Assembly (NCBI RefSeq): GCF_009935845.1
Contig: NZ_QWEK01000028.1
Location: 1-64,000, forward strand
DNA: 64,000 nt
Direction: 5' to 3'
Origin: Pseudoflavonifractor sp. 524-17
Lineage (GTDB): Bacteria; Bacillota; Clostridia; Oscillospirales; Oscillospiraceae
The notes under the pieces are model-generated. The model searched no databases and was not told where the DNA came from. It saw nothing but the letters and a program-made list of their open reading frames with translations. The position numbers and the translations under genes are program-made. Shown piece by piece: positions 1-64,000 of the stretch (its first letter is position 1; each line of letters starts with the position of its first letter).

Positions 1-789
1 CCCGCCGCCCAGGCCGCTGCTCCGGCGCCTGTGCCGGCCGCCGCCCCCGCGCCTTCCCCTGCGGCCGCCCCCGCCCAGGTATATGACACTTCTCCCGCCG
101 CCGAAGGGGACGTCATCGCCAAGATGACCCCCATGCAGTCCGCTGTGTGCAAGGGCATGATGGGCTCTCTTCAGGGCTCCGCCCAGATCACCATCGCCAC
201 CGAGGCCGACGTGACCAATCTGGTGAAGGTCTACAAGTCCATCAAGGGCAAGTACGTCAACGCCGGGGTCAAGCTGAGCTACACCGCCATGCTGATCAAG
301 TCCGTGGCCCAGGCGCTGGAGAATCATCCCGCCATGCGCATGACCGTGGCCGACGCCAACCACATCAAGACCACCGCCCGCATCAGCGTGGGCTGCGCCG
401 TTGACATTCCCGACGGCCTCATCGTCCCCGTCATCCGGGACGCCAACCTGAAGGACCTGCGCACCATCTGCCTGGAGCTGGCCGATCTCACCACCCGCGC
501 CAAGGCCGGCAAGCTCACCAGCGACGAGCTGGGCAACGCCTCCATCACCATCACTAACCTGGGGATGTTTGGCATCACCTACTTCACCCCCATCATCAAC
601 GCCCCCGAGGGATCCATCCTGGGCGTGGGCGGCATTATTGAGAAAATGCTGGTGAAGGACGGCGGCTTCTACCCCGGCTCCGTGATGAACCTGAGCCTGA
701 CCCACGATCACCGGGTGATCAACGGCGCCCCCGCCGCCCGCTTCCTCCAGGAGGTTGTCGCCGGTCTCCAGGACTTCAAGTGGCTGTAA
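1..789 (+). CDS. 2-oxoacid dehydrogenase E2 (dihydrolipoamide acyltransferase), C-terminal part
   Basis: Partial gene: the reading frame is open from the first base, so the lipoyl and E1/E3-binding domains lie upstream. What remains is an Ala/Pro-rich linker (about the first 30 codons) and the full acyltransferase catalytic domain, with the typical stretch VGCAVDIPDGLIVPVIRDAN and the ITNLGMFG block. The enzyme moves an acyl group from lipoamide to CoA in a pyruvate-, acetoin- or branched-chain-type complex; which substrate cannot be told because E1 is outside the window. The family's catalytic signature HRxxDG reads HRVING (window codons 237-242), with Asn where Asp is expected. lpdA (E3) follows 2.7 kb downstream on the same strand, separated by two other genes. 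Confidence 0.93.
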   Translation, partial: PAAQAAAPAPVPAAAPAPSPAAAPAQVYDTSPAAEGDVIAKMTPMQSAVCKGMMGSLQGSAQITIATEADVTNLVKVYKSIKGKYVNAGVKLSYTAMLIKSVAQALENHPAMRMTVADANHIKTTARISVGCAVDIPDGLIVPVIRDANLKDLRTICLELADLTTRAKAGKLTSDELGNASITITNLGMFGITYFTPIINAPEGSILGVGGIIEKMLVKDGGFYPGSVMNLSLTHDHRVINGAPAARFLQEVVAGLQDFKWL

Positions 790-987
790 AAACCTGCGCG
801 CAACGGCTTGGAATACAGGCTCCAAGGAACCGGCAGGTCCCGACGATATGATATTGACGCGAGCGGTCCGCTCGCGGAACCGAAACGGCGGCGGCCAACC
901 AGAGCTGGTTGGCCGCCGTGCGTCTCAGGACCTGGATTCCTGCGGCCCCAGCCTCCCCGCGGAGAGGAAACGGAAAGGATTGCGGCA
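790..987. other. intergenic region with hairpins and a degenerate repeat end
   Basis: Between the E2 stop and the amidohydrolase. Right after the stop, about 797-830, is a short stretch whose reverse complement (GGAGCCTGTATTC) resembles the terminal repeat of the MITE-like family described below. A 12-bp perfect stem (889-900 / 907-918, loop 901-906) and a smaller palindrome at about 859-875 follow. Neither stem has a clear T-run, so these are not confident terminators. No promoter was recognised. Confidence 0.4.
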
Positions 988-2388
988 ATGAAAAAAATCG
1001 ACACCATCATCAAAAACGCCTACCTCATCACCATGAACCAGGCCCGGGACATCCTCCCCAACGCCTGCGTCGCTGTGGACAGCGGCAAGATTCTGGCTGT
1101 GGGCGGGGACGAGCTCTTGGCCCAGTATCAGGCCGATACCGTTATTGACGCCGCCGGGAAATGCGTCTTCCCCGGCTTTATCAGCACCCACTCCCACCTG
1201 TTCCAGACCATGCTGAAGGGGCTGGGCCGGGATAAATTCCTGCTGGACTGGCTCAACAGCTCGGTACGGGTGGCCCTGCACAATTTTGACGAGGAGACGG
1301 TGTACTACGCCGCCCTTCACGGCTGTATGGAGGCCATCCGCAGCGGCACCACCACCATTTTGGACTATATGTACGCCCACCCGATCCCCGGACTGGACGA
1401 CTGCGTCACCCGGGCCTTTGAGGACATCGGCATCCGGGGCATCCTGGGCCGCGCCTTCACCAATGTGGGCTCCTTCCCCCCGGAGATCGCCTGCCCCACA
1501 GTGGAGACCGAGCAGGACTTCTTTGACAACGTCCGCCGGCTGGAGAAGCAGTACCGGGCCCACCCCCGTGTCGGCGTGTGCATGGCCCCCGGCATCATCT
1601 GGGACCACACCGACGACGGTTTCCGTGAAATGCGCCGCACCGCGGACGAGCTGCGCATCCCCATCACCATGCATCTGGTTGAGACCCCGGACGACGACGC
1701 TTTCTCCCAGGCGCACTACCATGAGGACACCATCCCCCACCTGGAGCGGCTGGGCGTCCTGGGCCCCGACTTTATCGCCGTCCACTGCGTCTACATGAAA
1801 GACGAGGATCTGGAAACCTTCCGCAAATACGACGTGAAGGTGTCCCACAACCCCAACTCCAACATGGTCCTGGCCTCCGGCGTGGCCCGCATCCCCGAGA
1901 TGCTGGAAAAGGGCATCGCCGTCAGCTTGGCCTGCGACGGCTCCGCCAGCAACGACACCCAGAATATGCTGGAGGTCATCAAGGCCGCCAGCCTGATGCA
2001 GAAGGTGTACCACCGGAATCCTTCCCTCATGCCCGCCTCCGCCACCGTGGAGCTGGCCACCCTGGGCGGCGCTAGGGCCCTGGGCCGGGAGCGCGATTTG
2101 GGCTCCATCGAGCCAGGAAAGCGGGCGGATCTCATTGTCTTTGACCCTCTCAGTCCCTTCTCCGCCCCGGTCCATGACCCGGTAAGCACCTTGGTCTACG
2201 CATGCAGCCCTGACAACATCAAGACCGTCCTCATTGAGGGCAAGGTAGTGCTGAAGGACGGCCGCTTTACCACCATCGACGAGGAAAAGACCATCTGGCA
2301 GGCCCAGCGCCTGGCGGCAAAGCTGGCGGAAAAATCCGGCCTGGGCAATGTTCAATGGGGCCGCAAGGTACCGCCCCTGTCCCTCTAA
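988..2388 (+). CDS. TrzA/AtzB-type metal-dependent amidohydrolase (deaminase/chlorohydrolase superfamily)
   Basis: A 466-residue cytosolic hydrolase of the amidohydrolase superfamily, close to the group that holds hydroxydechloroatrazine aminohydrolase, 8-oxoguanine deaminase and SAH/MTA deaminase. Visible metal-site residues are the HxH pair in THSHLFQT (His68, His70), His229 in MHLVET, His266 in AVHCVYM and Asp317 in ACDGSAS. The C-terminal SIEPGKRADLIVFD segment completes the composite beta-sandwich domain. ATG at 988 is preferred over the longer frame because a GGAAAGGA sequence lies just upstream. The substrate is unknown: family members deaminate purines, pterins, triazines or adenosyl compounds. 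Its position between the E2 and E3 genes of a dehydrogenase complex is odd and may be functional. Confidence 0.9.
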   Translation: MKKIDTIIKNAYLITMNQARDILPNACVAVDSGKILAVGGDELLAQYQADTVIDAAGKCVFPGFISTHSHLFQTMLKGLGRDKFLLDWLNSSVRVALHNFDEETVYYAALHGCMEAIRSGTTTILDYMYAHPIPGLDDCVTRAFEDIGIRGILGRAFTNVGSFPPEIACPTVETEQDFFDNVRRLEKQYRAHPRVGVCMAPGIIWDHTDDGFREMRRTADELRIPITMHLVETPDDDAFSQAHYHEDTIPHLERLGVLGPDFIAVHCVYMKDEDLETFRKYDVKVSHNPNSNMVLASGVARIPEMLEKGIAVSLACDGSASNDTQNMLEVIKAASLMQKVYHRNPSLMPASATVELATLGGARALGRERDLGSIEPGKRADLIVFDPLSPFSAPVHDPVSTLVYACSPDNIKTVLIEGKVVLKDGRFTTIDEEKTIWQAQRLAAKLAEKSGLGNVQWGRKVPPLSL

Positions 2389-2424
2389 AATAACGGCCCA
2401 CTGTGATTCGGGAGGCAGATTACT

Positions 2425-3432
2425 ATGAATCAGCTTAACTTTTTTCAGACTCCCAAGGACAATCTGAAAATTGATATGGTCTTCCGGGACGAGGCTCTGC
2501 TGGCCCAGTTCCAGGCCCAGTCCGCCGAGACCGCCGTCCTGCCGGACGTCCAAACCTACTATACTGATCTCTATTTCCCAAAGGCCCCGGAGGACCGGCC
2601 TTACACTTTCTCCTCCATCGTCCTCTCCTCCGACGGCAAAATGGCCTATCATGACAACCCCGCCGGCCCTCTGGTGGCCAAAAACAACTTTTTGGACCCG
2701 GACGGCTCTCTGGGGGATTTCTGGGTACTTAACGTGCTGCGGGCCTACTCCGACGGCATCATTGTGGGGGCCAACACCCTGGCCAAGGAGCCGGGTATTA
2801 CCTGCCACGTCTACGACCAGGATCTCAACGCCCAGCGGGTAGCCGCTTTGGGAAAAAAGCAGCACCCGGTTAGCGTGGTGGTGTCCTTTGACGCCACCGA
2901 TATCCCCTTTGACCACTACACCTTCCAGGTAGATCCCGCGCAAGGGCTGAAGCTGGTCATCGCCACCGGCCCCGACGGCATGGACTACATCAAGGCCCAC
3001 TCTCCTCTAAAGCATGTCTTCTGCGGGCCCTTCCGCACCAAGGAGGATGTGGACCAGGCCGGGCTGGCCCCCCTGGACCGGGATTTCGACACCGTCCCCG
3101 TCATTGTCACCGGCGAGGGCAAAAGCCCCGACGGCCGTCTGATGATGTACGTCCTGAAAAAACTGGGCCTGGAGAAGCTGTGCGTGGAATCCCCCTCCTA
3201 TTGCGCCTATCTGCTCAAAGAGCAAATGCTGGACGAATATTTTATCAACTACTCTATGGTCTTCGTGGGCGGCACTACCACCCCAGGCTCTTTTACCCCC
3301 TTCGGCCACCTGGACCACCCCCATGGGGAGCTGGTCTCTTTGGGCGTCCACCACAGCAGCTTTCTCTTCACCCGGCAGAAGCTGCGCTATAACGTAAAGC
3401 AGGAAACCGACCTGTCCAGTTATAGCTATTAA
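2425..3432 (+). CDS. RibD C-terminal-domain / dihydrofolate-reductase-fold family protein
   Basis: 335 residues, preceded by a good GGGAGG site. The segment SSIVLSSDGKMA and a later GPDG...HVFCGP / VIVTGEG pattern match the RibD C-terminal (pyrimidine reductase, DHFR-like) fold, which uses NADPH to reduce a nucleotide-like substrate. There is no RibD deaminase domain and the first 70 residues are not recognised, so it is unlikely to be the riboflavin enzyme itself. It follows the amidohydrolase by 36 bp, suggesting the two act on the same heterocyclic compound; that link is inference. Confidence 0.8.
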   Translation: MNQLNFFQTPKDNLKIDMVFRDEALLAQFQAQSAETAVLPDVQTYYTDLYFPKAPEDRPYTFSSIVLSSDGKMAYHDNPAGPLVAKNNFLDPDGSLGDFWVLNVLRAYSDGIIVGANTLAKEPGITCHVYDQDLNAQRVAALGKKQHPVSVVVSFDATDIPFDHYTFQVDPAQGLKLVIATGPDGMDYIKAHSPLKHVFCGPFRTKEDVDQAGLAPLDRDFDTVPVIVTGEGKSPDGRLMMYVLKKLGLEKLCVESPSYCAYLLKEQMLDEYFINYSMVFVGGTTTPGSFTPFGHLDHPHGELVSLGVHHSSFLFTRQKLRYNVKQETDLSSYSY

Positions 3433-3535
3433 GAGGCTGTACCAATGCTAGCGCTCCTCAAAACCATCCGACACCGTCCGCCGGTTGTCTCCGGCGGAAT
3501 TTGTCCTCACACTTTTCTATCAGGAGGAAACAAAC

Positions 3536-4927
3536 ATGAGTTATGATCTGGTTGTCATCGGCGCCGGTCCAGGCGGTTATGTGGCCGCTATCCGGGCTGC
3601 CCAGCTGGGCATGAAAGTCGCCATCGCGGAGAAAGACGCCTGCGGCGGCACCTGCCTGAACTACGGCTGCATCCCCACGAAGGCCCTGTACAAAAACGCC
3701 GAGGTAGTGGACGAGCTCCAGCACGCCGGTGATTTTGGCATCTCCCTCAAGGGCTATGACATCGACATGAAGAAGGTCCAGGCCAGAAAGGCCAAGATCG
3801 TAAAGACTCTGTCCGGCGGCGTGGAGTTCTTGCTCAAGGGCAACAAGGTGGACCTGGTCAAGGGCGCGGCCAAAATCCTGGCCCCCGGCAAAGTGGATGT
3901 GGACGGCAAGGTGCTGGAGACCAAGAAAATCCTCATCGCCTCCGGCTCCAAGTCCTCCAAGCCCCCCATTAAGGGCATCGACAACCCCGGCGTCATCACC
4001 AGCAAGGAGGCCCTGGAGATGGATCGGGTGCCGGGCAAGATTGTCATCATCGGCGGCGGCGTCATCGGCATCGAGTTCGCCGGCATCTACCGTGCCTTTG
4101 GCGCCGAGGTCACCGTGGTGGAGTTCATGCCCAAGATTATCCCCGCTGTGGACAAGGAGATCACCGACCGCCTCCAGAAGCTGCTGGAGAAGAAGGGCAT
4201 AGCGTTCATGGTGGGCACCAAGGTGGAGGCTATTGACAAGAGCGGCAAAGCCCTCTCCGTCACCGTGGACAAGGATGGCGCCAAAAGCGCCCTTCCCTGC
4301 GACCAAGTGCTGGTTTCCACCGGCCGGGAGCTGGACATCGAGGGGCTCAACCTGGACGGCCTGGGGGTCAAGTACGACCGCAAGGGCGTCAAGGTGGACG
4401 AGAACTACCAGACCAGCGTCCCCGGCATCTACGCCATCGGCGACGTCACCGGCCGGGTCATGCTGGCCCATGTGGCCTCTGAGGAGGGCAAGGTCTGCGT
4501 GGAGCGGATGAACGGCGAGGACGCCCAGGTGGACTACGACCTCATCCCCAGCGCCATCTTCACCTTCCCCGACGTGGCCACCGTGGGCCTGTCCGAGGAG
4601 CAGGCCAAGGAGCGGGGCTTGGACTACGAGGTGGGCAAGTTCCAGTTCTCCGGCAATGGCAAGGCCTTGACAATGAACAGCGGCGATGGTATGGTTAAGG
4701 TGATCGTATCCAAGGACAAGCAGCGCATTCTGGGCGTCCACATTCTGGGCCCCAACGCCAGCGATCTCCTCACCGAGGCGGTGCTGGCCATGCGGGGCGA
4801 GTTCACCGTGGAGGAGGCCGCCAATACCATGCACGGCCATCCCACCCTCTCCGAGGCCTTTGAGGAGGCCCTCACCCTCACCCTGGGCCGGGGCATCCAC
4901 AGCGCCCCCGCCAAGAAAAAGAAGTAA
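3536..4927 (+). CDS. lpdA: dihydrolipoyl dehydrogenase (E3)
   Basis: 463 residues. It reoxidises dihydrolipoamide with NAD+ for 2-oxoacid dehydrogenase or glycine-cleavage complexes. Seen: FAD-binding GAGPGGY near the N-terminus, the redox-active disulfide motif GGTCLNYGC (Cys40, Cys45), the NAD-binding IIGGGVIGIEFA segment, the second FAD motif YAIGDVTG, and the C-terminal HPTLSE with His435/Glu440 as the acid-base pair. There is no N-terminal lipoyl domain. ATG 3536 sits behind AGGAGG; the frame is open further upstream but has no better start. It ends in a run of four lysines. The E2 gene upstream on the same strand is its likely partner. Confidence 0.97.
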   Translation: MSYDLVVIGAGPGGYVAAIRAAQLGMKVAIAEKDACGGTCLNYGCIPTKALYKNAEVVDELQHAGDFGISLKGYDIDMKKVQARKAKIVKTLSGGVEFLLKGNKVDLVKGAAKILAPGKVDVDGKVLETKKILIASGSKSSKPPIKGIDNPGVITSKEALEMDRVPGKIVIIGGGVIGIEFAGIYRAFGAEVTVVEFMPKIIPAVDKEITDRLQKLLEKKGIAFMVGTKVEAIDKSGKALSVTVDKDGAKSALPCDQVLVSTGRELDIEGLNLDGLGVKYDRKGVKVDENYQTSVPGIYAIGDVTGRVMLAHVASEEGKVCVERMNGEDAQVDYDLIPSAIFTFPDVATVGLSEEQAKERGLDYEVGKFQFSGNGKALTMNSGDGMVKVIVSKDKQRILGVHILGPNASDLLTEAVLAMRGEFTVEEAANTMHGHPTLSEAFEEALTLTLGRGIHSAPAKKKK

Positions 4928-4933
4928 AGCTGC

Positions 4934-4969
4934 CGCCCCCTTCGCGCCGGACGGCGCGGAGGGGGCGTT
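4934..4969 (+). terminator. hairpin after lpdA, possible weak terminator
   Basis: A 15-bp GC-rich stem (4934-4948 / 4953-4967, one G-T pair, loop GGAC) begins 7 bases after the lpdA stop. Only a short TTCT follows, so it may cause partial termination or protect the 3' end of the message; the next gene starts 40 bases on. Confidence 0.6.
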
Positions 4970-5007
4970 CTCCCTGGCAAACCATTATTTTAGGAGGAAT
5001 TCACGCT

Positions 5008-5352
5008 ATGGAGCTGAACATCTATCAGAAACCCCAGTTTATTGAGGAATTGGTCTTCCGCATCAAGCCCGGACAAGTAGAGCGCTACATCGATCTGGAG
5101 ACGGAGATTTTCTCGGAACCCCTGTCCCATGTGGCTGGCTTCCTGGGCGGCGAGACCTGGGTCAGCCAGGACCGGGAGGGCGAGGTGACCTCCTTCTACT
5201 TCTGGGAGAGCGAGCAGGCCTACCGCAGTGTGGATCAGGCTTGGCTGGCCGGCCAGAAGGAAAAAATGGGCGCCGCCATGGGGGACGACGCCGCTTTCGT
5301 CCGGGCTGGCCACGCGGAGGACCGCCGGTTCCGGGTGCGGGAGTACCGCTGA
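5008..5352 (+). CDS. small ABM-like protein, TIGR03792 type
   Basis: 114 residues behind AGGAGGAATT. The pattern IEELVFRIKPGQVERYIDLETEIFSEPLSHVAGFLGGETWV, here split in words only, with a later FYFWESEQAYRSV, fits the short TIGR03792 family, which has the dimeric ferredoxin-like fold of antibiotic-biosynthesis monooxygenases. No enzymatic role is established for that family. Its stop codon overlaps the start of the next gene (TGATG), so the two are translationally coupled and probably work together. Confidence 0.72.
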   Translation: MELNIYQKPQFIEELVFRIKPGQVERYIDLETEIFSEPLSHVAGFLGGETWVSQDREGEVTSFYFWESEQAYRSVDQAWLAGQKEKMGAAMGDDAAFVRAGHAEDRRFRVREYR

Positions 5353-6185
5353 TGGAGCGCCCCGTTTTGGAGCGTCCCCAGCCACGGGCCTGGTGGGTGG
5401 AGGACGATCCCATCCAACTGACCCTCACCGCCAATGCCGGCATTCTGGCGGCGTGGCAGGGGAAGAAGCTGCTGGTGGACGGGCTCCACAACGGGGACCG
5501 CAATTTCAGCGCCGTGCCTCCCGCTCTGCTGGAGGCCATCTGTACCGGCCGGCGGGGCTTTGACGGCATCAGCTGGCTGCTATACACCCATCTGCACTGG
5601 GATCATTTCTCCGGCAGGGAAACTCTGCGCTTTTTGCAGCGCAGCCCGGTGCAAAAGATCTTTCTCCCGGCGGGGGACTTCGGGCCGGGCATCGACCGGG
5701 ACGCCCCCATGCTGCGGCAATTCCTTGTCGCCAACGCCGCCCCCATGCAGGAGCTCCGCCTCTCTGAGGACCGGCCGGTCTGCTACCCGTTGGACCGCGG
5801 TCTGAAACTCACCGCCTTTCGGGTCCCCCATGCGGCGGAGGAGTTTGAGGAAATAGAGCACTACTGCTTTCTTCTGGAGCTGGGCAGACGGAATCTGTTC
5901 TTTATGGGGGATTCCGACTATGATGTAGACCTCTTTCGGGAGATTTTGACCGGCCGCACTGTGGAAACCGCTGTTATCAACCCTCTTTTCCTCAGCAAGC
6001 CGGATGGCCGGGCCGTCCTTCTGGAGGCGGTCCGGCCTCAGCGGCTGGTGGTCAACCATATCCCCTTCCATGGCGAGGACCCCATGGGAATGCGCCGTCT
6101 GACGGCCCGCCTTCTGGACCGTTGGGGGGAAGTGCTGCCCCCTGCCGCGGTGCTGTGGGAGGCGGAGGATACCTTGCTGCTTTAA
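5352..6185 (+). CDS. metallo-beta-lactamase-fold hydrolase
   Basis: 277 residues, starting inside the stop codon of the preceding gene (TGATG). The zinc motif THLHWDHFSG, the later MGDSDYD and the HIPFHGED segment supply the usual His/Asp ligands of the binuclear metal site. It is soluble, with no signal peptide. The class hydrolyses thioesters, phosphodiesters or lactones; nothing seen chooses between them. It is the last gene of the plus-strand run that begins with E2; the next gene points the other way. Confidence 0.85.
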   Translation: MERPVLERPQPRAWWVEDDPIQLTLTANAGILAAWQGKKLLVDGLHNGDRNFSAVPPALLEAICTGRRGFDGISWLLYTHLHWDHFSGRETLRFLQRSPVQKIFLPAGDFGPGIDRDAPMLRQFLVANAAPMQELRLSEDRPVCYPLDRGLKLTAFRVPHAAEEFEEIEHYCFLLELGRRNLFFMGDSDYDVDLFREILTGRTVETAVINPLFLSKPDGRAVLLEAVRPQRLVVNHIPFHGEDPMGMRRLTARLLDRWGEVLPPAAVLWEAEDTLLL

Positions 6186-6196
6186 GACGCGATTCA

Positions 6197-7063
6197 TCAG
6201 GCGGAGGCATCCGCGTTTTGCTCCATGGCCGCCTGGAATGACCGCAGGTTTTCCAGCATATTTTGGGATGGATCACGGGCGAACACAGGCTCCCGGCGAT
6301 CCAGCCAGCCCAGACTGTCGTAGAGCCGCCCCTCCCGCTCAAAAGTGGCCAGCAGTCCTGTGTCGGTGTTGAGCAGTTGTACGCTGTGGGCCAGCAGATG
6401 GTTGACCTCATCCATAAAAGCGGCAATGTCCTCCGCACTGCAGCGGCCCCCGTCAGGACAATCAAATCCCATTTTCCACTGGAAATTGATGCTGAAGTCC
6501 AGGGTATTTTCCCGCTGGACCTGGGCTTCGCCGCGCTCTGACAACGTGAATAGCTCATAGGCGTAGCTGCCTATACCCTGGTTCATATAGGGACTGTAGC
6601 GCAGAAGGTAATCTGTTTCCTCCAGGGTACAGAGAAACACGGCGTTGTGCCCCATATGAACCTGGTTTCCCTCCTCCGACCAGAGCAGCGTTTCGTTCTC
6701 CCAGACCTCCAGCCGCTGTCCCAGCCCGCCGTCCAGCTCATACAGACGCAGCATCTCCTGTACGCCGTTGCCGTTCAGGTCTGGCGCGGCAGACAAAGTG
6801 TGTCCCTCCTCCCAGCCGCTGACGCCGGGGGCGTCTGGCTGTGAGGGCCCCTCCGCCGCCCCAAAGGCGCACACACAGGCCAGCACGGTCACCGCCAGAA
6901 TGAGCACCCCGGAACCTGCCGCCCATTTCCACAAAACCGGCGGCAGATTCATTTTCCGGCCTTCCGATCCAGCGCTCTGATCGCCATGACTGTGCAGGGA
7001 CGCTGCTCCCACAGACCGTTTTGGACATTCCACTGGCTGGAAGTCCGCTTGATTCCGTTTCAT
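6197..7063 (-). CDS. membrane-anchored protein of unknown function with an extracytoplasmic VCBS-like domain
   Basis: About 288 residues. A short cytoplasmic N-terminus is followed by one membrane span (GSGVLILAVTVLACVCAFGA) and an outside domain opening with PDLNGNGVQEMLRLYELDGG, the calcium-loop style of VCBS/FG-GAP-like repeats, with a Trp/Glu-rich sheet after it. No enzyme motif was recognised. ATG 7063 lies only 2 bases after the flavodoxin stop, which supports coupling. An internal ATG at 6952, right before the membrane span and behind GGAAGG, is an alternative start. Function unknown; perhaps a sensor or a solute-sensing anchor. Confidence 0.65.
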   Translation of the reverse strand: MKRNQADFQPVECPKRSVGAASLHSHGDQSAGSEGRKMNLPPVLWKWAAGSGVLILAVTVLACVCAFGAAEGPSQPDAPGVSGWEEGHTLSAAPDLNGNGVQEMLRLYELDGGLGQRLEVWENETLLWSEEGNQVHMGHNAVFLCTLEETDYLLRYSPYMNQGIGSYAYELFTLSERGEAQVQRENTLDFSINFQWKMGFDCPDGGRCSAEDIAAFMDEVNHLLAHSVQLLNTDTGLLATFEREGRLYDSLGWLDRREPVFARDPSQNMLENLRSFQAAMEQNADASA

Positions 7064-7065
7064 AC

Positions 7066-7539
7066 TCACAGCGTCTCTACCCACTGCCGCACAGCAGCTT
7101 CTGAGATGGCTCCATTCAAAAGCCTGCCCCCCTTGATAACCGCGCCGGGACAGCTGGAGGACAGATCTGCCGCGGCATTTCCCAGTCCGCTGCCGCCGGA
7201 GGTGGCGAACAGCGCCACCGTTTTTCCGGTAAAGTCATAGGACTCTAAAAAAGTACGCAGGATGGACGGGGCCGTATACCACCAGACGGGAAAGCCCAGC
7301 AGAATGGTATCATACTGCGAAATCATGGCATCGTGATCTGCCAGCGCCGGGCGGGAGGATGGATCTGTCATTTCCACCGTACTGCGGGACTTTTTGTCGT
7401 TCCAGTCCAGATCTGCCGGAGTGTAGGCCACAGACGGCTTGATTTCGTATAAATCTGCATTGACCGCGTCTGCAAGCTCCCTGGCCGTCCTGGCCGTGAC
7501 CCCGCTGGCAGAAAAATACGCCACTAACCTTTTAGACAT
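7066..7539 (-). CDS. flavodoxin
   Basis: 157 residues, start chosen at ATG 7539 behind AGGAGGAACC. The N-terminal VAYFSASGVTARTARELA is the FMN phosphate-binding loop of flavodoxins, and LLGFPVWWYTAPSILRTFLE carries the aromatic residues that stack on the flavin ring. LFATSGGSGLGN is the third loop. It is a soluble one- or two-electron carrier, the iron-free alternative to ferredoxin. It is first in a two-gene unit with the membrane-anchored protein downstream. Confidence 0.9.
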   Translation of the reverse strand: MSKRLVAYFSASGVTARTARELADAVNADLYEIKPSVAYTPADLDWNDKKSRSTVEMTDPSSRPALADHDAMISQYDTILLGFPVWWYTAPSILRTFLESYDFTGKTVALFATSGGSGLGNAAADLSSSCPGAVIKGGRLLNGAISEAAVRQWVETL

Positions 7540-7584
7540 AACACGGTTCCTCCTGTTAAATGGATTTAAGGAACGGCACAAACT

Positions 7585-7666
7585 CAGAATCTGGATTCCC
7601 AACCGGTCCACCGGTCCGCCCTATATCCTGCCGTCGTGCCAGTACCTGTATTATGGCAGTATTCTG
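7585..7666. repeat. possible degenerate member of the MITE-like repeat family
   Basis: Upstream of flavodoxin. The left end CAGAATCTGGATTC...AACCGG resembles the terminal repeat of the clear copies (17 of 22 positions by eye), and the stretch closes with CAGTATTCTG, an inverted partner of CAGAAT. The interior does not match the other copies, so this is tentative. Confidence 0.35.
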
Positions 7667-7707
7667 ATATGGTGTCAATACAAACGCTCACAATGGAGAG
7701 CGGCCAG

Positions 7708-7741
7708 AAAAAATGCACAGCCTGCGGACTGTGCATTTTTT
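7708..7741 (-). terminator. intrinsic terminator of the DUF4397 gene
   Basis: Perfect 13-bp stem (7708-7720 / 7729-7741) with A/T runs on both sides, 14 bases beyond the DUF4397 stop. The flanking runs make it usable in either direction. Confidence 0.88.
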
Positions 7742-7754
7742 CTGCCGGCGGAGA

Positions 7755-8678
7755 TTACCGGTCCATTAAAACCAGACTCTGTATCTGATTGCGGCCCGTG
7801 CCGCTCTGAAGCAGGTAGACGCTGTAGATGGCGCCGCTGGCAGCATTCAGGTAGAGGGAGCCAAACGTCTCCTGGGGCGGGCAGACCCCCAGCCACGCGG
7901 AATCCAGCGTCTCAATGTCCGCAAAGGCCGGCATGGGCAGCAGGTTGGTATCGGCGAAAAAGAACTGATACCGCCCCGGCATAATCCGCTTGAAGGCGCC
8001 CGTCTCTTTAAACCGCAGATCGCCGTATACCACCCGGCCGTCGCTCATCAGCACGTCCAGCGGACCGGTATTGTAGGCCAGGTTGCCCACCCGAAAGCTG
8101 GAATAGCCGCCGCCAGGGGGGCAGCAGCTGTCTGGAATTTGCAGCAGGTCCATGCCGCCGGCAGTTTTTATGATGGCAATGGTGGTCATGGCTCCCGCGG
8201 GGAAAGGCATGGTCTTTTGCAGATAGATGTATCCGCTTGTGTTGGCGATGGTGACGGTGTGATAGCCAGCGCTGACCTGGCTGTAGCGGGTGGCAGAGGC
8301 GTAGTTGAGCACATCGACAAACCGGCGGCTGTTAAGAAACACCCGAAGGGCGGGGTAGCCATAGGCCCCGTTGAGAAAGCGCACCCTGGAAGGATTGGGT
8401 CGTATCGGGGAGGTGGCGCCGCTGTTTCCGGGATAAACCGGCCCGCCCTCCCCGGGGCTGGGCAGGGGGATGACAGGGGTATTGTCTGTGCCGCCGGGGT
8501 AGACAGGCCCGCCCTCTCCCACATCAGGCAGGGGGACGACGGGGGTGTTGTCCCCGCCGCCGGGATAGACGGGCCCGCCCTCCCCCACATCGGGCAGGGG
8601 AATTACGGGTTCTCCGCCGCGGGTACGGCTGTTCTGCGACTGCGCAGAGACACAGGAATTGAGGTTGTCTTGGTCCAT
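7755..8678 (-). CDS. DUF4397-domain protein with N-terminal Pro/Gly tandem repeats
   Basis: 307 residues. Residues about 24-90 hold three near-identical 23-residue repeats (PLPDVGEGGPVYPGG type). The rest, from SRVRFLNGAYGYPALRVFLN on, matches the DUF4397 beta-sandwich found in bacterial surface and spore-coat-like proteins. No signal peptide or anchor is visible. The nearest AGGAGG lies about 28 bases upstream of ATG 8678, too far for good initiation, so translation may begin a few codons earlier at a non-ATG codon (CTG or similar near 8705). Function unknown; the repeat stretch looks like a flexible stalk. Confidence 0.75.
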   Translation of the reverse strand: MDQDNLNSCVSAQSQNSRTRGGEPVIPLPDVGEGGPVYPGGGDNTPVVPLPDVGEGGPVYPGGTDNTPVIPLPSPGEGGPVYPGNSGATSPIRPNPSRVRFLNGAYGYPALRVFLNSRRFVDVLNYASATRYSQVSAGYHTVTIANTSGYIYLQKTMPFPAGAMTTIAIIKTAGGMDLLQIPDSCCPPGGGYSSFRVGNLAYNTGPLDVLMSDGRVVYGDLRFKETGAFKRIMPGRYQFFFADTNLLPMPAFADIETLDSAWLGVCPPQETFGSLYLNAASGAIYSVYLLQSGTGRNQIQSLVLMDR

Positions 8679-8786
8679 ATCATGTAAACCGGAAATGTTG
8701 AGCAGTTCCGGCAGCCTCCTTTCAGATAGATCCGTATTATCTTATGATTGGATGGCCGCGGCTGTGATCTCCGGCGGATTCCGGTA

Positions 8787-8829
8787 AAAAGATTCCCGTT
8801 TGCAGGCAGTCTGCCTGCAAACGGGAATT
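8787..8829 (-). terminator. terminator of the Na+ symporter gene
   Basis: Perfect 17-bp inverted repeat (8792-8808 / 8812-8828) with a 3-base loop, 23 bases after the symporter stop. On the minus strand it is followed by ATCTTTTT. Confidence 0.88.
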
Positions 8830-8851
8830 TTGATCGTTGGATTGGCCCTGT

Positions 8852-10189
8852 CTAAAACGCCACCTTGAACAGCAGGGCCACCGCGCACAGAATGGCGGCG
8901 CAGGGAACGTACACATAGCGGCCCAGATTGTACCACAGGGGGCTGGGAGCCTTTTTCGCGCCCTGGCCCACTTCCTCCAGCAGATCCTCCCGCCGCATGA
9001 TCCAAAACCAGGATACCGCCCCCAAGGTGGCACCGATGGGAATGATATAAATAGACACAATGTCCATCCACGGCCCCCACTTGGAGATAGGCTCCATGTG
9101 CAGACCGATGCCCAGGCAGACGGCACACAGAATGGCCAGCATCAAGCGGCGGTTGAGCCGGGGGAAGCGGTGGAGCAGGGACTCCCCCACCGCTTCAAAC
9201 ATGTTTTGCAGCGAACTGACCCCGGCGAAGACCATGGCGGTGTACAAAATCACGGCGAACAGCCAGCCCAGGGGAATGTCCTGCAAAATCCGGGGGAGGG
9301 TGACAAAGAGCAGCGCGGGCCCGGCCCCCACATCCAGCCCGTAGGCGAAGCAGGCGGGGATGATCACCAGCGCGGCCACCAGGGCGGCGATGGTGTCAAA
9401 GAGCGCGGTCTGCCGGGCCAGGGCGGCCACGTCCTCCTCCGGGCGGAGGTAGGCGCCGTAGACAATCATGCCGCTGCCAGTGATGGACAGGGAGAAAAAG
9501 GCCTGTCCCATGGCCCAGATCCATACCATGGGGTTGCGCAGGTCCTCCCACCGTGGGGTGAACATATACCGGTAGCCCGCCGCCGCCCCGGGAAGGAAAG
9601 CCACCCGCACCGCCAGAACGGCAAAGATGATAAAAAACAGGGGCATCATGATCTGGTTGCTCTTCTCAATGCTCTTGGCCCCCAGCAGCAAAGTGAGCAG
9701 GGTGCCTACCACCACAATGGCGTGAAAAGGCACCACGGAGTACTCCGACTGGGAGAAGGATTCAAACCAGCCGGCGGTGTCCAGGGTCATCATAGAGCCC
9801 GTAACTGAGGTGAAAAAGGCCTTGAGCACATAGGAGATGATAACGGCGTAGCCGATGGCGATGCACATGGACCCCGCCAGGGGAAGCCAGCCCACCAGGC
9901 CGCCGGCCCTGCCCAGTCCTTCCTCCCGGCTGGCCCAGGCCATGCGGTAGGAGCCCAAGGTGCCGGTGCGGGCCCGGCGGCCCACGGCGTACTCCGCGGA
10001 CAGCCCCACTGTGCTGAACAAGAGGATGAAGACCAGATAGGCCAGCAGAAAGGCGCCGCCGCCGTTGCTGCCCATTTTTGCGGGGAAGCCCCACACATTG
10101 GCCATGCCCACGGCGGACCCCACCGCCGAGAGCACAAAGCCCCAGCGGCTGGTAAATTGACCGTGCTTCTTTTCGTGATGTGAATTCAT
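8852..10189 (-). CDS. sodium-dependent transporter of the neurotransmitter:sodium symporter (SNF/NSS) family
   Basis: 445 residues, about eleven membrane spans. The first span contains GSAVGMANVWGFPAKMGSNGGG, whose glycine-rich unwound segment is the substrate and Na+ site of LeuT/MhsT-type carriers. Bacterial members import amino acids with Na+. Substrate is not predictable here. It has its own terminator, and is separated from cutC by a copy of the roughly 100-bp dispersed repeat. ATG 10189 is preceded by CGGGAGCG, a moderate ribosome site. Confidence 0.92.
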   Translation of the reverse strand: MNSHHEKKHGQFTSRWGFVLSAVGSAVGMANVWGFPAKMGSNGGGAFLLAYLVFILLFSTVGLSAEYAVGRRARTGTLGSYRMAWASREEGLGRAGGLVGWLPLAGSMCIAIGYAVIISYVLKAFFTSVTGSMMTLDTAGWFESFSQSEYSVVPFHAIVVVGTLLTLLLGAKSIEKSNQIMMPLFFIIFAVLAVRVAFLPGAAAGYRYMFTPRWEDLRNPMVWIWAMGQAFFSLSITGSGMIVYGAYLRPEEDVAALARQTALFDTIAALVAALVIIPACFAYGLDVGAGPALLFVTLPRILQDIPLGWLFAVILYTAMVFAGVSSLQNMFEAVGESLLHRFPRLNRRLMLAILCAVCLGIGLHMEPISKWGPWMDIVSIYIIPIGATLGAVSWFWIMRREDLLEEVGQGAKKAPSPLWYNLGRYVYVPCAAILCAVALLFKVAF

Positions 10190-10235
10190 TTCTCATACGC
10201 TCCCGCTCTGTTATGTCAGGCTTTGTCTGAAGCAT

Positions 10236-10332
10236 GTCCAAACGCCCAAGGGCGGATCTTTTTCCGCCGTACCGCGTTAGAAACGCTCTCGCCGCCGGAC
10301 ATTGCGCCAGTTATCAAACAACGCCTAAACTG
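10236..10332. repeat. dispersed GC-rich repeat, family 2, copy A
   Basis: Near-identical in layout to 50742-50857: shared blocks are AACGCCCA, TTTTTCCGCC, TACCGCGTTA, CTCTCGCCGCCGG, CATTGC/CATATTGC, CCAGTT and TCAAACA. The first part folds as GGCGG...CCGCC. The right end supplies the last codons and the TGA of cutC. Confidence 0.7.
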
Positions 10333-11069
10333 TGGACAATCTGGGCGCAGGCCGCGAACTCCTGGGGGTCGGTCTGCCAGATCTCATACTCCGACAGGGA
10401 GGGCAGGCCCATGGAGACGGACTCCTTCCGGTAGACCATGCCGCTGTCCAGAGGGGCGCCCCGCCCGGTGGTGTGGAAGATACAGATGCCGGTGGCGTCG
10501 TGTATGGCCCGGATGTTATGCCTTTTTACCCCGCATCCGGCCATAATGTCAATCCGGCCCGCCGCCTGGCGGAAGGCCTTGCCCAGCACTTCGCAGCCCG
10601 CCGCCGCGCTGCTGGCCTGGCCGGAGGTGAGGATGGTGCGGCAGCCCAGCCGGACGGCGTCCTCCAGTGCCTCAGCCGGGTCCCGGGTCATGTCAAAGGC
10701 CCGGTGGAGGGTGACGTCCATCCCCCCGGCGCAGGCCATCAGCCGCTCCATCTTCTCCCGGTCCACCCGGCCCTCCGGCGTCAGCGCGCCGGTGACCACG
10801 CCGTCAGCCCCCAGATCCCGAAAGCACTTGATGGTCTCCTCCATCTCCTCCAGCTCCCGATCCGTATAGAGAAAATCTCCGAAGCGGGGGCGGATGAGCA
10901 CATTGATTTTCACGCCGCAGTCCCGCCGGACCTGCTGAAAAAGAGCGGCGGAGGGAGTGGTCCCGCCGATGGCCAGATTGGCACACAGCTCCAGGCGGTC
11001 CGCGCCGCCCTGGGCCGCGGCCATGGCGGAGGCATAGGAATCCACACAGCCCTCAATCAGTGTATTCAT
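10314..11069 (-). CDS. cutC: copper homeostasis protein CutC family
   Basis: 251 residues in a TIM-barrel fold. Seen: the N-terminal EGCVDSYASAMAAAQGGADRLELC, then GGTTPS, NVLIRPRFGDFLYT and the later LTSGQASSA, all diagnostic of CutC. The family is named for copper tolerance in E. coli, but its biochemical role is unsettled. Start ATG 11069 behind AAAGGGG. The last residues (HSLGVV) and the stop codon lie in a dispersed repeat, so the native C-terminus may have been altered by the repeat. Confidence 0.93.
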   Translation of the reverse strand: MNTLIEGCVDSYASAMAAAQGGADRLELCANLAIGGTTPSAALFQQVRRDCGVKINVLIRPRFGDFLYTDRELEEMEETIKCFRDLGADGVVTGALTPEGRVDREKMERLMACAGGMDVTLHRAFDMTRDPAEALEDAVRLGCRTILTSGQASSAAAGCEVLGKAFRQAAGRIDIMAGCGVKRHNIRAIHDATGICIFHTTGRGAPLDSGMVYRKESVSMGLPSLSEYEIWQTDPQEFAACAQIVHSLGVV

Positions 11070-11189
11070 GACAGAAAGATCCCCTTTCCAGGCAGAGTCT
11101 GCCGGTATTGTATGGTATATGGAAGCGCTGTCTGCCCCACAGTATACCATAGGAAGAAGGGGAAGTCGAGGGCGGATTTGGAAAGTTCC

Positions 11190-11250
11190 TTTGACATACG
11201 TTTACCCCCCTGATGCAGTCCTTTCATTTTCCTGCATCAGGGGGGTTGTC
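11190..11250 (-). repeat. 3'-flanking stem-loop repeat, family 3, copy 1 (downstream of pyk)
   Basis: A perfect 15-bp stem (11204-11218 / 11232-11246) with a 13-base loop, about 37 bases after the pyk stop. Read on the minus strand, stem, loop (starts GAAAAT) and the bases after it (AAACGTATGTCA) match the element after the FadR-type regulator at 31800-31860. There is no T-run, so it is not a classic terminator. Confidence 0.75.
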
Positions 11251-11282
11251 TCGTTCATCTTGCGGGGGGCTCCCCCAGACAA

Positions 11283-12698
11283 TCAAACAATCTGTGCTTT
11301 GATCAAATTCGTGGTCCCGCTTTTCCCGATGGGCACCCCGGCGGTAATCACCACGGTATCGCCGGGACTGACGGCCTGTTCCTTCAAAGCCATATCCACA
11401 GCCATGGAGAAGAGCCGGTCGGTGGAGTCCACCAGCCCGGTGAGGAAGGTATGCACCCCCCAGGAGAGGGCCAGCTGCCGCCGGGAGCGGTCGTCCTGGC
11501 ACATGGCCAGAATGGGGCAGGCGGGGCGGTAGCGGGCGATGACCCGGGCGGTGTGGCCGGATTTGGTGGGGGTGAGGATAGCGGTGGCGCTCAAGTCCAT
11601 GGCGGTGAGGCAGCTGGAGTGGGAGATGGCGTCGCTGATGGAGGAGATCCGGGTGGCCACGCTGCGCTCCTGGAAGCGGCCCCAGTAGTTAATCGAGGAC
11701 TCGGTGGCGTTGATGATGTCGATCATGGTCTTCAGGGCCTCCGCGGGGTACTTGCCAGAGGCGGTCTCGCCGGAGAGCATAACGCAGGAGGTGCCGTCAA
11801 AGACGGCGTTGGCCACATCGGATACCTCTGCCCGGGTGGGCCGGGGGTTGCGGATCATGGAGTCCAGCATCTGGGTGGCGATGATCACGGGGAGGCCCTT
11901 CATAGTGGTGTTTTTGATCATCTTTTTCTGGAGAATGGGCACCTGATGGGCAGGGATCTCCACGCCCAGATCCCCCCGGGCCACCATAATGCCGTCGGAG
12001 ACGGCGATGATCTCCTCCAGGTTGTCCACGCCCTCCCGGTTTTCAATCTTGGCGATGATCCGCACCTGATCGCCGCCGAAGCCGTGCAGGCAGGCACGCA
12101 CATCTTCCACATCGCTGGCCTTGCGGACGAAGGAGGCGGCCACAAAGTCGAAGTCGTTCTCCACGGCGAACTTCAGATCCTCCCGGTCCTTTTCCGTAAG
12201 GGAGGGAAGTTGGATGTTGACATCGGGGATGTTGATGCTCTTATTGCTGGACAGGGGACCGCCGCTCTCTACGGTGCAGCGGATCTCCGTCCCCTCCACG
12301 CTGGCGACCCGCAGCTCAATCAGGCCGTCGTCCACCAAAACCCGGCAGCCGGGGCTCACCTCGTTGTGAAGGTTGGCGTAGGTGACGGACACCTGCCGGC
12401 TGTCCCCAGGCACGTCCTGGGTGGTAAGGGTGAAGGGCTGGCCCCGCTCCAGAAGGACGGGTGCAGCAAAGGACTTGACCCGGATCTCCGGTCCCCGGGT
12501 ATCCAGAATGGCGGCTACAGGCACGCCCATCTCGTCCCGGACGTTTTTCAGTTTGGTGAGCTGGGCGAGGTGGCTGTCGTGGGTGCCGTGGGAGAAGTTG
12601 AACCGGGCTGCATCCATGCCGCAGGCGATGAGCTGGCGGATTTTTTCCTCACTGTCCACGGCGGGACCCAGGGTACAGATTACTTTTGTCTTTCTCAA
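11283..12698 (-). CDS. pyk: pyruvate kinase
   Basis: 471 residues. It makes pyruvate and ATP from phosphoenolpyruvate and ADP at the end of glycolysis. Seen: KVICTLGPA at the N-terminus, RFNFSHG, the metal and substrate site KIENREGV...GIMVARGDLGVEIP, and SGETASGKYP. Length is that of the short form, with no C-terminal PEP-utiliser extension. The start is TTG 12698, placed 7 bases after GGAGG; no ATG gives a better fit. Transcribed alone, with the family-3 stem-loop directly downstream. Confidence 0.97.
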   Translation of the reverse strand: MRKTKVICTLGPAVDSEEKIRQLIACGMDAARFNFSHGTHDSHLAQLTKLKNVRDEMGVPVAAILDTRGPEIRVKSFAAPVLLERGQPFTLTTQDVPGDSRQVSVTYANLHNEVSPGCRVLVDDGLIELRVASVEGTEIRCTVESGGPLSSNKSINIPDVNIQLPSLTEKDREDLKFAVENDFDFVAASFVRKASDVEDVRACLHGFGGDQVRIIAKIENREGVDNLEEIIAVSDGIMVARGDLGVEIPAHQVPILQKKMIKNTTMKGLPVIIATQMLDSMIRNPRPTRAEVSDVANAVFDGTSCVMLSGETASGKYPAEALKTMIDIINATESSINYWGRFQERSVATRISSISDAISHSSCLTAMDLSATAILTPTKSGHTARVIARYRPACPILAMCQDDRSRRQLALSWGVHTFLTGLVDSTDRLFSMAVDMALKEQAVSPGDTVVITAGVPIGKSGTTNLIKAQIV

Positions 12699-12877
12699 AG
12701 CGGCGCCTCCTTCATTTTGTCGCGGCGTTCCATTTTATTACAATTCCTGTTACAGACCCATTATAACCAAAAGGGGCGGGGTTGAAAAGGGTCAAAAGCC
12801 ACAAGAAACCCGTGGGAAAACCGTTGGGAGCGCTGCGGCTTGGCGAAAAAACCGCCTCCTGTCAGGGAAGAAGCGCC

Positions 12878-14068
12878 TTAATGGAACTGAAACAGCTCCT
12901 CCGAGCGCACCGAGCTGGCGGAATAGAGGATGAGGACCAGATCCGGGTCGATCTGGGCGATGGTGCTGGTGAGATCCCCCTCAAAATAGCGCAGATCCAC
13001 GGTGGTGAGCTGGGAACAGGACAGAGCCAGAAAGGGGGTCAGGGCACAGGAGAAGGACTCCCGGATGAGGAGGATCTTCTTCTCATTTTCGCTCCTGTGA
13101 TTGGTGATGGTGGCCAGGCCGTAGTCGCCGCCGGAATAGAGGGTATAAGGATTGGCGTTGAACCAGTCCTTTTCCGCCACCCGCTCCGGGAAGAGAAGGG
13201 ACTGGCCAAATGGGCCCCGGCGGTCCATGCCGTTGGCGGGACAGGTGTAGGTGAAGTCGGTGTCAAACCGGGGGAGATACTGGGTGATGTCGTCCACGCC
13301 GGCGTAGAGACTGCCGGTACGCTTGCCCTGACTGCCCAAAAACCAGTTTTCATAGACCCTTTGGTCGTAATTGGCCTGGTCGGTACAGTAGGCGGGGGTG
13401 GCAATCCCATAGTTCCGCTCCAGCACAGGAACCAAATTCTGCCAGGCAAAAAAGGCGGCTTGAGGGGTCCAGTGGTGGTCGGTGCGGAAGAACCAGCCCT
13501 CATGTCCGGCGGCGAAGGCGGGGCGGAGGTCCAGGGTGTTTACCCCGTTCTGCTCCAGCCGCTCCAGCAGGCGGTCGGCGTTGCCGTTGTAGTGGTCGGA
13601 GAGGCCGGGAGGGAGCTGGCTGCCGCCGGACTGGATTTTATAGGGGGCAGTGACGAAGAGCAGGGGGATGCCCAGGCCGTCCAGCGTCTGCTTCAAGCCG
13701 GCGGTGGCCTGGGCCTGGGGGGTGACATCGGCAGGGGCGTCGGCGGGACTGGCGAAGGTGAGGGCGCCGCTGTCCAGCTTCACCACCCAGGCGCTGCTGT
13801 TCATATCCTCCAGCACCCGCCGGCCGGTGAGCCGCTGAATGCCGCCGTAGAGCTGGATAAACAGGTGCTCCCGGTCTAGGTCGGCGTTGAGCTTGCCGTC
13901 CGCTTGGGCAAGAAACTCCTCTGCTGTAATCTCCCCCTGGCCCAGGGCGTCTATGGTGAGGAGGAACTGGCTCTCTCCGGTGAGAAAACCGTGGAGCAGA
14001 TAGCAGAATCCCCCCAGAGTGGCGGTGAGAAAGAGAACCGCCGCGGCGGTATGGGCACGGTTTGGCAT
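12878..14068 (-). CDS. AlgX/AlgJ-type (DHHW) SGNH-hydrolase-like protein of an O-acetylation module
   Basis: 396 residues: one N-terminal membrane anchor (about 9-28), then an extracytoplasmic SGNH-like domain. The segment RTDHHWTPQAA carries the Asp-His pair of the DHHW/AlgX group, and RESFSCAL near residue 340 is where the nucleophilic Ser is expected. Such proteins place acetyl groups, delivered by an MBOAT partner, on an exported polysaccharide. That partner is the gene 16 bases upstream. Start ATG 14068 follows AGGAGG. The acceptor polymer is unknown. Confidence 0.85.
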   Translation of the reverse strand: MPNRAHTAAAVLFLTATLGGFCYLLHGFLTGESQFLLTIDALGQGEITAEEFLAQADGKLNADLDREHLFIQLYGGIQRLTGRRVLEDMNSSAWVVKLDSGALTFASPADAPADVTPQAQATAGLKQTLDGLGIPLLFVTAPYKIQSGGSQLPPGLSDHYNGNADRLLERLEQNGVNTLDLRPAFAAGHEGWFFRTDHHWTPQAAFFAWQNLVPVLERNYGIATPAYCTDQANYDQRVYENWFLGSQGKRTGSLYAGVDDITQYLPRFDTDFTYTCPANGMDRRGPFGQSLLFPERVAEKDWFNANPYTLYSGGDYGLATITNHRSENEKKILLIRESFSCALTPFLALSCSQLTTVDLRYFEGDLTSTIAQIDPDLVLILYSASSVRSEELFQFH

Positions 14069-14083
14069 AGCGGCCTCCTGAAT

Positions 14084-15511
14084 TCAGAAATTAAAATAGA
14101 TAAATGGGTTATAGGTACCCTTGACGATGAAGGCGGCGCACACCACGTACAGCGTCAGAACCGCCAGGGGGTAGAGGGTGTCCCGCACTAGGGCGCCGCC
14201 CCGCCCGGCGGACGCCAGCCGGGCGGACAGCCATCTGGCGATGGGAGTGGCGCACAGGGCGGCGGCCAGGAGGAGAAAGCGGTACTCCGTGAGGAAGAAG
14301 AGGGTGTAAGAATCCCACCAGCCGGCGGCGGGGAAAAACATGGCCTTCAGGTGGAGGAACGCCGCCCCCAGACTGTCCGCCCGGAAGAAGACGCAGCCAA
14401 TATCAAAGGCGATCAAAGTATACAGCCACCGGCACCATCCGGGCCAGCGAGTACCGAAGCCTCCGAATTTCTCCAGGGCCAACAGAGAGAAGGAGTACAG
14501 CCCCCAGAAGAGGAAGGTCCAGTTGGCCCCGTGCCACAGGCCGGTAAGCAGCCACACGATGAAGAGGTTGCGCACATGCTTCCACTTGGCGCTGACCCGG
14601 CTGCCCCCCAGGGGCACATACACATAGTCCAGAAACCAGGTCGACAGGGAGATATGCCACCGCCGCCAGAACTCCGTGATGGATCGGGAGATAAAGGGAT
14701 AATTAAAATTTTCCAGGAAGTGAAAGCCGAACATCCGCCCCAGGCCGATGGCCATGTCAGAGTAGCCGGAGAAGTCGAAGTAGAGCTGCAAAATATAGCA
14801 CAAGGAGCTCAGCCACGCCAGGCCGGCGGACAGGCCGGCGGCGGGGAGGCCGTAGACAAAGTCCACCAGAACCGCCAGCTGGTTGGACAAAAAGACCTTC
14901 TTCCCCAGGCCGGTGAGAAAGCGGCATACCCCAGAGGAGAAGTCCTCCCAGCTCTCCCGGCGGCAGTCAATGTCCTCCGCCACCGTCTCATACTTCACAA
15001 TGGGGCCGGCGATGAGCTGGGGGAAGAAGGAGATGTAGAGGGCCACCTTCAGGGGATTGCGCTGGACCTTCCCCCGGCCCCGGCCCACATCCAGAACATA
15101 GCTCATGGCCTGGAAGGTGAAGAAGGAGATGCCGATGGGGAGATCAATGATGGGGACGGTCAGCCCCAGTCCCAGCCGGTTGGCCTCGGTAAGCACAAAG
15201 GCGAGGTATTTGAAGACGAAAAACAGCCCCAGGTTGGCGGCCACCGCCAAACCCGCCGGCAGGCGGGTGGAGCGCCCCCGGGTCCGCCAAAGACCCACCC
15301 ACAGCCCGAAGAGGTAGTTGGCGAGAATGGAGGCTATCATCACTAGAACGAACCAGGGCTCCCCCCAGGCGTAGAAAAAGAGGGACGCGGCCAGCAGCAG
15401 CAGGTTCTGGGCGGGCCGGCGCAGAGGCCCCAGCCAGGTACATACGCCGTAGTAGCCCAGCAACACTATGGGGAGGAAGAGAAAGAGGAAGACAGAACTG
15501 GAAAAAAGCAC
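14084..15511 (-). CDS. MBOAT-family membrane O-acyltransferase (AlgI/DltB-like)
   Basis: 475 residues with about ten membrane spans. The conserved region FWRRWHISLSTWFLDYVYVPLGGSR and the invariant His in LTGLWHGANWTFLFWGLY are typical of AlgI-type acyltransferases, which pass acetyl groups across the membrane for modification of surface polysaccharides. The start is GTG 15511 behind AAGGAG. It lies between an acyltransferase-3 gene and the AlgX-like gene, all on one strand with gaps of 35 and 15 bases, so a single operon is likely. Confidence 0.93.
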   Translation of the reverse strand: MLFSSSVFLFLFLPIVLLGYYGVCTWLGPLRRPAQNLLLLAASLFFYAWGEPWFVLVMIASILANYLFGLWVGLWRTRGRSTRLPAGLAVAANLGLFFVFKYLAFVLTEANRLGLGLTVPIIDLPIGISFFTFQAMSYVLDVGRGRGKVQRNPLKVALYISFFPQLIAGPIVKYETVAEDIDCRRESWEDFSSGVCRFLTGLGKKVFLSNQLAVLVDFVYGLPAAGLSAGLAWLSSLCYILQLYFDFSGYSDMAIGLGRMFGFHFLENFNYPFISRSITEFWRRWHISLSTWFLDYVYVPLGGSRVSAKWKHVRNLFIVWLLTGLWHGANWTFLFWGLYSFSLLALEKFGGFGTRWPGWCRWLYTLIAFDIGCVFFRADSLGAAFLHLKAMFFPAAGWWDSYTLFFLTEYRFLLLAAALCATPIARWLSARLASAGRGGALVRDTLYPLAVLTLYVVCAAFIVKGTYNPFIYFNF

Positions 15512-15546
15512 GTCAGAAACTCCTTTTCAGGGGGAAATCGTGGAAA

Positions 15547-16647
15547 TCAAGTGAGATACCGCCCCGCCACGGGGAGCCTGGACAGGCCCCAGGCCAGCGC
15601 CGCGGCGCAGAGGAACACCAGCGCGGAGAGGGCCGGAACGGAGAGGATAGGGGAAAAGGAAAGGGTGCTGATCCCCAAAGTGCGCAGCAGAGAGATAAAA
15701 ATATCGTGGCAAAGGTAAATGCCGAAGGTAAGCGGGGACAGACGGACCGCCCGCCGGCACAGGGGGGCGTCCGCTCTGCGCTCCGGCAGGGAGCGGAACG
15801 CTGCAAACACCGCCGCCGCCATCGCGGCCACATTGGGGGTAAAGTAGCTGTACAGGGCGAGGGTTTGAACCCCCGCGGAGCGGGAGAGGTACCAGGTGCC
15901 CCAGACGGTGCCTGCCGCCCCCAGCAGGCCGGCCAGATAGATCGCCCGCCGCGCCCCGGGACTCAGCGCGTAGGTCTTCAGGTAGTACCCCGCCACGTAG
16001 TAGCCCGTATAGCCCAGGACCAGCCGGACATCCAGCCGGTTCACCCAGGTGGAGAGGGTCTGGCTGGGCCGCAGGGCGAGCACCGCAGGCAGGGTGAGGG
16101 CAAAGACCGCCGTCAGCAAAAAGAACCAGTGAAAATCCCGCCGCTCCGCCCCCCGGACAAAGGCCCGGAGAATTGGGGTGATCAGGTACAGCCCGAGGAT
16201 CATGGGCAGAAACCAGAGGTGATAGTGGAGCTTGCCCCACAAGACGGTTTTCAAAGCCTCCAGATACCCGCTCAGGGTAAAGGGGCCGCGGTGGATGGTA
16301 TGGGTCAGGCAGGCGTAAAAGCAGGCCCATACCAGCAGCGCCGCCGCGATGGGGAGGATATGGCGGCGAAACAGCGCGGAAAGGCTGAGCTTTTTCCTGG
16401 GATCCAGCAGAAACATCCCGGAGAGCATGACGAAAACCGGCACGCACCAGCGGGTGAGGCTGTTATAGAAATTGAGCACGGCCCAGTCTAGGGTATTTAC
16501 GCCGGCCTGATCCATCCAGCCGCCGGAGAGGTGCAGGACAACCACGGCAACGGCGGCGGCCACCCGGAGCAGGTCGGCGTACATCAGCCGCCCTTCCCGG
16601 CTGGGCATGCGCTCCCTCCGGCCGGCAGCGCTGTGTGGGTTTGGCAT
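15547..16647 (-). CDS. acyltransferase-3 family integral membrane O-acyltransferase
   Basis: 366 residues, about ten spans. After a hydrophilic 21-residue start comes MYADLLRVAAAVAVVVLHLSGGW, the first span with the conserved His of the OatA/WecH family. ATG 16647 has AGGAGG 8 bases upstream. Members acetylate or succinylate cell-surface sugars. It is first in the operon with MBOAT and AlgX-like genes, giving two different acyl-transfer mechanisms in one unit. Confidence 0.9.
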   Translation of the reverse strand: MPNPHSAAGRRERMPSREGRLMYADLLRVAAAVAVVVLHLSGGWMDQAGVNTLDWAVLNFYNSLTRWCVPVFVMLSGMFLLDPRKKLSLSALFRRHILPIAAALLVWACFYACLTHTIHRGPFTLSGYLEALKTVLWGKLHYHLWFLPMILGLYLITPILRAFVRGAERRDFHWFFLLTAVFALTLPAVLALRPSQTLSTWVNRLDVRLVLGYTGYYVAGYYLKTYALSPGARRAIYLAGLLGAAGTVWGTWYLSRSAGVQTLALYSYFTPNVAAMAAAVFAAFRSLPERRADAPLCRRAVRLSPLTFGIYLCHDIFISLLRTLGISTLSFSPILSVPALSALVFLCAAALAWGLSRLPVAGRYLT

Positions 16648-16674
16648 GGCAAAGACCTCCTGTGGGCGGCATTC

Positions 16675-17535
16675 TTATCGGGTGCGCATGAATTCGGCCA
16701 CTCTGCGCCCTGTGGGCGTGGCGGCAAGTCCCCCCTCGCCGGTCTCCCGCAGGGCGGAGGGCAGGCTGGCCCCAACGGCGCCCATGGCGTCAATCACCTC
16801 GTCGCAGGGGATCTGGCTTTCCACGCCGGACAGCGCCATCTCCGCACAGGCCAGGGCGTTGGTGGCCCCCATGACGTTGCGCTTGATGCAGGGGACCTCC
16901 ACCAGGCCGGCCACAGGGTCGCAGGCCAGACCCAGCACGTTGGACAGCGCCATGGCGCAGGCGTGGGCCATCTGCTCCGGCGCGCCGTCCATGAGGCAGG
17001 TGACTGCGGCCGCGGCCATGCCGGAGGCGGCGCCTACCTCCGCCTGACACCCCCCCTCCGCCCCGGCGATGGAGGAGCGGGCGGCGATGACCTGGCCAAA
17101 GCCGGCGGCCACGTACAGGGCCTGGATCATCCGCTGGTCCGGCAGCTGATAGCGCCGCTTCATGGGCAGCAGCAGCGCCGGCAGCACCCCGCAGGCCCCG
17201 GCGGTGGGGGCGGCCACAATACGGCGCATACAGGCGTTGCACTCCCCCATTTTCAGGGCGGTGGCGATGACGTCCCGGGTGAAGGGGCTGCACAGGCCGG
17301 GGCCGGGCGCGGTGAGCTTGGCCCCCTCGCCCCCCACCAGGCCGCTGGGGGAGCGGCGGTCCGGGTCGTAGTCCCGCTCCGCCGCCTGCATGGCCTCCCA
17401 AAGGGTGCCCATCTTGGCCAGGGAGGCCTTTTCCTTTACGCTGCGGTCGGACATATCGTCCTCCAGAATGATCTGCCAGAGGGGCTTGTTCTCCTGGCGG
17501 GCGGTCTGGAGCATATACGCGACAGAAGTAAACAT
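16675..17535 (-). CDS. sdaAA: L-serine dehydratase, iron-sulfur dependent, alpha subunit
   Basis: 286 residues. Together with the beta subunit it converts L-serine to pyruvate and ammonia using an oxygen-sensitive [4Fe-4S] cluster. Seen: TAPTAGACG-like segment (AAPTAGACGVLPA), SIAGAEGGCQAEVG, and conserved cysteines in CDPVAGLVEVPCIKRN. Its ATG comes 1 base after the sdaAB stop (TAATATG), so translation is coupled. Confidence 0.96.
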   Translation of the reverse strand: MFTSVAYMLQTARQENKPLWQIILEDDMSDRSVKEKASLAKMGTLWEAMQAAERDYDPDRRSPSGLVGGEGAKLTAPGPGLCSPFTRDVIATALKMGECNACMRRIVAAPTAGACGVLPALLLPMKRRYQLPDQRMIQALYVAAGFGQVIAARSSIAGAEGGCQAEVGAASGMAAAAVTCLMDGAPEQMAHACAMALSNVLGLACDPVAGLVEVPCIKRNVMGATNALACAEMALSGVESQIPCDEVIDAMGAVGASLPSALRETGEGGLAATPTGRRVAEFMRTR

Positions 17536-17536
17536 A

Positions 17537-18205
17537 TTATTCCGCGCCTCCCACTTCCAGATAAGTCACGTTGGTGATGCAGTCACAGGAGCGGATCTCC
17601 TGACAGACGTTGGCGGGGACGGGCTCGTCGCTCTCCAGCACCAGGATCTCGTTGCCCCCCTTGGCCCCCCGGTAGAGCTGCATGGAGGCGATGTTCACAT
17701 TGCTGCGGGACAGGATGTTGGAGATGGCGGCCACCTGTCCCACCCGGTCCTGACTGCGGATGATAAGGGTGTTTTTCTCCGCGGAGAAGGCAGCAGGCAG
17801 TCCGTCCACCGAGGTGACCCGGATACGCCCGCCCCCCAGGGAGGCGGCCACCACGGTGATCCGTTTCATATTCCGGTCCATGGCCCGGATCTGCACGGAG
17901 TTGGGGTGGGCGTCCTTGAGCACACCGTTGGAGAACTGGAAGGTGAGCCCCTGCTGGTCGGCGAAGGTGTAGCTCTGGGGGATGCGGGGGTCGTCCGGCT
18001 CCATGCCCAGCAGGCCGGCGATGAGGGCCCGGTCGGTGCCGTGGCCGCTGCCGGTGGCGGCAAAGGAGCCGTGGAGGGTGAGCTCCGCCCCGATGGGCTG
18101 GCTGCCCAGCAGATTGCGGGTGACAAGGCCGATGCGCACCGCCCCCGCCGTGTGGGAGCTGGAGGGGCCCACCATAATGGGGCCCATGATGTCAAAGATG
18201 GTCAT
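17537..18205 (-). CDS. sdaAB: L-serine dehydratase, iron-sulfur dependent, beta subunit
   Basis: 222 residues from ATG 18205, chosen over a TTG 30 bases further up because AGGAG precedes it. The N-terminal FDIMGPIMVGPSSSHTAGAVRIG is the family signature. The C-terminal part, about 147-220 (NTLIIRSQDRVGQVAAISNILS), is an ACT domain expected to sense an amino acid, probably serine. First gene of the sdaAB-sdaAA pair, as in other Clostridia. Confidence 0.95.
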   Translation of the reverse strand: MTIFDIMGPIMVGPSSSHTAGAVRIGLVTRNLLGSQPIGAELTLHGSFAATGSGHGTDRALIAGLLGMEPDDPRIPQSYTFADQQGLTFQFSNGVLKDAHPNSVQIRAMDRNMKRITVVAASLGGGRIRVTSVDGLPAAFSAEKNTLIIRSQDRVGQVAAISNILSRSNVNIASMQLYRGAKGGNEILVLESDEPVPANVCQEIRSCDCITNVTYLEVGGAE

Positions 18206-18231
18206 AAGAGCGTTACTCCTGTTGAATTTTG

Positions 18232-19530
18232 TCAATCCGCCTTTTTGTTCACCAAATCCAGGCGGAATTTGCTGTAAACAATGGTCTGCTGACTGTACAG
18301 GCTGTGGTAGCCGGAGAGCATGTAGGATACCGCGATAGGCAGCGCGAAGAGGAGCAGACTGTGGCCGGTGAAGAGTCCGGGGCTGTCCCCGGAAAAGAGT
18401 TCCACCGCGAGAAGCAGAGAGGTAAAGGGGCAGTTGGTGACCCCACAGAACAGGCTGACAATGCCCAGCCCCGCCCCAAAGGAGGGAGACAGCCCCAGCA
18501 GCGGGGCGGCGGTACAGCCGAAGACCGCCCCGGTGAAGAAAGTGGGGACAATTTCGCCCCCCTTGAACCCCGCGCCCAGGGTGACGGCGGTAAAAAGAAT
18601 TTTTAAAATAAACGCCTCGGGCCGGGCGTCCCCCCCTACGGCGGCATGGATCACCGCCGCCCCAGCGCCGTTGTAGTCAAAGGTAAAGGGGGCCCACAGC
18701 CACACCGCCAGCGTGAGCCCAATCACCAGCAGGCCGCCGGCGGCGCCCCGGAGAACAGGGTCCGGCAGATACTTCTGGTAGAGGTGGAAAGCCAGGTGCA
18801 TGGCGCGGCAGAACACAACAGCCAGCAGCGCGAACAGTACGCCCAGGATCAAGGTCTGAACAATGGCGCACAGAGACAGATCGGGAATACCGGCGAGGGA
18901 AAAGGCAGTGCCCGGCACCCCGAGCTGCTGGGCGGTCCACAGGCCGAGGACGGAGGAGAGTACGCAGGGGACAATGGCGGCGTAGCGCAGCAGCCCTACA
19001 TTCTCCACCTCCATGGCGAAGGCGGCGGCGGCCAACGGAGTGCCGAAGAGGGCGGAAAAGGCCGCGGACATACCGCACATGGTGATTATCTGCCGGTCCT
19101 TGGGGTCGCGCAGACGGCTCCACCGGCTGATTCCTGCGGAAAGTCCGCCGCCGATCTGGAGAATGGCCCCCTCCCGCCCGGAGGAACCGCCTACCAAGTG
19201 GGTGAGGATGGTGGACACAAAGACCAAAGGCGCCAGACGGACAAGAAGGGGGGCGTCCTCCTGAACGGCGGCCAGGACGCAGTTGGTCCCCGGATCCTGC
19301 TCCAGGCCGCACAGCCGGTAGAGCAGGGCGATGGCCGCTCCCGCCGCCGGCAGAAGGAGCATCAGCCAAGGGTGAGCCAGGCGGGTGTTGGTGGCCAGCT
19401 GAAAGGCGTGGTAAAAGGCCGCGCTGACAGTACCCACGGTCAGCCCGACGGTACAGGCGAAAAACAGCCATTTAAAAAAGAGCGCAGGCGCCTGCAAATG
19501 CTCATGCAGCTGCTTTTTCCAATCGTCCAT
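18232..19530 (-). CDS. ClC-family chloride channel or H+/Cl- antiporter
   Basis: 432 residues with ten or more membrane helices. The selectivity motif GGSSGREGAILQIG corresponds to the GxxGREGP loop with Ala in place of Pro; GGEIVPTFFTGAVFG matches the GxFxP anion-binding loop, here as VPTFF. No CBS domains follow. ATG 19530 lies behind GGAGGAGGG. It is upstream of sdaAB with 26 bases between, and may be co-transcribed, although no shared function is evident. Candidate -10 (TATAAT, 19600-19605) upstream without a clear -35. Confidence 0.92.
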   Translation of the reverse strand: MDDWKKQLHEHLQAPALFFKWLFFACTVGLTVGTVSAAFYHAFQLATNTRLAHPWLMLLLPAAGAAIALLYRLCGLEQDPGTNCVLAAVQEDAPLLVRLAPLVFVSTILTHLVGGSSGREGAILQIGGGLSAGISRWSRLRDPKDRQIITMCGMSAAFSALFGTPLAAAAFAMEVENVGLLRYAAIVPCVLSSVLGLWTAQQLGVPGTAFSLAGIPDLSLCAIVQTLILGVLFALLAVVFCRAMHLAFHLYQKYLPDPVLRGAAGGLLVIGLTLAVWLWAPFTFDYNGAGAAVIHAAVGGDARPEAFILKILFTAVTLGAGFKGGEIVPTFFTGAVFGCTAAPLLGLSPSFGAGLGIVSLFCGVTNCPFTSLLLAVELFSGDSPGLFTGHSLLLFALPIAVSYMLSGYHSLYSQQTIVYSKFRLDLVNKKAD

Positions 19531-19746
19531 TGCATTCCCTCCTCCAGAGAAGATCAGATTTCTATACCGGAAACAGGGTGCGATATTGTACAGTTATCCA
19601 TTATAGCATAAAAGCTGCGGCTATAATATATAAAAATATCCAACGGAGCAAAGAAATTTACGGGTTGCAGTGGAAATTTTCAGAAAATGTGCTATACTGA
19701 ATAAAAATTATGCGGATAGATCTGGGAAAACTGAGGAGGAATTTGC

Positions 19747-21081
19747 TTGCAACCGCCCATATGGATCTTATTGCTACTGTCGCTGGCGGCGGAGATACCC
19801 CTGTCGGCCTGCTCCGCCGCTTTGGATGAGGTGGGCCCGGAGCGCCTGCGCCGGCAGGCGGAGGAGGGTGAGCCGCGGGCGGTCAAGGCCCTGCGCGCCC
19901 TGAAGCACCACACTGCCTTTCTGCGCGGGCTGGCCCTGTGGCGGATGGCCTGCCTGGGGACGGCCGGCGCGGCGGCGTGGAGCCTGAGCGCAGCCCTCTT
20001 TCCGCACAAGCAGCCGGTGCCTGAGTATCAGGTGTTCCGCTATGACGCCTTTACGGGGGGCAAACAGGCGCTGTTCCTGCTGGCGGTGTTGCTGCTGTTC
20101 TATACGCTGGGGTGGCTGGCGCCCCGGCGGGTGGCCCTGAACAACCCTCTGGGGGTGCTGCGGGCGCTGTGCCCGGTGCTGCTGCCGTTTGTAACGGCGC
20201 TGCGGCCTTTGACCGGCGGTCTTGCCTGGGTGGTGCGTCAGGCGCTGCGCCTGTTCCACATTGACCCGGCGGCGGAAGGGGGCAACGTGTCCGAGGAGAA
20301 TATCCGGCTGATGATGGAGATTGGCGAGGAGCGGGGGGCCATTGACTCGGCGGAGAAGGAGATGATTGAAAACGTCTTCGACTTCAATGACCTGACCGCC
20401 GAGGACGTGATGCTCCACCGCACAGAGATGACCTGCCTGTGGACACAGGACAGCGAGGCGGACATTCTGTCCACCATTGAGGAGACCGGCCTGTCCCGCT
20501 TTCCGGTATATGAGGAGGACCCGGACGACATCATCGGCATCCTGTCCAGCCGGGATTTTTTCCTCAACGCCCGGCGCCCCGCTCCGCGGCCCCTGAAGGA
20601 GCTGCTGCGCAAGGCCTATTTTGTCCCCGAGTCGGTGCCGGCGGGCAACCTGTTCCGGGATATGCAGAGCCGGAAGGTCCATATGGCCATTGTGGTGGAC
20701 GAGTACGGCGGCACCTCCGGCCTGGTGACGATGGAGGATCTGCTGGAAGAGATTGTGGGCAAAATTTATGACGAATTTGATCCCCAGGACGAGCAGGAGA
20801 TCATCCCTCTGGGGGAGAATCTGTGGCGGGTGGCTGGCACAGCGGAGCTGGACGAATTGGCCGCCGCCTTAAACATGGACTTTTCCGAGGAGGAAGGGTC
20901 GGACACGTTGGGGGGGCTGGTCTTCTCCCGGCTGTCCGTCATCCCGGAGGACGGGAGCCGCCTGAGTGTGGACGCCGCGGGGCTACATATCCAAGTAGAG
21001 CAGTGGGCGGACCGCCGCCTGGAGTGGGCGCTGGTGTCCAAGCTGCTGCCCCAGGAGGAGGACGAGAGCAGCGAAAAATAG
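19747..21081 (+). CDS. CNNM/CorC-HlyC family transporter-associated protein with CBS pair
   Basis: 444 residues: a DUF21-like membrane part (spans near 4-20, 60-78, 105-125, 140-160), then a CBS pair (about 200-320; [24 protein letters not shown] and [17 protein letters not shown]) and a C-terminal CorC_HlyC domain. Relatives take part in Mg2+ or Co2+ handling. The start is TTG 19747, with GAGGAGG 7 bases upstream. The membrane part is divergent and carries a charged insert (residues 25-55). A strong terminator follows. Confidence 0.88.
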
Positions 21082-21088
21082 AAGATGG

Positions 21089-21126
21089 AAAATTCCCGGA
21101 TACGGCAGATATCCGGGAATTTTTTA
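21089..21126 (+). terminator. intrinsic terminator after the CNNM-like gene
   Basis: 12-bp perfect stem (21091-21102 / 21110-21121) followed by TTTTT on the plus strand. Confidence 0.9.
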
Positions 21127-21168
21127 TGGCACAATTTCAGAAACTGTATTCACAGATCATAGGGGCGC

Positions 21169-21771
21169 TCAGATCTCCCGCCGGCCCTCCAGGGCGCGCA
21201 TGAGGGTGGCGTCGTCGGTGTACTCCAGGTGGCTGCCCACGGGGATGCCGTAGGCCAGGCGGGTGACTTTGATCTGGAAGGGCTTGAGCAGCCGGGACAG
21301 GTACATGGCGGTGGCCTCTCCCTCGGTATCCGGGTTGGTGGCCATAATGACCTCCTGGACCGAACCAGCGGCGGCCCGCTCCACCAGCTCCTTGATGTGC
21401 AGATCGTCGGGCCCCACATGGTTCATGGGGGAGATGACTCCGTGGAGCACGTGGTATAGCCCGCCGTACTCCCGGGCCCGCTCGATGGCCAGCACATCCT
21501 TTGGGGTGGCTACCACGCAGATGGTGCCGGAATCCCGCTTTGGGTCGGCGCACAGGGCGCACTTGCCCTCCCCTTCGGTGAGATTCCGGCACACAGGGCA
21601 CAGCGAGATGGTCCGCTTGGCCTGGGTGAGGGCATCGGCAAAGGCCAGCACGTCCTCCTCCGGCTGGGAGAGGACAAAGAAGGCCAGGCGCTGGGCGCTC
21701 TTGGTGCCGATGCCGGGGAGACGGGCAAACTGCTCGGTGAGCGCCTCCAGCGCGGGGGGGAAATACTGCAT
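21169..21771 (-). CDS. recR: recombination mediator RecR
   Basis: 200 residues, the usual RecR length, from ATG 21771. Seen: the helix-hairpin-helix LPGIGTKSAQRLAF, the four-Cys zinc finger CPVC...CALC, and a Toprim domain with ICVVATPKDVLAIERA. It helps load RecA at gaps with RecF/RecO. A TTG 2 bases after the rpe stop would add 5 residues. It is transcribed behind rpe. Confidence 0.96.
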   Translation of the reverse strand: MQYFPPALEALTEQFARLPGIGTKSAQRLAFFVLSQPEEDVLAFADALTQAKRTISLCPVCRNLTEGEGKCALCADPKRDSGTICVVATPKDVLAIERAREYGGLYHVLHGVISPMNHVGPDDLHIKELVERAAAGSVQEVIMATNPDTEGEATAMYLSRLLKPFQIKVTRLAYGIPVGSHLEYTDDATLMRALEGRREI

Positions 21772-21788
21772 AACGAATCCCCCCAAAC

Positions 21789-22433
21789 TCAGCCCCGCAG
21801 GGCGGAGATGGCCATGGCGGGGTCAGCGGCGCCGTAGACGGCGGAGCCCGCCACCAGAACGTCCGCGCCGGCGGAAATCACCCGGCGGGCGGTATCCCGG
21901 TTGATGCCGCCGTCCACCTCCAGCCGGCAGGCGGGGTTGTACTGCCGGATGAGGGAGCGCACCTCACAGATGGTGTCCAGCTGGCTGGTCATGAAGGACT
22001 GTCCCCCGAAGCCGGGTTCCACCGTCATCACCAGCACCATGTCCAGCTGCTCCAGATAGGGCAGGATGGCCTTGGGAGAGGTGATGGGCCGCAGGGCCAC
22101 TGCCTTGCGCACCCCGCAGCCGTCCATCAGACGCAGGGCCTGGGCGATGCCGCCCGGCCCATCGGCCTCCAGATGGACGGAGAGAAGGCTGGCGCCGGCC
22201 TTGGCGAAGGCCTCAATATAGCGCACAGGCTTTTCGATCATCAGGTGGACGTCCAGAAACATGTCGGTACACTGGTGAATGGATTTGACCACCGGAACGC
22301 CGACGGTCAGATTGGGGACAAAGCAGCCGTCCATCACGTCAATATGGAGCCAGTCAGCGGAGGACACCCGCCTGATGTCCCGTTCCAGATTGGCGAAATC
22401 GGCGGAGAGAATGGAGGGGGCGATCTTAATCAT
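21789..22433 (-). CDS. rpe: ribulose-phosphate 3-epimerase
   Basis: 214 residues. It interconverts ribulose-5-phosphate and xylulose-5-phosphate in the pentose phosphate pathway. Seen: KIAPSILSADFANLERDI, HIDVMDGCFVPNLT, DVHLMIEKP and the second metal/phosphate region VEVDGGIN-like (LEVDGGINRDTARRV), all family marks. ATG 22433 follows AAAGGACGG; the longer frame adds 6 residues without a better site. It leads a two-gene unit with recR. Confidence 0.96.
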   Translation of the reverse strand: MIKIAPSILSADFANLERDIRRVSSADWLHIDVMDGCFVPNLTVGVPVVKSIHQCTDMFLDVHLMIEKPVRYIEAFAKAGASLLSVHLEADGPGGIAQALRLMDGCGVRKAVALRPITSPKAILPYLEQLDMVLVMTVEPGFGGQSFMTSQLDTICEVRSLIRQYNPACRLEVDGGINRDTARRVISAGADVLVAGSAVYGAADPAMAISALRG

Positions 22434-22747
22434 AGAGAACCGTCCTTTCATGTTCCGGTGCGGCAGGACAAAAGCCGTGCCTTGAGAGGAATTTTAATAA
22501 AACTTTCATGCTTTATTTAGAACAGGTCAATGGGAACGGGCTATACTGCTAGACAGGACCAAGGCACGGCGGGGCGGGGGGCGGCATAGGATAGAGTACG
22601 CGGCAGGGGCGGCAACCGCCTGTGTTCCGGGACGGCCGGCGGCTCTCTCCGGCCCGCGGGGCCCGGTTCCGGCTACGGCCCGGACACGCCGCTTGTGATA
22701 GCTGGCCGCCGGTTTCCCGGCGGCCAGCCTTGGTCTGCCGACGGGCA
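22434..22747. other. 314-bp gap between rpe and ilvA
   Basis: No gene seen. It contains an 11-bp inverted repeat, GCCGTGCCTTG at 22474-22484 and its complement at 22560-22570, about 97 bp end to end, an AT-rich stretch between the arms, and a strong 12-bp stem (22701-22712 / 22717-22728) just after the ilvA stop that lacks a U-run. The middle (about 22565-22690) is very GC-rich and unexplained. Confidence 0.5.
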
Positions 22748-23959
22748 TTACAGAATGGTGCTGACCACTCTGGCGTCGTACCCCTCCCGCTTGAACGCCT
22801 CCAGGATGGCGCTCTTGTGGGCGTGGCCGAAGGCCTCCGTGGTGACCTTCAGCTCCACGCCGGCCTGGCGGTTGATGTTGACAAACTGGTTGTGCTCCAG
22901 CTTGATGATGTTTCCGTTCTGCCCGGCCACAATCTCGGCCACCCGCACCAGCTCGCCGGGGCGGTCGGGGAGCTGGACGGAGAAGGTAAACACCCGGCCC
23001 CGGTTGATGAGGCCGTGCTGCACCAGGGAAGACATGGTGATTACGTCCATATTGCCCCCGGAGAGGACGGGGACGATATTCTTTCCCTTGCAGGTCAGGT
23101 GGTGGAGGGCGGCGATGGGGAGCAGGCCGGCGTTTTCCACCACCATCTTGTGCCGCTCCATCATGTCCAGAAACGCGTCCACCAGCTCGTCGTCGTGGAT
23201 GGCGATGATATCGTCCAGGTTCTTTTGCAGGTAGGGGAAGACCTGATCGCCAGGGGTTTTTACCGCGACGCCGTCGGCGATGGTGTTGATGGCGGGGAGG
23301 GTGACCACATGGCCGGCCTCAAAGCTGGCCTTCATGCTGGCGGCGCCGGCGGGTTCTACTCCAATAACGGTGACGTTGGGATTGAGCAGCTTGGCCAGAG
23401 TGGCCACGCCGGTTGCCAGTCCGCCCCCCCCGATGGGGACCAGGATGATATCCACATCCGGCAGATCCTTGAAGATCTCATAGGAGATGGTGCCCTGGCC
23501 GGTGGCGATGGCCAGGTCGTTGAAGGGGTGGACATAGGTGAGGCTGCGCTCCTGAGCCAGCTGGGTACACAGCGCGGCGGCGTCATCAAAGGTTTCGCCG
23601 TCCAGAATGACCTCCGCCCCGTAATCCTTGGTGTTGTTCACCTTCACCAAGGGGGTGGTGGTGGGCATGACGATGGTGGCCTTTACCCCGGAGGCCTGGG
23701 CCGCGTAGGCCACGCCCTGGGCGTGATTGCCGGCGGAGGCGGTGATGAGCCCCCGGCTGCGCTCCTCTTCGCTGAGGGTGCTGATTTTATAGTATGCCCC
23801 CCGGATTTTATATGCCCCGGTGACCTGGAGGTTTTCCGGCTTGATGTAGATCTGGTTGCCGGTGGACTTGCTCAGGGCAGGGCTGTAGATTAAATTGGTG
23901 TCCAAAATGACCCCCGAAAGTACGCTGCGGGCGGCCTTGAATTCGTTGAGTGTGAGCAT
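22748..23959 (-). CDS. ilvA: threonine ammonia-lyase (threonine deaminase) with ACT domain
   Basis: 403 residues; PLP enzyme that turns threonine into 2-oxobutanoate and ammonia. Lys51 in TGAYKIRGA should hold PLP; SAGNHAQGVAYAA and VPIGGGGLATGVA are the cofactor-binding loops. A single ACT domain occupies about 325-403 (FTFSVQLPDRPGELVRVAEIV). This length matches the single-ACT form common in Firmicutes, which can serve isoleucine synthesis or catabolism. ATG 23959 follows AGAGGGG. No other isoleucine gene is adjacent; ilvD is 5 kb away. Confidence 0.95.
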   Translation of the reverse strand: MLTLNEFKAARSVLSGVILDTNLIYSPALSKSTGNQIYIKPENLQVTGAYKIRGAYYKISTLSEEERSRGLITASAGNHAQGVAYAAQASGVKATIVMPTTTPLVKVNNTKDYGAEVILDGETFDDAAALCTQLAQERSLTYVHPFNDLAIATGQGTISYEIFKDLPDVDIILVPIGGGGLATGVATLAKLLNPNVTVIGVEPAGAASMKASFEAGHVVTLPAINTIADGVAVKTPGDQVFPYLQKNLDDIIAIHDDELVDAFLDMMERHKMVVENAGLLPIAALHHLTCKGKNIVPVLSGGNMDVITMSSLVQHGLINRGRVFTFSVQLPDRPGELVRVAEIVAGQNGNIIKLEHNQFVNINRQAGVELKVTTEAFGHAHKSAILEAFKREGYDARVVSTIL

Positions 23960-23994
23960 AATGATTCCCCTCTCTCTGCTTTGCTGCGTCTGAG

Positions 23995-24054
23995 CGCCTG
24001 TATTCACAACGGTTGAGGACTGTCCAGCATTCCCCGGTTATAAATACAGGTTCT
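23995..24054. repeat. MITE-like repeat, family 1, short copy
   Basis: About 60 bp in the ilvA upstream region. The left end CGCCTGTATTCACAACGG and the right end CCGGTTATAAATACAGGTTCT are imperfect inverted repeats of one another and match the ends of the copies at 36532, 48903 and 59350. It looks like an internally deleted member. Confidence 0.75.
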
Positions 24055-24209
24055 GATTTGAAATTGGACAGCGTTTACACAGCAAAGGCGCGGTCCTTCC
24101 GGCCGGGACAGGGGGCCGTTGTGATCGTTTGGCTGTGAGCGTTCTCTTGCAGACATGCAGGCATATTGTATATATAATAATGAGTTTCCCCGGTAAAGTC
24201 AACGTGTTC

Positions 24210-24238
24210 TTGACACCCTCCGCCGGGGAAGGTACAAT
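24210..24238 (+). promoter_or_regulatory. near-consensus promoter for the xpaC-telA cluster
   Basis: TTGACA at 24210-24215, a 17-base spacer and TACAAT at 24233-24238, 45 bases before the start of the xpaC-like gene. The gap from the ilvA start (23959) to 24283 otherwise holds only the short repeat and an AT-rich run near 24165. Confidence 0.88.
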
Positions 24239-24282
24239 GAAAAAAGACAGTTCCAGGGCTTTACGAATGGGAGGAAGCAGAA

Positions 24283-24975
24283 ATGGCCAAGCAAGTGAAA
24301 AAATCTGTGGCCCCCATCTACGCCGTGGGCGTGGTGTGGCTGCTGTGGGCGCTGATTTTCCCCCTCTACCAGCCGGTCCACTACGCGGCGGCGGGGATTA
24401 CCTCCCTGGCAGTGTACGGCGTGGGGCGGTTCCTGGCCTGGCGCAACAAAGAGAAGGAGCCAATTCCCGCCGCGCCCAAACCAGCCGCCGCGCCGGCGGC
24501 CATGGAGACTGGGCGCAGCCCGGAGGTGGACGCCCTGCGCCGGGAGCGGGATCGGGCCTTGGGGGAGATGCGCCGTCTGAACGACAGCATTCAGGACCCC
24601 GCCCTCTCCGCGCAGATTGACCATCTGGCGGCGGTGACGGGAAAGATTTTGGAGCATGTGGCGGACAACCCGGAAAAGCTGCCCCAGATCCGTACCTTTT
24701 TGAACTACTACCTGCCTACGACGCTGAAACTGCTCAACAGCTATGACCGTATGGACAGCGCCGGGGTGGCGGGGGAAAATATTGACGGCGCTATGGGCCG
24801 GATTGAGCAGATGATGCAGACCGTTGCGGCCGCCTTTGACAAGCAGCTGGACGCGCTCTTCGGGGCGGAGGCCCTGGATATCTCTGCGGATATTCAGGTT
24901 TTTGAACAGATGCTGGCCCGGGAGGGGCTGGCCGGGCCAAAATTGGAGCAGGATACGACAGATCCGTCGAAATAG
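24283..24975 (+). CDS. XpaC-like (5-bromo-4-chloroindolyl phosphate hydrolysis) family protein
   Basis: 230 residues. Two membrane spans near the N-terminus (about 10-30 and 35-52), a Pro/Ala linker, then a helical cytoplasmic domain with RTFLNYYLPTTLKLLNSYDRM and FDKQLDALFGAEALDISADIQVFEQML, the XpaC family core. Despite the family name no hydrolase activity is proven. It is consistently found beside telA, as here (32-bp gap), pointing to a joint role in envelope stress or tellurite-type resistance. A paralogue lies at 47586. Confidence 0.86.
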   Translation: MAKQVKKSVAPIYAVGVVWLLWALIFPLYQPVHYAAAGITSLAVYGVGRFLAWRNKEKEPIPAAPKPAAAPAAMETGRSPEVDALRRERDRALGEMRRLNDSIQDPALSAQIDHLAAVTGKILEHVADNPEKLPQIRTFLNYYLPTTLKLLNSYDRMDSAGVAGENIDGAMGRIEQMMQTVAAAFDKQLDALFGAEALDISADIQVFEQMLAREGLAGPKLEQDTTDPSK

Positions 24976-25007
24976 AAAAATAGTTGGAAAAGAAAGGACG
25001 AACCGCT

Positions 25008-26198
25008 ATGTCTGATAAGAACGAAAATACATTTGAACTGACGCTGACCCCCAATCTGGATACCGCCGCGGCCGCGGCGCCGGAGGCGCCGGCCCTTGTC
25101 CTGGAACCCACACCCGACCCCTCGGCGGACGCCGAGGCCCTGCGGGAAGCCCAGGCCATCAAGCTGGACGAGAGCCGCCTGAGCGAGGCGGAGCGGAAAA
25201 TGGTAGACGACTTCGCCAAGAAGATCGATATTACTGACGCCAATCTGGTCCTCCAGTACGGCGCGGCCGCCCAGAAGAACATCGCCGGCTTTTCGGAAAA
25301 CGCCCTGGGGGCGGTGCGCACGAAGGACCTGGGAGAAGTGGGGCAGGCCCTGTCCTCCTTGGTGGTGGAGCTGAAGCACGCAGGCAATAACGAGGAGAAG
25401 AAGACGGGCCTTCTGGGCTTCTTCCAAAAGAAGCGGGATGAGCTGGAGGAGATGAAGATCGCCTACTCCAAGGCGGAGACCAATGTGGACCGCATCGCCT
25501 CCATTCTGGAAAAGCATCAGGTCACCTTGATGAAAGACGTCGCCATGCTGGACCAGATGTACGAGCTGAACATGAAGTACTATAAAGAGCTGACCATGTA
25601 CATCCTGGCCGGCAAAAAGCGTCTGGCTCAGGTGCGGGCAGAGGATTTGGAGAATTTGAAGCGGAGGGCGGGAGAGACCGGCGCCCAGGAGGACGCACAG
25701 GCCTATAATGACCTGGCCAATATGTGCGCCCGGTTTGAGAAAAAGCTCCACGATCTGGAGCTGACGCGGATGATCTCCATTCAGATGGGCCCCCAGACCC
25801 GGCTGATTCAGAACAACGACGCGCTGATGCTGGAGAAAATCCAGTCCTCCCTGGTGAACACCATCCCCCTGTGGAAGAGTCAGATGGTGCTGGCCCTGGG
25901 GCTGGAGCACTCCCGCCAGGCCACCGCGGCCCAGAGCGCGGTGACCAATATGACCAACGAGCTGCTGCAAAAGAACGCGGATATGCTGAAAATGGGCACC
26001 ATTGAGACCGCCCGGGAGGCAGAGCGCAGCGTGGTGGACATCCAGACCCTCCAGCACACCAACGCCCAGCTGATTTCCACGCTGGACGAGGTGATGAAGA
26101 TCCAGCAGGAGGGGGCCCAGAAGCGCCGGGAGGCGGAGCAGGAGCTTGGCCGCATTGAGGGTGAGCTGAAGCAGAAGCTGCTGGAGCTGCGGGGGTAA
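25008..26198 (+). CDS. telA: TelA / toxic anion resistance family protein
   Basis: 396 residues, mostly alpha-helical and hydrophilic, matching the TelA/KlaA family from about residue 50 (DDFAKKIDITDANLVLQYGAAAQ) to the C-terminus (long coiled coil from about 340). Members are associated with tellurite and other toxic-anion or antibiotic tolerance; mechanism unknown. ATG 25008 is preceded by GAAAGGA; the frame is open 24 bases further. Centre of an xpaC-telA-TPM unit. Confidence 0.92.
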   Translation: MSDKNENTFELTLTPNLDTAAAAAPEAPALVLEPTPDPSADAEALREAQAIKLDESRLSEAERKMVDDFAKKIDITDANLVLQYGAAAQKNIAGFSENALGAVRTKDLGEVGQALSSLVVELKHAGNNEEKKTGLLGFFQKKRDELEEMKIAYSKAETNVDRIASILEKHQVTLMKDVAMLDQMYELNMKYYKELTMYILAGKKRLAQVRAEDLENLKRRAGETGAQEDAQAYNDLANMCARFEKKLHDLELTRMISIQMGPQTRLIQNNDALMLEKIQSSLVNTIPLWKSQMVLALGLEHSRQATAAQSAVTNMTNELLQKNADMLKMGTIETAREAERSVVDIQTLQHTNAQLISTLDEVMKIQQEGAQKRREAEQELGRIEGELKQKLLELRG

Positions 26199-26265
26199 CA
26201 ACCATGGGCACAGAGCCGGAATTTCCCTCGTTTAGAAACGAAAGGGAGCAGAAGGAGGGAGCGGC

Positions 26266-27297
26266 TTGAAAAAGCAAATTGTGGCGGCGGCCGCGGCCGC
26301 GGTGATGATCGCTGCCGCCGTGGGGATCGGCCAGCTGCGCAAGCCGGGCGGGCCGGCCCAGACGCTGGTGAGCGCCGGGGCGCTGGATAACTCGTTGGAC
26401 ACCAGCTATTACGAGCAGTTTGTGTACGACCGGGCGGAGCTGCTGTCCATTCAGGCAGAACAGGCCATTGCCCTGTACAACGCCAACTGGGATCAGCGGT
26501 ATGAGAGCGTGGTGGCGGTGAGCACGGTCCACTCCCTGGGCGGGGCGGACCTGGAGGCCGCCGCCCAGGCGGCCGGCCTTGACATGGGCCTGGGAGAGGG
26601 AGACGCGGTAATCCTCATTGAGGCGGACAGCGGAAGCTACTGCCTGTCCCCCGGGAACGATTTCGCCTCCATTCTCACCAGTAAGGCGGTGGACGATCTG
26701 GACAGCCGCATCCTGTCGGGAGACAGCTGGGAGTTTGGACTGCGCAGCTTTTATGAGGGCATGGACCAGCTCTACCAGCAGAATTTCGGCCTGGGCAATC
26801 TGGAGCAGCAGGGCGTAAAGCCCTTCCGGGACCCCATATCCGCGTCGGTGGTAATTCTGATAGGGGTACTGATCCTTCTTCTGGCAGCGGCCACGGCCAT
26901 TGACTCTGCGCGCTGCCGCCGGTATCGCCGGATGTACTTCGGCGTACCCCATCCCCCTCTGTTCCGGCCCCTGCTCTTCTGGCACGGACCTGGATTCGGG
27001 TGGTATCAGCGGCGCTGGAACCCGCCGCCCCCCAGACCGCCCCGTCCCCCCGCTCCCCCCAGCGGCAGAGCCGGCGGCGGAGCCTTTGGGGGCGGAAACG
27101 GCTTCGGCGGCGCGGGAAACCGGGGGCCGAGAGGGGGCGGAACCTTTGGAGGACGGCCCTCCGGCCCCTCCCGGGGCAGCTTCGGGGGGACCCGGAGCGG
27201 GGGCTCCTTTGGGGGAAGCAGGGGCGGCGGATCCAGGGGCGGATCCTTCGGCGGCTCCCGCAGAGGGGGCGGCTCCTTCGGCGGACGCCGCCGCTGA
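26266..27297 (+). CDS. TPM-domain membrane protein with Gly/Arg/Phe-rich tail
   Basis: 343 residues from TTG 26266 behind GAAGGAGG. Signal/anchor at 1-20, an extracytoplasmic TPM (TLP18.3/Psb32/MOLO-1) domain about 45-185 with DRAELLSIQAEQAIALYNA, a membrane span about 195-215, then a cytoplasmic tail of Pro-rich and about 90 residues of FGG/SRGG repeats, a low-complexity RGG-like region. TPM domains are linked to membrane quality control or phosphatase activity. The neighbouring xpaC and telA genes suggest one membrane complex. Confidence 0.85.
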   Translation: MKKQIVAAAAAAVMIAAAVGIGQLRKPGGPAQTLVSAGALDNSLDTSYYEQFVYDRAELLSIQAEQAIALYNANWDQRYESVVAVSTVHSLGGADLEAAAQAAGLDMGLGEGDAVILIEADSGSYCLSPGNDFASILTSKAVDDLDSRILSGDSWEFGLRSFYEGMDQLYQQNFGLGNLEQQGVKPFRDPISASVVILIGVLILLLAAATAIDSARCRRYRRMYFGVPHPPLFRPLLFWHGPGFGWYQRRWNPPPPRPPRPPAPPSGRAGGGAFGGGNGFGGAGNRGPRGGGTFGGRPSGPSRGSFGGTRSGGSFGGSRGGGSRGGSFGGSRRGGGSFGGRRR

Positions 27298-27470
27298 CCC
27301 ATTCAAATGATTTGCCGCAGGGAGAAGCGGCTGCAAACGGCGCGGCGGGGCTACCGCCGCGCCGCCTGCGTTTTTTCCGCGGCCTCTGTTGGGATCGGGC
27401 GGGTGTACCTTGCATTCCGCACCAGCATATGGTATCCTTGAGGGGAGTTGAGGAAAAAGGAGGCCATTCC

Positions 27471-28289
27471 ATGGACTTTAACCGTGCCGCCCTGAAGGCA
27501 GATGCCAGGGCGGCCATTGGCACCGCCAAGCCCCACCCGATGATGGTGACGCTGGTATTCCGGCTGGCAACCGCCGGCCTGACGGTTTTGGTGATGTTTA
27601 TCGCCCTGGCCAGCGGGTCAGGCACCCTGACAGACGCGCTGGCGGGGGCGGCCCTGGGGCTGGGGTTCTACCCGGAGGGACTGCTCACCCGGGGACAGCT
27701 GCTGATCATGATATTCCTGAATCTTGTGATGGGGCTGTTCTCCGCGGTCATGGGCGTGGGGTACACGGCCTACGGGATGCACCTGGCCCGGCGGGAGCGG
27801 GCGGACTACCAGGACCTGATCGACAGCTTCGGAATCACGGGGCGCATTCTGCGCACCATGCTGCTGACCTTTGTGCTTGTGGTGCTGTGGCTTATTCCCT
27901 ACGGCGTGATGATGACGGCGGTGCTGGCCGTGACCATTCAGCGGCTGGATTTCTACGGCCTGATGGCGGTGTACTTCCTGCTGGTGCTGGGTATGATAGT
28001 CTATGGCTATCTGATTGAGCTGCGCTACGCCATGACCTACTTTTTCCTGCTGGATGAGCCGGAGATGGGCGTGCGGGAGGCGGTGCGCAGCAGCGTGCAG
28101 GTGATGCGGGGGTGGAAGTGGACCTACTGCAAGCTCCAGCTGTCCTTTTTGGGCTGGGCGCTGCTGTCCTGTATGACCATGGGGGTGCTGGGCCTGTGGC
28201 TCAGCCCTTATGAGGCCGCTACTTACACCAATTTTTACGACTTTATCACCAGCCGCCGGAGCACCGCCCGGATCAGGCCGGAGTGGTAG
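27471..28289 (+). CDS. DUF975-family integral membrane protein
   Basis: 272 residues behind AAAGGAGG. About five to six membrane spans (near 25-45, 80-105, 130-150, 165-190, 225-245). MDFNRAALKADARAAI is the amphipathic N-terminal helix and GVREAVRSSVQVMRGWKWTYCKLQLSFLGW the conserved tail segment of DUF975. Function unknown for the family. It is probably monocistronic, with its own terminator. Confidence 0.82.
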   Translation: MDFNRAALKADARAAIGTAKPHPMMVTLVFRLATAGLTVLVMFIALASGSGTLTDALAGAALGLGFYPEGLLTRGQLLIMIFLNLVMGLFSAVMGVGYTAYGMHLARRERADYQDLIDSFGITGRILRTMLLTFVLVVLWLIPYGVMMTAVLAVTIQRLDFYGLMAVYFLLVLGMIVYGYLIELRYAMTYFFLLDEPEMGVREAVRSSVQVMRGWKWTYCKLQLSFLGWALLSCMTMGVLGLWLSPYEAATYTNFYDFITSRRSTARIRPEW

Positions 28290-28305
28290 TCCGAGGCGAT
28301 AAAAA

Positions 28306-28346
28306 TAAGAGGTCTGTGCCCCATACCGGGGCACAGACCTCTTTTG
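28306..28346. terminator. bidirectional terminator between DUF975 and DUF2752 genes
   Basis: 15-bp stem 28308-28322 / 28328-28342 with T-run after it on the plus strand and A-run before it, so it can serve both convergent genes. Confidence 0.9.
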
Positions 28347-28351
28347 GTTCT

Positions 28352-28729
28352 TTAGATAGGGATCAGATTGCGGACAACGCCGTAGATCAGCAGAAGGGCC
28401 GCAAGCGTCCAGATGGCGGCGGACTGCCCCTGGGAGGGCATACGCCGACCGGTGCGGACATAGTCCGCCGCCCGCCAGGCCGCAGTCCCCAGTAAAAGCG
28501 GGGAGAGGGCCAGCAGGCCAGGATTGGCCCGCCAGGCGGCGGAGAAATCCAGCCGCAGCAGGGCAAGGCACATCCGGGTGACGCCGCAGCCGGGACAGGA
28601 CAGCCCGGTGGCCAGACGGAAGGGGCAGGGCAGCGCCCATTTTGTCAGGAAGCAGAACGCCGCGTATCCCAGCCCCAGGGCCAGCAGGGCGAGGCCGCCC
28701 CGCGCAAGGCGGAGGGCCCGCCGGGCCAT
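28352..28729 (-). CDS. DUF2752 membrane protein
   Basis: 125 residues, two to three spans. CPFRLATGLSCPGCGVTRM is the family signature, with a Cys-Pro-x-Cys-Gly motif at the edge of the second span. Function unknown. It begins 4 bases after the DUF4234 stop. DUF2752 and DUF4234 genes are often paired. Confidence 0.88.
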   Translation of the reverse strand: MARRALRLARGGLALLALGLGYAAFCFLTKWALPCPFRLATGLSCPGCGVTRMCLALLRLDFSAAWRANPGLLALSPLLLGTAAWRAADYVRTGRRMPSQGQSAAIWTLAALLLIYGVVRNLIPI

Positions 28730-28733
28730 TGCG

Positions 28734-29075
28734 TTAGACGATCTCGTACTTGTTCAGCTCGCTCTGGATCAAGGCGTAAGTAACGATCTGGAGGCCGAAG
28801 ATGTTCAGCACCAGGTAGAGAACGGGCAGGCTGCCGGAGGGCTCGCCGTGGGCGGCGCGGGCCTCCTCCAGGGCTTCGCCCATCTTGTAGCCCCAATAGA
28901 TGCCGTAGATGCCGCAGGAAATCAGGTTGAACACCAGGGCCAGGCCGCCGCTGGTGCCGTAGCGGCTGGACACCCGGTTGGTCTCGTCCGTGATGCAGAC
29001 GAACCAATAGATACCATAGATGCCGCAGGTTATGATGGTAAGGATGATGCTCATGGGGATGCTGCGCTGTTTCAT
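28734..29075 (-). CDS. DUF4234-type small membrane protein
   Basis: 113 residues with three predicted spans. The motif CGIYGIYW occurs twice, at about 17-24 and 53-60, an internal duplication typical of DUF4234. Behind GAGAGGAGC. A TATAAT promoter precedes it. Function unknown; co-transcribed with DUF2752. Confidence 0.85.
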   Translation of the reverse strand: MKQRSIPMSIILTIITCGIYGIYWFVCITDETNRVSSRYGTSGGLALVFNLISCGIYGIYWGYKMGEALEEARAAHGEPSGSLPVLYLVLNIFGLQIVTYALIQSELNKYEIV

Positions 29076-29110
29076 AAAAATGCTCCTCTCTTCGAAATAA
29101 AGCTAGAGGG

Positions 29111-29139
29111 ATTATAACAGAATCCGACAGGGAATACAA
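29111..29139 (-). promoter_or_regulatory. promoter of the DUF4234-DUF2752 unit
   Basis: Minus strand: TTGTAT (29139-29134), 17-base spacer, TATAAT (29116-29111), 35 bases before the start codon. Confidence 0.75.
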
Positions 29140-29190
29140 GGGGGAAAGAAAGATAAAAGTTCTTTCTGGCTTAATCTTTAATGGTTGCGC

Positions 29191-30852
29191 CTATTCCAGC
29201 ACGGCGCCCCGGGCGGCGGAGGTAACCAGCTTGGCGTAGCGGGCCAGATAGCCGGTCTGGATCTTGGGCTGGGGGCAGACCCAGGCGGCGCGGCGCTGGT
29301 TCAGCTCGTCATCGTCCACCAGCAGCTCAATGGTACAGCCGGGGATATTGATGGCGATGAGATCCCCCTCTTGTACCAGGGCGATGGGCCCGCCCTGGGC
29401 GGCCTCGGGGCAGACGTGGCCGATGGAGGCCCCCCGGGTGGCACCGGAGAAACGGCCGTCGGTGATGAGGGCCACGGACTCCCCCAGGCCCATGCCGCAG
29501 ATGGCGGAGGTGGGGTTGAGCATCTCCCGCATTCCCGGCCCGCCCTTTGGACCCTCGTACCGGATGACTACCACGTCCCCGGCTGCGATTTTACCGGCGT
29601 AGATGGCCTCAATGGCCTCCTCCTCGCTGTTGAACACCCGGGCGGGGCCCTGATGGCGCATCATCTCCGGGGCCACGGCGGAGCGCTTGACTACACAGCC
29701 CTCGGGGGCCAGATTGCCCTTGAGCACCGCGATGCCGCCGTCGGGGGAATAGGGATTTTCGATGGGGCGGATCAGGCTGGTGTCCCGGTTGACTACCCCT
29801 TCCAGGTTTTCCCCCAATGTCTTTCCCGTGCAGGTGAGGACGCCGGTGTCCAGCAGGTTCTTTTTGGTCAGCTCCTTCATGACGGCGTACACGCCGCCCG
29901 CGCCCTCCAGATCCTCCATATAGGTGTCCCCGGCGGGGGCCAGGTGGCACAGATTGGGGGTGTTGGCGGAGATGGCGTTGGACTGGTCCAAATCCAGCTC
30001 AATTCCGCACTCATGGGCGATGGCGGGGAGGTGGAGCATGGTATTGGTGGAGCAGCCCAGGGCCATATCCACGGTCTCCGCGTTGCGGAAGGCGGCTTTG
30101 GTCATGATATCCCGGGGCCTGATGTTTTGCCGCACCAGCTCCATAACCTGCATCCCCGCGTGCTTGGCCAGGCGGAGCCGGGCGGACCATACGGCGGGGA
30201 TGGTGCCGTTGCCCCGCAGCCCCATGCCGATGGCCTCGGTGAGGCAGTTCATGGAGTTGGCGGTGTACATGCCGGAGCAGGAGCCGCAGGTGGGACAGGC
30301 GCAGTTCTCGTACTCCTCCACCCCGTCCCCGTCCAGCTTGCCGGCGTGGTAGGCGCCCACCGCCTCAAACATATGGCTCAGGCAAGTGCGCCGGCCGTCG
30401 TTGAGCCGGCCGGCCAGCATGGGCCCGCCGGAGCAGAAGAGGGTGGGGATATTGATGCGGGCGGCGGCCATGAGCAGGCCGGGGACGTTCTTGTCGCAGT
30501 TGGGGATCATCACCAGCCCGTCAAACTGATGGGCCATGGCCATGGCCTCAGTGGAGTCGGCAATGAGATCCCGGGTAACCAGAGAGTACTTCATGCCCAC
30601 GTGGCCCATGGCGATGCCGTCGCACACCGCGATGGCGGGGAACTCCACCGGCGTGCCGCCGGCGGCGCGGATGCCCGCCTTTACCGCCTGGGCAATCTTG
30701 TCCAGGTTCATATGGCCGGGGACAATCTCGTTATAGGAGCAGACGACGCCGATGAGGGGCCGCTCCAACTCCTCCTTGGTGTACCCCAGGGCATAGAACA
30801 AAGAGCGGTTGGGCGCCCGCTCCACCCCCTTGGTCACATGGTCGCTTCGCAT
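29191..30852 (-). CDS. ilvD: dihydroxy-acid dehydratase
   Basis: 553 residues; Fe-S enzyme making the 2-oxoacid precursors of valine and isoleucine. Seen: the cluster cysteines in PNCDKNVPG and [16 protein letters not shown], and the C-terminal [12 protein letters not shown] 30852 has AAAGGAGG upstream; the frame extends 17 codons further without a site. It is a single gene, with a divergent FadR-type regulator 230 bp away, which is likely its repressor. Confidence 0.96.
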
Positions 30853-30890
30853 GGGGATTCCTCCTTTGTGTATCGTATGTTTTTTGCCTG

Positions 30891-30921
30891 AGTTGTATGA
30901 CAACTATTGAATTGTATGATG
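30891..30921. promoter_or_regulatory. candidate operator in the ilvD / FadR-type regulator intergenic region
   Basis: The 8-mer TTGTATGA occurs twice (about 30892-30899 and 30912-30919), the first inside the near-palindrome GTTGTATGACAAC. The sites lie just downstream of the ilvD -10 box, a place where a bound repressor would block transcription. FadR-family operators are short palindromes of this kind; assignment is inference. Confidence 0.55.
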
Positions 30922-30925
30922 ATAT

Positions 30926-30952
30926 ATTATAGGATAGAAAGAAGGATGTCAA
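30926..30952 (-). promoter_or_regulatory. promoter of ilvD
   Basis: Minus strand: TTGACA (30952-30947), spacer of 15, TATAAT (30931-30926). Both boxes are perfect but the spacing is short, which would suit a regulated promoter. Confidence 0.72.
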
Positions 30953-31083
30953 GACAGCACCGGCAGAAAATGCAGCCCGCGATGCTGCGCCCGCCGCGCC
31001 AATGAAAGGGCCCGACGGTTGGGCCGGGCCGTCCCGCCCTGGGGGCGGAACAGCGGGGAAGGTTACGACAGGAGAGGGTTTTT

Positions 31084-31779
31084 ATGGAGAAAAAGAGTCT
31101 GTCTCAGCAGACTGTGGACCGGCTGTACGCCATGATTGTGGGGGAGGGGCGGTTTGCCCCGGGGGAGAAGCTGCCCAGCGAGGTGGCGTGGTCCCGGGAA
31201 CTGGGGGTGAGCCGCACCACGCTGCGGGAGGCAGTACGCACGTTAGCCGCCCGGGGTGTGGTGGAGGTCCGCCGCGGTCGGGGCACCTTTGTGTCCGAGC
31301 GGGTGGGTGAGCTGGAGGAAGGGCTGGACCTTGAGGCGCTGGAGCGGCTGCGGGTCCGGCTGGGGGAGCTGTTTGAGCTGCGGGCCATTTTTGAGCCTCA
31401 GATCGCCCGGCTGGCCTGCCGCCGGGCCACGGAGGAGGAGCTGGCGGACATTCTGGCCAAAGGAGAGGAAGTGGAGGGGTGTATCCGGACGGGTCGGGAC
31501 CGGACCCAGGCAGACTGGGCATTCCATGCCGCCATTGTCCGGGCCGCCCACAATGAGTTTATGGTGCGGCTGATGCCCATTATCAGCCAGGCGGTGGAGG
31601 CCGCCGTCGCCGCCGGGGGCCATGGGGGAACCCTGGCGCAGGATACCCAGCGGGACCATGCCCTGCTGATGGAGTTCCTGCGCAGGCGGGACGGAGAGGG
31701 GGCCGCCTGCGCCATGGCCATCCACATGCGCCGCAGCATGGCGGTCATGGAGCTGGACCGCTGTGAACTGCTCCGGTAA
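31084..31779 (+). CDS. FadR-subfamily GntR transcriptional regulator
   Basis: 231 residues. The N-terminal winged helix-turn-helix (about 8-72) has GEKLPSEVAWSRELGVSRTTLREAVRTLAARGVVEVRRGRGTFV-type layout; the C-terminal all-helical FCD domain (about 95-220) has the metal/ligand-site pattern with Asp and His (ADWAFHAAIVRAAHN). Ligand unknown. It is divergent from ilvD, so control of ilvD and of itself is likely. Behind AGGAGAGG. Confidence 0.9.
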   Translation: MEKKSLSQQTVDRLYAMIVGEGRFAPGEKLPSEVAWSRELGVSRTTLREAVRTLAARGVVEVRRGRGTFVSERVGELEEGLDLEALERLRVRLGELFELRAIFEPQIARLACRRATEEELADILAKGEEVEGCIRTGRDRTQADWAFHAAIVRAAHNEFMVRLMPIISQAVEAAVAAGGHGGTLAQDTQRDHALLMEFLRRRDGEGAACAMAIHMRRSMAVMELDRCELLR

Positions 31780-31799
31780 AAGCGGACAATCGTCAAAAA

Positions 31800-31860
31800 C
31801 CCCCTGATGTAGGAAAATAAACGTACTACATCAGGGGGAAACATGTGTCAGAATGGAGCC
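31800..31860 (+). repeat. 3'-flanking stem-loop repeat, family 3, copy 2
   Basis: 13-bp perfect stem (31800-31812 / 31826-31838) with a 13-base loop starting GAAAATAAA, 20 bases after the regulator's stop. Stem, loop length, loop sequence and the following AAACATGTGTCA match the element after pyk, in the same orientation relative to the gene. No T-run follows. Confidence 0.75.
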
Positions 31861-31944
31861 ATACACATACGATTGCCGGAGATACAGGCAATCGCAATAT
31901 ACGGAAACCACAGCGAGAAATTGCAGAGCGCCTTGGGTTTGCGC

Positions 31945-31992
31945 ACAAAAAACGAGTGTCCTTACAGCGTCTTCCAAACGCTGTAAGGACAC
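31945..31992 (-). terminator. terminator of tRNA-Leu
   Basis: 15-bp perfect stem (31956-31970 / 31978-31992) just after the tRNA on the minus strand, followed by CG and six T. Confidence 0.92.
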
Positions 31993-31998
31993 TCACCA

Positions 31999-32086
31999 TG
32001 GTGCGCGAGGCGGGACTTGAACCCGCACGTGCGTAATGCACACTAGAACCTGAATCTAGCGAGTCTGCCAATTCCACCACTCGCGC
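31999..32086 (-). tRNA. tRNA-Leu (CAG)
   Basis: 88 bases including encoded CCA. Acceptor stem GCGCGAG/CTCGCGC, anticodon stem CTAGA/TCTAG with loop TTCAGGT (anticodon CAG), a long variable arm as expected for class II, and T arm GGGTTCAAGTCCC. Confidence 0.96.
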
Positions 32087-32131
32087 GTCCTGCGCCTCTG
32101 CAAGCAACCGCTGTGCCTCAGCGCGATATTT

Positions 32132-32160
32132 ATGATAGCACAGAGGATCCGCTTTGTCAA
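32132..32160 (-). promoter_or_regulatory. promoter of tRNA-Leu
   Basis: Minus strand: TTGACA (32160-32155), 17-base spacer, TATCAT (32137-32132), about 45 bases before the tRNA. Confidence 0.85.
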
Positions 32161-32191
32161 CCGTAATTTTGAAAAAAATTAAAATAATTTG

Positions 32192-32797
32192 TCACATCCC
32201 CGGATCCGCCTGATGCAGCAGCGTCTGGGCCCTCTGCCAGTCCTCCGGCCGGTTGACGTTGAAGAGGACGCGGTCCAGGTCGAAGCCCGCAAGCCGCTCC
32301 TCCGGCACCTCTTTTATGGCAGCGAAGGGAAATAGGCCCTTTACGAAGGAGCGGTCCCCCCGGTCCAGGCTGGCGGAGACGGCAGGCAGGCAGCGCTTCC
32401 GGTACAGGCCGAACAGGCACTCAAAGCGGCCGCTCTCCCGGCGGATGACGCACCCGTCGGCATCCCCCAGCTCCTCCGCCAGGCGGCGGGCCAGCGCCGG
32501 ATCCCCAAAGGGCATATCCATGGCGGTGAGGAAGACCGCGTCCCCCTCCAGCCCGGCAAGGCCGGCCTCCAGCCCGGCCATGGGGCCGCACCCCGGGTGG
32601 AGGTCCGCCAGCGCCCGCACACCTGGGGGCAGTGTACGGCCTCCAGGTCCCACCGCCACCGCCACCGGCCCAAAGACCCCCTGCCACCGGCGGATCACCC
32701 GGTTCAGCAGGGTATCCCCGTCCACCGGCAGGCCGCCCTTGTCCCGCCCCATGCGGCGGGACTGTCCCCCCGCCAAAATGACTGTTGAAATTTTCAT
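32192..32797 (-). CDS. mobA: molybdenum cofactor guanylyltransferase (MobA-like NTP transferase)
   Basis: 201 residues. The N-terminal VILAGGQSRRMGRDKGGLPVDG is the nucleotide-binding loop of MobA, and LTAMDMPFGDP the metal site. It attaches GMP to molybdopterin to form the guanine dinucleotide cofactor. ATG 32797 has GGGAGGGCAGGA upstream. No other molybdenum-cofactor gene is in the window, so another nucleotidyltransferase role cannot be ruled out. Confidence 0.88.
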   Translation of the reverse strand: MKISTVILAGGQSRRMGRDKGGLPVDGDTLLNRVIRRWQGVFGPVAVAVGPGGRTLPPGVRALADLHPGCGPMAGLEAGLAGLEGDAVFLTAMDMPFGDPALARRLAEELGDADGCVIRRESGRFECLFGLYRKRCLPAVSASLDRGDRSFVKGLFPFAAIKEVPEERLAGFDLDRVLFNVNRPEDWQRAQTLLHQADPGM

Positions 32798-32991
32798 GTC
32801 CTGCCCTCCCGGCCGTTCCAAATGATTGCTTTAATTTTACCACACAATCCCTGCCGCGTCCATTTTGAAGTTTTTCCCGCCGGAATAGAAGCCCCGTTTT
32901 TTTCACATCCTCTCATTACGAACCAGTTCGATGGAAGCGCCGGTGACATACCGGCCCTATCGTGGAATTTGACAAAAGGAAGTGGAGGAAT

Positions 32992-34122
32992 ATGAAAAAA
33001 CTGGCTTCGGCTGCGCTGGTGCTGTCTCTGCTGGCCCTCCCCGCGGTTGCGGTGGCGGGCGCGCCTGAGGTAGAGGCCGGCGGCGCCGTTTTGATGGAGA
33101 AGGAGACCGGCGCCGTCCTCTTTGAGGACCACGCCCACGACAAGCTGGAACCCGCCAGCGTCACCAAGGTAATGACCCTGCTGCTGGTGATGGAGGCCAT
33201 TGACGACGGACGGCTGTCCCCGGACGAGCTGGTGACGGTATCCGCCCATGCGGCGTCCATGGGCGGCTCTCAGGTCTATTTGAAGGAAAATGAGCAGATG
33301 ACGGTGAGAGACCTGGTCAAGGCGGTGACGGTGGTATCGGGAAACGACGCCGCCGTCGCCCTGGCGGAACATCTGTGCGGCAGCGAGGAGGGCTTTGTGG
33401 CCAAGATGAATGAGCGGGCCGCCCAGCTGGGTATGGCGGACACCACCTTTCTCAACTGCACCGGCCTGCCTGCGGCGGGCCACCTGACCTCCGCCTATGA
33501 CATCGCGGTGATGTCCCGGCAGCTGCTGATCCACCCCGCCATCCGGGAGTACGCTACCATCTGGATGGACTCCATTCGGGACGGAGCCTTCCAGCTGTCC
33601 AATACCAACAAGCTCATCCGGTTCTATCCCGGCGCCACCGGGCTGAAAACCGGCTCCACCGACTCCGCGGGGTACTGCCTGTCCGCCACGGCGGAGCGGG
33701 ACGGCATGGAGCTCATCGCGGTGGTGCTGAAGTCTCCCACGTCGGAAAAGCGGTTTGAGGGGGCCAAGAGCCTGCTTAACTTCGGCTTTGCCAACTATAC
33801 CCTGCTGGATGTCTACCCCAACCAGGCTCTCCCCCCCATCGACGTGCTGCTGGGCAAGCAGGGGCAGGTTCAGCCGGAGCTGTCCGCCTCCAGCCGGATT
33901 CTGGTGGAGAAAGAGCAGGTAAACCAGGTGACCACGGATATCCGCCTGTGCCAGGATGTGGAGGCCCCGGTGGAGCAGGGCCAGGTACTGGGCCATATGG
34001 CGGTGCTGGTCAACGGCGAGGAGCGCCAGTCCATTCCCATCACTGCCAGCGAGGCTGTGGGCCGCATCTCCGCCCCCGGCATCTTCTTCCGCTTTCTTCA
34101 GGAGCTGTTTATGGCTGCCTGA
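32992..34122 (+). CDS. dacF: D-alanyl-D-alanine carboxypeptidase (DacF-type, penicillin-binding protein 5/6 class)
   Basis: 376 residues, with a signal peptide (about 1-23). Active-site motifs: SVTK (Ser56, Lys59), SGN (116-118) and KTG (219-221). A C-terminal PBP5-associated beta domain (about 275-365) and a short amphipathic end (FFRFLQELFMAA) that may anchor it follow. It trims the terminal D-Ala of peptidoglycan. Good GGAGG site. Isolated gene with a strong terminator. dacF versus another dac symbol is by general likeness. Confidence 0.9.
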   Translation: MKKLASAALVLSLLALPAVAVAGAPEVEAGGAVLMEKETGAVLFEDHAHDKLEPASVTKVMTLLLVMEAIDDGRLSPDELVTVSAHAASMGGSQVYLKENEQMTVRDLVKAVTVVSGNDAAVALAEHLCGSEEGFVAKMNERAAQLGMADTTFLNCTGLPAAGHLTSAYDIAVMSRQLLIHPAIREYATIWMDSIRDGAFQLSNTNKLIRFYPGATGLKTGSTDSAGYCLSATAERDGMELIAVVLKSPTSEKRFEGAKSLLNFGFANYTLLDVYPNQALPPIDVLLGKQGQVQPELSASSRILVEKEQVNQVTTDIRLCQDVEAPVEQGQVLGHMAVLVNGEERQSIPITASEAVGRISAPGIFFRFLQELFMAA

Positions 34123-34126
34123 GCAG

Positions 34127-34164
34127 CCGGCGCCGCGGGGAATTCCCCTGCGGCGCCGGTTTTT
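34127..34164 (+). terminator. intrinsic terminator after dacF
   Basis: GC-rich stem with arms 34127-34140 and about 34147-34158, followed by five T. Confidence 0.88.
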
Positions 34165-34290
34165 GCCCTGAAATCCGACGGAAATCTATTACAAAACGGA
34201 GTGATCCAGGGGAAATAGACCTCTCTGTTTTCATAAATTTGACAGGTTCTATAAATGATCGTTTTCAGCCCGGAATCCTGAGAAGCAATC

Positions 34291-34319
34291 TTGACGGCGG
34301 CCCATTTGTGTTGTATAAT
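34291..34319 (+). promoter_or_regulatory. promoter of the glycogen cluster (glgB)
   Basis: TTGACG (34291-34296), 17-base spacer, perfect TATAAT (34314-34319), giving a leader of about 100 bases before glgB. The rest of the dacF-glgB gap (34165-34425) holds nothing else recognised. Confidence 0.85.
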
Positions 34320-34425
34320 TTACACAAATAAGCACCAGGGGCCTTAAAGCCTTATTACATTTATGACAACAGCTTTCCGCCTTTTTCGGCTTTGTCCCCT
34401 GGGTTTCACCAAGGAGAGAATGCCT

Positions 34426-36471
34426 ATGAAACAGATTCCAAACTTAGATCCCACACTGGACGCTTTTTTGCAGGGCAAGGCAGTCCGTATCCAGGAATAT
34501 CTGGGCTCCCACGCCGCCGTGGTGGACGGTGAACCAGGGTATCGCTTTCGGGTCTGGGCCCCCCACGCCAAGCTGGCGGCGGTCATGGGGGATTTTAACG
34601 GCTGGGACGGCGGCAGCCATCCCATGGAACCTGTGGGGGCCGGCGTGTGGGAGCTCTTTCTTCCCGGGCTCCAGCGCTACGACACCTATAAATACGCCAT
34701 CCATACCCAGGACGGGCGGGTGCTGGCCAAGGCCGACCCCTACGCTTTCCACGCGGAAACCCGGCCGGGCACCGCCTCCAAGCTCTACGAGCTGGGGGAC
34801 TACCAGTGGGGAGATCAGCAGTGGATGGAGTTCCGCAAAACCCACCTGCCCTACGACCGGCCCCTGAATATCTATGAGGTCCATCTGGGCTCCTGGCGGC
34901 GCACCGGAGAGGGTGAGTTCCTCAGCTACCGGGATATGGCCCGCTATCTGGTCCCCTACGTAAAGGAAATGGGCTTTACCCATGTGGAGCTGCTGCCCGT
35001 CAGCGAGCACCCGCTGGACGCCTCCTGGGGCTATCAGTGTACCGGCTACTTTGCCGCCACCAGCCGCTTCGGCACGCCGGACGACTTTATGTATCTAGTG
35101 GATCAGCTCCACCAGGGGGGGATCGGGGTGCTTCTGGACTGGGTGCCCGCCCACTTCCCCAAGGACGCTTTCGGCCTGTATGAGTTTGACGGCGCCCCCT
35201 GCTATGAGTACGCCGACCCACGCAAGAGAGAGCACGCCGACTGGGGCACCCGGGTGTTTGACTACGGCCGCAACGAGGTGCGCTCCTTCCTGTACTCCTC
35301 CGCCCTGTTCTGGCTGGAACAGTACCACATCGACGGTTTGCGGGTGGACGCAGTGGCCTCCATGCTCTACCTGGACTACGGCCGGGAGGGCGGGCGGTGG
35401 TGTCCCAATGTCTTCGGCGGACATGAGAATCTGGAGGCGGTGGAGTTCCTCCAGCAGCTCAACACCCAAATCTTCCTGGCCCACCCAGATGTGCTCATGA
35501 TCGCCGAAGAGTCCACAGCCTGGCCCCGGGTGTCCCACCCGGTCGGCCCCGGCGGACTGGAGGGCGGCCTGGGCTTCAACATGAAGTGGAACATGGGCTG
35601 GATGAACGACATCACCCACTATATGAAGCTGGATCCCTATTTCCGGCAGTTCAACCACAAAGACATTACTTTCTCTCTGATGTATGCCTTTTCGGAGAAC
35701 TTTGTGCTCCCCCTCTCCCACGACGAGGTGGTGCATATGAAGGGCTCCCTCATCAATAAAATGCCTGGGACGGACGACGAGAAATTCCCCGCGGTCCGGG
35801 CGTTCTACACCTATATGCTCACCCACCCCGGCAAAAAGCTGCTCTTCATGGGGGCGGAGTTCGGCCAGTTCCATGAGTGGAATTTCGAGTACTCTCTGGA
35901 CTGGCACCTGCTGGAGCAGGAGCGGCATGAGCGCCTGCACAACTTCTTCCGCTCGGCCAACCAGTTCTACCTGGCCAACCCGGAGCTGTGGGAGCTGGAC
36001 TTCTCCTGGGAGGGGTTCCAGTGGATCTGCGCCGACGACAACCAGGGCAACTGCGCCGCGTTCCTGCGCAAGGACAAGAAGGGGAAGTTCCTGCTGTCCA
36101 TCAGCAACTTCTCCCCCGTCCACCGGGCGGGCTACCGCCTGGGCGTCCCCGTCCACGGCCGGTATGACGTGGTGTTCAACACCGATGACCCCGCCTTCGG
36201 CGGCAGCGGCCTGGGCGATCAGGCGCCGGTGAAGTCTCAGTACATCCCCTGCCACGGGATGGATCAGTCCATCGCCATCGACCTGCCCCCCATGAGCACC
36301 GTGCTGCTGCGATGTACCAGAAAGTTCCCCGCCCGCCGGAGCAAGGCGGAGCTGATCCCTAAGGCCAAGCCCGTCCCCACGGGGACGAAAAAGCCCGCCG
36401 CGAAAAAGGCGCCGGCCAGACAAAAGACCCCGGCCAGGGCCGTCCGGAAAAGGGGCAGTCAGAATCCTTAA
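34426..36471 (+). CDS. glgB: 1,4-alpha-glucan branching enzyme
   Basis: 681 residues, GH13. N-terminal CBM48 domain (about 20-115; FRVWAPHAKLAAVMGDFNGWDGG), then the barrel with DWVPAHFP, nucleophile Asp308 in LRVDAVASM, acid-base Glu361 in IAEEST, and Asp433 in SHDEV. It makes alpha-1,6 branches in glycogen. ATG 34426 is 9 bases from AAGGAG; an ATG 6 bases earlier is too close to the site. The last about 40 residues are a Lys/Ala/Pro tail (KKPAAKKAPARQK) not part of the usual enzyme, similar to the tail of GlgA. First gene of the cluster. Confidence 0.97.
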   Translation: MKQIPNLDPTLDAFLQGKAVRIQEYLGSHAAVVDGEPGYRFRVWAPHAKLAAVMGDFNGWDGGSHPMEPVGAGVWELFLPGLQRYDTYKYAIHTQDGRVLAKADPYAFHAETRPGTASKLYELGDYQWGDQQWMEFRKTHLPYDRPLNIYEVHLGSWRRTGEGEFLSYRDMARYLVPYVKEMGFTHVELLPVSEHPLDASWGYQCTGYFAATSRFGTPDDFMYLVDQLHQGGIGVLLDWVPAHFPKDAFGLYEFDGAPCYEYADPRKREHADWGTRVFDYGRNEVRSFLYSSALFWLEQYHIDGLRVDAVASMLYLDYGREGGRWCPNVFGGHENLEAVEFLQQLNTQIFLAHPDVLMIAEESTAWPRVSHPVGPGGLEGGLGFNMKWNMGWMNDITHYMKLDPYFRQFNHKDITFSLMYAFSENFVLPLSHDEVVHMKGSLINKMPGTDDEKFPAVRAFYTYMLTHPGKKLLFMGAEFGQFHEWNFEYSLDWHLLEQERHERLHNFFRSANQFYLANPELWELDFSWEGFQWICADDNQGNCAAFLRKDKKGKFLLSISNFSPVHRAGYRLGVPVHGRYDVVFNTDDPAFGGSGLGDQAPVKSQYIPCHGMDQSIAIDLPPMSTVLLRCTRKFPARRSKAELIPKAKPVPTGTKKPAAKKAPARQKTPARAVRKRGSQNP

Positions 36472-36531
36472 CCATATCAGCAGAATCATTGAAGTTAAAA
36501 TAGAAAAAGAAGCAGAAAGAGAGAAACTAAT

Positions 36532-36698
36532 TAAGAACCTGTATCCACAACCGGAAGGCGCTGGATTGCCAGGGGATTTCGCCGTCCCACAAGGCAAAAA
36601 GACGCAGGAATACATTGCATAGTTCAAGCGCTTTGCTGCGGCGGTGCGGCAAACGCCCCGGCTGAACGGCGTCCAACGGTTATGGATACAGATTCTTA
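36532..36698 (+). repeat. MITE-like repeat, family 1, longest copy
   Basis: 167 bp inside the 336-bp gap between glgB and glgC. The ends TAAGAACCTGTATCCAC and its inverted counterpart (right end ...GGATACAGATTCTTA) match at 20 of 22 positions. The inner sequence from the left end (GCTGGATTGCC, GGGATTTCGCCGTCC, CAAGGCAAA, CGCAGGAAT) also occurs in the copies at 59350 and 48903. No coding content. The rest of the gap, an A-rich stretch before and a G/C-rich stretch after, shows no gene. Confidence 0.85.
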
Positions 36699-36807
36699 GA
36701 TACAAGGGAGGGCAGAGCGGAAGGGAGAGCCAGACTGTGCCTGGCAGGCGCGCCGGAACGAAATCTTGCGCCAAAGAAAGAAGAATTCACTTAGAGGTGA
36801 TTGTGTA

Positions 36808-38022
36808 ATGAAAAAGGATTGTGTCGCTATGCTGCTGGCTGGAGGACAGGGCAGCCGTCTCTATGCCCTGACCAGCCATGTGGCCAAGCCCGCCGTCCCC
36901 TTCGGCGGGAAATACCGTATTATTGACTTCCCACTGTCCAACTGTGTCAACTCCGGAATCGACACGGTGGGCGTGCTCACCCAGTACCGCCCGCTGGAGC
37001 TCAACTCCTATCTCGGAAACGGGCAGCCCTGGGATCTGGACCGCTCCGACGGCGGCGTGCATATCCTCCCCCCCTATATGAGAGAGGGAGAGAAGGGCAC
37101 TTGGTACAAGGGCACCGCCAACGCCATTTATCAGAACATGGGCTTCATTGAGCTGTACGACCCGGATTATGTGCTTATCCTCTCCGGCGATCATATCTAC
37201 AAAATGGACTACTCCAAAATGCTGGCCCACCACAAGGCCACCAATGCCGCGTGTACCATCTCCGTGCTGGAGGTCACCATGGAGGAGGCCACCCGCTTCG
37301 GCATTATGAACGTGGACGAGAGCGACACCGTCTATGAGTTTGAGGAGAAGCCCAAGCAGCCCAAGAGCAACCTGGCCTCCATGGGCATTTATATCTTCAC
37401 CTGGTCCAAGCTGAAAGAGTACCTGATGGCGGACGAGGCGGATGAAAAGAGCTCCAACGACTTTGGCAAGAACATCATCCCCGCCATGCTGGGCCGCGGC
37501 GAGAAGCTGGTGGCCTACCGCTTCCAGGGGTACTGGAAGGACGTGGGCACCATCGACTCCCTGTGGGACGCCAACATGGACATGCTGGCCCCGGAAAACA
37601 GCATCGACCTGAACGACACCGAGTGGACCATCTACGCCCGCACCCCCATCAAGCCCCCCATGTTTACCGGGCCCAACGCCGCGGTGGCCCACTCCATGGT
37701 TACCAGCGGCTGCGAGGTATACGGCGACGTGCAGAACTCGGTGCTCTTTCACTCGGTGATTGTGGAAGAGGGGGCAAAAGTCAGCTATTCCATCCTTATG
37801 CCCGGCACGGTGGTCAAGGCCGGCGCGGTGGTAGAATACGCCATTGTGGCGGAGAATACCGTGATCGGAAAGGACGCCAAGGTGGGCGCCCCGCCGGAAC
37901 AGACGGACCAGGATTCGTGGGGCATCGCCGTGGTGGCCCAGAATCTTGACATCGGCGACGGCGCAGTCATTCCCCCTAAGGCTATGGTCACTGCCAATGT
38001 GAAAGGAGGCGAGGAGAAATGA
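36808..38022 (+). CDS. glgC: glucose-1-phosphate adenylyltransferase, catalytic subunit
   Basis: 404 residues. It makes ADP-glucose, the first committed step of glycogen synthesis. Seen: [26 protein letters not shown] nucleotide loop, [24 protein letters not shown], and a C-terminal left-handed beta-helix region with hexapeptide repeats (about 290-400). ATG 36808 has GAGGTGA 8 bases upstream. Its stop overlaps the glgD start (ATGA), as expected for two subunits of one enzyme. Confidence 0.97.
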
Positions 38023-39137
38023 TGAACCGGCTGCACGCAATCATTTTTGCCTACCGCTCCAATCCAGGCCTGCGGGAGCTGACCCAGCACCGCAACACCT
38101 GCTCCGTCCCCTACGGCGGCCGCTACCGCCTGGTGGACTTCATGCTGTCCAATATGGTCAACGCAGGCGTTACCGATATCGGCCTGATTGCCCACGCCAA
38201 CTACCAGTCTCTGCTGGATCATGTTGGCTCGGGCAAAGACTGGGACCTCTCCCGCAAGCACGGCGGCCTGCGCATTCTGCCCCCCTTCAGCTACTCCAGC
38301 AAGCGCATTGACGGAAGCTACCGGGGGCGGATGGACGCCCTAGCCGGGGTATACTCCTACCTTCAGAACATCCGTCAGGAGTACGTGGTCCTGGCGGGCG
38401 GCGATCTGGCGGTTAACCTGCCCATTGCCGATATCTTTGAGTCCCATATTGCCAGCGGGGCGGATATCACCGCTGTATGCACCCCCAACCCCACCAGCGA
38501 CCCCAATGGCTGCGACTACTTCTCCGTAGACGAGAAGAACTTCGCCACCGATGTGGTGGTCCATCCCAACCACCACGCCGGGATGGAGTCCCTGGAGGTC
38601 TATGTGCTGAAGAAGGAGCTGCTCCTCTCTCTGGTAAACCACTGCGCAGACCACAACATCCCCTCCTTCAGCCACGGGGTGCTCCACTCCGCGCTGGAGC
38701 AGATGAGAATCCATATCTACCCCTTCACCGGCTACGCCGCACGGCTCCAGACTGTGTCCAGCTACTTTACCCACAGTATGCAGCTGCTGGACCCCAACGT
38801 CCGCGCCCAGCTCTTCGCGCCGGAGCGGCCCATCAAGACCAAGGACCAGTCCAACCCCTCCACCTATTACGGCCCCAGCGCCAAGAGCATCAACTCCCTG
38901 GTTGCGGACGGCTGTATCATTGAGGGCGAGGTGGAAAACTGTATCATCGGCCGGGGCGTCCGGGTGGAACGGGGCGCCCGGGTATCCAACTGTGTGCTGA
39001 TGCAGGGTACGGTCATCCAGAGCGAAGCCGTGCTGAAATACGCCATCACTGATAAAAACGTGCAGATCAGCTCGGGAAGAATGCTCATGGGCCACGTTAC
39101 TTACCCGTTAGCCATCGCCAAAAACGAAATCGTGTGA
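38019..39137 (+). CDS. glgD: ADP-glucose pyrophosphorylase regulatory/non-catalytic subunit
   Basis: 372 residues, a shorter GlgC homologue. It keeps the overall fold ([36 protein letters not shown]) but the start of the nucleotide loop is [22 protein letters not shown], lacking GGxGxR, so it is not expected to be catalytic by itself; in Firmicutes GlgD boosts GlgC. ATG 38019 overlaps glgC by 4 bases, with ATG 38022 directly after it as an alternative. Confidence 0.95.
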
Positions 39138-39160
39138 GTTTTTACAGATTGGTAAGAAAT

Positions 39161-39209
39161 CCCTGGGAGAGGGGATCGCTTTTTGGGCACTTCCCCTCTC
39201 GTACCAGGG
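39161..39209 (+). other. long hairpin in the glgD-glgA gap
   Basis: Arms CCCTGGGAGAGGGGA and TCCCCTCTCGTACCAGGG pair with a small bulge around a 16-base loop. There is no T-run after it; a TATACT (39222-39227) follows without a clear -35. It may be a processing or stability site between glgD and glgA. Confidence 0.5.
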
Positions 39210-39343
39210 AGGTGGTTCTGCTATACTAAAGACAGTAAAACTTCTTTGCCGGTAAGCAAGAAAGGCTGGTCCGGCACCGGGCCGGCAATGGGCGATCCGA
39301 CGATGAAACGACTATATGATGGAATGGAAAGGAGCTTTGCTCT

Positions 39344-40966
39344 ATGAATATCCTCTTTACATCTTCTGAAGTTGCCCCGTTTATCAAGACTGGCGGACTT
39401 GCGGACGTGGCGGGCAGTCTCCCCAAGGCACTGGCCGCCGCCGGACACGATATCCGTGTGATTCTCCCGCTCTATGATGGCATCGGCCAGGAGTGGCGTG
39501 AAAAAATGACCTATCTCTTTAATTTCCACGTCTATCTGGCTTGGCGAACCCCCTACTGCGGGATTTTTGAGCTGAAACAGGACGGCGTGACCTACTACTT
39601 TGTAGACAACGAATACTACTTCAAACGCTCCGGCCTGTATGGACATTTTGACGACGGAGAGCGCTTCGCTTTCTTCTCCCGCGCGGTGGTGGAGGTCCCC
39701 GCCCAGCTGGACTGGCACCCCGATGTGATCCACTGCAACGACTGGCAGACCGCCCTCACCCCTATCTACCTGCTGGAAGAGCGCACCCGCACCCCCCAGC
39801 TCTACGGCACCAAGAGCGTGTTTACCATCCACAACATCGAGTACCAGGGCCGCTACGGCAGAGGGCTGCTGGAGGATCTGTTCGGCCTGAATTCCGGTTA
39901 CTTCCATGAGCACATGGTGGCTTACCACGGGGATATCAACCTGATGAAAGGCGCCATCTACGCCGCGGACTATGTGACCACCGTCTCCCCCACCTATGCC
40001 GGGGAGCTGCAATACGCTTTCTACGCCCACGGCCTGGAGGGGGTCGTCTCCGACAACCGGCACAAGCTGCGGGGCATCCTCAACGGCATCGACATGGACC
40101 TCTACAACCCCACTGCGGAAGGCAGCCTGGCCGCGCCCTACAGCGCGGAGGACTTGAGCGGCAAGGCGGCGTGCAAGGCCGCTCTTCAGCAGGCGGTGGG
40201 CCTGCGTCAGGATCCCAATGTACCGGTAATCGCCTGCATCTCCCGGCTGGTGGACCACAAGGGTTTTGGCATGATTACCTCCGCCATCCATAAGATTATG
40301 GCCATGGACGTACAGATGGTGGTGCTGGGCACCGGCGACTGGAACTATGAGGAGGCGTTCCGTCAGGCTCAGATGCAGTATCCCGGCCGCTTCTCCGCCA
40401 ATATTATGTACTCTGCCGCCCTTTCCACCGCCATCTACAGCGGCGCGGATCTCTTCCTCATGCCCAGCATCGCAGAGCCATGCGGCCTGAGCCAGATGAT
40501 CGCCATGCGCTACGGCACGCTGCCTGTGGTGCGGGAGACCGGCGGCCTGAAGGACACCGTGGTCCCCTACGGCGTACCCAACGACAACGGCTTCTCCTTT
40601 GCCAACGTCAACCCCCACGACATGGTGTGGGTGCTGGGCCAGGCGGTCGACCTGTACTATAACGACAAGGAACGCTGGCAGGTGCTTCAGCGCAACGGCA
40701 TGACCCGGGACTTTTCCTGGAGTCAGTCCGCCTTGGACTACGTCCAAATTTACAAATGGGCCACTGGCACCGACACCGCTTCAGACCAGGAGGAGACCCC
40801 CGAGGAAGCGGCGCCCGTCCCGCCCCAGGAGGAGGCCGCCGGAGCGGAGCGCCCCGCAGCTCAGGACGCTTCGTCAGGCGCAGACAATGCCGCCTCGGGC
40901 ACGGAGAAAAAGCCTGCCGCAAAGAAAAATGCAAAGAGTAAGAAATCGGCCGGAAAGAAAAAGTGA
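39344..40966 (+). CDS. glgA: glycogen synthase (ADP-glucose)
   Basis: 540 residues, GT5. The ADP-glucose loop KTGGLADVAGSLPKAL begins at residue 11, and the second Rossmann domain carries PSIAEPCGLSQMIAMRYG with the catalytic Glu. The enzymatic part ends near residue 475; the remaining about 65 residues are an acidic Pro/Glu/Ala linker and a Lys/Ala tail (KKPAAKKNAKSKKS), absent from standard GlgA and resembling the GlgB tail. AAAGGAG upstream. Behind glgD in the same direction. Confidence 0.96.
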   Translation: MNILFTSSEVAPFIKTGGLADVAGSLPKALAAAGHDIRVILPLYDGIGQEWREKMTYLFNFHVYLAWRTPYCGIFELKQDGVTYYFVDNEYYFKRSGLYGHFDDGERFAFFSRAVVEVPAQLDWHPDVIHCNDWQTALTPIYLLEERTRTPQLYGTKSVFTIHNIEYQGRYGRGLLEDLFGLNSGYFHEHMVAYHGDINLMKGAIYAADYVTTVSPTYAGELQYAFYAHGLEGVVSDNRHKLRGILNGIDMDLYNPTAEGSLAAPYSAEDLSGKAACKAALQQAVGLRQDPNVPVIACISRLVDHKGFGMITSAIHKIMAMDVQMVVLGTGDWNYEEAFRQAQMQYPGRFSANIMYSAALSTAIYSGADLFLMPSIAEPCGLSQMIAMRYGTLPVVRETGGLKDTVVPYGVPNDNGFSFANVNPHDMVWVLGQAVDLYYNDKERWQVLQRNGMTRDFSWSQSALDYVQIYKWATGTDTASDQEETPEEAAPVPPQEEAAGAERPAAQDASSGADNAASGTEKKPAAKKNAKSKKSAGKKK

Positions 40967-41046
40967 AAAATTAGCGGTTTTTCTTATATATTTCTTCACT
41001 TCTGAAAGTAAACTGCTGGTTTTAGTGCAAAATTCGCATAAAAAGC

Positions 41047-41075
41047 ATTGAACAGGCGCGGCACGTATGATAAAC
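41047..41075 (+). promoter_or_regulatory. promoter of glgP
   Basis: TTGAAC (41047-41052), 17-base spacer, TAAACT (41070-41075). Predicted start of transcription near 41082. It allows glgP to be expressed apart from the synthesis genes. Confidence 0.75.
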
Positions 41076-41086
41076 TACTGTTATTT

Positions 41087-41122
41087 CGCGGGCGGAGGAA
41101 TACCCCCGCCCGTGCGCCTTTT
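41087..41122 (+). promoter_or_regulatory. hairpin at the start of the glgP leader
   Basis: CGGGCGG/CCGCCCG stem right at the expected 5' end of the glgP transcript, followed six bases later by five T. The spacing to the T-run is not ideal. It could be an early attenuator or 5'-end stabiliser, or the terminator of the glgA message read from upstream. Confidence 0.45.
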
Positions 41123-41208
41123 TAACTGCTTTTCCAGCACGGGCCCTTGTTTGAAACACATCAAGGAGGGCCGAATTTGAACCGCGCCTGATTGGAGGTT
41201 GATTTCCT

Positions 41209-43650
41209 ATGCATGAATATACGAAAAAAGAGCTGACAGGGCTTATTACTGGAAAGCTTCGCCGCAATTTCGGTCGGGATGTGGACGAGGCCACCAACTT
41301 GCAGATGCTCAAGGCCTGCGCGCTGGTCATCCGGGACATCATGTCCGAGCGGCAGATGAAGACCCAGGATAAGGTGGAGCAGACCCACGCCCGGCAGGTC
41401 CACTATCTGTCTCTGGAATTCCTCATGGGCCGCTCTCTGATGAAGAACGCCTATAACCTGGGCATTCTGGAACCGCTGAACGAGGCCATTGAGGGGCTGG
41501 GCTTCTCCGCGCCGGAGCTGTTTGAGTCTGAGCCGGACGCCGGCCTGGGCAACGGCGGCTTGGGCCGCCTGGCCGCCTGCTACCTGGACTCCATGACCAC
41601 CCTGGATATCCCCGCCACCGGCTACTCCATCTGCTATGAACTGGGTATCTTCAAGCAGGCCATTATCGGCGGCCAGCAGGTGGAGCTGGCGGATAACTGG
41701 ATGGGCCTGGGGGACGCCTGGCTCATCCCCAAGATCGACGAGACGGAGCGGGTGCGCTTCGGCGGCAAGGTGGTCACCGAGTGGGTGGACGGCCGCATGA
41801 AGGTGGATCTGCTCAACTACACCTCCGTCATGGCGGTGCCCCACGACATGGTCATCGCCGGCTACGGCACGGAGCACACCAATGTGCTGCGCCTGTGGTC
41901 CGCCAAGTCCCCCAACCCCATTGACATGTCCCTGTACTCTTCCGGCGAGTACCTCAAGGCGGTGGAGCAGCAGGCTATGGCCGAGGTCATCTCCAAGGTG
42001 CTCTATCCCGACGACAACCACTACGAGGGGAAATCCCTGCGGCTCAAGCAGCAGTATTTCTTCGTCTCCGCCACCGTGCAGTCCATTGTGCGCAAACACC
42101 GGGCCCAATACGGCACCCTGCGCAACTTCCACCAGAAGCACGTCATCCAGATCAACGACACCCACCCCACTTTGGTCATCCCTGAGCTGATGCGTATCCT
42201 TCTGGATGAGGAGGGCTACAGCTGGGAAGAGGCGTGGAATATTGTGACCCATACGGTGGCCTACACCAACCACACCATCCTGGCCGAGGCGCTGGAGCGC
42301 TGGCCCCAGCAGCTGGTGATGGATCTGCTCCCCCGGGTGTGGCAGATCATTGTGGAGATCAGCAACCGGTATCAGACCGAGCTGACCACCTACTTCCACG
42401 GGGATATCAGCCGTGTGGAGAAGATGGCCATTATCTGGGGCGGCAATGTACACATGGCCAACCTGTGTATCTGCGCCTGCTCCGCAGTGAACGGCGTATC
42501 CGCCCTCCACTCCGGCATTCTGAAGCGGGAGGTCTTCTGCGACGCCTACACCCGTACCCCAGCCAAGTTCAAAAACGTGACCAACGGCATCGATCACCGC
42601 CGCTGGCTGTCCAGCTGCAACCCCAAGCTGGACGCGCTGATCAAGGAGTGTACCGGCGGGGACGGCTACCTGCTCAATCCCGGCCTGCTGGCGGATCTGG
42701 CCAAGTATAAGGACGACGGCTCCGTGCTCCACCGGCTGGAGGAGATCAAGCGGGACAACAAGCGCTCCTTCGCCGCTTATGTGGCCCGGGAGACCGGCAT
42801 CCAGCTCAACACCGACGCCATGTTTGACGTGCAGGTCAAGCGCCTGCACGAGTACAAGCGCCAGCTGCTCAACGTGCTGCACATCATTTACGAGTACCAG
42901 CACCTGAAACACGATCCCAACTTCATGATCGTGCCCAAGGTCTACCTCTTCGGCGCCAAGGCCGCCCCCGGCTACTACGTGGCCAAAGAGATCATTCACC
43001 TGATTAACTCCCTGGCCGCTACCATCAACGCCGACCCGGCGTGCAAAGACAAGCTCCAGGTGGTCTTCCTGGAAAACTACCGGGTCTCCCTGGCGGAGAA
43101 GCTGATGCCCGCCAGCGAGCTGTCCGAGCAGATCTCCACCGCCGGCAAGGAGGCCAGCGGCACCGGCAACATGAAGTTCATGATGAACGGCGCGGTGACT
43201 ATCGGCACGCTGGACGGGGCCAACGTGGAGATGCACGAGGTGCTGGGGGACGAGAACATCTTCCTCTTCGGCCTCAAGGCCCACGAGGTCACCGAGCTGA
43301 AGAACAAGGGCTATCAGTCCTATGAGTACTATATGCACAACAATGACCTGCGGGCGGTGCTTGACGCCATGTCCCACGGCTTCGACGACGGTATCAGCTA
43401 TGAGCATCTGACCAAGCGCCTGCTCTTCGGCGACGGCTGCCCCCCCGACGAGTACCTGCTCCTGGCGGACTTCGACAGCTACCGCAACGCTCAGAAGCGG
43501 GCCGCCGAGGCCTATCTGGACCGCAAGCGCTGGAACCAGATGTCTTTGATGAATGTGGCCCGGTCCGGCATTTTCGCCGCCGACCGCTCCATCCGGGACT
43601 ACGCCCGCGACATCTGGCATGTGCCGGTGCGGGACGTACTCCAAAAATAA
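41209..43650 (+). CDS. glgP: glycogen phosphorylase
   Basis: 813 residues, GT35. It releases glucose-1-phosphate from glycogen. PLP is bound through Lys656 in the signature EASGTGNMKFMMNGAVTIGT. LGNGGLGRLAACYLDSM near residue 110 is the other family block. TTGGAGGTTG site upstream. Last gene of the cluster, with its own promoter and a strong terminator, so synthesis and breakdown may be set separately. Confidence 0.97.
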   Translation: MHEYTKKELTGLITGKLRRNFGRDVDEATNLQMLKACALVIRDIMSERQMKTQDKVEQTHARQVHYLSLEFLMGRSLMKNAYNLGILEPLNEAIEGLGFSAPELFESEPDAGLGNGGLGRLAACYLDSMTTLDIPATGYSICYELGIFKQAIIGGQQVELADNWMGLGDAWLIPKIDETERVRFGGKVVTEWVDGRMKVDLLNYTSVMAVPHDMVIAGYGTEHTNVLRLWSAKSPNPIDMSLYSSGEYLKAVEQQAMAEVISKVLYPDDNHYEGKSLRLKQQYFFVSATVQSIVRKHRAQYGTLRNFHQKHVIQINDTHPTLVIPELMRILLDEEGYSWEEAWNIVTHTVAYTNHTILAEALERWPQQLVMDLLPRVWQIIVEISNRYQTELTTYFHGDISRVEKMAIIWGGNVHMANLCICACSAVNGVSALHSGILKREVFCDAYTRTPAKFKNVTNGIDHRRWLSSCNPKLDALIKECTGGDGYLLNPGLLADLAKYKDDGSVLHRLEEIKRDNKRSFAAYVARETGIQLNTDAMFDVQVKRLHEYKRQLLNVLHIIYEYQHLKHDPNFMIVPKVYLFGAKAAPGYYVAKEIIHLINSLAATINADPACKDKLQVVFLENYRVSLAEKLMPASELSEQISTAGKEASGTGNMKFMMNGAVTIGTLDGANVEMHEVLGDENIFLFGLKAHEVTELKNKGYQSYEYYMHNNDLRAVLDAMSHGFDDGISYEHLTKRLLFGDGCPPDEYLLLADFDSYRNAQKRAAEAYLDRKRWNQMSLMNVARSGIFAADRSIRDYARDIWHVPVRDVLQK

Positions 43651-43673
43651 AAGGTCCCTTCGCCAGGATATTA

Positions 43674-43715
43674 AAAACACCGCCTCCGTCTATTGTCAGA
43701 CGGAGGCGGTGTTTT
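43674..43715. terminator. bidirectional terminator between glgP and polysaccharide deacetylase
   Basis: Perfect 18-bp stem (43674-43691 / 43698-43715) with A- and T-runs at its outer ends; it serves both convergent genes. Confidence 0.93.
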
Positions 43716-43723
43716 AGGCCTAG

Positions 43724-44488
43724 TTACGGATAGGCGGTCCGGTAGCAGTGGCCGTCCTCCAGGGGAATGTGCCGGGCGGCGAAGAGCTCCTCCACCGTGA
43801 CAAAGTAAAACCCCCGCCGGCGCAGCCGGTCCGCCGCCTGGAGCGCGGCCTCCACCGAGGTGGGATAGATATCGTGGAGGAGGATAATATCCCCGTCCTT
43901 GGCATTGTCCACAATGTGGTCCACAATCCGCGCCGGATCCTTGTCATCCCAGTCCTCCGGGTCGATGGACCACAGCACAATGGGACAGCCCGCCATGGCC
44001 CGCACCCCAGGGTCCACCGCACCGTAGGGCGGGCGGAGAAGAAAGTGGTTGTGCCCCAGCGTGTCCTGAAGCAGCGTACGGGTGCGGTCCACCTGGGCGG
44101 CAAAATCCCCCCGGTTCAGCCCGGTGAGCTGGGTGTGGTCGTAGGTGTGTATGCCGATCTGGTGCCCCTCCTCGTCCATGCGGCGGACCAGATCCATGTT
44201 GTTGGGGATCTGCCGCCCGATGAGGAAGAAGGTGGCGTGGATGCCCCGCTCCGCCAGCCCGTCCAGCAGGGCGGCAGTGGTGGACCGCCGGGGCCCGTCG
44301 TCAAAGGTGAGGGCGATCAAGCCCCCAGCGGAGGGCGCTGGGGCGTCTGGTACCTCCACCCCATCCACCACGGGCCCGTCGGCGGGGATCGCCTCCCAAC
44401 ACACGCAGGCGGCCCAGGGCATAGCCGCCCAGAGGGCCAGCGCCGCCAGAAGGACCCGTCTTCTCCCAGACCGGGCGCCCCTTTCCAT
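43724..44488 (-). CDS. polysaccharide deacetylase (NodB homology, CE4)
   Basis: 254 residues from ATG 44488 (an ATG at 44515 is in frame but has no ribosome site). N-terminal Arg-rich start and membrane anchor (about 12-28), then a NodB domain: LIALTFDDGPR with the catalytic Asp pair, metal histidines in HTYDHTQL, RPPYGAVD and LLHDI. It acts outside the cell on N-acetylated glycans such as peptidoglycan. The NodB motifs are complete, so it should be active. Confidence 0.92.
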   Translation of the reverse strand: MERGARSGRRRVLLAALALWAAMPWAACVCWEAIPADGPVVDGVEVPDAPAPSAGGLIALTFDDGPRRSTTAALLDGLAERGIHATFFLIGRQIPNNMDLVRRMDEEGHQIGIHTYDHTQLTGLNRGDFAAQVDRTRTLLQDTLGHNHFLLRPPYGAVDPGVRAMAGCPIVLWSIDPEDWDDKDPARIVDHIVDNAKDGDIILLHDIYPTSVEAALQAADRLRRRGFYFVTVEELFAARHIPLEDGHCYRTAYP

Positions 44489-44636
44489 ACGCCATCCACC
44501 GCCTTTCCTTCCCATAATATGGTGCTTTTCAAAATGGCGCCTGCGGGCTTCTGCCATTCTGTCTGCGTTCTGCTATAGTATGCGGAAAAGGAGCGGCTTT
44601 AATCGCGGGCTGTCCGGCTTGCAGAAATTTCAAATT

Positions 44637-45320
44637 TTAGACCGGCTGCCGGGGGTCCGGATCCCCCTCCAGGGTGGAAAAATACTGATACAGAGGAAGC
44701 AGGAGCTGGTATCCCTCCAGCAGCAGGCCCACCAGATCGCGGGTGTAGAGGATAGGCTCCGGCTTGCGGCTGCACTCCAGGGCAAGCTGCCGTTTGTTGT
44801 ACCAAGGGGCCAGGAGAGGCCCTGGGTCCCCCTTGGCGCGCTTGTAGTCCTCACCAGTGAGCTGAAAGGTGCTCTGCCTTTCTATCTGCCGGGCCAGGGG
44901 CTCAAACTGCCGGGGCCGGTTATCCAGCCGGGCCCGGAATTTGGCCATGGTGAGCGGAGACGGGGCGTAGTATCCCAGGCCGTAGGACCAGCCGCCCGGA
45001 GTCAGCTCAAACCAGAAAACCGGCCGGGTGGCGAAGGGCTGCTGCGTGGGATGCTCCATGGACCACCAGAGGTGATCCTTATAGGGCCCCCGGCCGTGGA
45101 GCCGCCGGGCGTCCCGGTAGATGCGGGATACCTTCCAGCACAGGCCAGGGACCTGGTTGCGCTCCTGAAAGCCGTCGTATACCTCCCGGGCCAGGTCCTT
45201 CATCGGCTGGTAGAGGTAAGTTTGATAGTCCTCCTTGTGGGCCTCAAACCAGGGGCGCTCGTTGTTGAAGCGGATGCCCCACATGAAGTCCATGGTGGCG
45301 TCACAAAAGCCTTGAAACAT
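44637..45320 (-). CDS. DUF2461 family protein
   Basis: 227 residues from ATG 45320 with AAGGAGG upstream. FMWGIRFNNERPWFEAHKEDYQ and the following RIYRDARRLHGRGPYKDHLW match the DUF2461/TIGR02453 family. No catalytic motif or function is known. Transcribed after the VanW gene but separated from it by a terminator. Confidence 0.88.
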   Translation of the reverse strand: MFQGFCDATMDFMWGIRFNNERPWFEAHKEDYQTYLYQPMKDLAREVYDGFQERNQVPGLCWKVSRIYRDARRLHGRGPYKDHLWWSMEHPTQQPFATRPVFWFELTPGGWSYGLGYYAPSPLTMAKFRARLDNRPRQFEPLARQIERQSTFQLTGEDYKRAKGDPGPLLAPWYNKRQLALECSRKPEPILYTRDLVGLLLEGYQLLLPLYQYFSTLEGDPDPRQPV

Positions 45321-45341
45321 CAGTTTACCCTCCTTGGTGAC

Positions 45342-45380
45342 AAAAATGCCTGGGTCCGGCGGGAAGCCGGGCCCAGGCAT
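45342..45380 (-). terminator. terminator of the VanW-family gene
   Basis: Stem 45346-45355 / 45371-45380 with a pairing inner part, followed on the minus strand by five T, 7 bases after the VanW stop. Confidence 0.88.
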
Positions 45381-45386
45381 AGGATA

Positions 45387-47327
45387 TTACTCCGCCGGCG
45401 GCAGGCTGGGAGTCGCCACCTCCCCAGCCTCTGGGGGAGGCGCCGGGGTGGGGAGCGGCTCCGGAGTAGGTACGGGCTCCGGCGTCGGCGTCACTTCCAC
45501 CGCCGGGGGCGGCGTCACCACCGGGATAATCGGCGTGGGCGTGGGCGCCGGGGTGGGCGTGGGGACAGGCTGATCAGAGGGGGACGGCACAGGCGTCCCG
45601 CTGGGCTCAGGCGTGGCGCTGGGTTCCGGCGTGGCGCTGGGTTCCGCCGAGGGCTCCGGCGTCGGCGTCACCACCGGTACCTCGGTCATCAAACCGGTGG
45701 AGGTGTTGATGCCCAGCCGGGCCGCGTCGGCTGGATTGTAGAAGTAGACCGCGTTGCGGGCGGAGAACCGGTCGGTGTGGATGATGGTATCGCTGACCAC
45801 GTTGCCGCTGGCGTCCCGCAGGCGCTGGTGGGCCTCCACCACCTTTCCGGTATAAGCGGTGCGCTCCGGATCCCGCTGGGGGGCGGAGCCGGCGGGGATG
45901 CCGCCGTTGGGTTCATAGGTGGTCTGGGGAGAGATGGTGGACAGGACCACCGGATAGGGATCGCCGTAAATGCCGGTGGTGTTGGTGCCGTAGATGGTCA
46001 CATTGCAGTACCGGCGTCCGTCGCTGCCCTTGGTAAGGGAGGCGTTGATTTTTACGGGATAGTCCGTGTTGTTTTTAAACTTGAAGTCCAGGCTGTTGGA
46101 GTAGACGGTGGCGTCCAGCCCGGAGGGGAGGTAGCCCACGTCATACTTGTGCTGGTGGCGCTCCACCGTCTCCAGATTGGCCTTCAGGGTGGTCCAGTAC
46201 AGGGTGGAGGACAGCTGGCACACACCGCCGGCCCAGGTGTCGCTGGTCTTGCCGCTGACGTAGGCGCCCGCCTTCAAGAACCCGCCCCCCTGGGAGTAGG
46301 GGCCGCAGGTGGCGTTATAGGAGAAGGTCTCCCCGGGGAGAAGGATGGTACCGTTCACCCGCTGGCAGGCCAGATCCACATTGTGCCACCGGTTGCTGGG
46401 TCCGCCGGTGCGGGTGGAGGACTGGCCCAGCACGTCTTTGAAGAGGCTGGCCTCCAGATTGGCGGTGGTCATCTTGGGCTCCTGCGCTACCAGGGGGACG
46501 GCGCACACCTCCCCCTCCTCCGTCCGGTCCAGCATGGCCTGGGCGGCGGTGATGTCAAAGCTGCGGCCGGTAACAGATGGGACAATGGACTTGCTCTCCT
46601 TGTCCAGATAGGCGTCCACAGGCTCCACATAGACCTCTTTATACACCGCATCAAAATCAGGCTCCGGCGGAGCCTCGGTGATGATATCTGCATCGACCGT
46701 CTGGCCCGCCCCGCCGTCCATCATGGTCTGGAACTGCTCCAGCAGCTCTTCCTCCAGGGCGGCGGCGTCAATGGTCTGGCCGGTGACCCCCTTGGTGAGG
46801 AGCAGCTCCTCCCCCTCTACTGTCCAGCTGGTCTGCACCATAGGGTTATCCACATAGCTCTGGGCCTGCTCAATGGCGGCGGGGGACTGGGCGAAAGCAA
46901 GCGGGGCATCCAGCTCCACGCCGCCCATCAGGGCGGAGAGATACCGGGCTCCCGCAGTAATGCCGCCGCCGCTACCGGCGCTGTCCCAGGCGGCCTGTAC
47001 GGCCTGACCAGTATCCACGGTGAGAGTATCCCCTGACACGGTAAACTCCGTACCGTTGCACAGGAAACGGGCGGTCAGGGCGCGATAGCGCGCCGCCATC
47101 TCCCCCTCTAATTTCTCCGTGGCCTGGGCCCGGGTGAGTCCGCCCAAATCAATCCCGGCCACGCTGGTATTAGGCAGCAGTCTGCCGCCCCCTGACACAT
47201 AGGCGCACAGACCGCCGTAAGCCGCCCCCGCTCCCGCCAGCAGGACGGCCGCCGTGATAAGGGCGATTTTTCCGCCTTTCCCCTTTTTCGTGCCGGAGCT
47301 GACACGCTTGCCGTTTTGCTGTTCCAA
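45387..47327 (-). CDS. VanW-family cell-wall protein with Pro/Thr-rich tail
   Basis: 646 residues. Positively charged N-terminus and membrane anchor (about 20-42), two putative peptidoglycan-binding (PG_binding_4-like) regions about 55-300, a VanW domain about 315-450 (NRWHNVDLACQRVNGTILLPGETFSYN, GGVCQLSSTLYWTTLKANLE), a G5-like stretch, and about 110 residues of PTPEP/PSATPEP repeats as a wall-spanning stalk. The start is TTG 47327 with GGAG about 10 bases before. VanW itself has no proven activity; this layout is common in Clostridia. Confidence 0.92.
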   Translation of the reverse strand: MEQQNGKRVSSGTKKGKGGKIALITAAVLLAGAGAAYGGLCAYVSGGGRLLPNTSVAGIDLGGLTRAQATEKLEGEMAARYRALTARFLCNGTEFTVSGDTLTVDTGQAVQAAWDSAGSGGGITAGARYLSALMGGVELDAPLAFAQSPAAIEQAQSYVDNPMVQTSWTVEGEELLLTKGVTGQTIDAAALEEELLEQFQTMMDGGAGQTVDADIITEAPPEPDFDAVYKEVYVEPVDAYLDKESKSIVPSVTGRSFDITAAQAMLDRTEEGEVCAVPLVAQEPKMTTANLEASLFKDVLGQSSTRTGGPSNRWHNVDLACQRVNGTILLPGETFSYNATCGPYSQGGGFLKAGAYVSGKTSDTWAGGVCQLSSTLYWTTLKANLETVERHQHKYDVGYLPSGLDATVYSNSLDFKFKNNTDYPVKINASLTKGSDGRRYCNVTIYGTNTTGIYGDPYPVVLSTISPQTTYEPNGGIPAGSAPQRDPERTAYTGKVVEAHQRLRDASGNVVSDTIIHTDRFSARNAVYFYNPADAARLGINTSTGLMTEVPVVTPTPEPSAEPSATPEPSATPEPSGTPVPSPSDQPVPTPTPAPTPTPIIPVVTPPPAVEVTPTPEPVPTPEPLPTPAPPPEAGEVATPSLPPAE

Positions 47328-47391
47328 AATCCATCATCTCCACAATGCTCAGGTTGACAATAATATATGCATAAAGGCGCTTGTGATTTAC

Positions 47392-47420
47392 ATTATAGGT
47401 GTTTTCTGTCCAAAAAGCAA
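47392..47420 (-). promoter_or_regulatory. promoter of the VanW-family gene
   Basis: Minus strand: TTGCTT (47420-47415), 17-base spacer, TATAAT (47397-47392). Confidence 0.72.
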
Positions 47421-47585
47421 TTACAGAACTGTTACAACATCGCTGGATTTTATTTCATCCCGGCAGGCAGCCCCAGACGCCGGGCGGCGTTAGATTAAAA
47501 AATTTTAAAGAAAAACCCCATTCATTCTTTAAACTTGGTGTGCTATACTGATAGCAACTTCAAAGAATAGCGGGAGGATCACGCC

Positions 47586-48890
47586 ATGTCGGAAGAGAAT
47601 CGTGGGTATCATCAAGAAAATGAAGATTTAGCCAGCTGGATCGTCATTCTTGTGGCGTTGGCCGTGTTTTTCCCAGTGGGGCTGTATCTGCTGTACCGCA
47701 AGCTGTCCCAGGGGGAACAGGGGGCCGTCGTCTGCCAGGCGGCGGACGGCTCCAGCGGCCAGGGCGCGGGGGGATCCGCCTGGCAGAAGGCGCCGCAGGC
47801 GGGGGCGGCGTCCAGCGGAGCCTACCGGGGGGCCGGGGTGCGCCGGCGGGAGACCGTCCGGCCCGGCACTCAGGGGGTGGCGGACCGGACGCCTGAAGTC
47901 CGCCGCCGTCAGCCTGCCGCCCAACCGGGCACCCAGGGGGTGTCTCCCACTGTGGTCTCCCGGCAGAAAGCCCAGCCAATCCCCCGGCGGGTGGTGCGCC
48001 GGGTGCCGGTGAAGCGCAACTGGGGCCGGGGCATGATTGTCTGGGGGGTAATTTTGACGTTGATTCCGACCCTGGCAGTTGGCCCCATGGCCTACGACTT
48101 CTACGGCTACAATAATCCTCTGGAGGCGCTGGCCGTCTGTACGCCCTTTGGCGTAATGCTGGCCGGGGGGCTGGTGCTGCTGGGCTTCGGCATCTCCCGC
48201 AGCCGGAAGGCCAAACGCTTCCGCCGCTATCTGGCCCTGATCGGCCGCCAGACCACGGTGCAGGTGGCCCTGCTGGCCCAGGCCATGCGGGTACCGGTGA
48301 ATACTGTCTGCGGCGATCTGCAGGAGATGCTGGACCGGCGGATCTTCCCCACCGGCTATCTGGATATGGCCTCCGGCCATCTGGTGCTCACCGATGAGGG
48401 CATTACCCCGCCGGCGGCTCCAGTGGAGGAACCGGCGGCCCAGCCTGAGCCGGAAGAGGACCAGAGCGGAGAAAACAGCCGCTTTCTGGCCCAGATCCAG
48501 GCGGTCAACCGGGCTATCTCCGACCAGGCCATGAGCCGGAAAATCGACCGGATTGAGGAGATCACCCAGCGGATTTTCAACTATCAGGAAAAAAATCCCG
48601 AAAAGGGCGGCCAGCTTCGCAGCTTTTTAAGCTATTATCTGCCCACTACCCTGAAAATACTCAACTCCTATGCCCAGCTGGAGGAGCAGGGCGTAGAGGG
48701 TAAGAATATCACCGCCGCCAAGGAGCGCATTGAGGGCATGATGGACAAGGTGGTGGAGGGCTTCGAAAAGCAGCTTGACAAGCTCTTTGAGGGCACCGCC
48801 ATGGATATCACCACCGACGTCATGGTGCTGGAGCAGATGCTGGAACGGGACGGACTGTCCCAAAACGGGGGCCTGACCCTTAACGGATAA
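47586..48890 (+). CDS. XpaC-like family protein, long paralogue
   Basis: 434 residues. A first span (about 17-38), about 110 residues of Gly/Ala/Gln/Arg-rich linker, two further spans (about 153-172 and 180-205), a winged-helix-like stretch (RRYLALIGRQTTVQVALLAQAMRVPVNTVCGDLQEML), then the XpaC core (about 295-425) with LRSFLSYYLPTTLKILNSYAQL, about half identical to the 24283 protein. No telA partner is adjacent. The RNA upstream has a TATACT -10 (about 47543) with a poor -35. Function unknown. Confidence 0.82.
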   Translation: MSEENRGYHQENEDLASWIVILVALAVFFPVGLYLLYRKLSQGEQGAVVCQAADGSSGQGAGGSAWQKAPQAGAASSGAYRGAGVRRRETVRPGTQGVADRTPEVRRRQPAAQPGTQGVSPTVVSRQKAQPIPRRVVRRVPVKRNWGRGMIVWGVILTLIPTLAVGPMAYDFYGYNNPLEALAVCTPFGVMLAGGLVLLGFGISRSRKAKRFRRYLALIGRQTTVQVALLAQAMRVPVNTVCGDLQEMLDRRIFPTGYLDMASGHLVLTDEGITPPAAPVEEPAAQPEPEEDQSGENSRFLAQIQAVNRAISDQAMSRKIDRIEEITQRIFNYQEKNPEKGGQLRSFLSYYLPTTLKILNSYAQLEEQGVEGKNITAAKERIEGMMDKVVEGFEKQLDKLFEGTAMDITTDVMVLEQMLERDGLSQNGGLTLNG

Positions 48891-48902
48891 GCCTTTTCAC
48901 AC

Positions 48903-49007
48903 TTAGAACCTGTATTCACAACCGCTGAACACTGTCTTGCCGGGTCTTGCGCAAGGGCAAAATCCCTCGGCAATCCAGCGCCCCCCAGTTATGAATACAG
49001 GTTCTTA
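48903..49007 (-). repeat. MITE-like repeat, family 1, 105-bp copy
   Basis: Terminal inverted repeats TTAGAACCTGTATTCAC... and ...GAATACAGGTTCTTA, near perfect. Read on the minus strand the inside (GCTGGATTGCC, GGGATTTTGCC) matches the left part of the 36532 copy. 12 bases after the XpaC-paralogue stop. Confidence 0.85.
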
Positions 49008-49132
49008 CAGCCGGGCGCGGAATCCTCTGACGGTTCCCCGCCCGGTTTTTTGCGGGCAATTTTGGCTTGACAGGAACCGCCTCCGTGTGGTATCTTTTTA
49101 AGAGACAGGAATGTATGTTCGATTCCAGCGGC

Positions 49133-49162
49133 AAAAAAACGCCCCGCCGATTGGCAGGACGC
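49133..49162 (-). terminator. terminator of the tRNA-Thr/tRNA-Tyr unit
   Basis: Hairpin 49140-49162 with two G-U pairs, followed on the minus strand by seven T, just after tRNA-Tyr. Confidence 0.85.
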
Positions 49163-49165
49163 TTT

Positions 49166-49249
49166 TGGTGGAGGAGGGTGGATTCGAACCACCGAAGCTC
49201 ACGCAACAGATTTACAGTCTGCCCCCTTTGGCCACTCGGGAACTCCTCC
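49166..49249 (-). tRNA. tRNA-Tyr (GTA)
   Basis: 84 bases with encoded CCA. Acceptor GGAGGAG/CTCCTCC, anticodon loop CTGTAAA (GTA), class II variable arm, T arm GGTTCGAATCC. Confidence 0.96.
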
Positions 49250-49277
49250 ATATTCAGTTGTTCCACAGAAAATGAAG

Positions 49278-49353
49278 TGGAGCTGGTGGACGGACTCGAA
49301 CCCCCGACCGGTTGATTACAAATCAACTGCTCTACCAACTGAGCTACACCAGC
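49278..49353 (-). tRNA. tRNA-Thr (TGT)
   Basis: 76 bases with encoded CCA. Acceptor GCTGGTG/CACCAGC, anticodon stem GTTGA/TCAAC with loop TTTGTAA (TGT), T arm GGGTTCGAGTCC. Transcribed before tRNA-Tyr. Confidence 0.96.
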
Positions 49354-49379
49354 AAATCAGCTCGTCCACAACGTTGCCT

Positions 49380-49408
49380 AGTTTACCAGAGAATATGCCG
49401 CTTGTCAA
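49380..49408 (-). promoter_or_regulatory. promoter of the tRNA-Thr/tRNA-Tyr unit
   Basis: Minus strand: TTGACA (49408-49403), 17-base spacer, TAAACT (49385-49380), about 27 bases before tRNA-Thr. Confidence 0.88.
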
Positions 49409-49472
49409 CACCTATTTTCGATTTTATCCCAGATATTTTTTCGGTTCCTGACGGACCCGGGAGAGGAGAGAG

Positions 49473-49736
49473 ATGACGCCCATTCACATAGAACACCCCC
49501 TGCGTGATGCGCAGCAGGCGCTGCCGGCGGACTGGTGCCGCCGGTGCCAGGGGGAGCTGTACGGCGAAGAGCGGGTCTTATGCCCCGCCTGCCGCCGGGA
49601 AGAGGAGAAAGAGGAGGAGCAATGGGAAAGACAAGATACCGCCAAGGGGCGGAGTACGCGGCGGATATGGCGGCCTACGCCCGCACCCTCACCGCCGGAG
49701 ACGGCGGCGCACACCAGCAGCTCAGGCACAGCCTGA
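49473..49736 (+). CDS. small zinc-ribbon-like protein
   Basis: 87 residues behind GAGAGGAGAG. The first 50 residues hold two CxxC pairs (WCRRCQGE and LCPACRRE), a zinc-ribbon pattern, followed by an acidic Glu-rich stretch. From about residue 50 the frame overlaps the next gene by 115 bases and becomes low-complexity, so the functional part is probably the first half, or the frame may be read only to a shift. Function unknown. Confidence 0.5.
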   Translation: MTPIHIEHPLRDAQQALPADWCRRCQGELYGEERVLCPACRREEEKEEEQWERQDTAKGRSTRRIWRPTPAPSPPETAAHTSSSGTA

Positions 49737-49939
49737 TCCGCGCCCTGCGGGAGGATGTAACCCCCCGCCAGAGGGAGGTGCTGCTGCTCTATTACGGCCA
49801 GCAGCTCACCATGGAGGAGATCGGCCGGCGGCTGGGGGTGGACAAGTCCACTGTCTGCCGTACCGTCCACCGGGGAGAGCGGCGGCTCCAGCGCTGCCTG
49901 CGCTACGGCGCCGCCGCCCTGCTGGACGCGGCCCGGTGA
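49622..49939 (+). CDS. sigma-70 region 4-like DNA-binding protein
   Basis: 105 residues behind GGAGGAGCA. The C-terminal half, REDVTPRQREVLLLYYGQQLTMEEIGRRLGVDKSTVCRTVHRGERRL, here named by its ends only, is a sigma-70 region 4 / YlxM-like helix-turn-helix. Region 2 is absent, so it is not a full sigma factor. It overlaps the zinc-ribbon ORF, and such pairs occur in mobile or phage-derived segments; no other mobile gene is nearby. Confidence 0.78.
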   Translation: MGKTRYRQGAEYAADMAAYARTLTAGDGGAHQQLRHSLIRALREDVTPRQREVLLLYYGQQLTMEEIGRRLGVDKSTVCRTVHRGERRLQRCLRYGAAALLDAAR

Positions 49940-49980
49940 TTGCATTCCACAGCGGTGCTGTGATATAATAAAATCCAATT

Positions 49981-50071
49981 CAGACTCAAAAGCTGGATTC
50001 CTAACCGGGACGTGCCGGGCGGCAAACGCCCCGGCTGGACAGCTTTTGGGGCTGTGAGTCCAAATTCTCAG
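49981..50071. repeat. possible member of the MITE-like repeat family
   Basis: Directly before the HAD gene. It shares GGCAAACGCCCCGGCTG with the right part of the 36532 copy, and its ends (AAGCTGGATTCCTAACCGG and the complement of GTGAGTCCAAATTCTCAG) are weak inverted repeats like those of the family. The match is partial. Confidence 0.5.
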
Positions 50072-50086
50072 ACAGGGGGAGACGGT

Positions 50087-50737
50087 ATGGACTACCAGGC
50101 TGTGCTCTTTGACTTCGACTTCACCCTGGCCGACGCATCGCAGGCCATTCTGGCCGGCTTTGCCCATGGTTTTCAGGTAATGGGGCATCCCGCCCCGGAG
50201 GAGGAGGCCGTGCGCCGCACCATCGGCCTCACTCTGGAGGACGCCTATACCCGGCTCAGCGGCGACGGGGACCCGGCGCGCCAGCGGGAGTTCCGGGACC
50301 ACTTTTCCCAGATCGCCGCGCCCATGCAGCCCGCTGTAACCCGGATGTTTCCCGGGGCGGAAGAACTGCTCCGGGCACTGAAGGAGCGGGGCATTCCCGC
50401 CGCCATTGTCAGCACCAAGCGGGCCTCCACGCTCCGCGCCGTTCTGGAGGCCAAAGGACTGCTCCCCCTGTTCGCCTCCATCACCGGCGGGGAGATGGTA
50501 TCCAGGCAGAAGCCAGACCCGGAGGGCCTGCTGGCCGCGGTGGCAGACCTGGGCCTCACCCCGGGGGAGGCGCTCTTCTGCGGGGACACCATTATCGATG
50601 CCCAGACCGCCCAGCGGGCGGGGGCCCCCTTCTGCGCCGTGCTCAATGGCACCACCCCGGCGGAGGAGTTCGCCCCCTTTCCCCGGGTCTATATCGCCCA
50701 AGATCTGGCTGCGCTGAGACAGTGGCTTCACCTTTAG
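50087..50737 (+). CDS. HAD-superfamily phosphatase (phosphoglycolate phosphatase/PpaX-like)
   Basis: 216 residues from ATG 50087. Motif I FDFDFTLADAS with the nucleophile Asp and acid Asp, motif II STKRAS, Lys in RQKPDPEG, and motif IV FCGDTIIDAQTA, with a helical cap (about 18-80). Substrate is not predictable; the nearest relatives hydrolyse phosphoglycolate or pyrophosphate. Site GGGGGAGACGGT upstream. Isolated gene. Confidence 0.88.
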   Translation: MDYQAVLFDFDFTLADASQAILAGFAHGFQVMGHPAPEEEAVRRTIGLTLEDAYTRLSGDGDPARQREFRDHFSQIAAPMQPAVTRMFPGAEELLRALKERGIPAAIVSTKRASTLRAVLEAKGLLPLFASITGGEMVSRQKPDPEGLLAAVADLGLTPGEALFCGDTIIDAQTAQRAGAPFCAVLNGTTPAEEFAPFPRVYIAQDLAALRQWLHL

Positions 50738-50741
50738 GTTC

Positions 50742-50857
50742 AGGTCTTGCTGGAGCAAAGTCAAAACGCCCAGGCGGCGGTTCTTTTTCCGCCATACCGC
50801 GTTAAAGCATCTCTCGCCGCCGGGCATATTGCCAGTTTTCAAACAGACTCTAGAATT
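50742..50857. repeat. dispersed GC-rich repeat, family 2, copy B
   Basis: Begins 5 bases after the HAD stop. Blocks AACGCCCAG, TTCTTTTTCCGCC, ATACCGCGTTA, CTCTCGCCGCCGGGCAT, TGCCAGTT and TCAAACAG line up in order with copy A at 10236. A GGCGG/CCGCC stem surrounds the T-run. Confidence 0.72.
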
Positions 50858-50889
50858 GCAGTATTTATCATAATTGGGAGGTCTATCCG

Positions 50890-52134
50890 ATGAGCATTGT
50901 AAAAGACATGAACCTGGCCGAGTCTGGCCGGCGGAAAATCCAGTGGGTGCGGGACTTCATGCCCGCCCTGGGCCAGATTGAGGCCCGGTTTGAGCGGGAA
51001 AAGCCCTTTGCCGGCCTGCGCATTGCCGTGTCCGTCCATCTGGAGGCCAAAACCGCCAACCTGGGCTATGTGCTCTCCAAGGGCGGGGCGGAGGTACGCC
51101 TCACCGGCTCCAACCCCCTGTCCACCCAGGACGACGTGGCCGCGGGCCTGGCTTCCATGGGCGTTGAAACCTTCGGCATCCACGGCGCCACCGCGGAGGA
51201 GTACGAGGCCCACCTCACCGAGACGCTGAAGTTCAGGCCCCACCTCATTGTGGACGACGGCGGGGACCTGGTCCACCTGCTGGGGGGCAAGTGCGCCGGT
51301 ATGGGGGAGCACCTTATCGGCGGCTGTGAGGAGACCACCACCGGCATCCTCCGCCTCAAGGCCAGAGAGCGGGAGGGCATCCTCCCCTGCGCCATGATGG
51401 CGGTGAACGACGCCAAGGCCAAGCACTACTATGACAACAAGTACGGCACCGGCCAGAGCGTATGGGACGCCATTATGCACACCACCAACCTCATCGTAGC
51501 CGGAAAGACCGTTGTGGTGGCAGGATACGGCTGGTGCGGCAAGGGGGTGGCCATGCGGGCCGCCGGCATGGGCGCCAATGTGATTGTTACGGAGATCGAC
51601 CCCTTCAAGGCCCTGGACGCCACCATGAACGGCTTCCGGGTGATGACCATGGACCAGGCCGCCCCCCTGGGAGACGTATTTGTCACCGTCACCGGCTGCA
51701 AGGACGTGATCACGCCCGCCCACTTCGCCAAAATGAAGCACAACGCCATTCTCACCAACGCGGGCCACTTTGACTGCGAGGTGGATGTGGCCGGTCTGGA
51801 GCGGCTGGCGGTAAAGAAGGGCCTGCGCCGGGCCTCCATCGTGGGATACACCCTCCCCGACGGCCGCACTCTTAACGTCATCGCCGAGGGCCGGCTGGTC
51901 AATCTGGCCGGGGGCAACGGCCATCCGGCGGAAATTATGGACATGTCCTTCTCCGTCCAGGCTTTGGCCCTGGAGTGGCTGCTCAAGCACCGGGACGGGC
52001 TGGAGAAAAAGGTCTATCAGGTCCCCGACTCCATCGACGGCGAGATCGGCCGGGTGAAGCTGGCCGCCATGGGGCTGCAGATTGACACCCTCACCCCCGA
52101 CCAGGCCGCCTATCTCAGCGGCTGGGAGGCGTAA
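50890..52134 (+). CDS. ahcY: adenosylhomocysteinase
   Basis: 414 residues. It splits S-adenosylhomocysteine into adenosine and homocysteine after methyl transfer, using bound NAD. Seen: HLEAKTANLGYVLSKGGAEV, DDGGDLVH, and the NAD loop VVAGYGWCGKGVAMRAAGMGA. The length is that of the short bacterial form. TTGGGAGGTC site. metK and metN are also in the window but not adjacent. Confidence 0.97.
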   Translation: MSIVKDMNLAESGRRKIQWVRDFMPALGQIEARFEREKPFAGLRIAVSVHLEAKTANLGYVLSKGGAEVRLTGSNPLSTQDDVAAGLASMGVETFGIHGATAEEYEAHLTETLKFRPHLIVDDGGDLVHLLGGKCAGMGEHLIGGCEETTTGILRLKAREREGILPCAMMAVNDAKAKHYYDNKYGTGQSVWDAIMHTTNLIVAGKTVVVAGYGWCGKGVAMRAAGMGANVIVTEIDPFKALDATMNGFRVMTMDQAAPLGDVFVTVTGCKDVITPAHFAKMKHNAILTNAGHFDCEVDVAGLERLAVKKGLRRASIVGYTLPDGRTLNVIAEGRLVNLAGGNGHPAEIMDMSFSVQALALEWLLKHRDGLEKKVYQVPDSIDGEIGRVKLAAMGLQIDTLTPDQAAYLSGWEA

Positions 52135-52156
52135 AAAACCGCTGGGTATCACCGCT

Positions 52157-52702
52157 ATGAATCCCATAAATCTAAATGAGATAGAGGCAGCGAACAGGAA
52201 ACGGCTGCTGGACTGCGTCCGCCGGATTCCAAAGGGGGTCCCCGCAGGGTGGGAGAGGACCCTCTTTGCCGTGGGCGGTCTGATGTACCTTGGATTTTCC
52301 AATCTACAGACCGAAAAGCTCATTGTCATCTCTGCCCAGGGACAGCGGGTCATCGACTGTAGGGCAGGGGAAAAGACCCGCTGCGATGGGAACTATGATG
52401 CGGACGATCTGATCGCTCTCGCCGGCGGGCTGGGGGAAGAGCTGGTGCCAATTGCGGGGGAGGAAGGCGGCGGACTGCGCCGCTGCTCCAAAGCCGGGGA
52501 TTCGCTGGTGTCCGCCGCTCCCCTCTGGCCGAAAGAGCAGATCATATTTATGCCGGAGTTTGCCCTATGGCATGAAAGTCCGGAAAAATGTACGGTTATC
52601 TTTGACGGTTACGAGATCAAAGCCTTTGGGTTCAGCCGGTGCGGCGCCTATATGGCGGTGGGGAGCGCGGACACCCTGGCAATTTTTAAACGACTGGGAT
52701 AA
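52157..52702 (+). CDS. hypothetical protein
   Basis: 181 residues from ATG 52157, 22 bases after ahcY, with no clear ribosome site. Soluble, with several Cys residues and a Trp-rich middle; RRCSKAGDSLVSAAPLWPKEQIIFMPEF is the most distinctive part and recalls WD40-like or SUKH-like small proteins, but no family is recognised. Possibly expressed from the ahcY message. The terminator behind it supports a real gene. Confidence 0.55.
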   Translation: MNPINLNEIEAANRKRLLDCVRRIPKGVPAGWERTLFAVGGLMYLGFSNLQTEKLIVISAQGQRVIDCRAGEKTRCDGNYDADDLIALAGGLGEELVPIAGEEGGGLRRCSKAGDSLVSAAPLWPKEQIIFMPEFALWHESPEKCTVIFDGYEIKAFGFSRCGAYMAVGSADTLAIFKRLG

Positions 52703-52706
52703 TACA

Positions 52707-52752
52707 GCAAAAGCGGGGTGTGGTTCTATTTGGAACCGCACCCCGCTTTTTT
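52707..52752. terminator. bidirectional terminator between the hypothetical gene and tex
   Basis: Stem 52709-52726 / 52732-52750 (one bulge) with T-run on the plus strand and A-run on the other. Confidence 0.9.
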
Positions 52753-52755
52753 CTG

Positions 52756-54909
52756 TTATGGCCGCCGCATGGTGAGGGAGATCCGCTTTTTGGGCACGTC
52801 TACCTCTTTGACCCAGACGGTGACCACATCCCCCACCGACAAAACCTCCGAGGGGTGGTTCACCCGGCGGGGCGCATTGAGCTGGGAGATGTGGACCAGC
52901 CCGTCCTGGTGGACGCCGATGTCCACAAAGGCGCCGAAGTCGATGACGTTGCGCACGGTGCCCCGCAGCTCCATCCCCGGCTTGAGATCCTTCATCTCCA
53001 TCACGTCGGTGCGCAGCATGGGGGGCGGCAGCTCGTCCCGGGGGTCCCGGCCGGGCTTGAGCAGCTCCTTGATGATGTCCGCCAACGTGGGCGCCCCCAC
53101 GCCGCACTGTTCTGCCAGGCGATCCAGCCCCGCGGACTCCGCCTTGGCCCTCAGGTCGGACAGGTTCCCTTTCCTTACGTCGTCCAGGGTGTGGCAGCAG
53201 GCGGTGAGGAGGGCCTCCGCCGCGCCGTAGCTCTCCGGGTGGACGCCGGTGTGATCCAAAACGGAGCCGCTCTCCGGCACCCGCAGGAAGCCGGCGCACT
53301 GCTCAAAGGTCTTGGGCCCCAGCTTGGGCACCTTCAAAAGCTGTTTCCGGGCGGTAAACGCCCCGTTTTCCTCCCGGAAGGCCACGATATTTTTGGCTGT
53401 GGTCTGGTTCAGCCCGGCCACCTGGGCCAGCAGGGGCGCGGAGGCGGTATTTACGTCCACCCCCACGGCGTTGACGCAGTCCTCCACTACTCCATGGAGG
53501 GTCTCGTCCAGCCGGGCCTGGGGCATGTCGTGCTGGTACTGTCCCACGCCAATGGCCTTGGGGTCAATTTTCACCAGCTCGGCCAGGGGGTCCTGGAGCC
53601 GCCGGGCGATGGACACCGCAGAGCGCAGGTTTACGTCAAACTGAGGGAACTCCTCCGCCGCCAGAGGGGAGGCGGAGTACACCGATGCCCCTGCCTCGCT
53701 GACGATCATGTAGGACACGCCGCCCTCCAGCTCTTTGATGAGCTCCACGGCCATCTGCTCCGTCTCCCGGCTGGCGGTGCCGTTGCCGATGGCGATGTGG
53801 GCCACGCCGTGGCGCTGAATGAGCTGTTTCAGCCGGTCAATGGCCTCCCGTTTTTTCTTCTCCCCAAAGGTGGGATAGACCACCGCGGTGTCCAGCACTT
53901 TGCCGGTGCTGTCTACGACCGCCACTTTACAACCGTTGCGGTAACCTGGATCCAGCCCCATCGTCACCCGCCCTTTCACCGGGGGCTGCATGAGCAGGGG
54001 CTTGAGGTTGAGGCCGAACATGTGGATGGCCCCCTCGTTGGCCTGTTCGGTAAGGGCAGTTCGGATCTCCCGCTCCAGCGAGGGATAGAGCAGCCGGTCA
54101 TAGGCGTCCTCGGCGGCGGCTTTGACAAACTCCATCGCCGGAGAGCCGGGCTGCACCACCCCGCGGCACAGGGCCGGCAGGGCCAGCTCCCGGTCGGTGA
54201 CCACGGTAACCCGGAGCAGGCCCTCCCGCTCTCCCCGGTTCATCGCCAGGATCTGGTGGCCCTGGAGCCGGGGGACGGCCTGGGCGAAGTCGTAATAGAG
54301 CCGGTAGACCGAGTCCTCCTCTGAGACGGCCTTGGATACCAGCCGTCCCCGCTGCCAAATCAGCGCCCGCAGGGTCTTGCGGACAGCCGCGTCGTCGCTG
54401 ATCCACTCGGCGATGATATCATTGGCCCCCTGAAGGGCGTCAGCCGCGGTCTCCACCCCCTTCTCCGGGTCGATGCAGTCCGCGGCAGCGGCGGCTGGAT
54501 CCGGGCAGTCCCGCGCCTGGGCAAAGAGCAGCGCGGCCAGGGGCTCCAGCCCCTTCTCCCTAGCGGCGGTGGCCCGGGTGCGCCGCTTGGGCTTGTAGGG
54601 ACGGTAGAGGTCCTCCACCTCCGCCAGGGTGGCGGCGGCGGAGAGGGCGGCGCAGAGGGCCTCCGTCAGCTTGCCCTGGCCGTCAATGGAGTGCCTGACC
54701 TCCTCACGCCGCTTGTCCAGCCCCCGCAGGTACGCCAGCCGGTCGGCCAGGGTGCGCAGGGCGGTGTCGTCCATGGCGCCGTGGAGCTCCTTGCGGTAGC
54801 GGGCGATAAAGGGGATGGTATTTCCCTCGTCAATCAGGCGGATGACGTTTTCCACATAGGCGGGAGGCTGGTTCAGCTCCTGTGCCAGAAGAGAGAGTAT
54901 TGTTTCCAT
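52756..54909 (-). CDS. tex: Tex-family RNA-binding protein
   Basis: 717 residues from ATG 54909 (AAGGAG upstream). Order: Tex N-terminal helical domain, YqgF-like domain with MGLDPGYRNGCKVAVVDSTG, helix-hairpin-helix part (about 470-560) and a C-terminal S1 domain (about 635-710, MELRGTVRNVIDFGAFVDIGVHQDGLVH). Members bind nucleic acid and affect transcription or translation; no single role is settled. Confidence 0.95.
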   Translation of the reverse strand: METILSLLAQELNQPPAYVENVIRLIDEGNTIPFIARYRKELHGAMDDTALRTLADRLAYLRGLDKRREEVRHSIDGQGKLTEALCAALSAAATLAEVEDLYRPYKPKRRTRATAAREKGLEPLAALLFAQARDCPDPAAAAADCIDPEKGVETAADALQGANDIIAEWISDDAAVRKTLRALIWQRGRLVSKAVSEEDSVYRLYYDFAQAVPRLQGHQILAMNRGEREGLLRVTVVTDRELALPALCRGVVQPGSPAMEFVKAAAEDAYDRLLYPSLEREIRTALTEQANEGAIHMFGLNLKPLLMQPPVKGRVTMGLDPGYRNGCKVAVVDSTGKVLDTAVVYPTFGEKKKREAIDRLKQLIQRHGVAHIAIGNGTASRETEQMAVELIKELEGGVSYMIVSEAGASVYSASPLAAEEFPQFDVNLRSAVSIARRLQDPLAELVKIDPKAIGVGQYQHDMPQARLDETLHGVVEDCVNAVGVDVNTASAPLLAQVAGLNQTTAKNIVAFREENGAFTARKQLLKVPKLGPKTFEQCAGFLRVPESGSVLDHTGVHPESYGAAEALLTACCHTLDDVRKGNLSDLRAKAESAGLDRLAEQCGVGAPTLADIIKELLKPGRDPRDELPPPMLRTDVMEMKDLKPGMELRGTVRNVIDFGAFVDIGVHQDGLVHISQLNAPRRVNHPSEVLSVGDVVTVWVKEVDVPKKRISLTMRRP

Positions 54910-55019
54910 GGGTCGCTCCTTTTTCATGCGGTCTGGGTTTTCATTATATACCAAAAAATAGCAGAGTCAAGCAAAATAACGCGGCCCCATGCCCTGTAAC
55001 GGCACGGGACCGCTGATGA

Positions 55020-56207
55020 TTACTGCTTCACATTTGCCTTGAGTGCCTCAATCCGGCCGGTGCGCTCCCAGGTCAGGTCCAGCTCGGGCCGGCCAAAGTG
55101 GCCATAGGCCGCCACCTTCCGGTAGCCGGGCCGGCGCAGGTCCAGATCCCGGATGATGGCGGTGGGCCGCAGGTCAAAGGTCTTCACCACGGCCTCCTCC
55201 AGGGCCAGGTCGGAGACCTGGCCGGTGCCGAAGGTATCCACCCGGACGGACACCGGCTCCGCCACGCCGATGGCGTAGGCCAGCTGAATCTGGCACTTCC
55301 GGGCCAGGCCGGCGGCCACCACGTTCTTGGCCACCCAGCGGGCGGCATAGGCGGCGGAACGGTCCACCTTGGTCGGGTCCTTGCCGGAGAACGCGCCGCC
55401 GCCGTGGGGGGCGCTGCCGCCATATGTATCCACGATGATCTTCCGCCCGGTGAGGCCGGAGTCCCCCTGGGGTCCGCCGATGACAAACCGGCCGGTGGGG
55501 TTGACATAGATCTTTGTGTTCTCATCCATCAGCTCTGCCGGAATGGTGGGCTTGATCACCAGCTCCGTCATATCCGAACGGATCTGATCCAGGCTGGCCT
55601 CAGGGCCGTGCTGGGTGGAGAGCACCACTGTGTCCACCCGGACGGGACGGTCTTCCTGGTCATACTCCACGGTAACCTGGGTCTTGCCGTCGGGCCGCAG
55701 ATAGTCCACCAGCCCCTCTTTGCGCACGGCGGTAAGCCGCAGCGCCATCCTGTGCGCCAGAGAGATGGGCAGGGGCATCAGCTCCGGGGTCTCGTCACAG
55801 GCATAGCCGAACATCATCCCCTGGTCCCCGGCGCCGTTGGTGAGGTCGCTGTCCTGCCCCCCCTCCTTGGCCTCCAGAGACTGGTCCACTCCCATGGCGA
55901 TATCGGAGGACTGCTCGTCAATGGAGGTAATTACTGCGCAGGTGTCGCTGTCAAAGCCGTATTTGGCCCGGTCATAGCCGATATCCCGGATCACCTCCCG
56001 GGCAATCTGAGGAATATCCACATAGCATTTCGTGGTAATCTCTCCCATGACGTGGACGAGGCCGGTGGTAACAGTGGTTTCGCAGGCCACCCGGCCGGCG
56101 GGATCTTTTTCCAAAATGGCATCCAGCACCGCGTCGGAGATCTGGTCGCAGATTTTATCAGGGTGCCCCTCAGTTACAGATTCAGAGGTAAACAGTCGCT
56201 TTGTCAT
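55020..56207 (-). CDS. metK: S-adenosylmethionine synthetase
   Basis: 395 residues. It makes SAM from methionine and ATP. Seen: [35 protein letters not shown], and [22 protein letters not shown]. Controlled by the SAM (S-box) riboswitch just upstream. Confidence 0.98.
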
Positions 56208-56256
56208 CGCCGCTTCTTCCTTTCTTCCTGCCTGAAACAGGATCCGCTGCCCATCA

Positions 56257-56289
56257 AGAAAAAAACGCTCCGCACAACGGCGGAGCGTT
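56257..56289 (-). terminator. expression-platform terminator of the metK S-box
   Basis: Perfect stem AACGCTCCGC/GCGGAGCGTT within 56264-56289 followed by a run of T on the minus strand; 50 bases before metK. Confidence 0.93.
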
Positions 56290-56304
56290 AAAGGACTGGG
56301 GTCT

Positions 56305-56417
56305 TAACCTCATCTGTCGATTTACACCGCCGGATTTGGCACCTTTCCCGCCCCCAACGGGGAGCAGGCAGGTTGCCGGGCTTCGCAGGGCCGATCCCTC
56401 CACCACTCTTGATAAGG
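56305..56417 (-). ncRNA. SAM-I (S-box) riboswitch upstream of metK
   Basis: Minus strand. Starts CTTATCAAGAGTGGTGGAGG (kink-turn strand), followed by GAAGCCCGGCAACC, GGTGCCAAATCC and AGATGAG, the diagnostic S-box blocks in order. The aptamer is followed by a terminator stem, so SAM binding should end transcription before metK. Confidence 0.95.
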
Positions 56418-56440
56418 CATATTTATTTTTAGCAGCTTCA

Positions 56441-56469
56441 TTGTATGGCATTTTCCCGGAAATGTCAAG
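56441..56469 (-). promoter_or_regulatory. promoter of the S-box-metK transcript
   Basis: Minus strand: TTGACA (56469-56464), 17-base spacer, TACAAT (56446-56441), about 30 bases before the aptamer. Confidence 0.88.
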
Positions 56470-56484
56470 AGCCGATTTCACGGT

Positions 56485-57972
56485 CTACTTTTCCCCGCGC
56501 CTGATTCCGGCGATGTGCTTTGCCAGCTCCTTTTTGCCCTCCAGATTCCCCTGGCGGGCGATCATGATCCGCTGGGCCTGGGGCGAGCCCGCGCCATGGA
56601 GGGACTCGGTGCGGTAGCCCACGGCGGCGGCCCCCAGGCAGAGGTTTTCCAAAAAGCGCAGGATCCGCTGCCGGTCCTGGACGGACACCCCCTCCTTTGT
56701 CCCAAAGTACTTGCTGCAGATGTCGCCGATGGTCTCCCCGTTCCGGCCCACTACCGTATCAGAGGTAAAGTCCTTCTCAGAGGGCATGGTGACCATCAGC
56801 CCGCCGGCGATGTCCTCCGCCAGGCGGACGATCTCGTAAGGAAAGCGCGTCACGTTCTGCTTGCACACATTGGCCAGCAGCAGGTCGATCTGGTAGTTCC
56901 CCGCCCGGGTGGGGCACCCCTCGCAGGAACAGGCAATGCCGCAGCTGTACAGCGTCTCATTCAGGTGGGTCATCTCGATGAGCTTGTCCTTTATGTGGCT
57001 GGCCTTTTCCACCCCGTTGTACTCCGCGGCCAGGGCGGCGGCGCCGATCAGCACATCCCCCACCCCCACCTTGCAGCCGCCGTAGCTCTGCCGGTGGTAG
57101 CCGGCGAAGCGCTCCACCAGCGTGCCGGCAAACTCATACTCCCCGTTCAGGAAGATGTACTCGTTGGGGATGAACACGTGGTCCAGCACCACCAGGGCCT
57201 CCTGACCGCCAAATTTGGCGTTGCCCTGGTCGATGCACCCCTCTGTCTCCAGCCTGCGGGTGTCACAGGACTGCCGGCCGTAGATGAGGTACATGCCCTC
57301 CGCGTCGGTGGGGCAGGCGAAGGAGACCGCCCAGTCCTTGTCCGCCTCTCCCATGGCGATGGTGGGCATGAAGATGTGCCAGTGGGAGTTGACAGAGCCG
57401 GTCTGGTGGCACTTGGCGCCGCACACTACGATGCCGTCGGACCGGCGCTCCACCACGTGGACATACATGTCCGGGTCGGCCTGCTGGTGAGGTGGCTTGG
57501 ACCGGTCTCCCTTGGGGTCGGTCATGGCCCCGTCCACCGTCAGGTCCTGGTCCTGAACCTGAATCAGAAACTGCTTGAAATTTTCGTGATAGCGGGTGTG
57601 GTACTTCTCATCGATCTCAAAGGTGGTGGAAAAGACGGCGTTAAACGCGTCCATACCCACGCACCGCTGGAAGCAGGAGGCCGTCTTCTGCCCCAGCAGG
57701 CGCTGCATTTTCACCTTTTTCACCAGGTCCTCCGCGGATTGATGCAGGTGGGTGAACCGGTTGATTTTCCGGCCGGTCAGGCTGGAGGTGGCCGTCATCA
57801 GCGCCCCATACTCCGGGTTGTGCGCCAGGGCGTAGGTCATGGCCACGCATTGGATGGACGGGCGGATCATGGGGTGGTCCACCCAGTTTTCAATCTGCTC
57901 CCCAAACAGGTACACCCGGGTGCGCAGCTTGCGCAGGCTGTCAATATACTCCTTTGCGGTCATCAATGCCAT
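56485..57972 (-). CDS. abfD: 4-hydroxybutyryl-CoA dehydratase / vinylacetyl-CoA isomerase
   Basis: 495 residues; FAD and [4Fe-4S] enzyme that makes crotonyl-CoA from 4-hydroxybutyryl-CoA in the 4-aminobutyrate/succinate to butyrate route. Cluster ligands at the expected places: Cys100 and Cys104 (TASCFQRC), His293 and Cys300 (GYHRQSYGGC). The C-terminal half is very close to the Clostridium aminobutyricum enzyme as remembered. ATG 57972 has AAGGAGG; the longer frame adds 27 residues overlapping fabZ. Transcribed behind the FabZ-like gene (17-base gap). Confidence 0.97.
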   Translation of the reverse strand: MALMTAKEYIDSLRKLRTRVYLFGEQIENWVDHPMIRPSIQCVAMTYALAHNPEYGALMTATSSLTGRKINRFTHLHQSAEDLVKKVKMQRLLGQKTASCFQRCVGMDAFNAVFSTTFEIDEKYHTRYHENFKQFLIQVQDQDLTVDGAMTDPKGDRSKPPHQQADPDMYVHVVERRSDGIVVCGAKCHQTGSVNSHWHIFMPTIAMGEADKDWAVSFACPTDAEGMYLIYGRQSCDTRRLETEGCIDQGNAKFGGQEALVVLDHVFIPNEYIFLNGEYEFAGTLVERFAGYHRQSYGGCKVGVGDVLIGAAALAAEYNGVEKASHIKDKLIEMTHLNETLYSCGIACSCEGCPTRAGNYQIDLLLANVCKQNVTRFPYEIVRLAEDIAGGLMVTMPSEKDFTSDTVVGRNGETIGDICSKYFGTKEGVSVQDRQRILRFLENLCLGAAAVGYRTESLHGAGSPQAQRIMIARQGNLEGKKELAKHIAGIRRGEK

Positions 57973-57989
57973 GGTTTCCTCCTTGTCTG

Positions 57990-58442
57990 TCACCGCATGG
58001 CGATGGTGACTTCCGTCTCCGCCGCCAGGTCTCCAGCCGTATACACCGCGCATTTGCAGGTGGCGATGGCCTTCTCGGCCCGCTCACTCAGCAGCTCCGC
58101 CCGGATCTCCAGGGTGTCGCCGGGGAGAATCTTCTTATAAAACCTCGCGCTGTTGATCCCCAAAAACAGGGGCGCCTTTCCCGCATAGATTGGCTTGCTC
58201 ATAAGCACCAGATCGGTGGCCTGGGCGGTACACTCCACGGTGTACACCCCCGGAAACACCGGATCTCCGGGAAAGTGGCCCTGAAAAATCTCCCGGGCCG
58301 GGTCCACCCAGAATGTGGCCTCCACCCGCTGGCCCGGCACCAGCTCCCTGACCTCGTCAATGAGGAGCATCGGATCCCGGTGGGGGAGAATCTCCATCAC
58401 CTGTGCATGGGTAAGTGCACTTCCATCCCTGCCGCTGTTCAC
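57990..58442 (-). CDS. FabZ-like 3-hydroxyacyl-thioester dehydratase
   Basis: 150 residues from GTG 58442, chosen because AAAGGAGG lies 8 bases upstream and no ATG does as well. EILPHRDPMLLIDEV and GHFPGDPVFPGVYTVE carry the catalytic His56 and Glu70. It is a hotdog-fold dehydratase of the FabZ type; here it sits in front of a CoA-type dehydratase, not with fatty-acid genes, so its substrate may be a CoA ester. Inference. Confidence 0.9.
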   Translation of the reverse strand: MNSGRDGSALTHAQVMEILPHRDPMLLIDEVRELVPGQRVEATFWVDPAREIFQGHFPGDPVFPGVYTVECTAQATDLVLMSKPIYAGKAPLFLGINSARFYKKILPGDTLEIRAELLSERAEKAIATCKCAVYTAGDLAAETEVTIAMR

Positions 58443-58600
58443 ATACTTATCCTCCTTTGTTCCGGCTTGTGCGTCCCGTCCCACCGGCGCAGGCAGCGGG
58501 ACGGCCAAAAAAAATTCCATAAATCCAACCGGTTATAACATGCTAATCATAGGTGTTTTAAATAAATTTGTCAAGCCACATCCCATTCCCGGCCCTCTGC

Positions 58601-58629
58601 TTTACATCCGCCCCCGGCAATCGTATAAT
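58601..58629 (+). promoter_or_regulatory. promoter of the DUF1275 gene
   Basis: TTTACA (58601-58606), 17-base spacer, TATAAT (58624-58629), 43 bases before the start. Confidence 0.85.
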
Positions 58630-58671
58630 TCTTTTGTCATAGAATTTACGACCCACAGGAGGCAAAGCGCC

Positions 58672-59352
58672 ATGTCCTTTTTCAACAGCCGTTCCGGACA
58701 GATGTCCGACTCGGTGCTTGTCATGATTCCCCTCACCCTGTCCGGCGGTCTTCAGGACGCCTACTCCTATTTCATGCGGGACAGAGTCTTTGCCAACGCC
58801 CAGACCGGCAATATCGTTCTGATGAGCTGCGCCTTCTTTTCCGGAAATTTTTCCGGCTGCCTGCGGTATCTCATCCCCGTTTTGGCCTTTGCTCTGGGGG
58901 TGCTGGCGGCGGAGCTTCTCCGCGCCCTGTCCCCCGGCGGGGGGAGGATCCACTGGCGTCAGAAGGCGGTGATAGGAGAGATTTTCCTGCTGGGGACAGC
59001 AGGTCTTCTCCCCGCAGGCTGGGACTGGCTGGCCAACGCCCTCACCTCCTTCTCCTGCGCCGTGCAGGTGCAGAGCTTCCGCAGTGTAAACGGCAGCGCC
59101 TACGCCAGCACCATGTGCATCGGAAACCTCCGCAGCGCCATGGCCCACCTAGGCGGAGCTATCGCCGCCCGGGACCCCCGCCGCCTTCGGGAGGCAGGGA
59201 AGTACGGCGCTATCCTCCTTCTCTTCGCCGCCGGTGCCGGCACCGGCGGCGTTCTGACCGGATATCTGGGCCTGCGCGCCATCTGGGCCTCCTGCGCCCT
59301 GCTGGCCGTGGGGTTCGTCTTGATGCTCCTCCAGACGCCCAGCCGCTCTTAG
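58672..59352 (+). CDS. DUF1275 (YoaK-like) membrane protein
   Basis: 226 residues, six spans. MIPLTLSGGLQDAYSYFMRDRVFANAQTGNIVLM is the family's first region (given here as a landmark only). AGGAGG site. Family function unknown. Its TAG stop coincides with the left end of a MITE-like repeat. Confidence 0.88.
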   Translation: MSFFNSRSGQMSDSVLVMIPLTLSGGLQDAYSYFMRDRVFANAQTGNIVLMSCAFFSGNFSGCLRYLIPVLAFALGVLAAELLRALSPGGGRIHWRQKAVIGEIFLLGTAGLLPAGWDWLANALTSFSCAVQVQSFRSVNGSAYASTMCIGNLRSAMAHLGGAIAARDPRRLREAGKYGAILLLFAAGAGTGGVLTGYLGLRAIWASCALLAVGFVLMLLQTPSRS

Positions 59353-59456
59353 GACCTAAGCTTGAAATCCACAAAGGATTCCTGCGCTTGTTTGCCTTGC
59401 AGGACAGCAAAATCCCTTGGCAATCCAGCATCCCCCGGTTGTGAATACAGATCCTG
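59350..59456 (-). repeat. MITE-like repeat, family 1, 107-bp copy
   Basis: The right end (GTGAATACAGATCCT) is a good family end; the left end is degenerate. On the minus strand GCTGGATTGCCAAGGGATTTTGC, CAAGGCAAACAAGCGCAGGAAT follow in the same order as the 36532 copy. It starts at the stop codon of the DUF1275 gene. Confidence 0.8.
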
Positions 59457-59513
59457 AAGCGCAAAAATCCGCGGGGAGGCAGGCGTATTTTGCCTGCCTC
59501 CCCGTAAAGGTGT

Positions 59514-60200
59514 TTACCGGTTCTTTTTCCGCTGGAGATCAAAAATGCACTGGGTAATTCGCTCTGTCTCCTTGTCATTCAGGTCCATAAACCGCAGCCC
59601 GTACTCAAACTGCTTCTCGTCCTTTGAGATAATGCGAAGCAGCTCGCAGCGGATGAGAAAGGGCTCCCGGTCTGGAATCAGCTTAACCCGGAGCAGAAAC
59701 TTCTCCCTGGCCTTGTGGGGCGCCGCGGTGAGCACCCGGGCGCCCCCAATACTGATGTTCAGCAGCTTACAGGGCTCCTCCTTCCCCCCTACCCGGCCGG
59801 AGGGGGACAGCGTCCCCTCAACATTGGTGTCCAGCCGGAAATAGGCCCGGTCGTTGCCTGTCTTGAGCAGCTTCAGATGTTCTGCCGTCCAGGTCCGGTT
59901 CTGCTCCGGCGTGATGACGCCCTCCATATAGACCGCCTTGTTGTCCCGGTCGCTGTACCCGCGGATTTTCACCATAATGGGCTCCGGCCCCATCTCCACA
60001 GATTCCTCTGACTGCTGCCACAGCTGGCCGGTGCCCCCCCGCAGGCCCTGAAGCCGCGCCACGAAGAGGAGGCGGCCGTCTATGGCGGTTACCTCGACCT
60101 GCAGCCCGGAATAGGGCGCCAGCTCCGCCCCCTCTTTTTCGGCAGGCGCCTCCGCCGGCCTCTTTGGCTCCTTCTTCCCAAATAAACCAAACAGTCCCAT
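59514..60200 (-). CDS. PilZ-domain (YcgR-like) protein
   Basis: 228 residues. N-terminal beta-rich YcgR-like domain (about 30-105), then a PilZ domain (about 115-220) with RAYFR (RxxxR) and NISIGG (D/NxSxxG), the c-di-GMP binding residues. Probably binds c-di-GMP and changes motility or surface behaviour. A -10 TATAAT (60241-60236) is upstream, with a poor -35. Confidence 0.9.
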   Translation of the reverse strand: MGLFGLFGKKEPKRPAEAPAEKEGAELAPYSGLQVEVTAIDGRLLFVARLQGLRGGTGQLWQQSEESVEMGPEPIMVKIRGYSDRDNKAVYMEGVITPEQNRTWTAEHLKLLKTGNDRAYFRLDTNVEGTLSPSGRVGGKEEPCKLLNISIGGARVLTAAPHKAREKFLLRVKLIPDREPFLIRCELLRIISKDEKQFEYGLRFMDLNDKETERITQCIFDLQRKKNR

Positions 60201-60310
60201 ATTCTTTCCTCTCTATCCCTAATAGGTTGGGTTCTATTATAGCAGAGTTGCCCAGAAACCGAAAGAGGGATTTTCGCCGGCATACCGCCAAATATAAAAG
60301 CGGCGTCTCA

Positions 60311-62830
60311 TCAAGGCACGGGCGGGGTCTCTTTACTGAAAACCGCTTTGAGGGCGTCCATCAGCTTTTCAATCTCAATAGGTTTGCCCTGATAGCCGTT
60401 CATTCCCACCTCCATTCCCCGCTGTCTGTCCTCCTCGAAGGCGTTAGCGCTCATGGCAATAATGGGCACCCGGGCCAGCAGCGGGTCGTCCAAGCGCCGG
60501 ATCTCCTGGGTGGCCCCATAGCCGTCCAGCACCGGCATCTGGATGTCCATCAGGACCAGATCGAAGGGGGCGCCGGCGGAGTTTTTTACCTGCTCCACCG
60601 CTTGGGCTCCGTCTGAGGCCATTGCCACCGTCAGCCCCGCCTCCTCCAGAATGGTGGCGGCGATCTCCTGGTTGAGCTCGTTGTCCTCCACCAGCAGCAC
60701 CCGCCGGCCGGCGAAGCTGTCCTCCATGCCGCTCCAGGCTGGGCCCTCCTGGATGATGTCATGGCCGGACTGAAGCAGGGCGGCGCGCAGCTCGGACAAA
60801 AACAGGGGCTTGGAGCAGAAGGCGGTCACACCCGCCTCCCGCGCCTCTGTCTCAATATCCGCCCAGTCGTAGGCGGTGAGAATGATAATGGGCTTGCCGC
60901 CGCCGATCAGTCTGCGGATGCGGCGCACCACCTCAATGCCGTTCATGTCGGGCATGAGCCAGTCGATGAGATAGGCGTCGAATTCGTCCTCCTGCTCCAG
61001 GGCCAGCTTGGCCCGGAGGACGGCCTCCCGGCCGGAGGTGGTCCACTCCGGCCGCATCCCGATGCTGGAGAGCATCTTGGTCACACTGACACAGGTATTG
61101 AAATCGTCATCCGCCACCAGGGCCCGCAGGCCCTTCAGTTCCGGCACCGTCTCTACCCGGCAGGGCTCACTGGACAAGCGGAATTGGAAAGAGATCGTGA
61201 ATGCGCTGCCCTTGCCCACCTCGCTCTCCACGCAGATGGAGCCGTGCATCATGTCTACGATATTCTTGGTAATGGTCATACCCAATCCCGTACCCTGGAT
61301 ACCGCTGATGGTAGAGGTACGCTCCCGCTCGAAGGGCTCAAAGATATGCTGTAAAAACTCCGGATTCATGCCGATGCCGGTGTCCCGCACAGTGAACTTG
61401 TAGGAGCCCCAGCCTTCCGGGGCATCCCCGGTTTCGGTGATGCGCACACTGATCATTCCCTGAGGCGGGGTAAATTTCAGGGCGTTGCCCACCACATTCA
61501 ACAGCACCTGCTTCAGCCGCAGCCGGTCGCAGATGACATTTTCATTGACCACGTCCATCGTGTCAATAAAAAATTCCAGCCGCTTGGAGCGGATGTCCGC
61601 CTGCACAATGGTCTTCAGGTCGTGCATCACGTCGGTGAGGCTGCACGCCGTCTCCTCAATATGCATCTTGCCGCTCTCAATCCGGCTCATATCCAGTACG
61701 TCGTTGATCAGGGACAAGAGGTGGTTGCTGGACGACATGATTTTATCCAGATAGCCCTTTACCAGTTCCTTGCTTTCAATGTGGTTGGACGCCAGGGCAG
61801 TAAAGCCGATGATCGCGTTCATTGGCGTACGGATATCATGGGACATATTGTTGAGAAAGACCGTTTTCGCCCGGTTGGCCCGCTGAGCCTGTTCCAGCGC
61901 GTCCTCCAGCATTCTGCGCTGGGTCTCCAGCTCCTCGTCCTTCTGCTTTTGCTCTGTGATATCCACGAACATCCCCGCATAGGTAATGGGGGTGCCGTCC
62001 GGCCGGCGGGAGAGCTTCCCCGCCGCCTGGAACCACCGGTACCCGCGGTTTTTGGTAAGCAGCCGGTACTTCACATCGTAGACCCGTTTTCCGGTGTAGT
62101 CGGCAATCGTCCCATAGTAGGCCTTGAGCACCTGTTGCTTATCCTCCGGGTGAATCAGATCCGACCACGCCTCCAGCGTGTTGGGGAAGTCGGCCTCGCT
62201 TTGATAGCCCACCATCGCGCGGAATTCCTCGCTCCACAACACGCTGACCATCTTTCCCTGCTCGTTGAACTCCATGCTCCACATCCCGGAACGGAGAATC
62301 TCATGGACCAGCCGCAGGGCGGTGGTCTCATGCTCCAGCCGGCCCAGCGTCTCCAGCCGCTCCTGAAGCAGCTGGGTCATGCGGGTGTTGCTGAGCTCCT
62401 TCAAATGCCGCTCGGTGGCGTCTTCCACAAATACATAAAATACATCCCCATACCGCTTGGTGTGGACAAAGTGGCCGTAGTCCTGGAGCCAGCGGATGGC
62501 GCCGTCTTTCCGGATGATACGGTATTCCACATAGTCCAGCGCTTCGTCATTGTGGTTGATCTGCAGCTGAATGCTCTCTGAAACCCGCGCCCAATCCTCT
62601 GGGTGAACCATTCCCCGGAACACAAAACCGGTATAGCGCTTGAAATCCGCCAGGTCATCGCAGCCAAATATACGAATCAGGGCGTTGTTGGCGTAGATAA
62701 GCTCCTCTTTTCCCGTGGCATGGTAAATAAAAAAGCCGCCAGGCATCCCAGTGGTGACCTGTTCGATAATCGGAAAGGTCCCTTCGCTCAACACCAGCGG
62801 CTGGGTCTCGTCTTTTTTATGCTGACTCAT
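60311..62830 (-). CDS. hybrid sensor histidine kinase with PAS domains and two receiver domains
   Basis: About 839 residues from ATG 62830. Two PAS/PAC units (about 20-145 and 180-305), coiled coil, HisKA with the phospho-His in NNMSHDIRTPMNAI, HATPase with DTGIGMNPE and GTGLGMTI, then two receivers: a divergent one (DDDFNTC, DWLMPD) and a standard one (EDNELNQEI, MDIQMPVLDGY, K in GKPIE). No membrane spans, so a cytoplasmic sensor. The frame has an ATG at 62884, but that lies in a dispersed repeat without a ribosome site; GTG 62842 behind AGGAAAAG is another candidate. Next to a PilZ gene. Confidence 0.92.
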   Translation of the reverse strand: MSQHKKDETQPLVLSEGTFPIIEQVTTGMPGGFFIYHATGKEELIYANNALIRIFGCDDLADFKRYTGFVFRGMVHPEDWARVSESIQLQINHNDEALDYVEYRIIRKDGAIRWLQDYGHFVHTKRYGDVFYVFVEDATERHLKELSNTRMTQLLQERLETLGRLEHETTALRLVHEILRSGMWSMEFNEQGKMVSVLWSEEFRAMVGYQSEADFPNTLEAWSDLIHPEDKQQVLKAYYGTIADYTGKRVYDVKYRLLTKNRGYRWFQAAGKLSRRPDGTPITYAGMFVDITEQKQKDEELETQRRMLEDALEQAQRANRAKTVFLNNMSHDIRTPMNAIIGFTALASNHIESKELVKGYLDKIMSSSNHLLSLINDVLDMSRIESGKMHIEETACSLTDVMHDLKTIVQADIRSKRLEFFIDTMDVVNENVICDRLRLKQVLLNVVGNALKFTPPQGMISVRITETGDAPEGWGSYKFTVRDTGIGMNPEFLQHIFEPFERERTSTISGIQGTGLGMTITKNIVDMMHGSICVESEVGKGSAFTISFQFRLSSEPCRVETVPELKGLRALVADDDFNTCVSVTKMLSSIGMRPEWTTSGREAVLRAKLALEQEDEFDAYLIDWLMPDMNGIEVVRRIRRLIGGGKPIIILTAYDWADIETEAREAGVTAFCSKPLFLSELRAALLQSGHDIIQEGPAWSGMEDSFAGRRVLLVEDNELNQEIAATILEEAGLTVAMASDGAQAVEQVKNSAGAPFDLVLMDIQMPVLDGYGATQEIRRLDDPLLARVPIIAMSANAFEEDRQRGMEVGMNGYQGKPIEIEKLMDALKAVFSKETPPVP

Positions 62831-62844
62831 AGGCGCGCTCACAT

Positions 62845-62905
62845 CACTTTTCCTAAAATTTCCCGCCGCCGGGCATGTTGACATTTATCAGCCAGACGCT
62901 AAACT
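62845..62905. repeat. dispersed GC-rich repeat, family 2, partial copy C
   Basis: Contains CCCGCCGCCGGGCATGTTG and then CAGCCAGACGCTAAACTG, in line with the right part of copies A and B (CGCCGCCGGGCAT; ACGCCTAAACTG). It lies in the kinase leader. Confidence 0.55.
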
Positions 62906-62916
62906 GTAATGGATAA

Positions 62917-62944
62917 ATTTTACCATCTTAAAGGCTCCTGTCAA
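62917..62944 (-). promoter_or_regulatory. promoter of the hybrid kinase
   Basis: Minus strand: TTGACA (62944-62939), 16-base spacer, TAAAAT (62922-62917). The start near 62910 gives a leader of about 80 bases to ATG 62830. Confidence 0.75.
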
Positions 62945-63044
62945 GTAGGCAATCGCGGAAAGAGGCCGAAAGAGAGAGAAATTCTCTATCTGGAAGGCCA
63001 GATTCCAGGGCCGGCCCTTCCGCCAGATTGCGGTGGAATTTGCC

Positions 63045-63074
63045 TTGACAGGCCGGGCGGGTCTGGCATACAAT
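63045..63074 (+). promoter_or_regulatory. promoter of metN
   Basis: TTGACA (63045-63050), 18-base spacer, TACAAT (63069-63074). No S-box is seen in the 50-base leader, so methionine control is not by riboswitch here. Confidence 0.8.
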
Positions 63075-63123
63075 AATCACCGTACAATCGACGGTTATCC
63101 CGGTGAAAAAGGAGAAATCCACG

Positions 63124-64000
63124 GTGATAGAACTAAAAGACCTGTGTAAAACCTTCCCTACGGAGCAGGGGCCCTTTCTTGCTTTGGACCATGTGAATAT
63201 TACCATCAACGATGGGGATATTTACGGCATCATCGGCATGAGCGGCGCCGGCAAGTCCACCTTGGTCCGGTGCATCAACCTGCTGGAGCGGCCCTCCCAG
63301 GGACAGGTGCTGGCGGATGGCCTGGTGGAATCCGGGCGCGGCGCGCCGGTGGATCTGTGTACGCTCTCCCCCGCCCAGCTGCGCCAGGCCCGCCGGTCCA
63401 TCAGCATGATTTTTCAGCAGTTCAACCTGCTCATGCAGCGCACCTGTCTGAAAAATATCTGCTTCCCCATGGAGATCGCCGGGGTGCCGGCGGCCCAGGC
63501 CAGAAAGCGGGCGCTGGAGCTGCTGGACATCGTGGGCCTGCCGGACAAGGCCGGGGCCTACCCCGCCCAGCTCTCCGGCGGACAGAAGCAGCGCATTGCC
63601 ATTGCCCGGGCGCTGGCCTCCGACCCAAAGGTGCTCTTATGCGATGAGGCCACTTCCGCCCTGGACCCCACCACCACCCGCTCCATCCTGCGGCTGATTC
63701 AGGACATCAACCGCCGCCTGGGCATTACGGTGATTGTCATCACCCACGAGATGGCGGTGGTGGAGGAGATCTGCTCCCACGTGGCCATTCTGGATCACGG
63801 CCGGGTGATGGAGCAGGGCACGGTGGAGGAGGTCTTCTCCAACCCCAAGACAGAGGCGGGGCGGAAGCTGGTCTACCCAGATGGGGTCATCCTGGACCCG
63901 GTGAAGACCAGCCGGGTGGTGCGCATCGCCTTCAACGGCGGCTCCTCCTACGAGCCCCTCATCGCCTCGCTGGCCATTGACTGCGGGGTTAAGGTAAACA
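63124..64000 (+). CDS. metN: methionine ABC transporter ATP-binding protein, incomplete
   Basis: First 292 codons; runs off the window. The start is GTG 63124 behind AAGGAG. Walker A GMSGAGKST (38-46), signature LSGGQKQRIAIARAL, Walker B VLLCDEATSALDP, and the switch His in VITHEM. After about residue 265 a NIL-type domain begins (VRIAFNGGSSYEPLIASLA), the MetN methionine-sensing extension. It energises methionine uptake with MetI and MetQ, which should lie just downstream. Confidence 0.94.
   Translation, partial: MIELKDLCKTFPTEQGPFLALDHVNITINDGDIYGIIGMSGAGKSTLVRCINLLERPSQGQVLADGLVESGRGAPVDLCTLSPAQLRQARRSISMIFQQFNLLMQRTCLKNICFPMEIAGVPAAQARKRALELLDIVGLPDKAGAYPAQLSGGQKQRIAIARALASDPKVLLCDEATSALDPTTTRSILRLIQDINRRLGITVIVITHEMAVVEEICSHVAILDHGRVMEQGTVEEVFSNPKTEAGRKLVYPDGVILDPVKTSRVVRIAFNGGSSYEPLIASLAIDCGVKVN

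Follow-up and report, generated by a model that had tools for sequence, protein, structure and literature searches.

One hairpin core behind several transposon ends: a mobile MITE-like element of Clostridia whose structure may be selected as RNA

MITEs are usually read as remnants, each tied to one transposase. ERIC, Correia/NEMIS and RUP are the described families that most resemble the element reported here: according to the portion of PMC2229807 drawn upon in this work, they too are short and intergenic, with inverted ends and target duplication, their transcripts are long base-paired stems, and ERIC and others act on neighbouring mRNAs. They differ from it in that the present element has one structured core, which many genera carry behind ends of various kinds; that portion of the source (PMC2229807) does not describe ERIC-type MITEs as exchanging their ends. 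The CIR repeats of Caulobacter and Brucella share with our element a phylogenetically conserved predicted RNA structure, but they are two-armed, carry a GANTC motif and belong to different hosts (same portion of PMC2229807). As for enzymes, the IS427 group of the IS5 family is close to the presumed parents that we describe below. In the sections of PMC3281130 considered here, its Paracoccus members have two ORFs, as do those parents, and a length of 832–865 bp (812–889 bp in our case); the PF13340 and PF01609 domains are common to both, and the Paracoccus direct repeats are mostly of 2 bp, with one of 4 bp. Our elements lack the transposase of these insertion sequences and have only some 16–19 bp of end sequence in common with them. 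A literature search over titles and the openings of abstracts found nothing describing the element, and six of its sequence words have no occurrence in the literature text that was searched.

The window – the whole stretch of DNA that was analysed – comprises 64,000 nucleotides of Pseudoflavonifractor sp. 524-17 (positions 1 to 64,000 of contig NZ_QWEK01000028.1). The layout of the element is GAACCTG...CAGGTTC, and its terminal 19-bp end, GAACCTGTATTCACAACCG, has eight matches in the window at three mismatches or fewer, against 0.02 expected from shuffles (Table 1). The genes on either side of the full-length copy were identified via their Pfam domains. The 99-bp copy is flanked by TTA on each side (48903–48905 and 49005–49007) and keeps a weak match to the core (R2, E 0.064), while the 60-bp copy has TGA on each side (23991–23993 and 24054–24056); the truncated copy has its remaining end at 59436–59454 and matches the core with E 1.5e-6 (R2). 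A preliminary description of this DNA had placed shared inverted ends at four sites. Both ends are indeed present at three of them, and 59350–59456 has one good end. The boundaries that it drew were somewhat too wide, their outer bases including the target-site triplets (TTA/TTA, TGA/TGA, TAA/TTA). Among the weaker relatives that it listed, those at 7585 and 49981 are plausible remnants and that at 797–830, which has only a 4-mismatch end by eye, is not established; the relatives at 10219–10325 and about 50776–50850 were absent from its list. The latter two belong to a second repeat set of the window, D5/D8, with ends GGCGTTGTTTGA / GAGTCTGTTTGA, which by its appearance looks like core-deleted or truncated relatives of the element, and of which 62858–62901 is a doubtful third member. 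The window also contains a SAM riboswitch, at 56307–56418 on the minus strand.

Table 1. Copies, parts and probable relatives of the element in the window (R2, core-only covariance model).
Feature	Position	Strand	Remarks
Full-length 161-bp element	36535..36695	+	between glgB-like and glgC-like genes; ends with 1 and 3 mismatches
Left terminal inverted repeat GAACCTGTATCCACAACCG	36535..36553	+	
Right terminal inverted repeat GAATCTGTATCCATAACCG	36677..36695	-	
Target-site triplets of the 161-bp copy	36532..36534 TAA, 36696-36698 TTA		imperfect
Conserved hairpin core	36566..36665	+	R2, 49.9 bits, E 3.6e-10; a match by construction, this core being among R2's building copies
99-bp internally deleted copy	48906..49004	-	both ends found; minus-strand BLAST match
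60-bp internally deleted copy	23994..24053	.	both ends found
Truncated copy, one end and about 90 bp, other end lost	59360..59454	-	BLAST E 6e-16
Single-end remnant	7587..7605	+	3 mismatches
Probable right-half remnant	50019..50043	+	BLAST 92% over 25 bp, E 0.003
Probable core-deleted relative, other end type (GGCGTTGTTTGATAAC...)	10219..10325	-	repeat D8; ends with 3 and 5 mismatches
Probable truncated relative, end GAGTCTGTTTGAAAAC	50776..50850	-	repeat D5/D8; one end

The window's own genome (3.72 Mb in 149 contigs) has 89 matches to the 20-base end, against none for the reversed control, and these form 67 clusters. A BLAST search there with the 167-bp copy as query, in which 40 of 60 candidates were scored, finds 59 matches at E<=10; the query and eight others cover at least 93% of that copy, and these eight are 71–78% identical to it. 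The nine full-length, two-ended copies of the genome are 70–93% identical to one another (median 80%), and the 161-bp copy of the window is 75–83% identical to the eight others. A wider search found at least 115 matching stretches. With rough E-values, and in tallies that count the own genome too, a covariance model of the full length (R1) has matches in 202 of 400 genomes of the family (68 of 106 genera) and in 88 of 394 genomes drawn from the order, while R2 has matches in 85 of 391 genomes of the class (57 of 223 genera). In these large searches no more than 7 candidates were scored per genome with R1 and no more than 10 with R2, so that copy numbers are minimum values and the absence of the element from any single genome, a congener or not, is to be taken with caution. 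Collections of phages and plasmids yielded two phage records and one Subdoligranulum plasmid, which has no annotated feature in the matching stretch; among viral contigs, two contain the exact end and one a complete-looking insertion sequence. In the JAAWGY and JAAWIL records many of the matches, not all, are no farther than about 170 bases from the end of a contig, which is what one would expect if recent identical copies had broken the assemblies. The element is confirmed as real, far above chance, with the copies in its own genome and in other genera (by BLAST, end pattern and R1) that a dispersed family such as that of the preliminary description should have.

This element moves. Across 117 two-ended copies, 29 from the own genome and 88 from other genomes, GAACC...GGTTC is flanked by a triplet, mostly TNA, which is identical on the two sides in 63 of the 88 and in 13 of the 29. 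At its middle base, the triplet on one side agrees with that on the other in 72 of the 88 copies, where 33.6 are expected (0 of 10000 permutations), and in 16 of the 29, where 9.4 are expected (56 of 10000). In one genome, G702, a relative whose ends, GAACCTGTCTTCATAAG, differ slightly occurs as six identical copies at different sites, every one of them between matching triplets (TTA, TTA, TTA, TCA, TAA, TTA), which amounts to a recent burst. Another, G421, has four identical copies and a slightly different fifth, with less regular flanks. At one locus (L118) a GAGCCTG-ended element is nested in a GAACCTG-ended one, between ...GATTGTAA and TAAGGGAAAACG. Because uninterrupted copies, for example L084, read GATTGCAAGGGAAA at the nesting point and so provide a base-precise empty site, the nesting is a precise insertion with duplication of TAA. 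We also looked at the place of the window's full-length copy in congeners: the element is missing between the glgB-like and glgC-like genes in all eight where both genes were found together. R1 has no match in the eight congeners covered by the family search, with seven candidates scored in each. Base-precise empty sites were sought in congeners and none was obtained, the intergenic flanks being too diverged.

A short element with terminal inverted repeats, target-site duplication, dispersed copies and empty sites, one of them base-precise at the nesting, is what a MITE is expected to be. The proposal of a non-autonomous, MITE-like family without transposase holds well, supported as it is by the copies, the duplications and ends that match those of insertion sequences elsewhere. 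That it should be active in this lineage is, for the GAACC end type in the window's genome, doubtful, since the full-length copies there are only 70–93% identical and no parent transposase was found; judged from its sequences, this end type looks old there, and devoid of an autonomous partner. Could the copies rather stay at conserved sites, as regulatory hairpins that do not move or as a dispersed ncRNA gene? A core that precedes a SpoIIAA-like frame (L327) and a hairpin followed by what is, by eye, a terminator-like stretch (L324) would fit such a role. Yet the target duplications, the identical copies at different sites and the nested insertion all speak against it, and the same sequence does not recur at the same place in relatives, as the eight congeners without the element at the glgB-like/glgC-like site tell us. 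Ordinary regulatory hairpins at fixed places are rejected on the latter ground, and as a general account this reading is refuted and of very low probability, though it could hold for a few domesticated copies.

Which enzymes move an element that encodes none? Fourteen genomes with the element were searched for IS5-family transposases by means of PF01609 and PF13340. Both domains matched in the insertion sequences L190, L200, L189, L205 and L227, with PF13340 and DDE_Tnp_1 in two neighbouring or overlapping frames, as in the IS427 group. Ends of type A, resembling GAACCYGTATTCAYAA, bound the insertion sequences L205, L227, L233, L235 and L243, those of L205 and L227 being like GACCCTGTATTCACAAG / GAAGCTGTATTCATAAGCG; type B, GAGCCTGTTTAAAATC, is present at both ends of L190, and type C, GGCCYTGTTTGAAAA, at both ends of L200. 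Seven longer insertion sequences measure 812–889 bp and L227 measures 732 bp; L239, of 284 bp, is a deleted derivative with type-A-like ends. The two ORFs of L243, which is located on a viral contig, are consecutive and encode 133 and 122 aa. Identical 3-bp flanks border seven of the nine distinct insertion sequences or derivatives (five TTA or TAA, one TCA, and one TTT, which does not fit TNA), in line with the 2–4 bp direct repeats of the IS427 group; those of L200 and L239 are not identical. Insertion sequences with type A ends are rare: their first ORF matched in 5 of 400 genomes of the family at E 1e-8, and a match was seen in 1 of 198 relatives at E 1e-15. The own genome has no PF13340 match above the cut-off and three PF01609 matches, none with matching end pairs. 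A transposase with the same kind of ends, another feature to be expected of a non-autonomous family, is thus found, in related genomes only and not in that of the window. Comparison of ends and domains suggests that enzymes of the IS427 type would cut the ends of the element. The element as an internal deletion of an IS427-type element was considered and rejected: three copies compared with the insertion sequence loci share their ends and, beyond these, matches at chance level only. A separate deletion product of such an insertion sequence does exist, in the form of L239.

The full-length form is a hairpin of about 161 bp with one long stem, and 60 of the 117 two-ended copies are 159–163 bp long. 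Structure was studied in the 65 of these 117 copies that measure 155–175 bp (9 own, 56 from other genomes; the 52 outside this range were dropped), aligned in one orientation. Over 55 pairs, 94.8% of the cells are paired, against 86.1% in shuffled and 37.6–42.5% in slid controls. As many as 31 of the 55 pairs have changed on both sides, against 20.2 when shuffled, and the cells concerned number 270 against 87.3, so that covariation exceeds what the shuffled and slid controls give, as is to be expected of a functional non-coding RNA. In the first fold, cells are Watson-Crick in 3380 cases, G-T in 397, A-C in 99 and other in 133, while G-A/G-A and other purines are conserved at unpaired positions in loops. 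When 42 further copies were added and the resulting 107 thinned to 55 under 85% identity, 51 of 59 pairs had two or more Watson-Crick types, and G-T exceeded A-C by 280 to 86 cells (37 to 15 columns, p 0.003). Rfam 15 has no family that matches the element in the window or at 12 diverse loci; a permissive search gave, in part of L117, two matches far below gathering scores.

The two strands are not equivalent. The + strand is predicted to be more stable in 64 of the 65 diverse copies (mean -84.9 against -64.5 kcal/mol), a count that does not equal 65 independent trials, the copies being related; random pieces of the window, taken as a control, give 30 of 65. The sole exception is the copy of the window itself, at -74.1 for + and -79.9 for the other strand. 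The + strand also folds better in 62 of 65 cores and in 63 of 65 end-found copies. It remains the better one in 63 of 65 when G-U pairs are forbidden (-65.7 against -60.5) and in 62 of 65 with DNA parameters (-43.1 against -35.4). Along a tree of the cores of 65 copies the excess of G-T is smaller than in the cell counts: inferred changes from Watson-Crick to G-T pairs outnumber those to A-C by 113 to 55 (binomial 9e-6; 22 to 11 in a sign test per column, p 0.08), and a bias in base change does not explain this excess, since the two classes of transitions are equal in paired columns (208 against 202).

We consider it probable that the element is a MITE whose structured core is selected as RNA, with IS427-type transposases acting on its ends. 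On one particular strand the core, some 100 nt in length, folds as a long stem that is rich in G-U pairs and has conserved internal loops of purines, and the folding models point to the + strand RNA as what selection would act upon. Several of the results weigh against this reading: no promoter is evident by eye, orientation to genes is unbiased, the window's copy folds slightly better on the other strand, the sign test per column gives only p 0.08, a smaller asymmetry persists with DNA energies, insertion sequences with type A ends are rare, and the flanking triplets are identical in just 13 of 29 own copies and differ in two of the nine insertion sequences or derivatives. A plainer reading takes the elements as ordinary MITEs that call for no explanation beyond mobility. 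The core would then be a relic whose copies resemble one another through shared ancestry, repair of the palindrome from arm to arm, and bursts from a few masters. Mobility and bursts are facts, and the lack of an orientation bias (see below) agrees with this. Yet repair between arms would give perfect palindromes, not the G-U pairs and G-A/G-A loops that are kept; neither does a relic account well for a strand that folds better in 64 of 65 copies, for a full length that stays near 160 bp, or for cores that are about 60% alike where the ends are only 46% alike. We regard the plain relic as unlikely. Another possibility is that the hairpin acts as single-stranded DNA, during replication or transposition, and not as RNA; the attC sites of integrons are the obvious comparison. 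In its favour, the asymmetry exists with DNA parameters as well (62 of 65), copies have no orientation bias to genes, and no promoter is evident in the element by eye. Against it, the strand gap is far larger with RNA energies, at 20.4 against 7.7 kcal/mol with DNA, and falls to about 5 kcal/mol once G-U pairs are forbidden; besides, TNA duplications and IS5-type ends point to double-strand DDE transposition. We hold this explanation to be improbable, more so than the plain relic.

What sets the element apart is that its interior is found behind several kinds of ends. Copies were hand-picked from the R1 and R2 match lists as divergent or near-identical sets, 40 and then further ones, and are no measure of frequency. 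The forty from R1 measure 156–164 bp, and their ends include GAGCCTGTTTAATATC, GGGTGTATCTGAAAACTC, GAACCTCTGAATAAATC and GGCCTTGTTTGA; two end types of hand-picked copies match IS427-type elements, namely those of L190 and L200. In the own genome alone the core has three end types: GAACC, GGCC (L344–L347, with TA on both sides) and GAGCC (L007:595–754). The GGCC-ended copies L345–L347 are 97–99% identical, and this end type may have moved there more recently than the GAACC type. Among the 65 copies, cores are 63% identical where the end type is shared and 60% where it differs; for the ends themselves the figures are 84% and 46%. On the core tree, counted for the 46 labelled copies (19 of the 65, with unassigned ends, being left out), the end type changes at least 10 times, for a possible minimum of 5 and a shuffled mean of 17.4, with 14 as the lowest; end type is therefore partly, not freely, exchanged. 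The preliminary description, which attributed the variation in size to internal deletion, was right as to the deleted copies and missed the structured core that is shared with other-ended elements. Head-to-head double core units inside a larger inverted repeat are also seen, in G1048 (L355–L357) and, by eye, in L315/L316.

Because the same core turns up across many genera with ends of several kinds, it has the look of the part that lasts. It would be housed, again and again, in ends that some transposase can cut, and a + strand transcript would help the element persist or act on its host. Tentatively – we would put this at somewhat less than even – we propose a mobile RNA core of about 100 nt, probably transcribed from the + strand, which has persisted class-wide by taking different IS5-family ends over and over, and some copies of which would have been domesticated as part of mRNA leaders. 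If true, this would be a selfish or useful RNA travelling in interchangeable transposon ends, and a core that changes ends would survive the loss of any one transposase. Here the interior of an element outlives its ends, about 60% core identity being kept across end types that are 46% alike, which makes it a testable case for a folded RNA (or single-strand DNA) as the unit that selection keeps. Present in 85 of 391 genomes of the class and without Rfam family, the core may be a common element that has been overlooked.

As to context, hexamer-scored gene prediction places 85 of 105 copies between two predicted genes, 13 overlapping a gene (10 of them by more than 80 nt) and 7 at an edge; the statement that all lie between genes is thus largely right, and not strictly so in the wider family. 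Another gene calling put 61 of the 105 inside reading frames, which we discard as spurious frames in GC-rich DNA. The 85 intergenic copies have no bias of orientation to the neighbouring genes (26, 22, 19 and 18), and a role in read-through mRNAs, which needs a fixed orientation, is for this reason rejected as a general account. At L327:501–604 (G765) a core without transposon ends lies directly before the ribosome-binding site of an ORF that was recognised by eye, from its translation, as SpoIIAA-like; this copy in a presumed leader is a possible domestication. L324 likewise has a core without recognised transposon ends, where a hairpin precedes a terminator-like stretch (by eye). Lastly, three larger copies, of 217–223 bp (L083, L133 and L174), have an extra hairpin-like insert containing GCGCCCGCAGGCGCGTCCAG, at a spot in L174 that differs from that in L083 and L133; this insert is perhaps another small mobile module.
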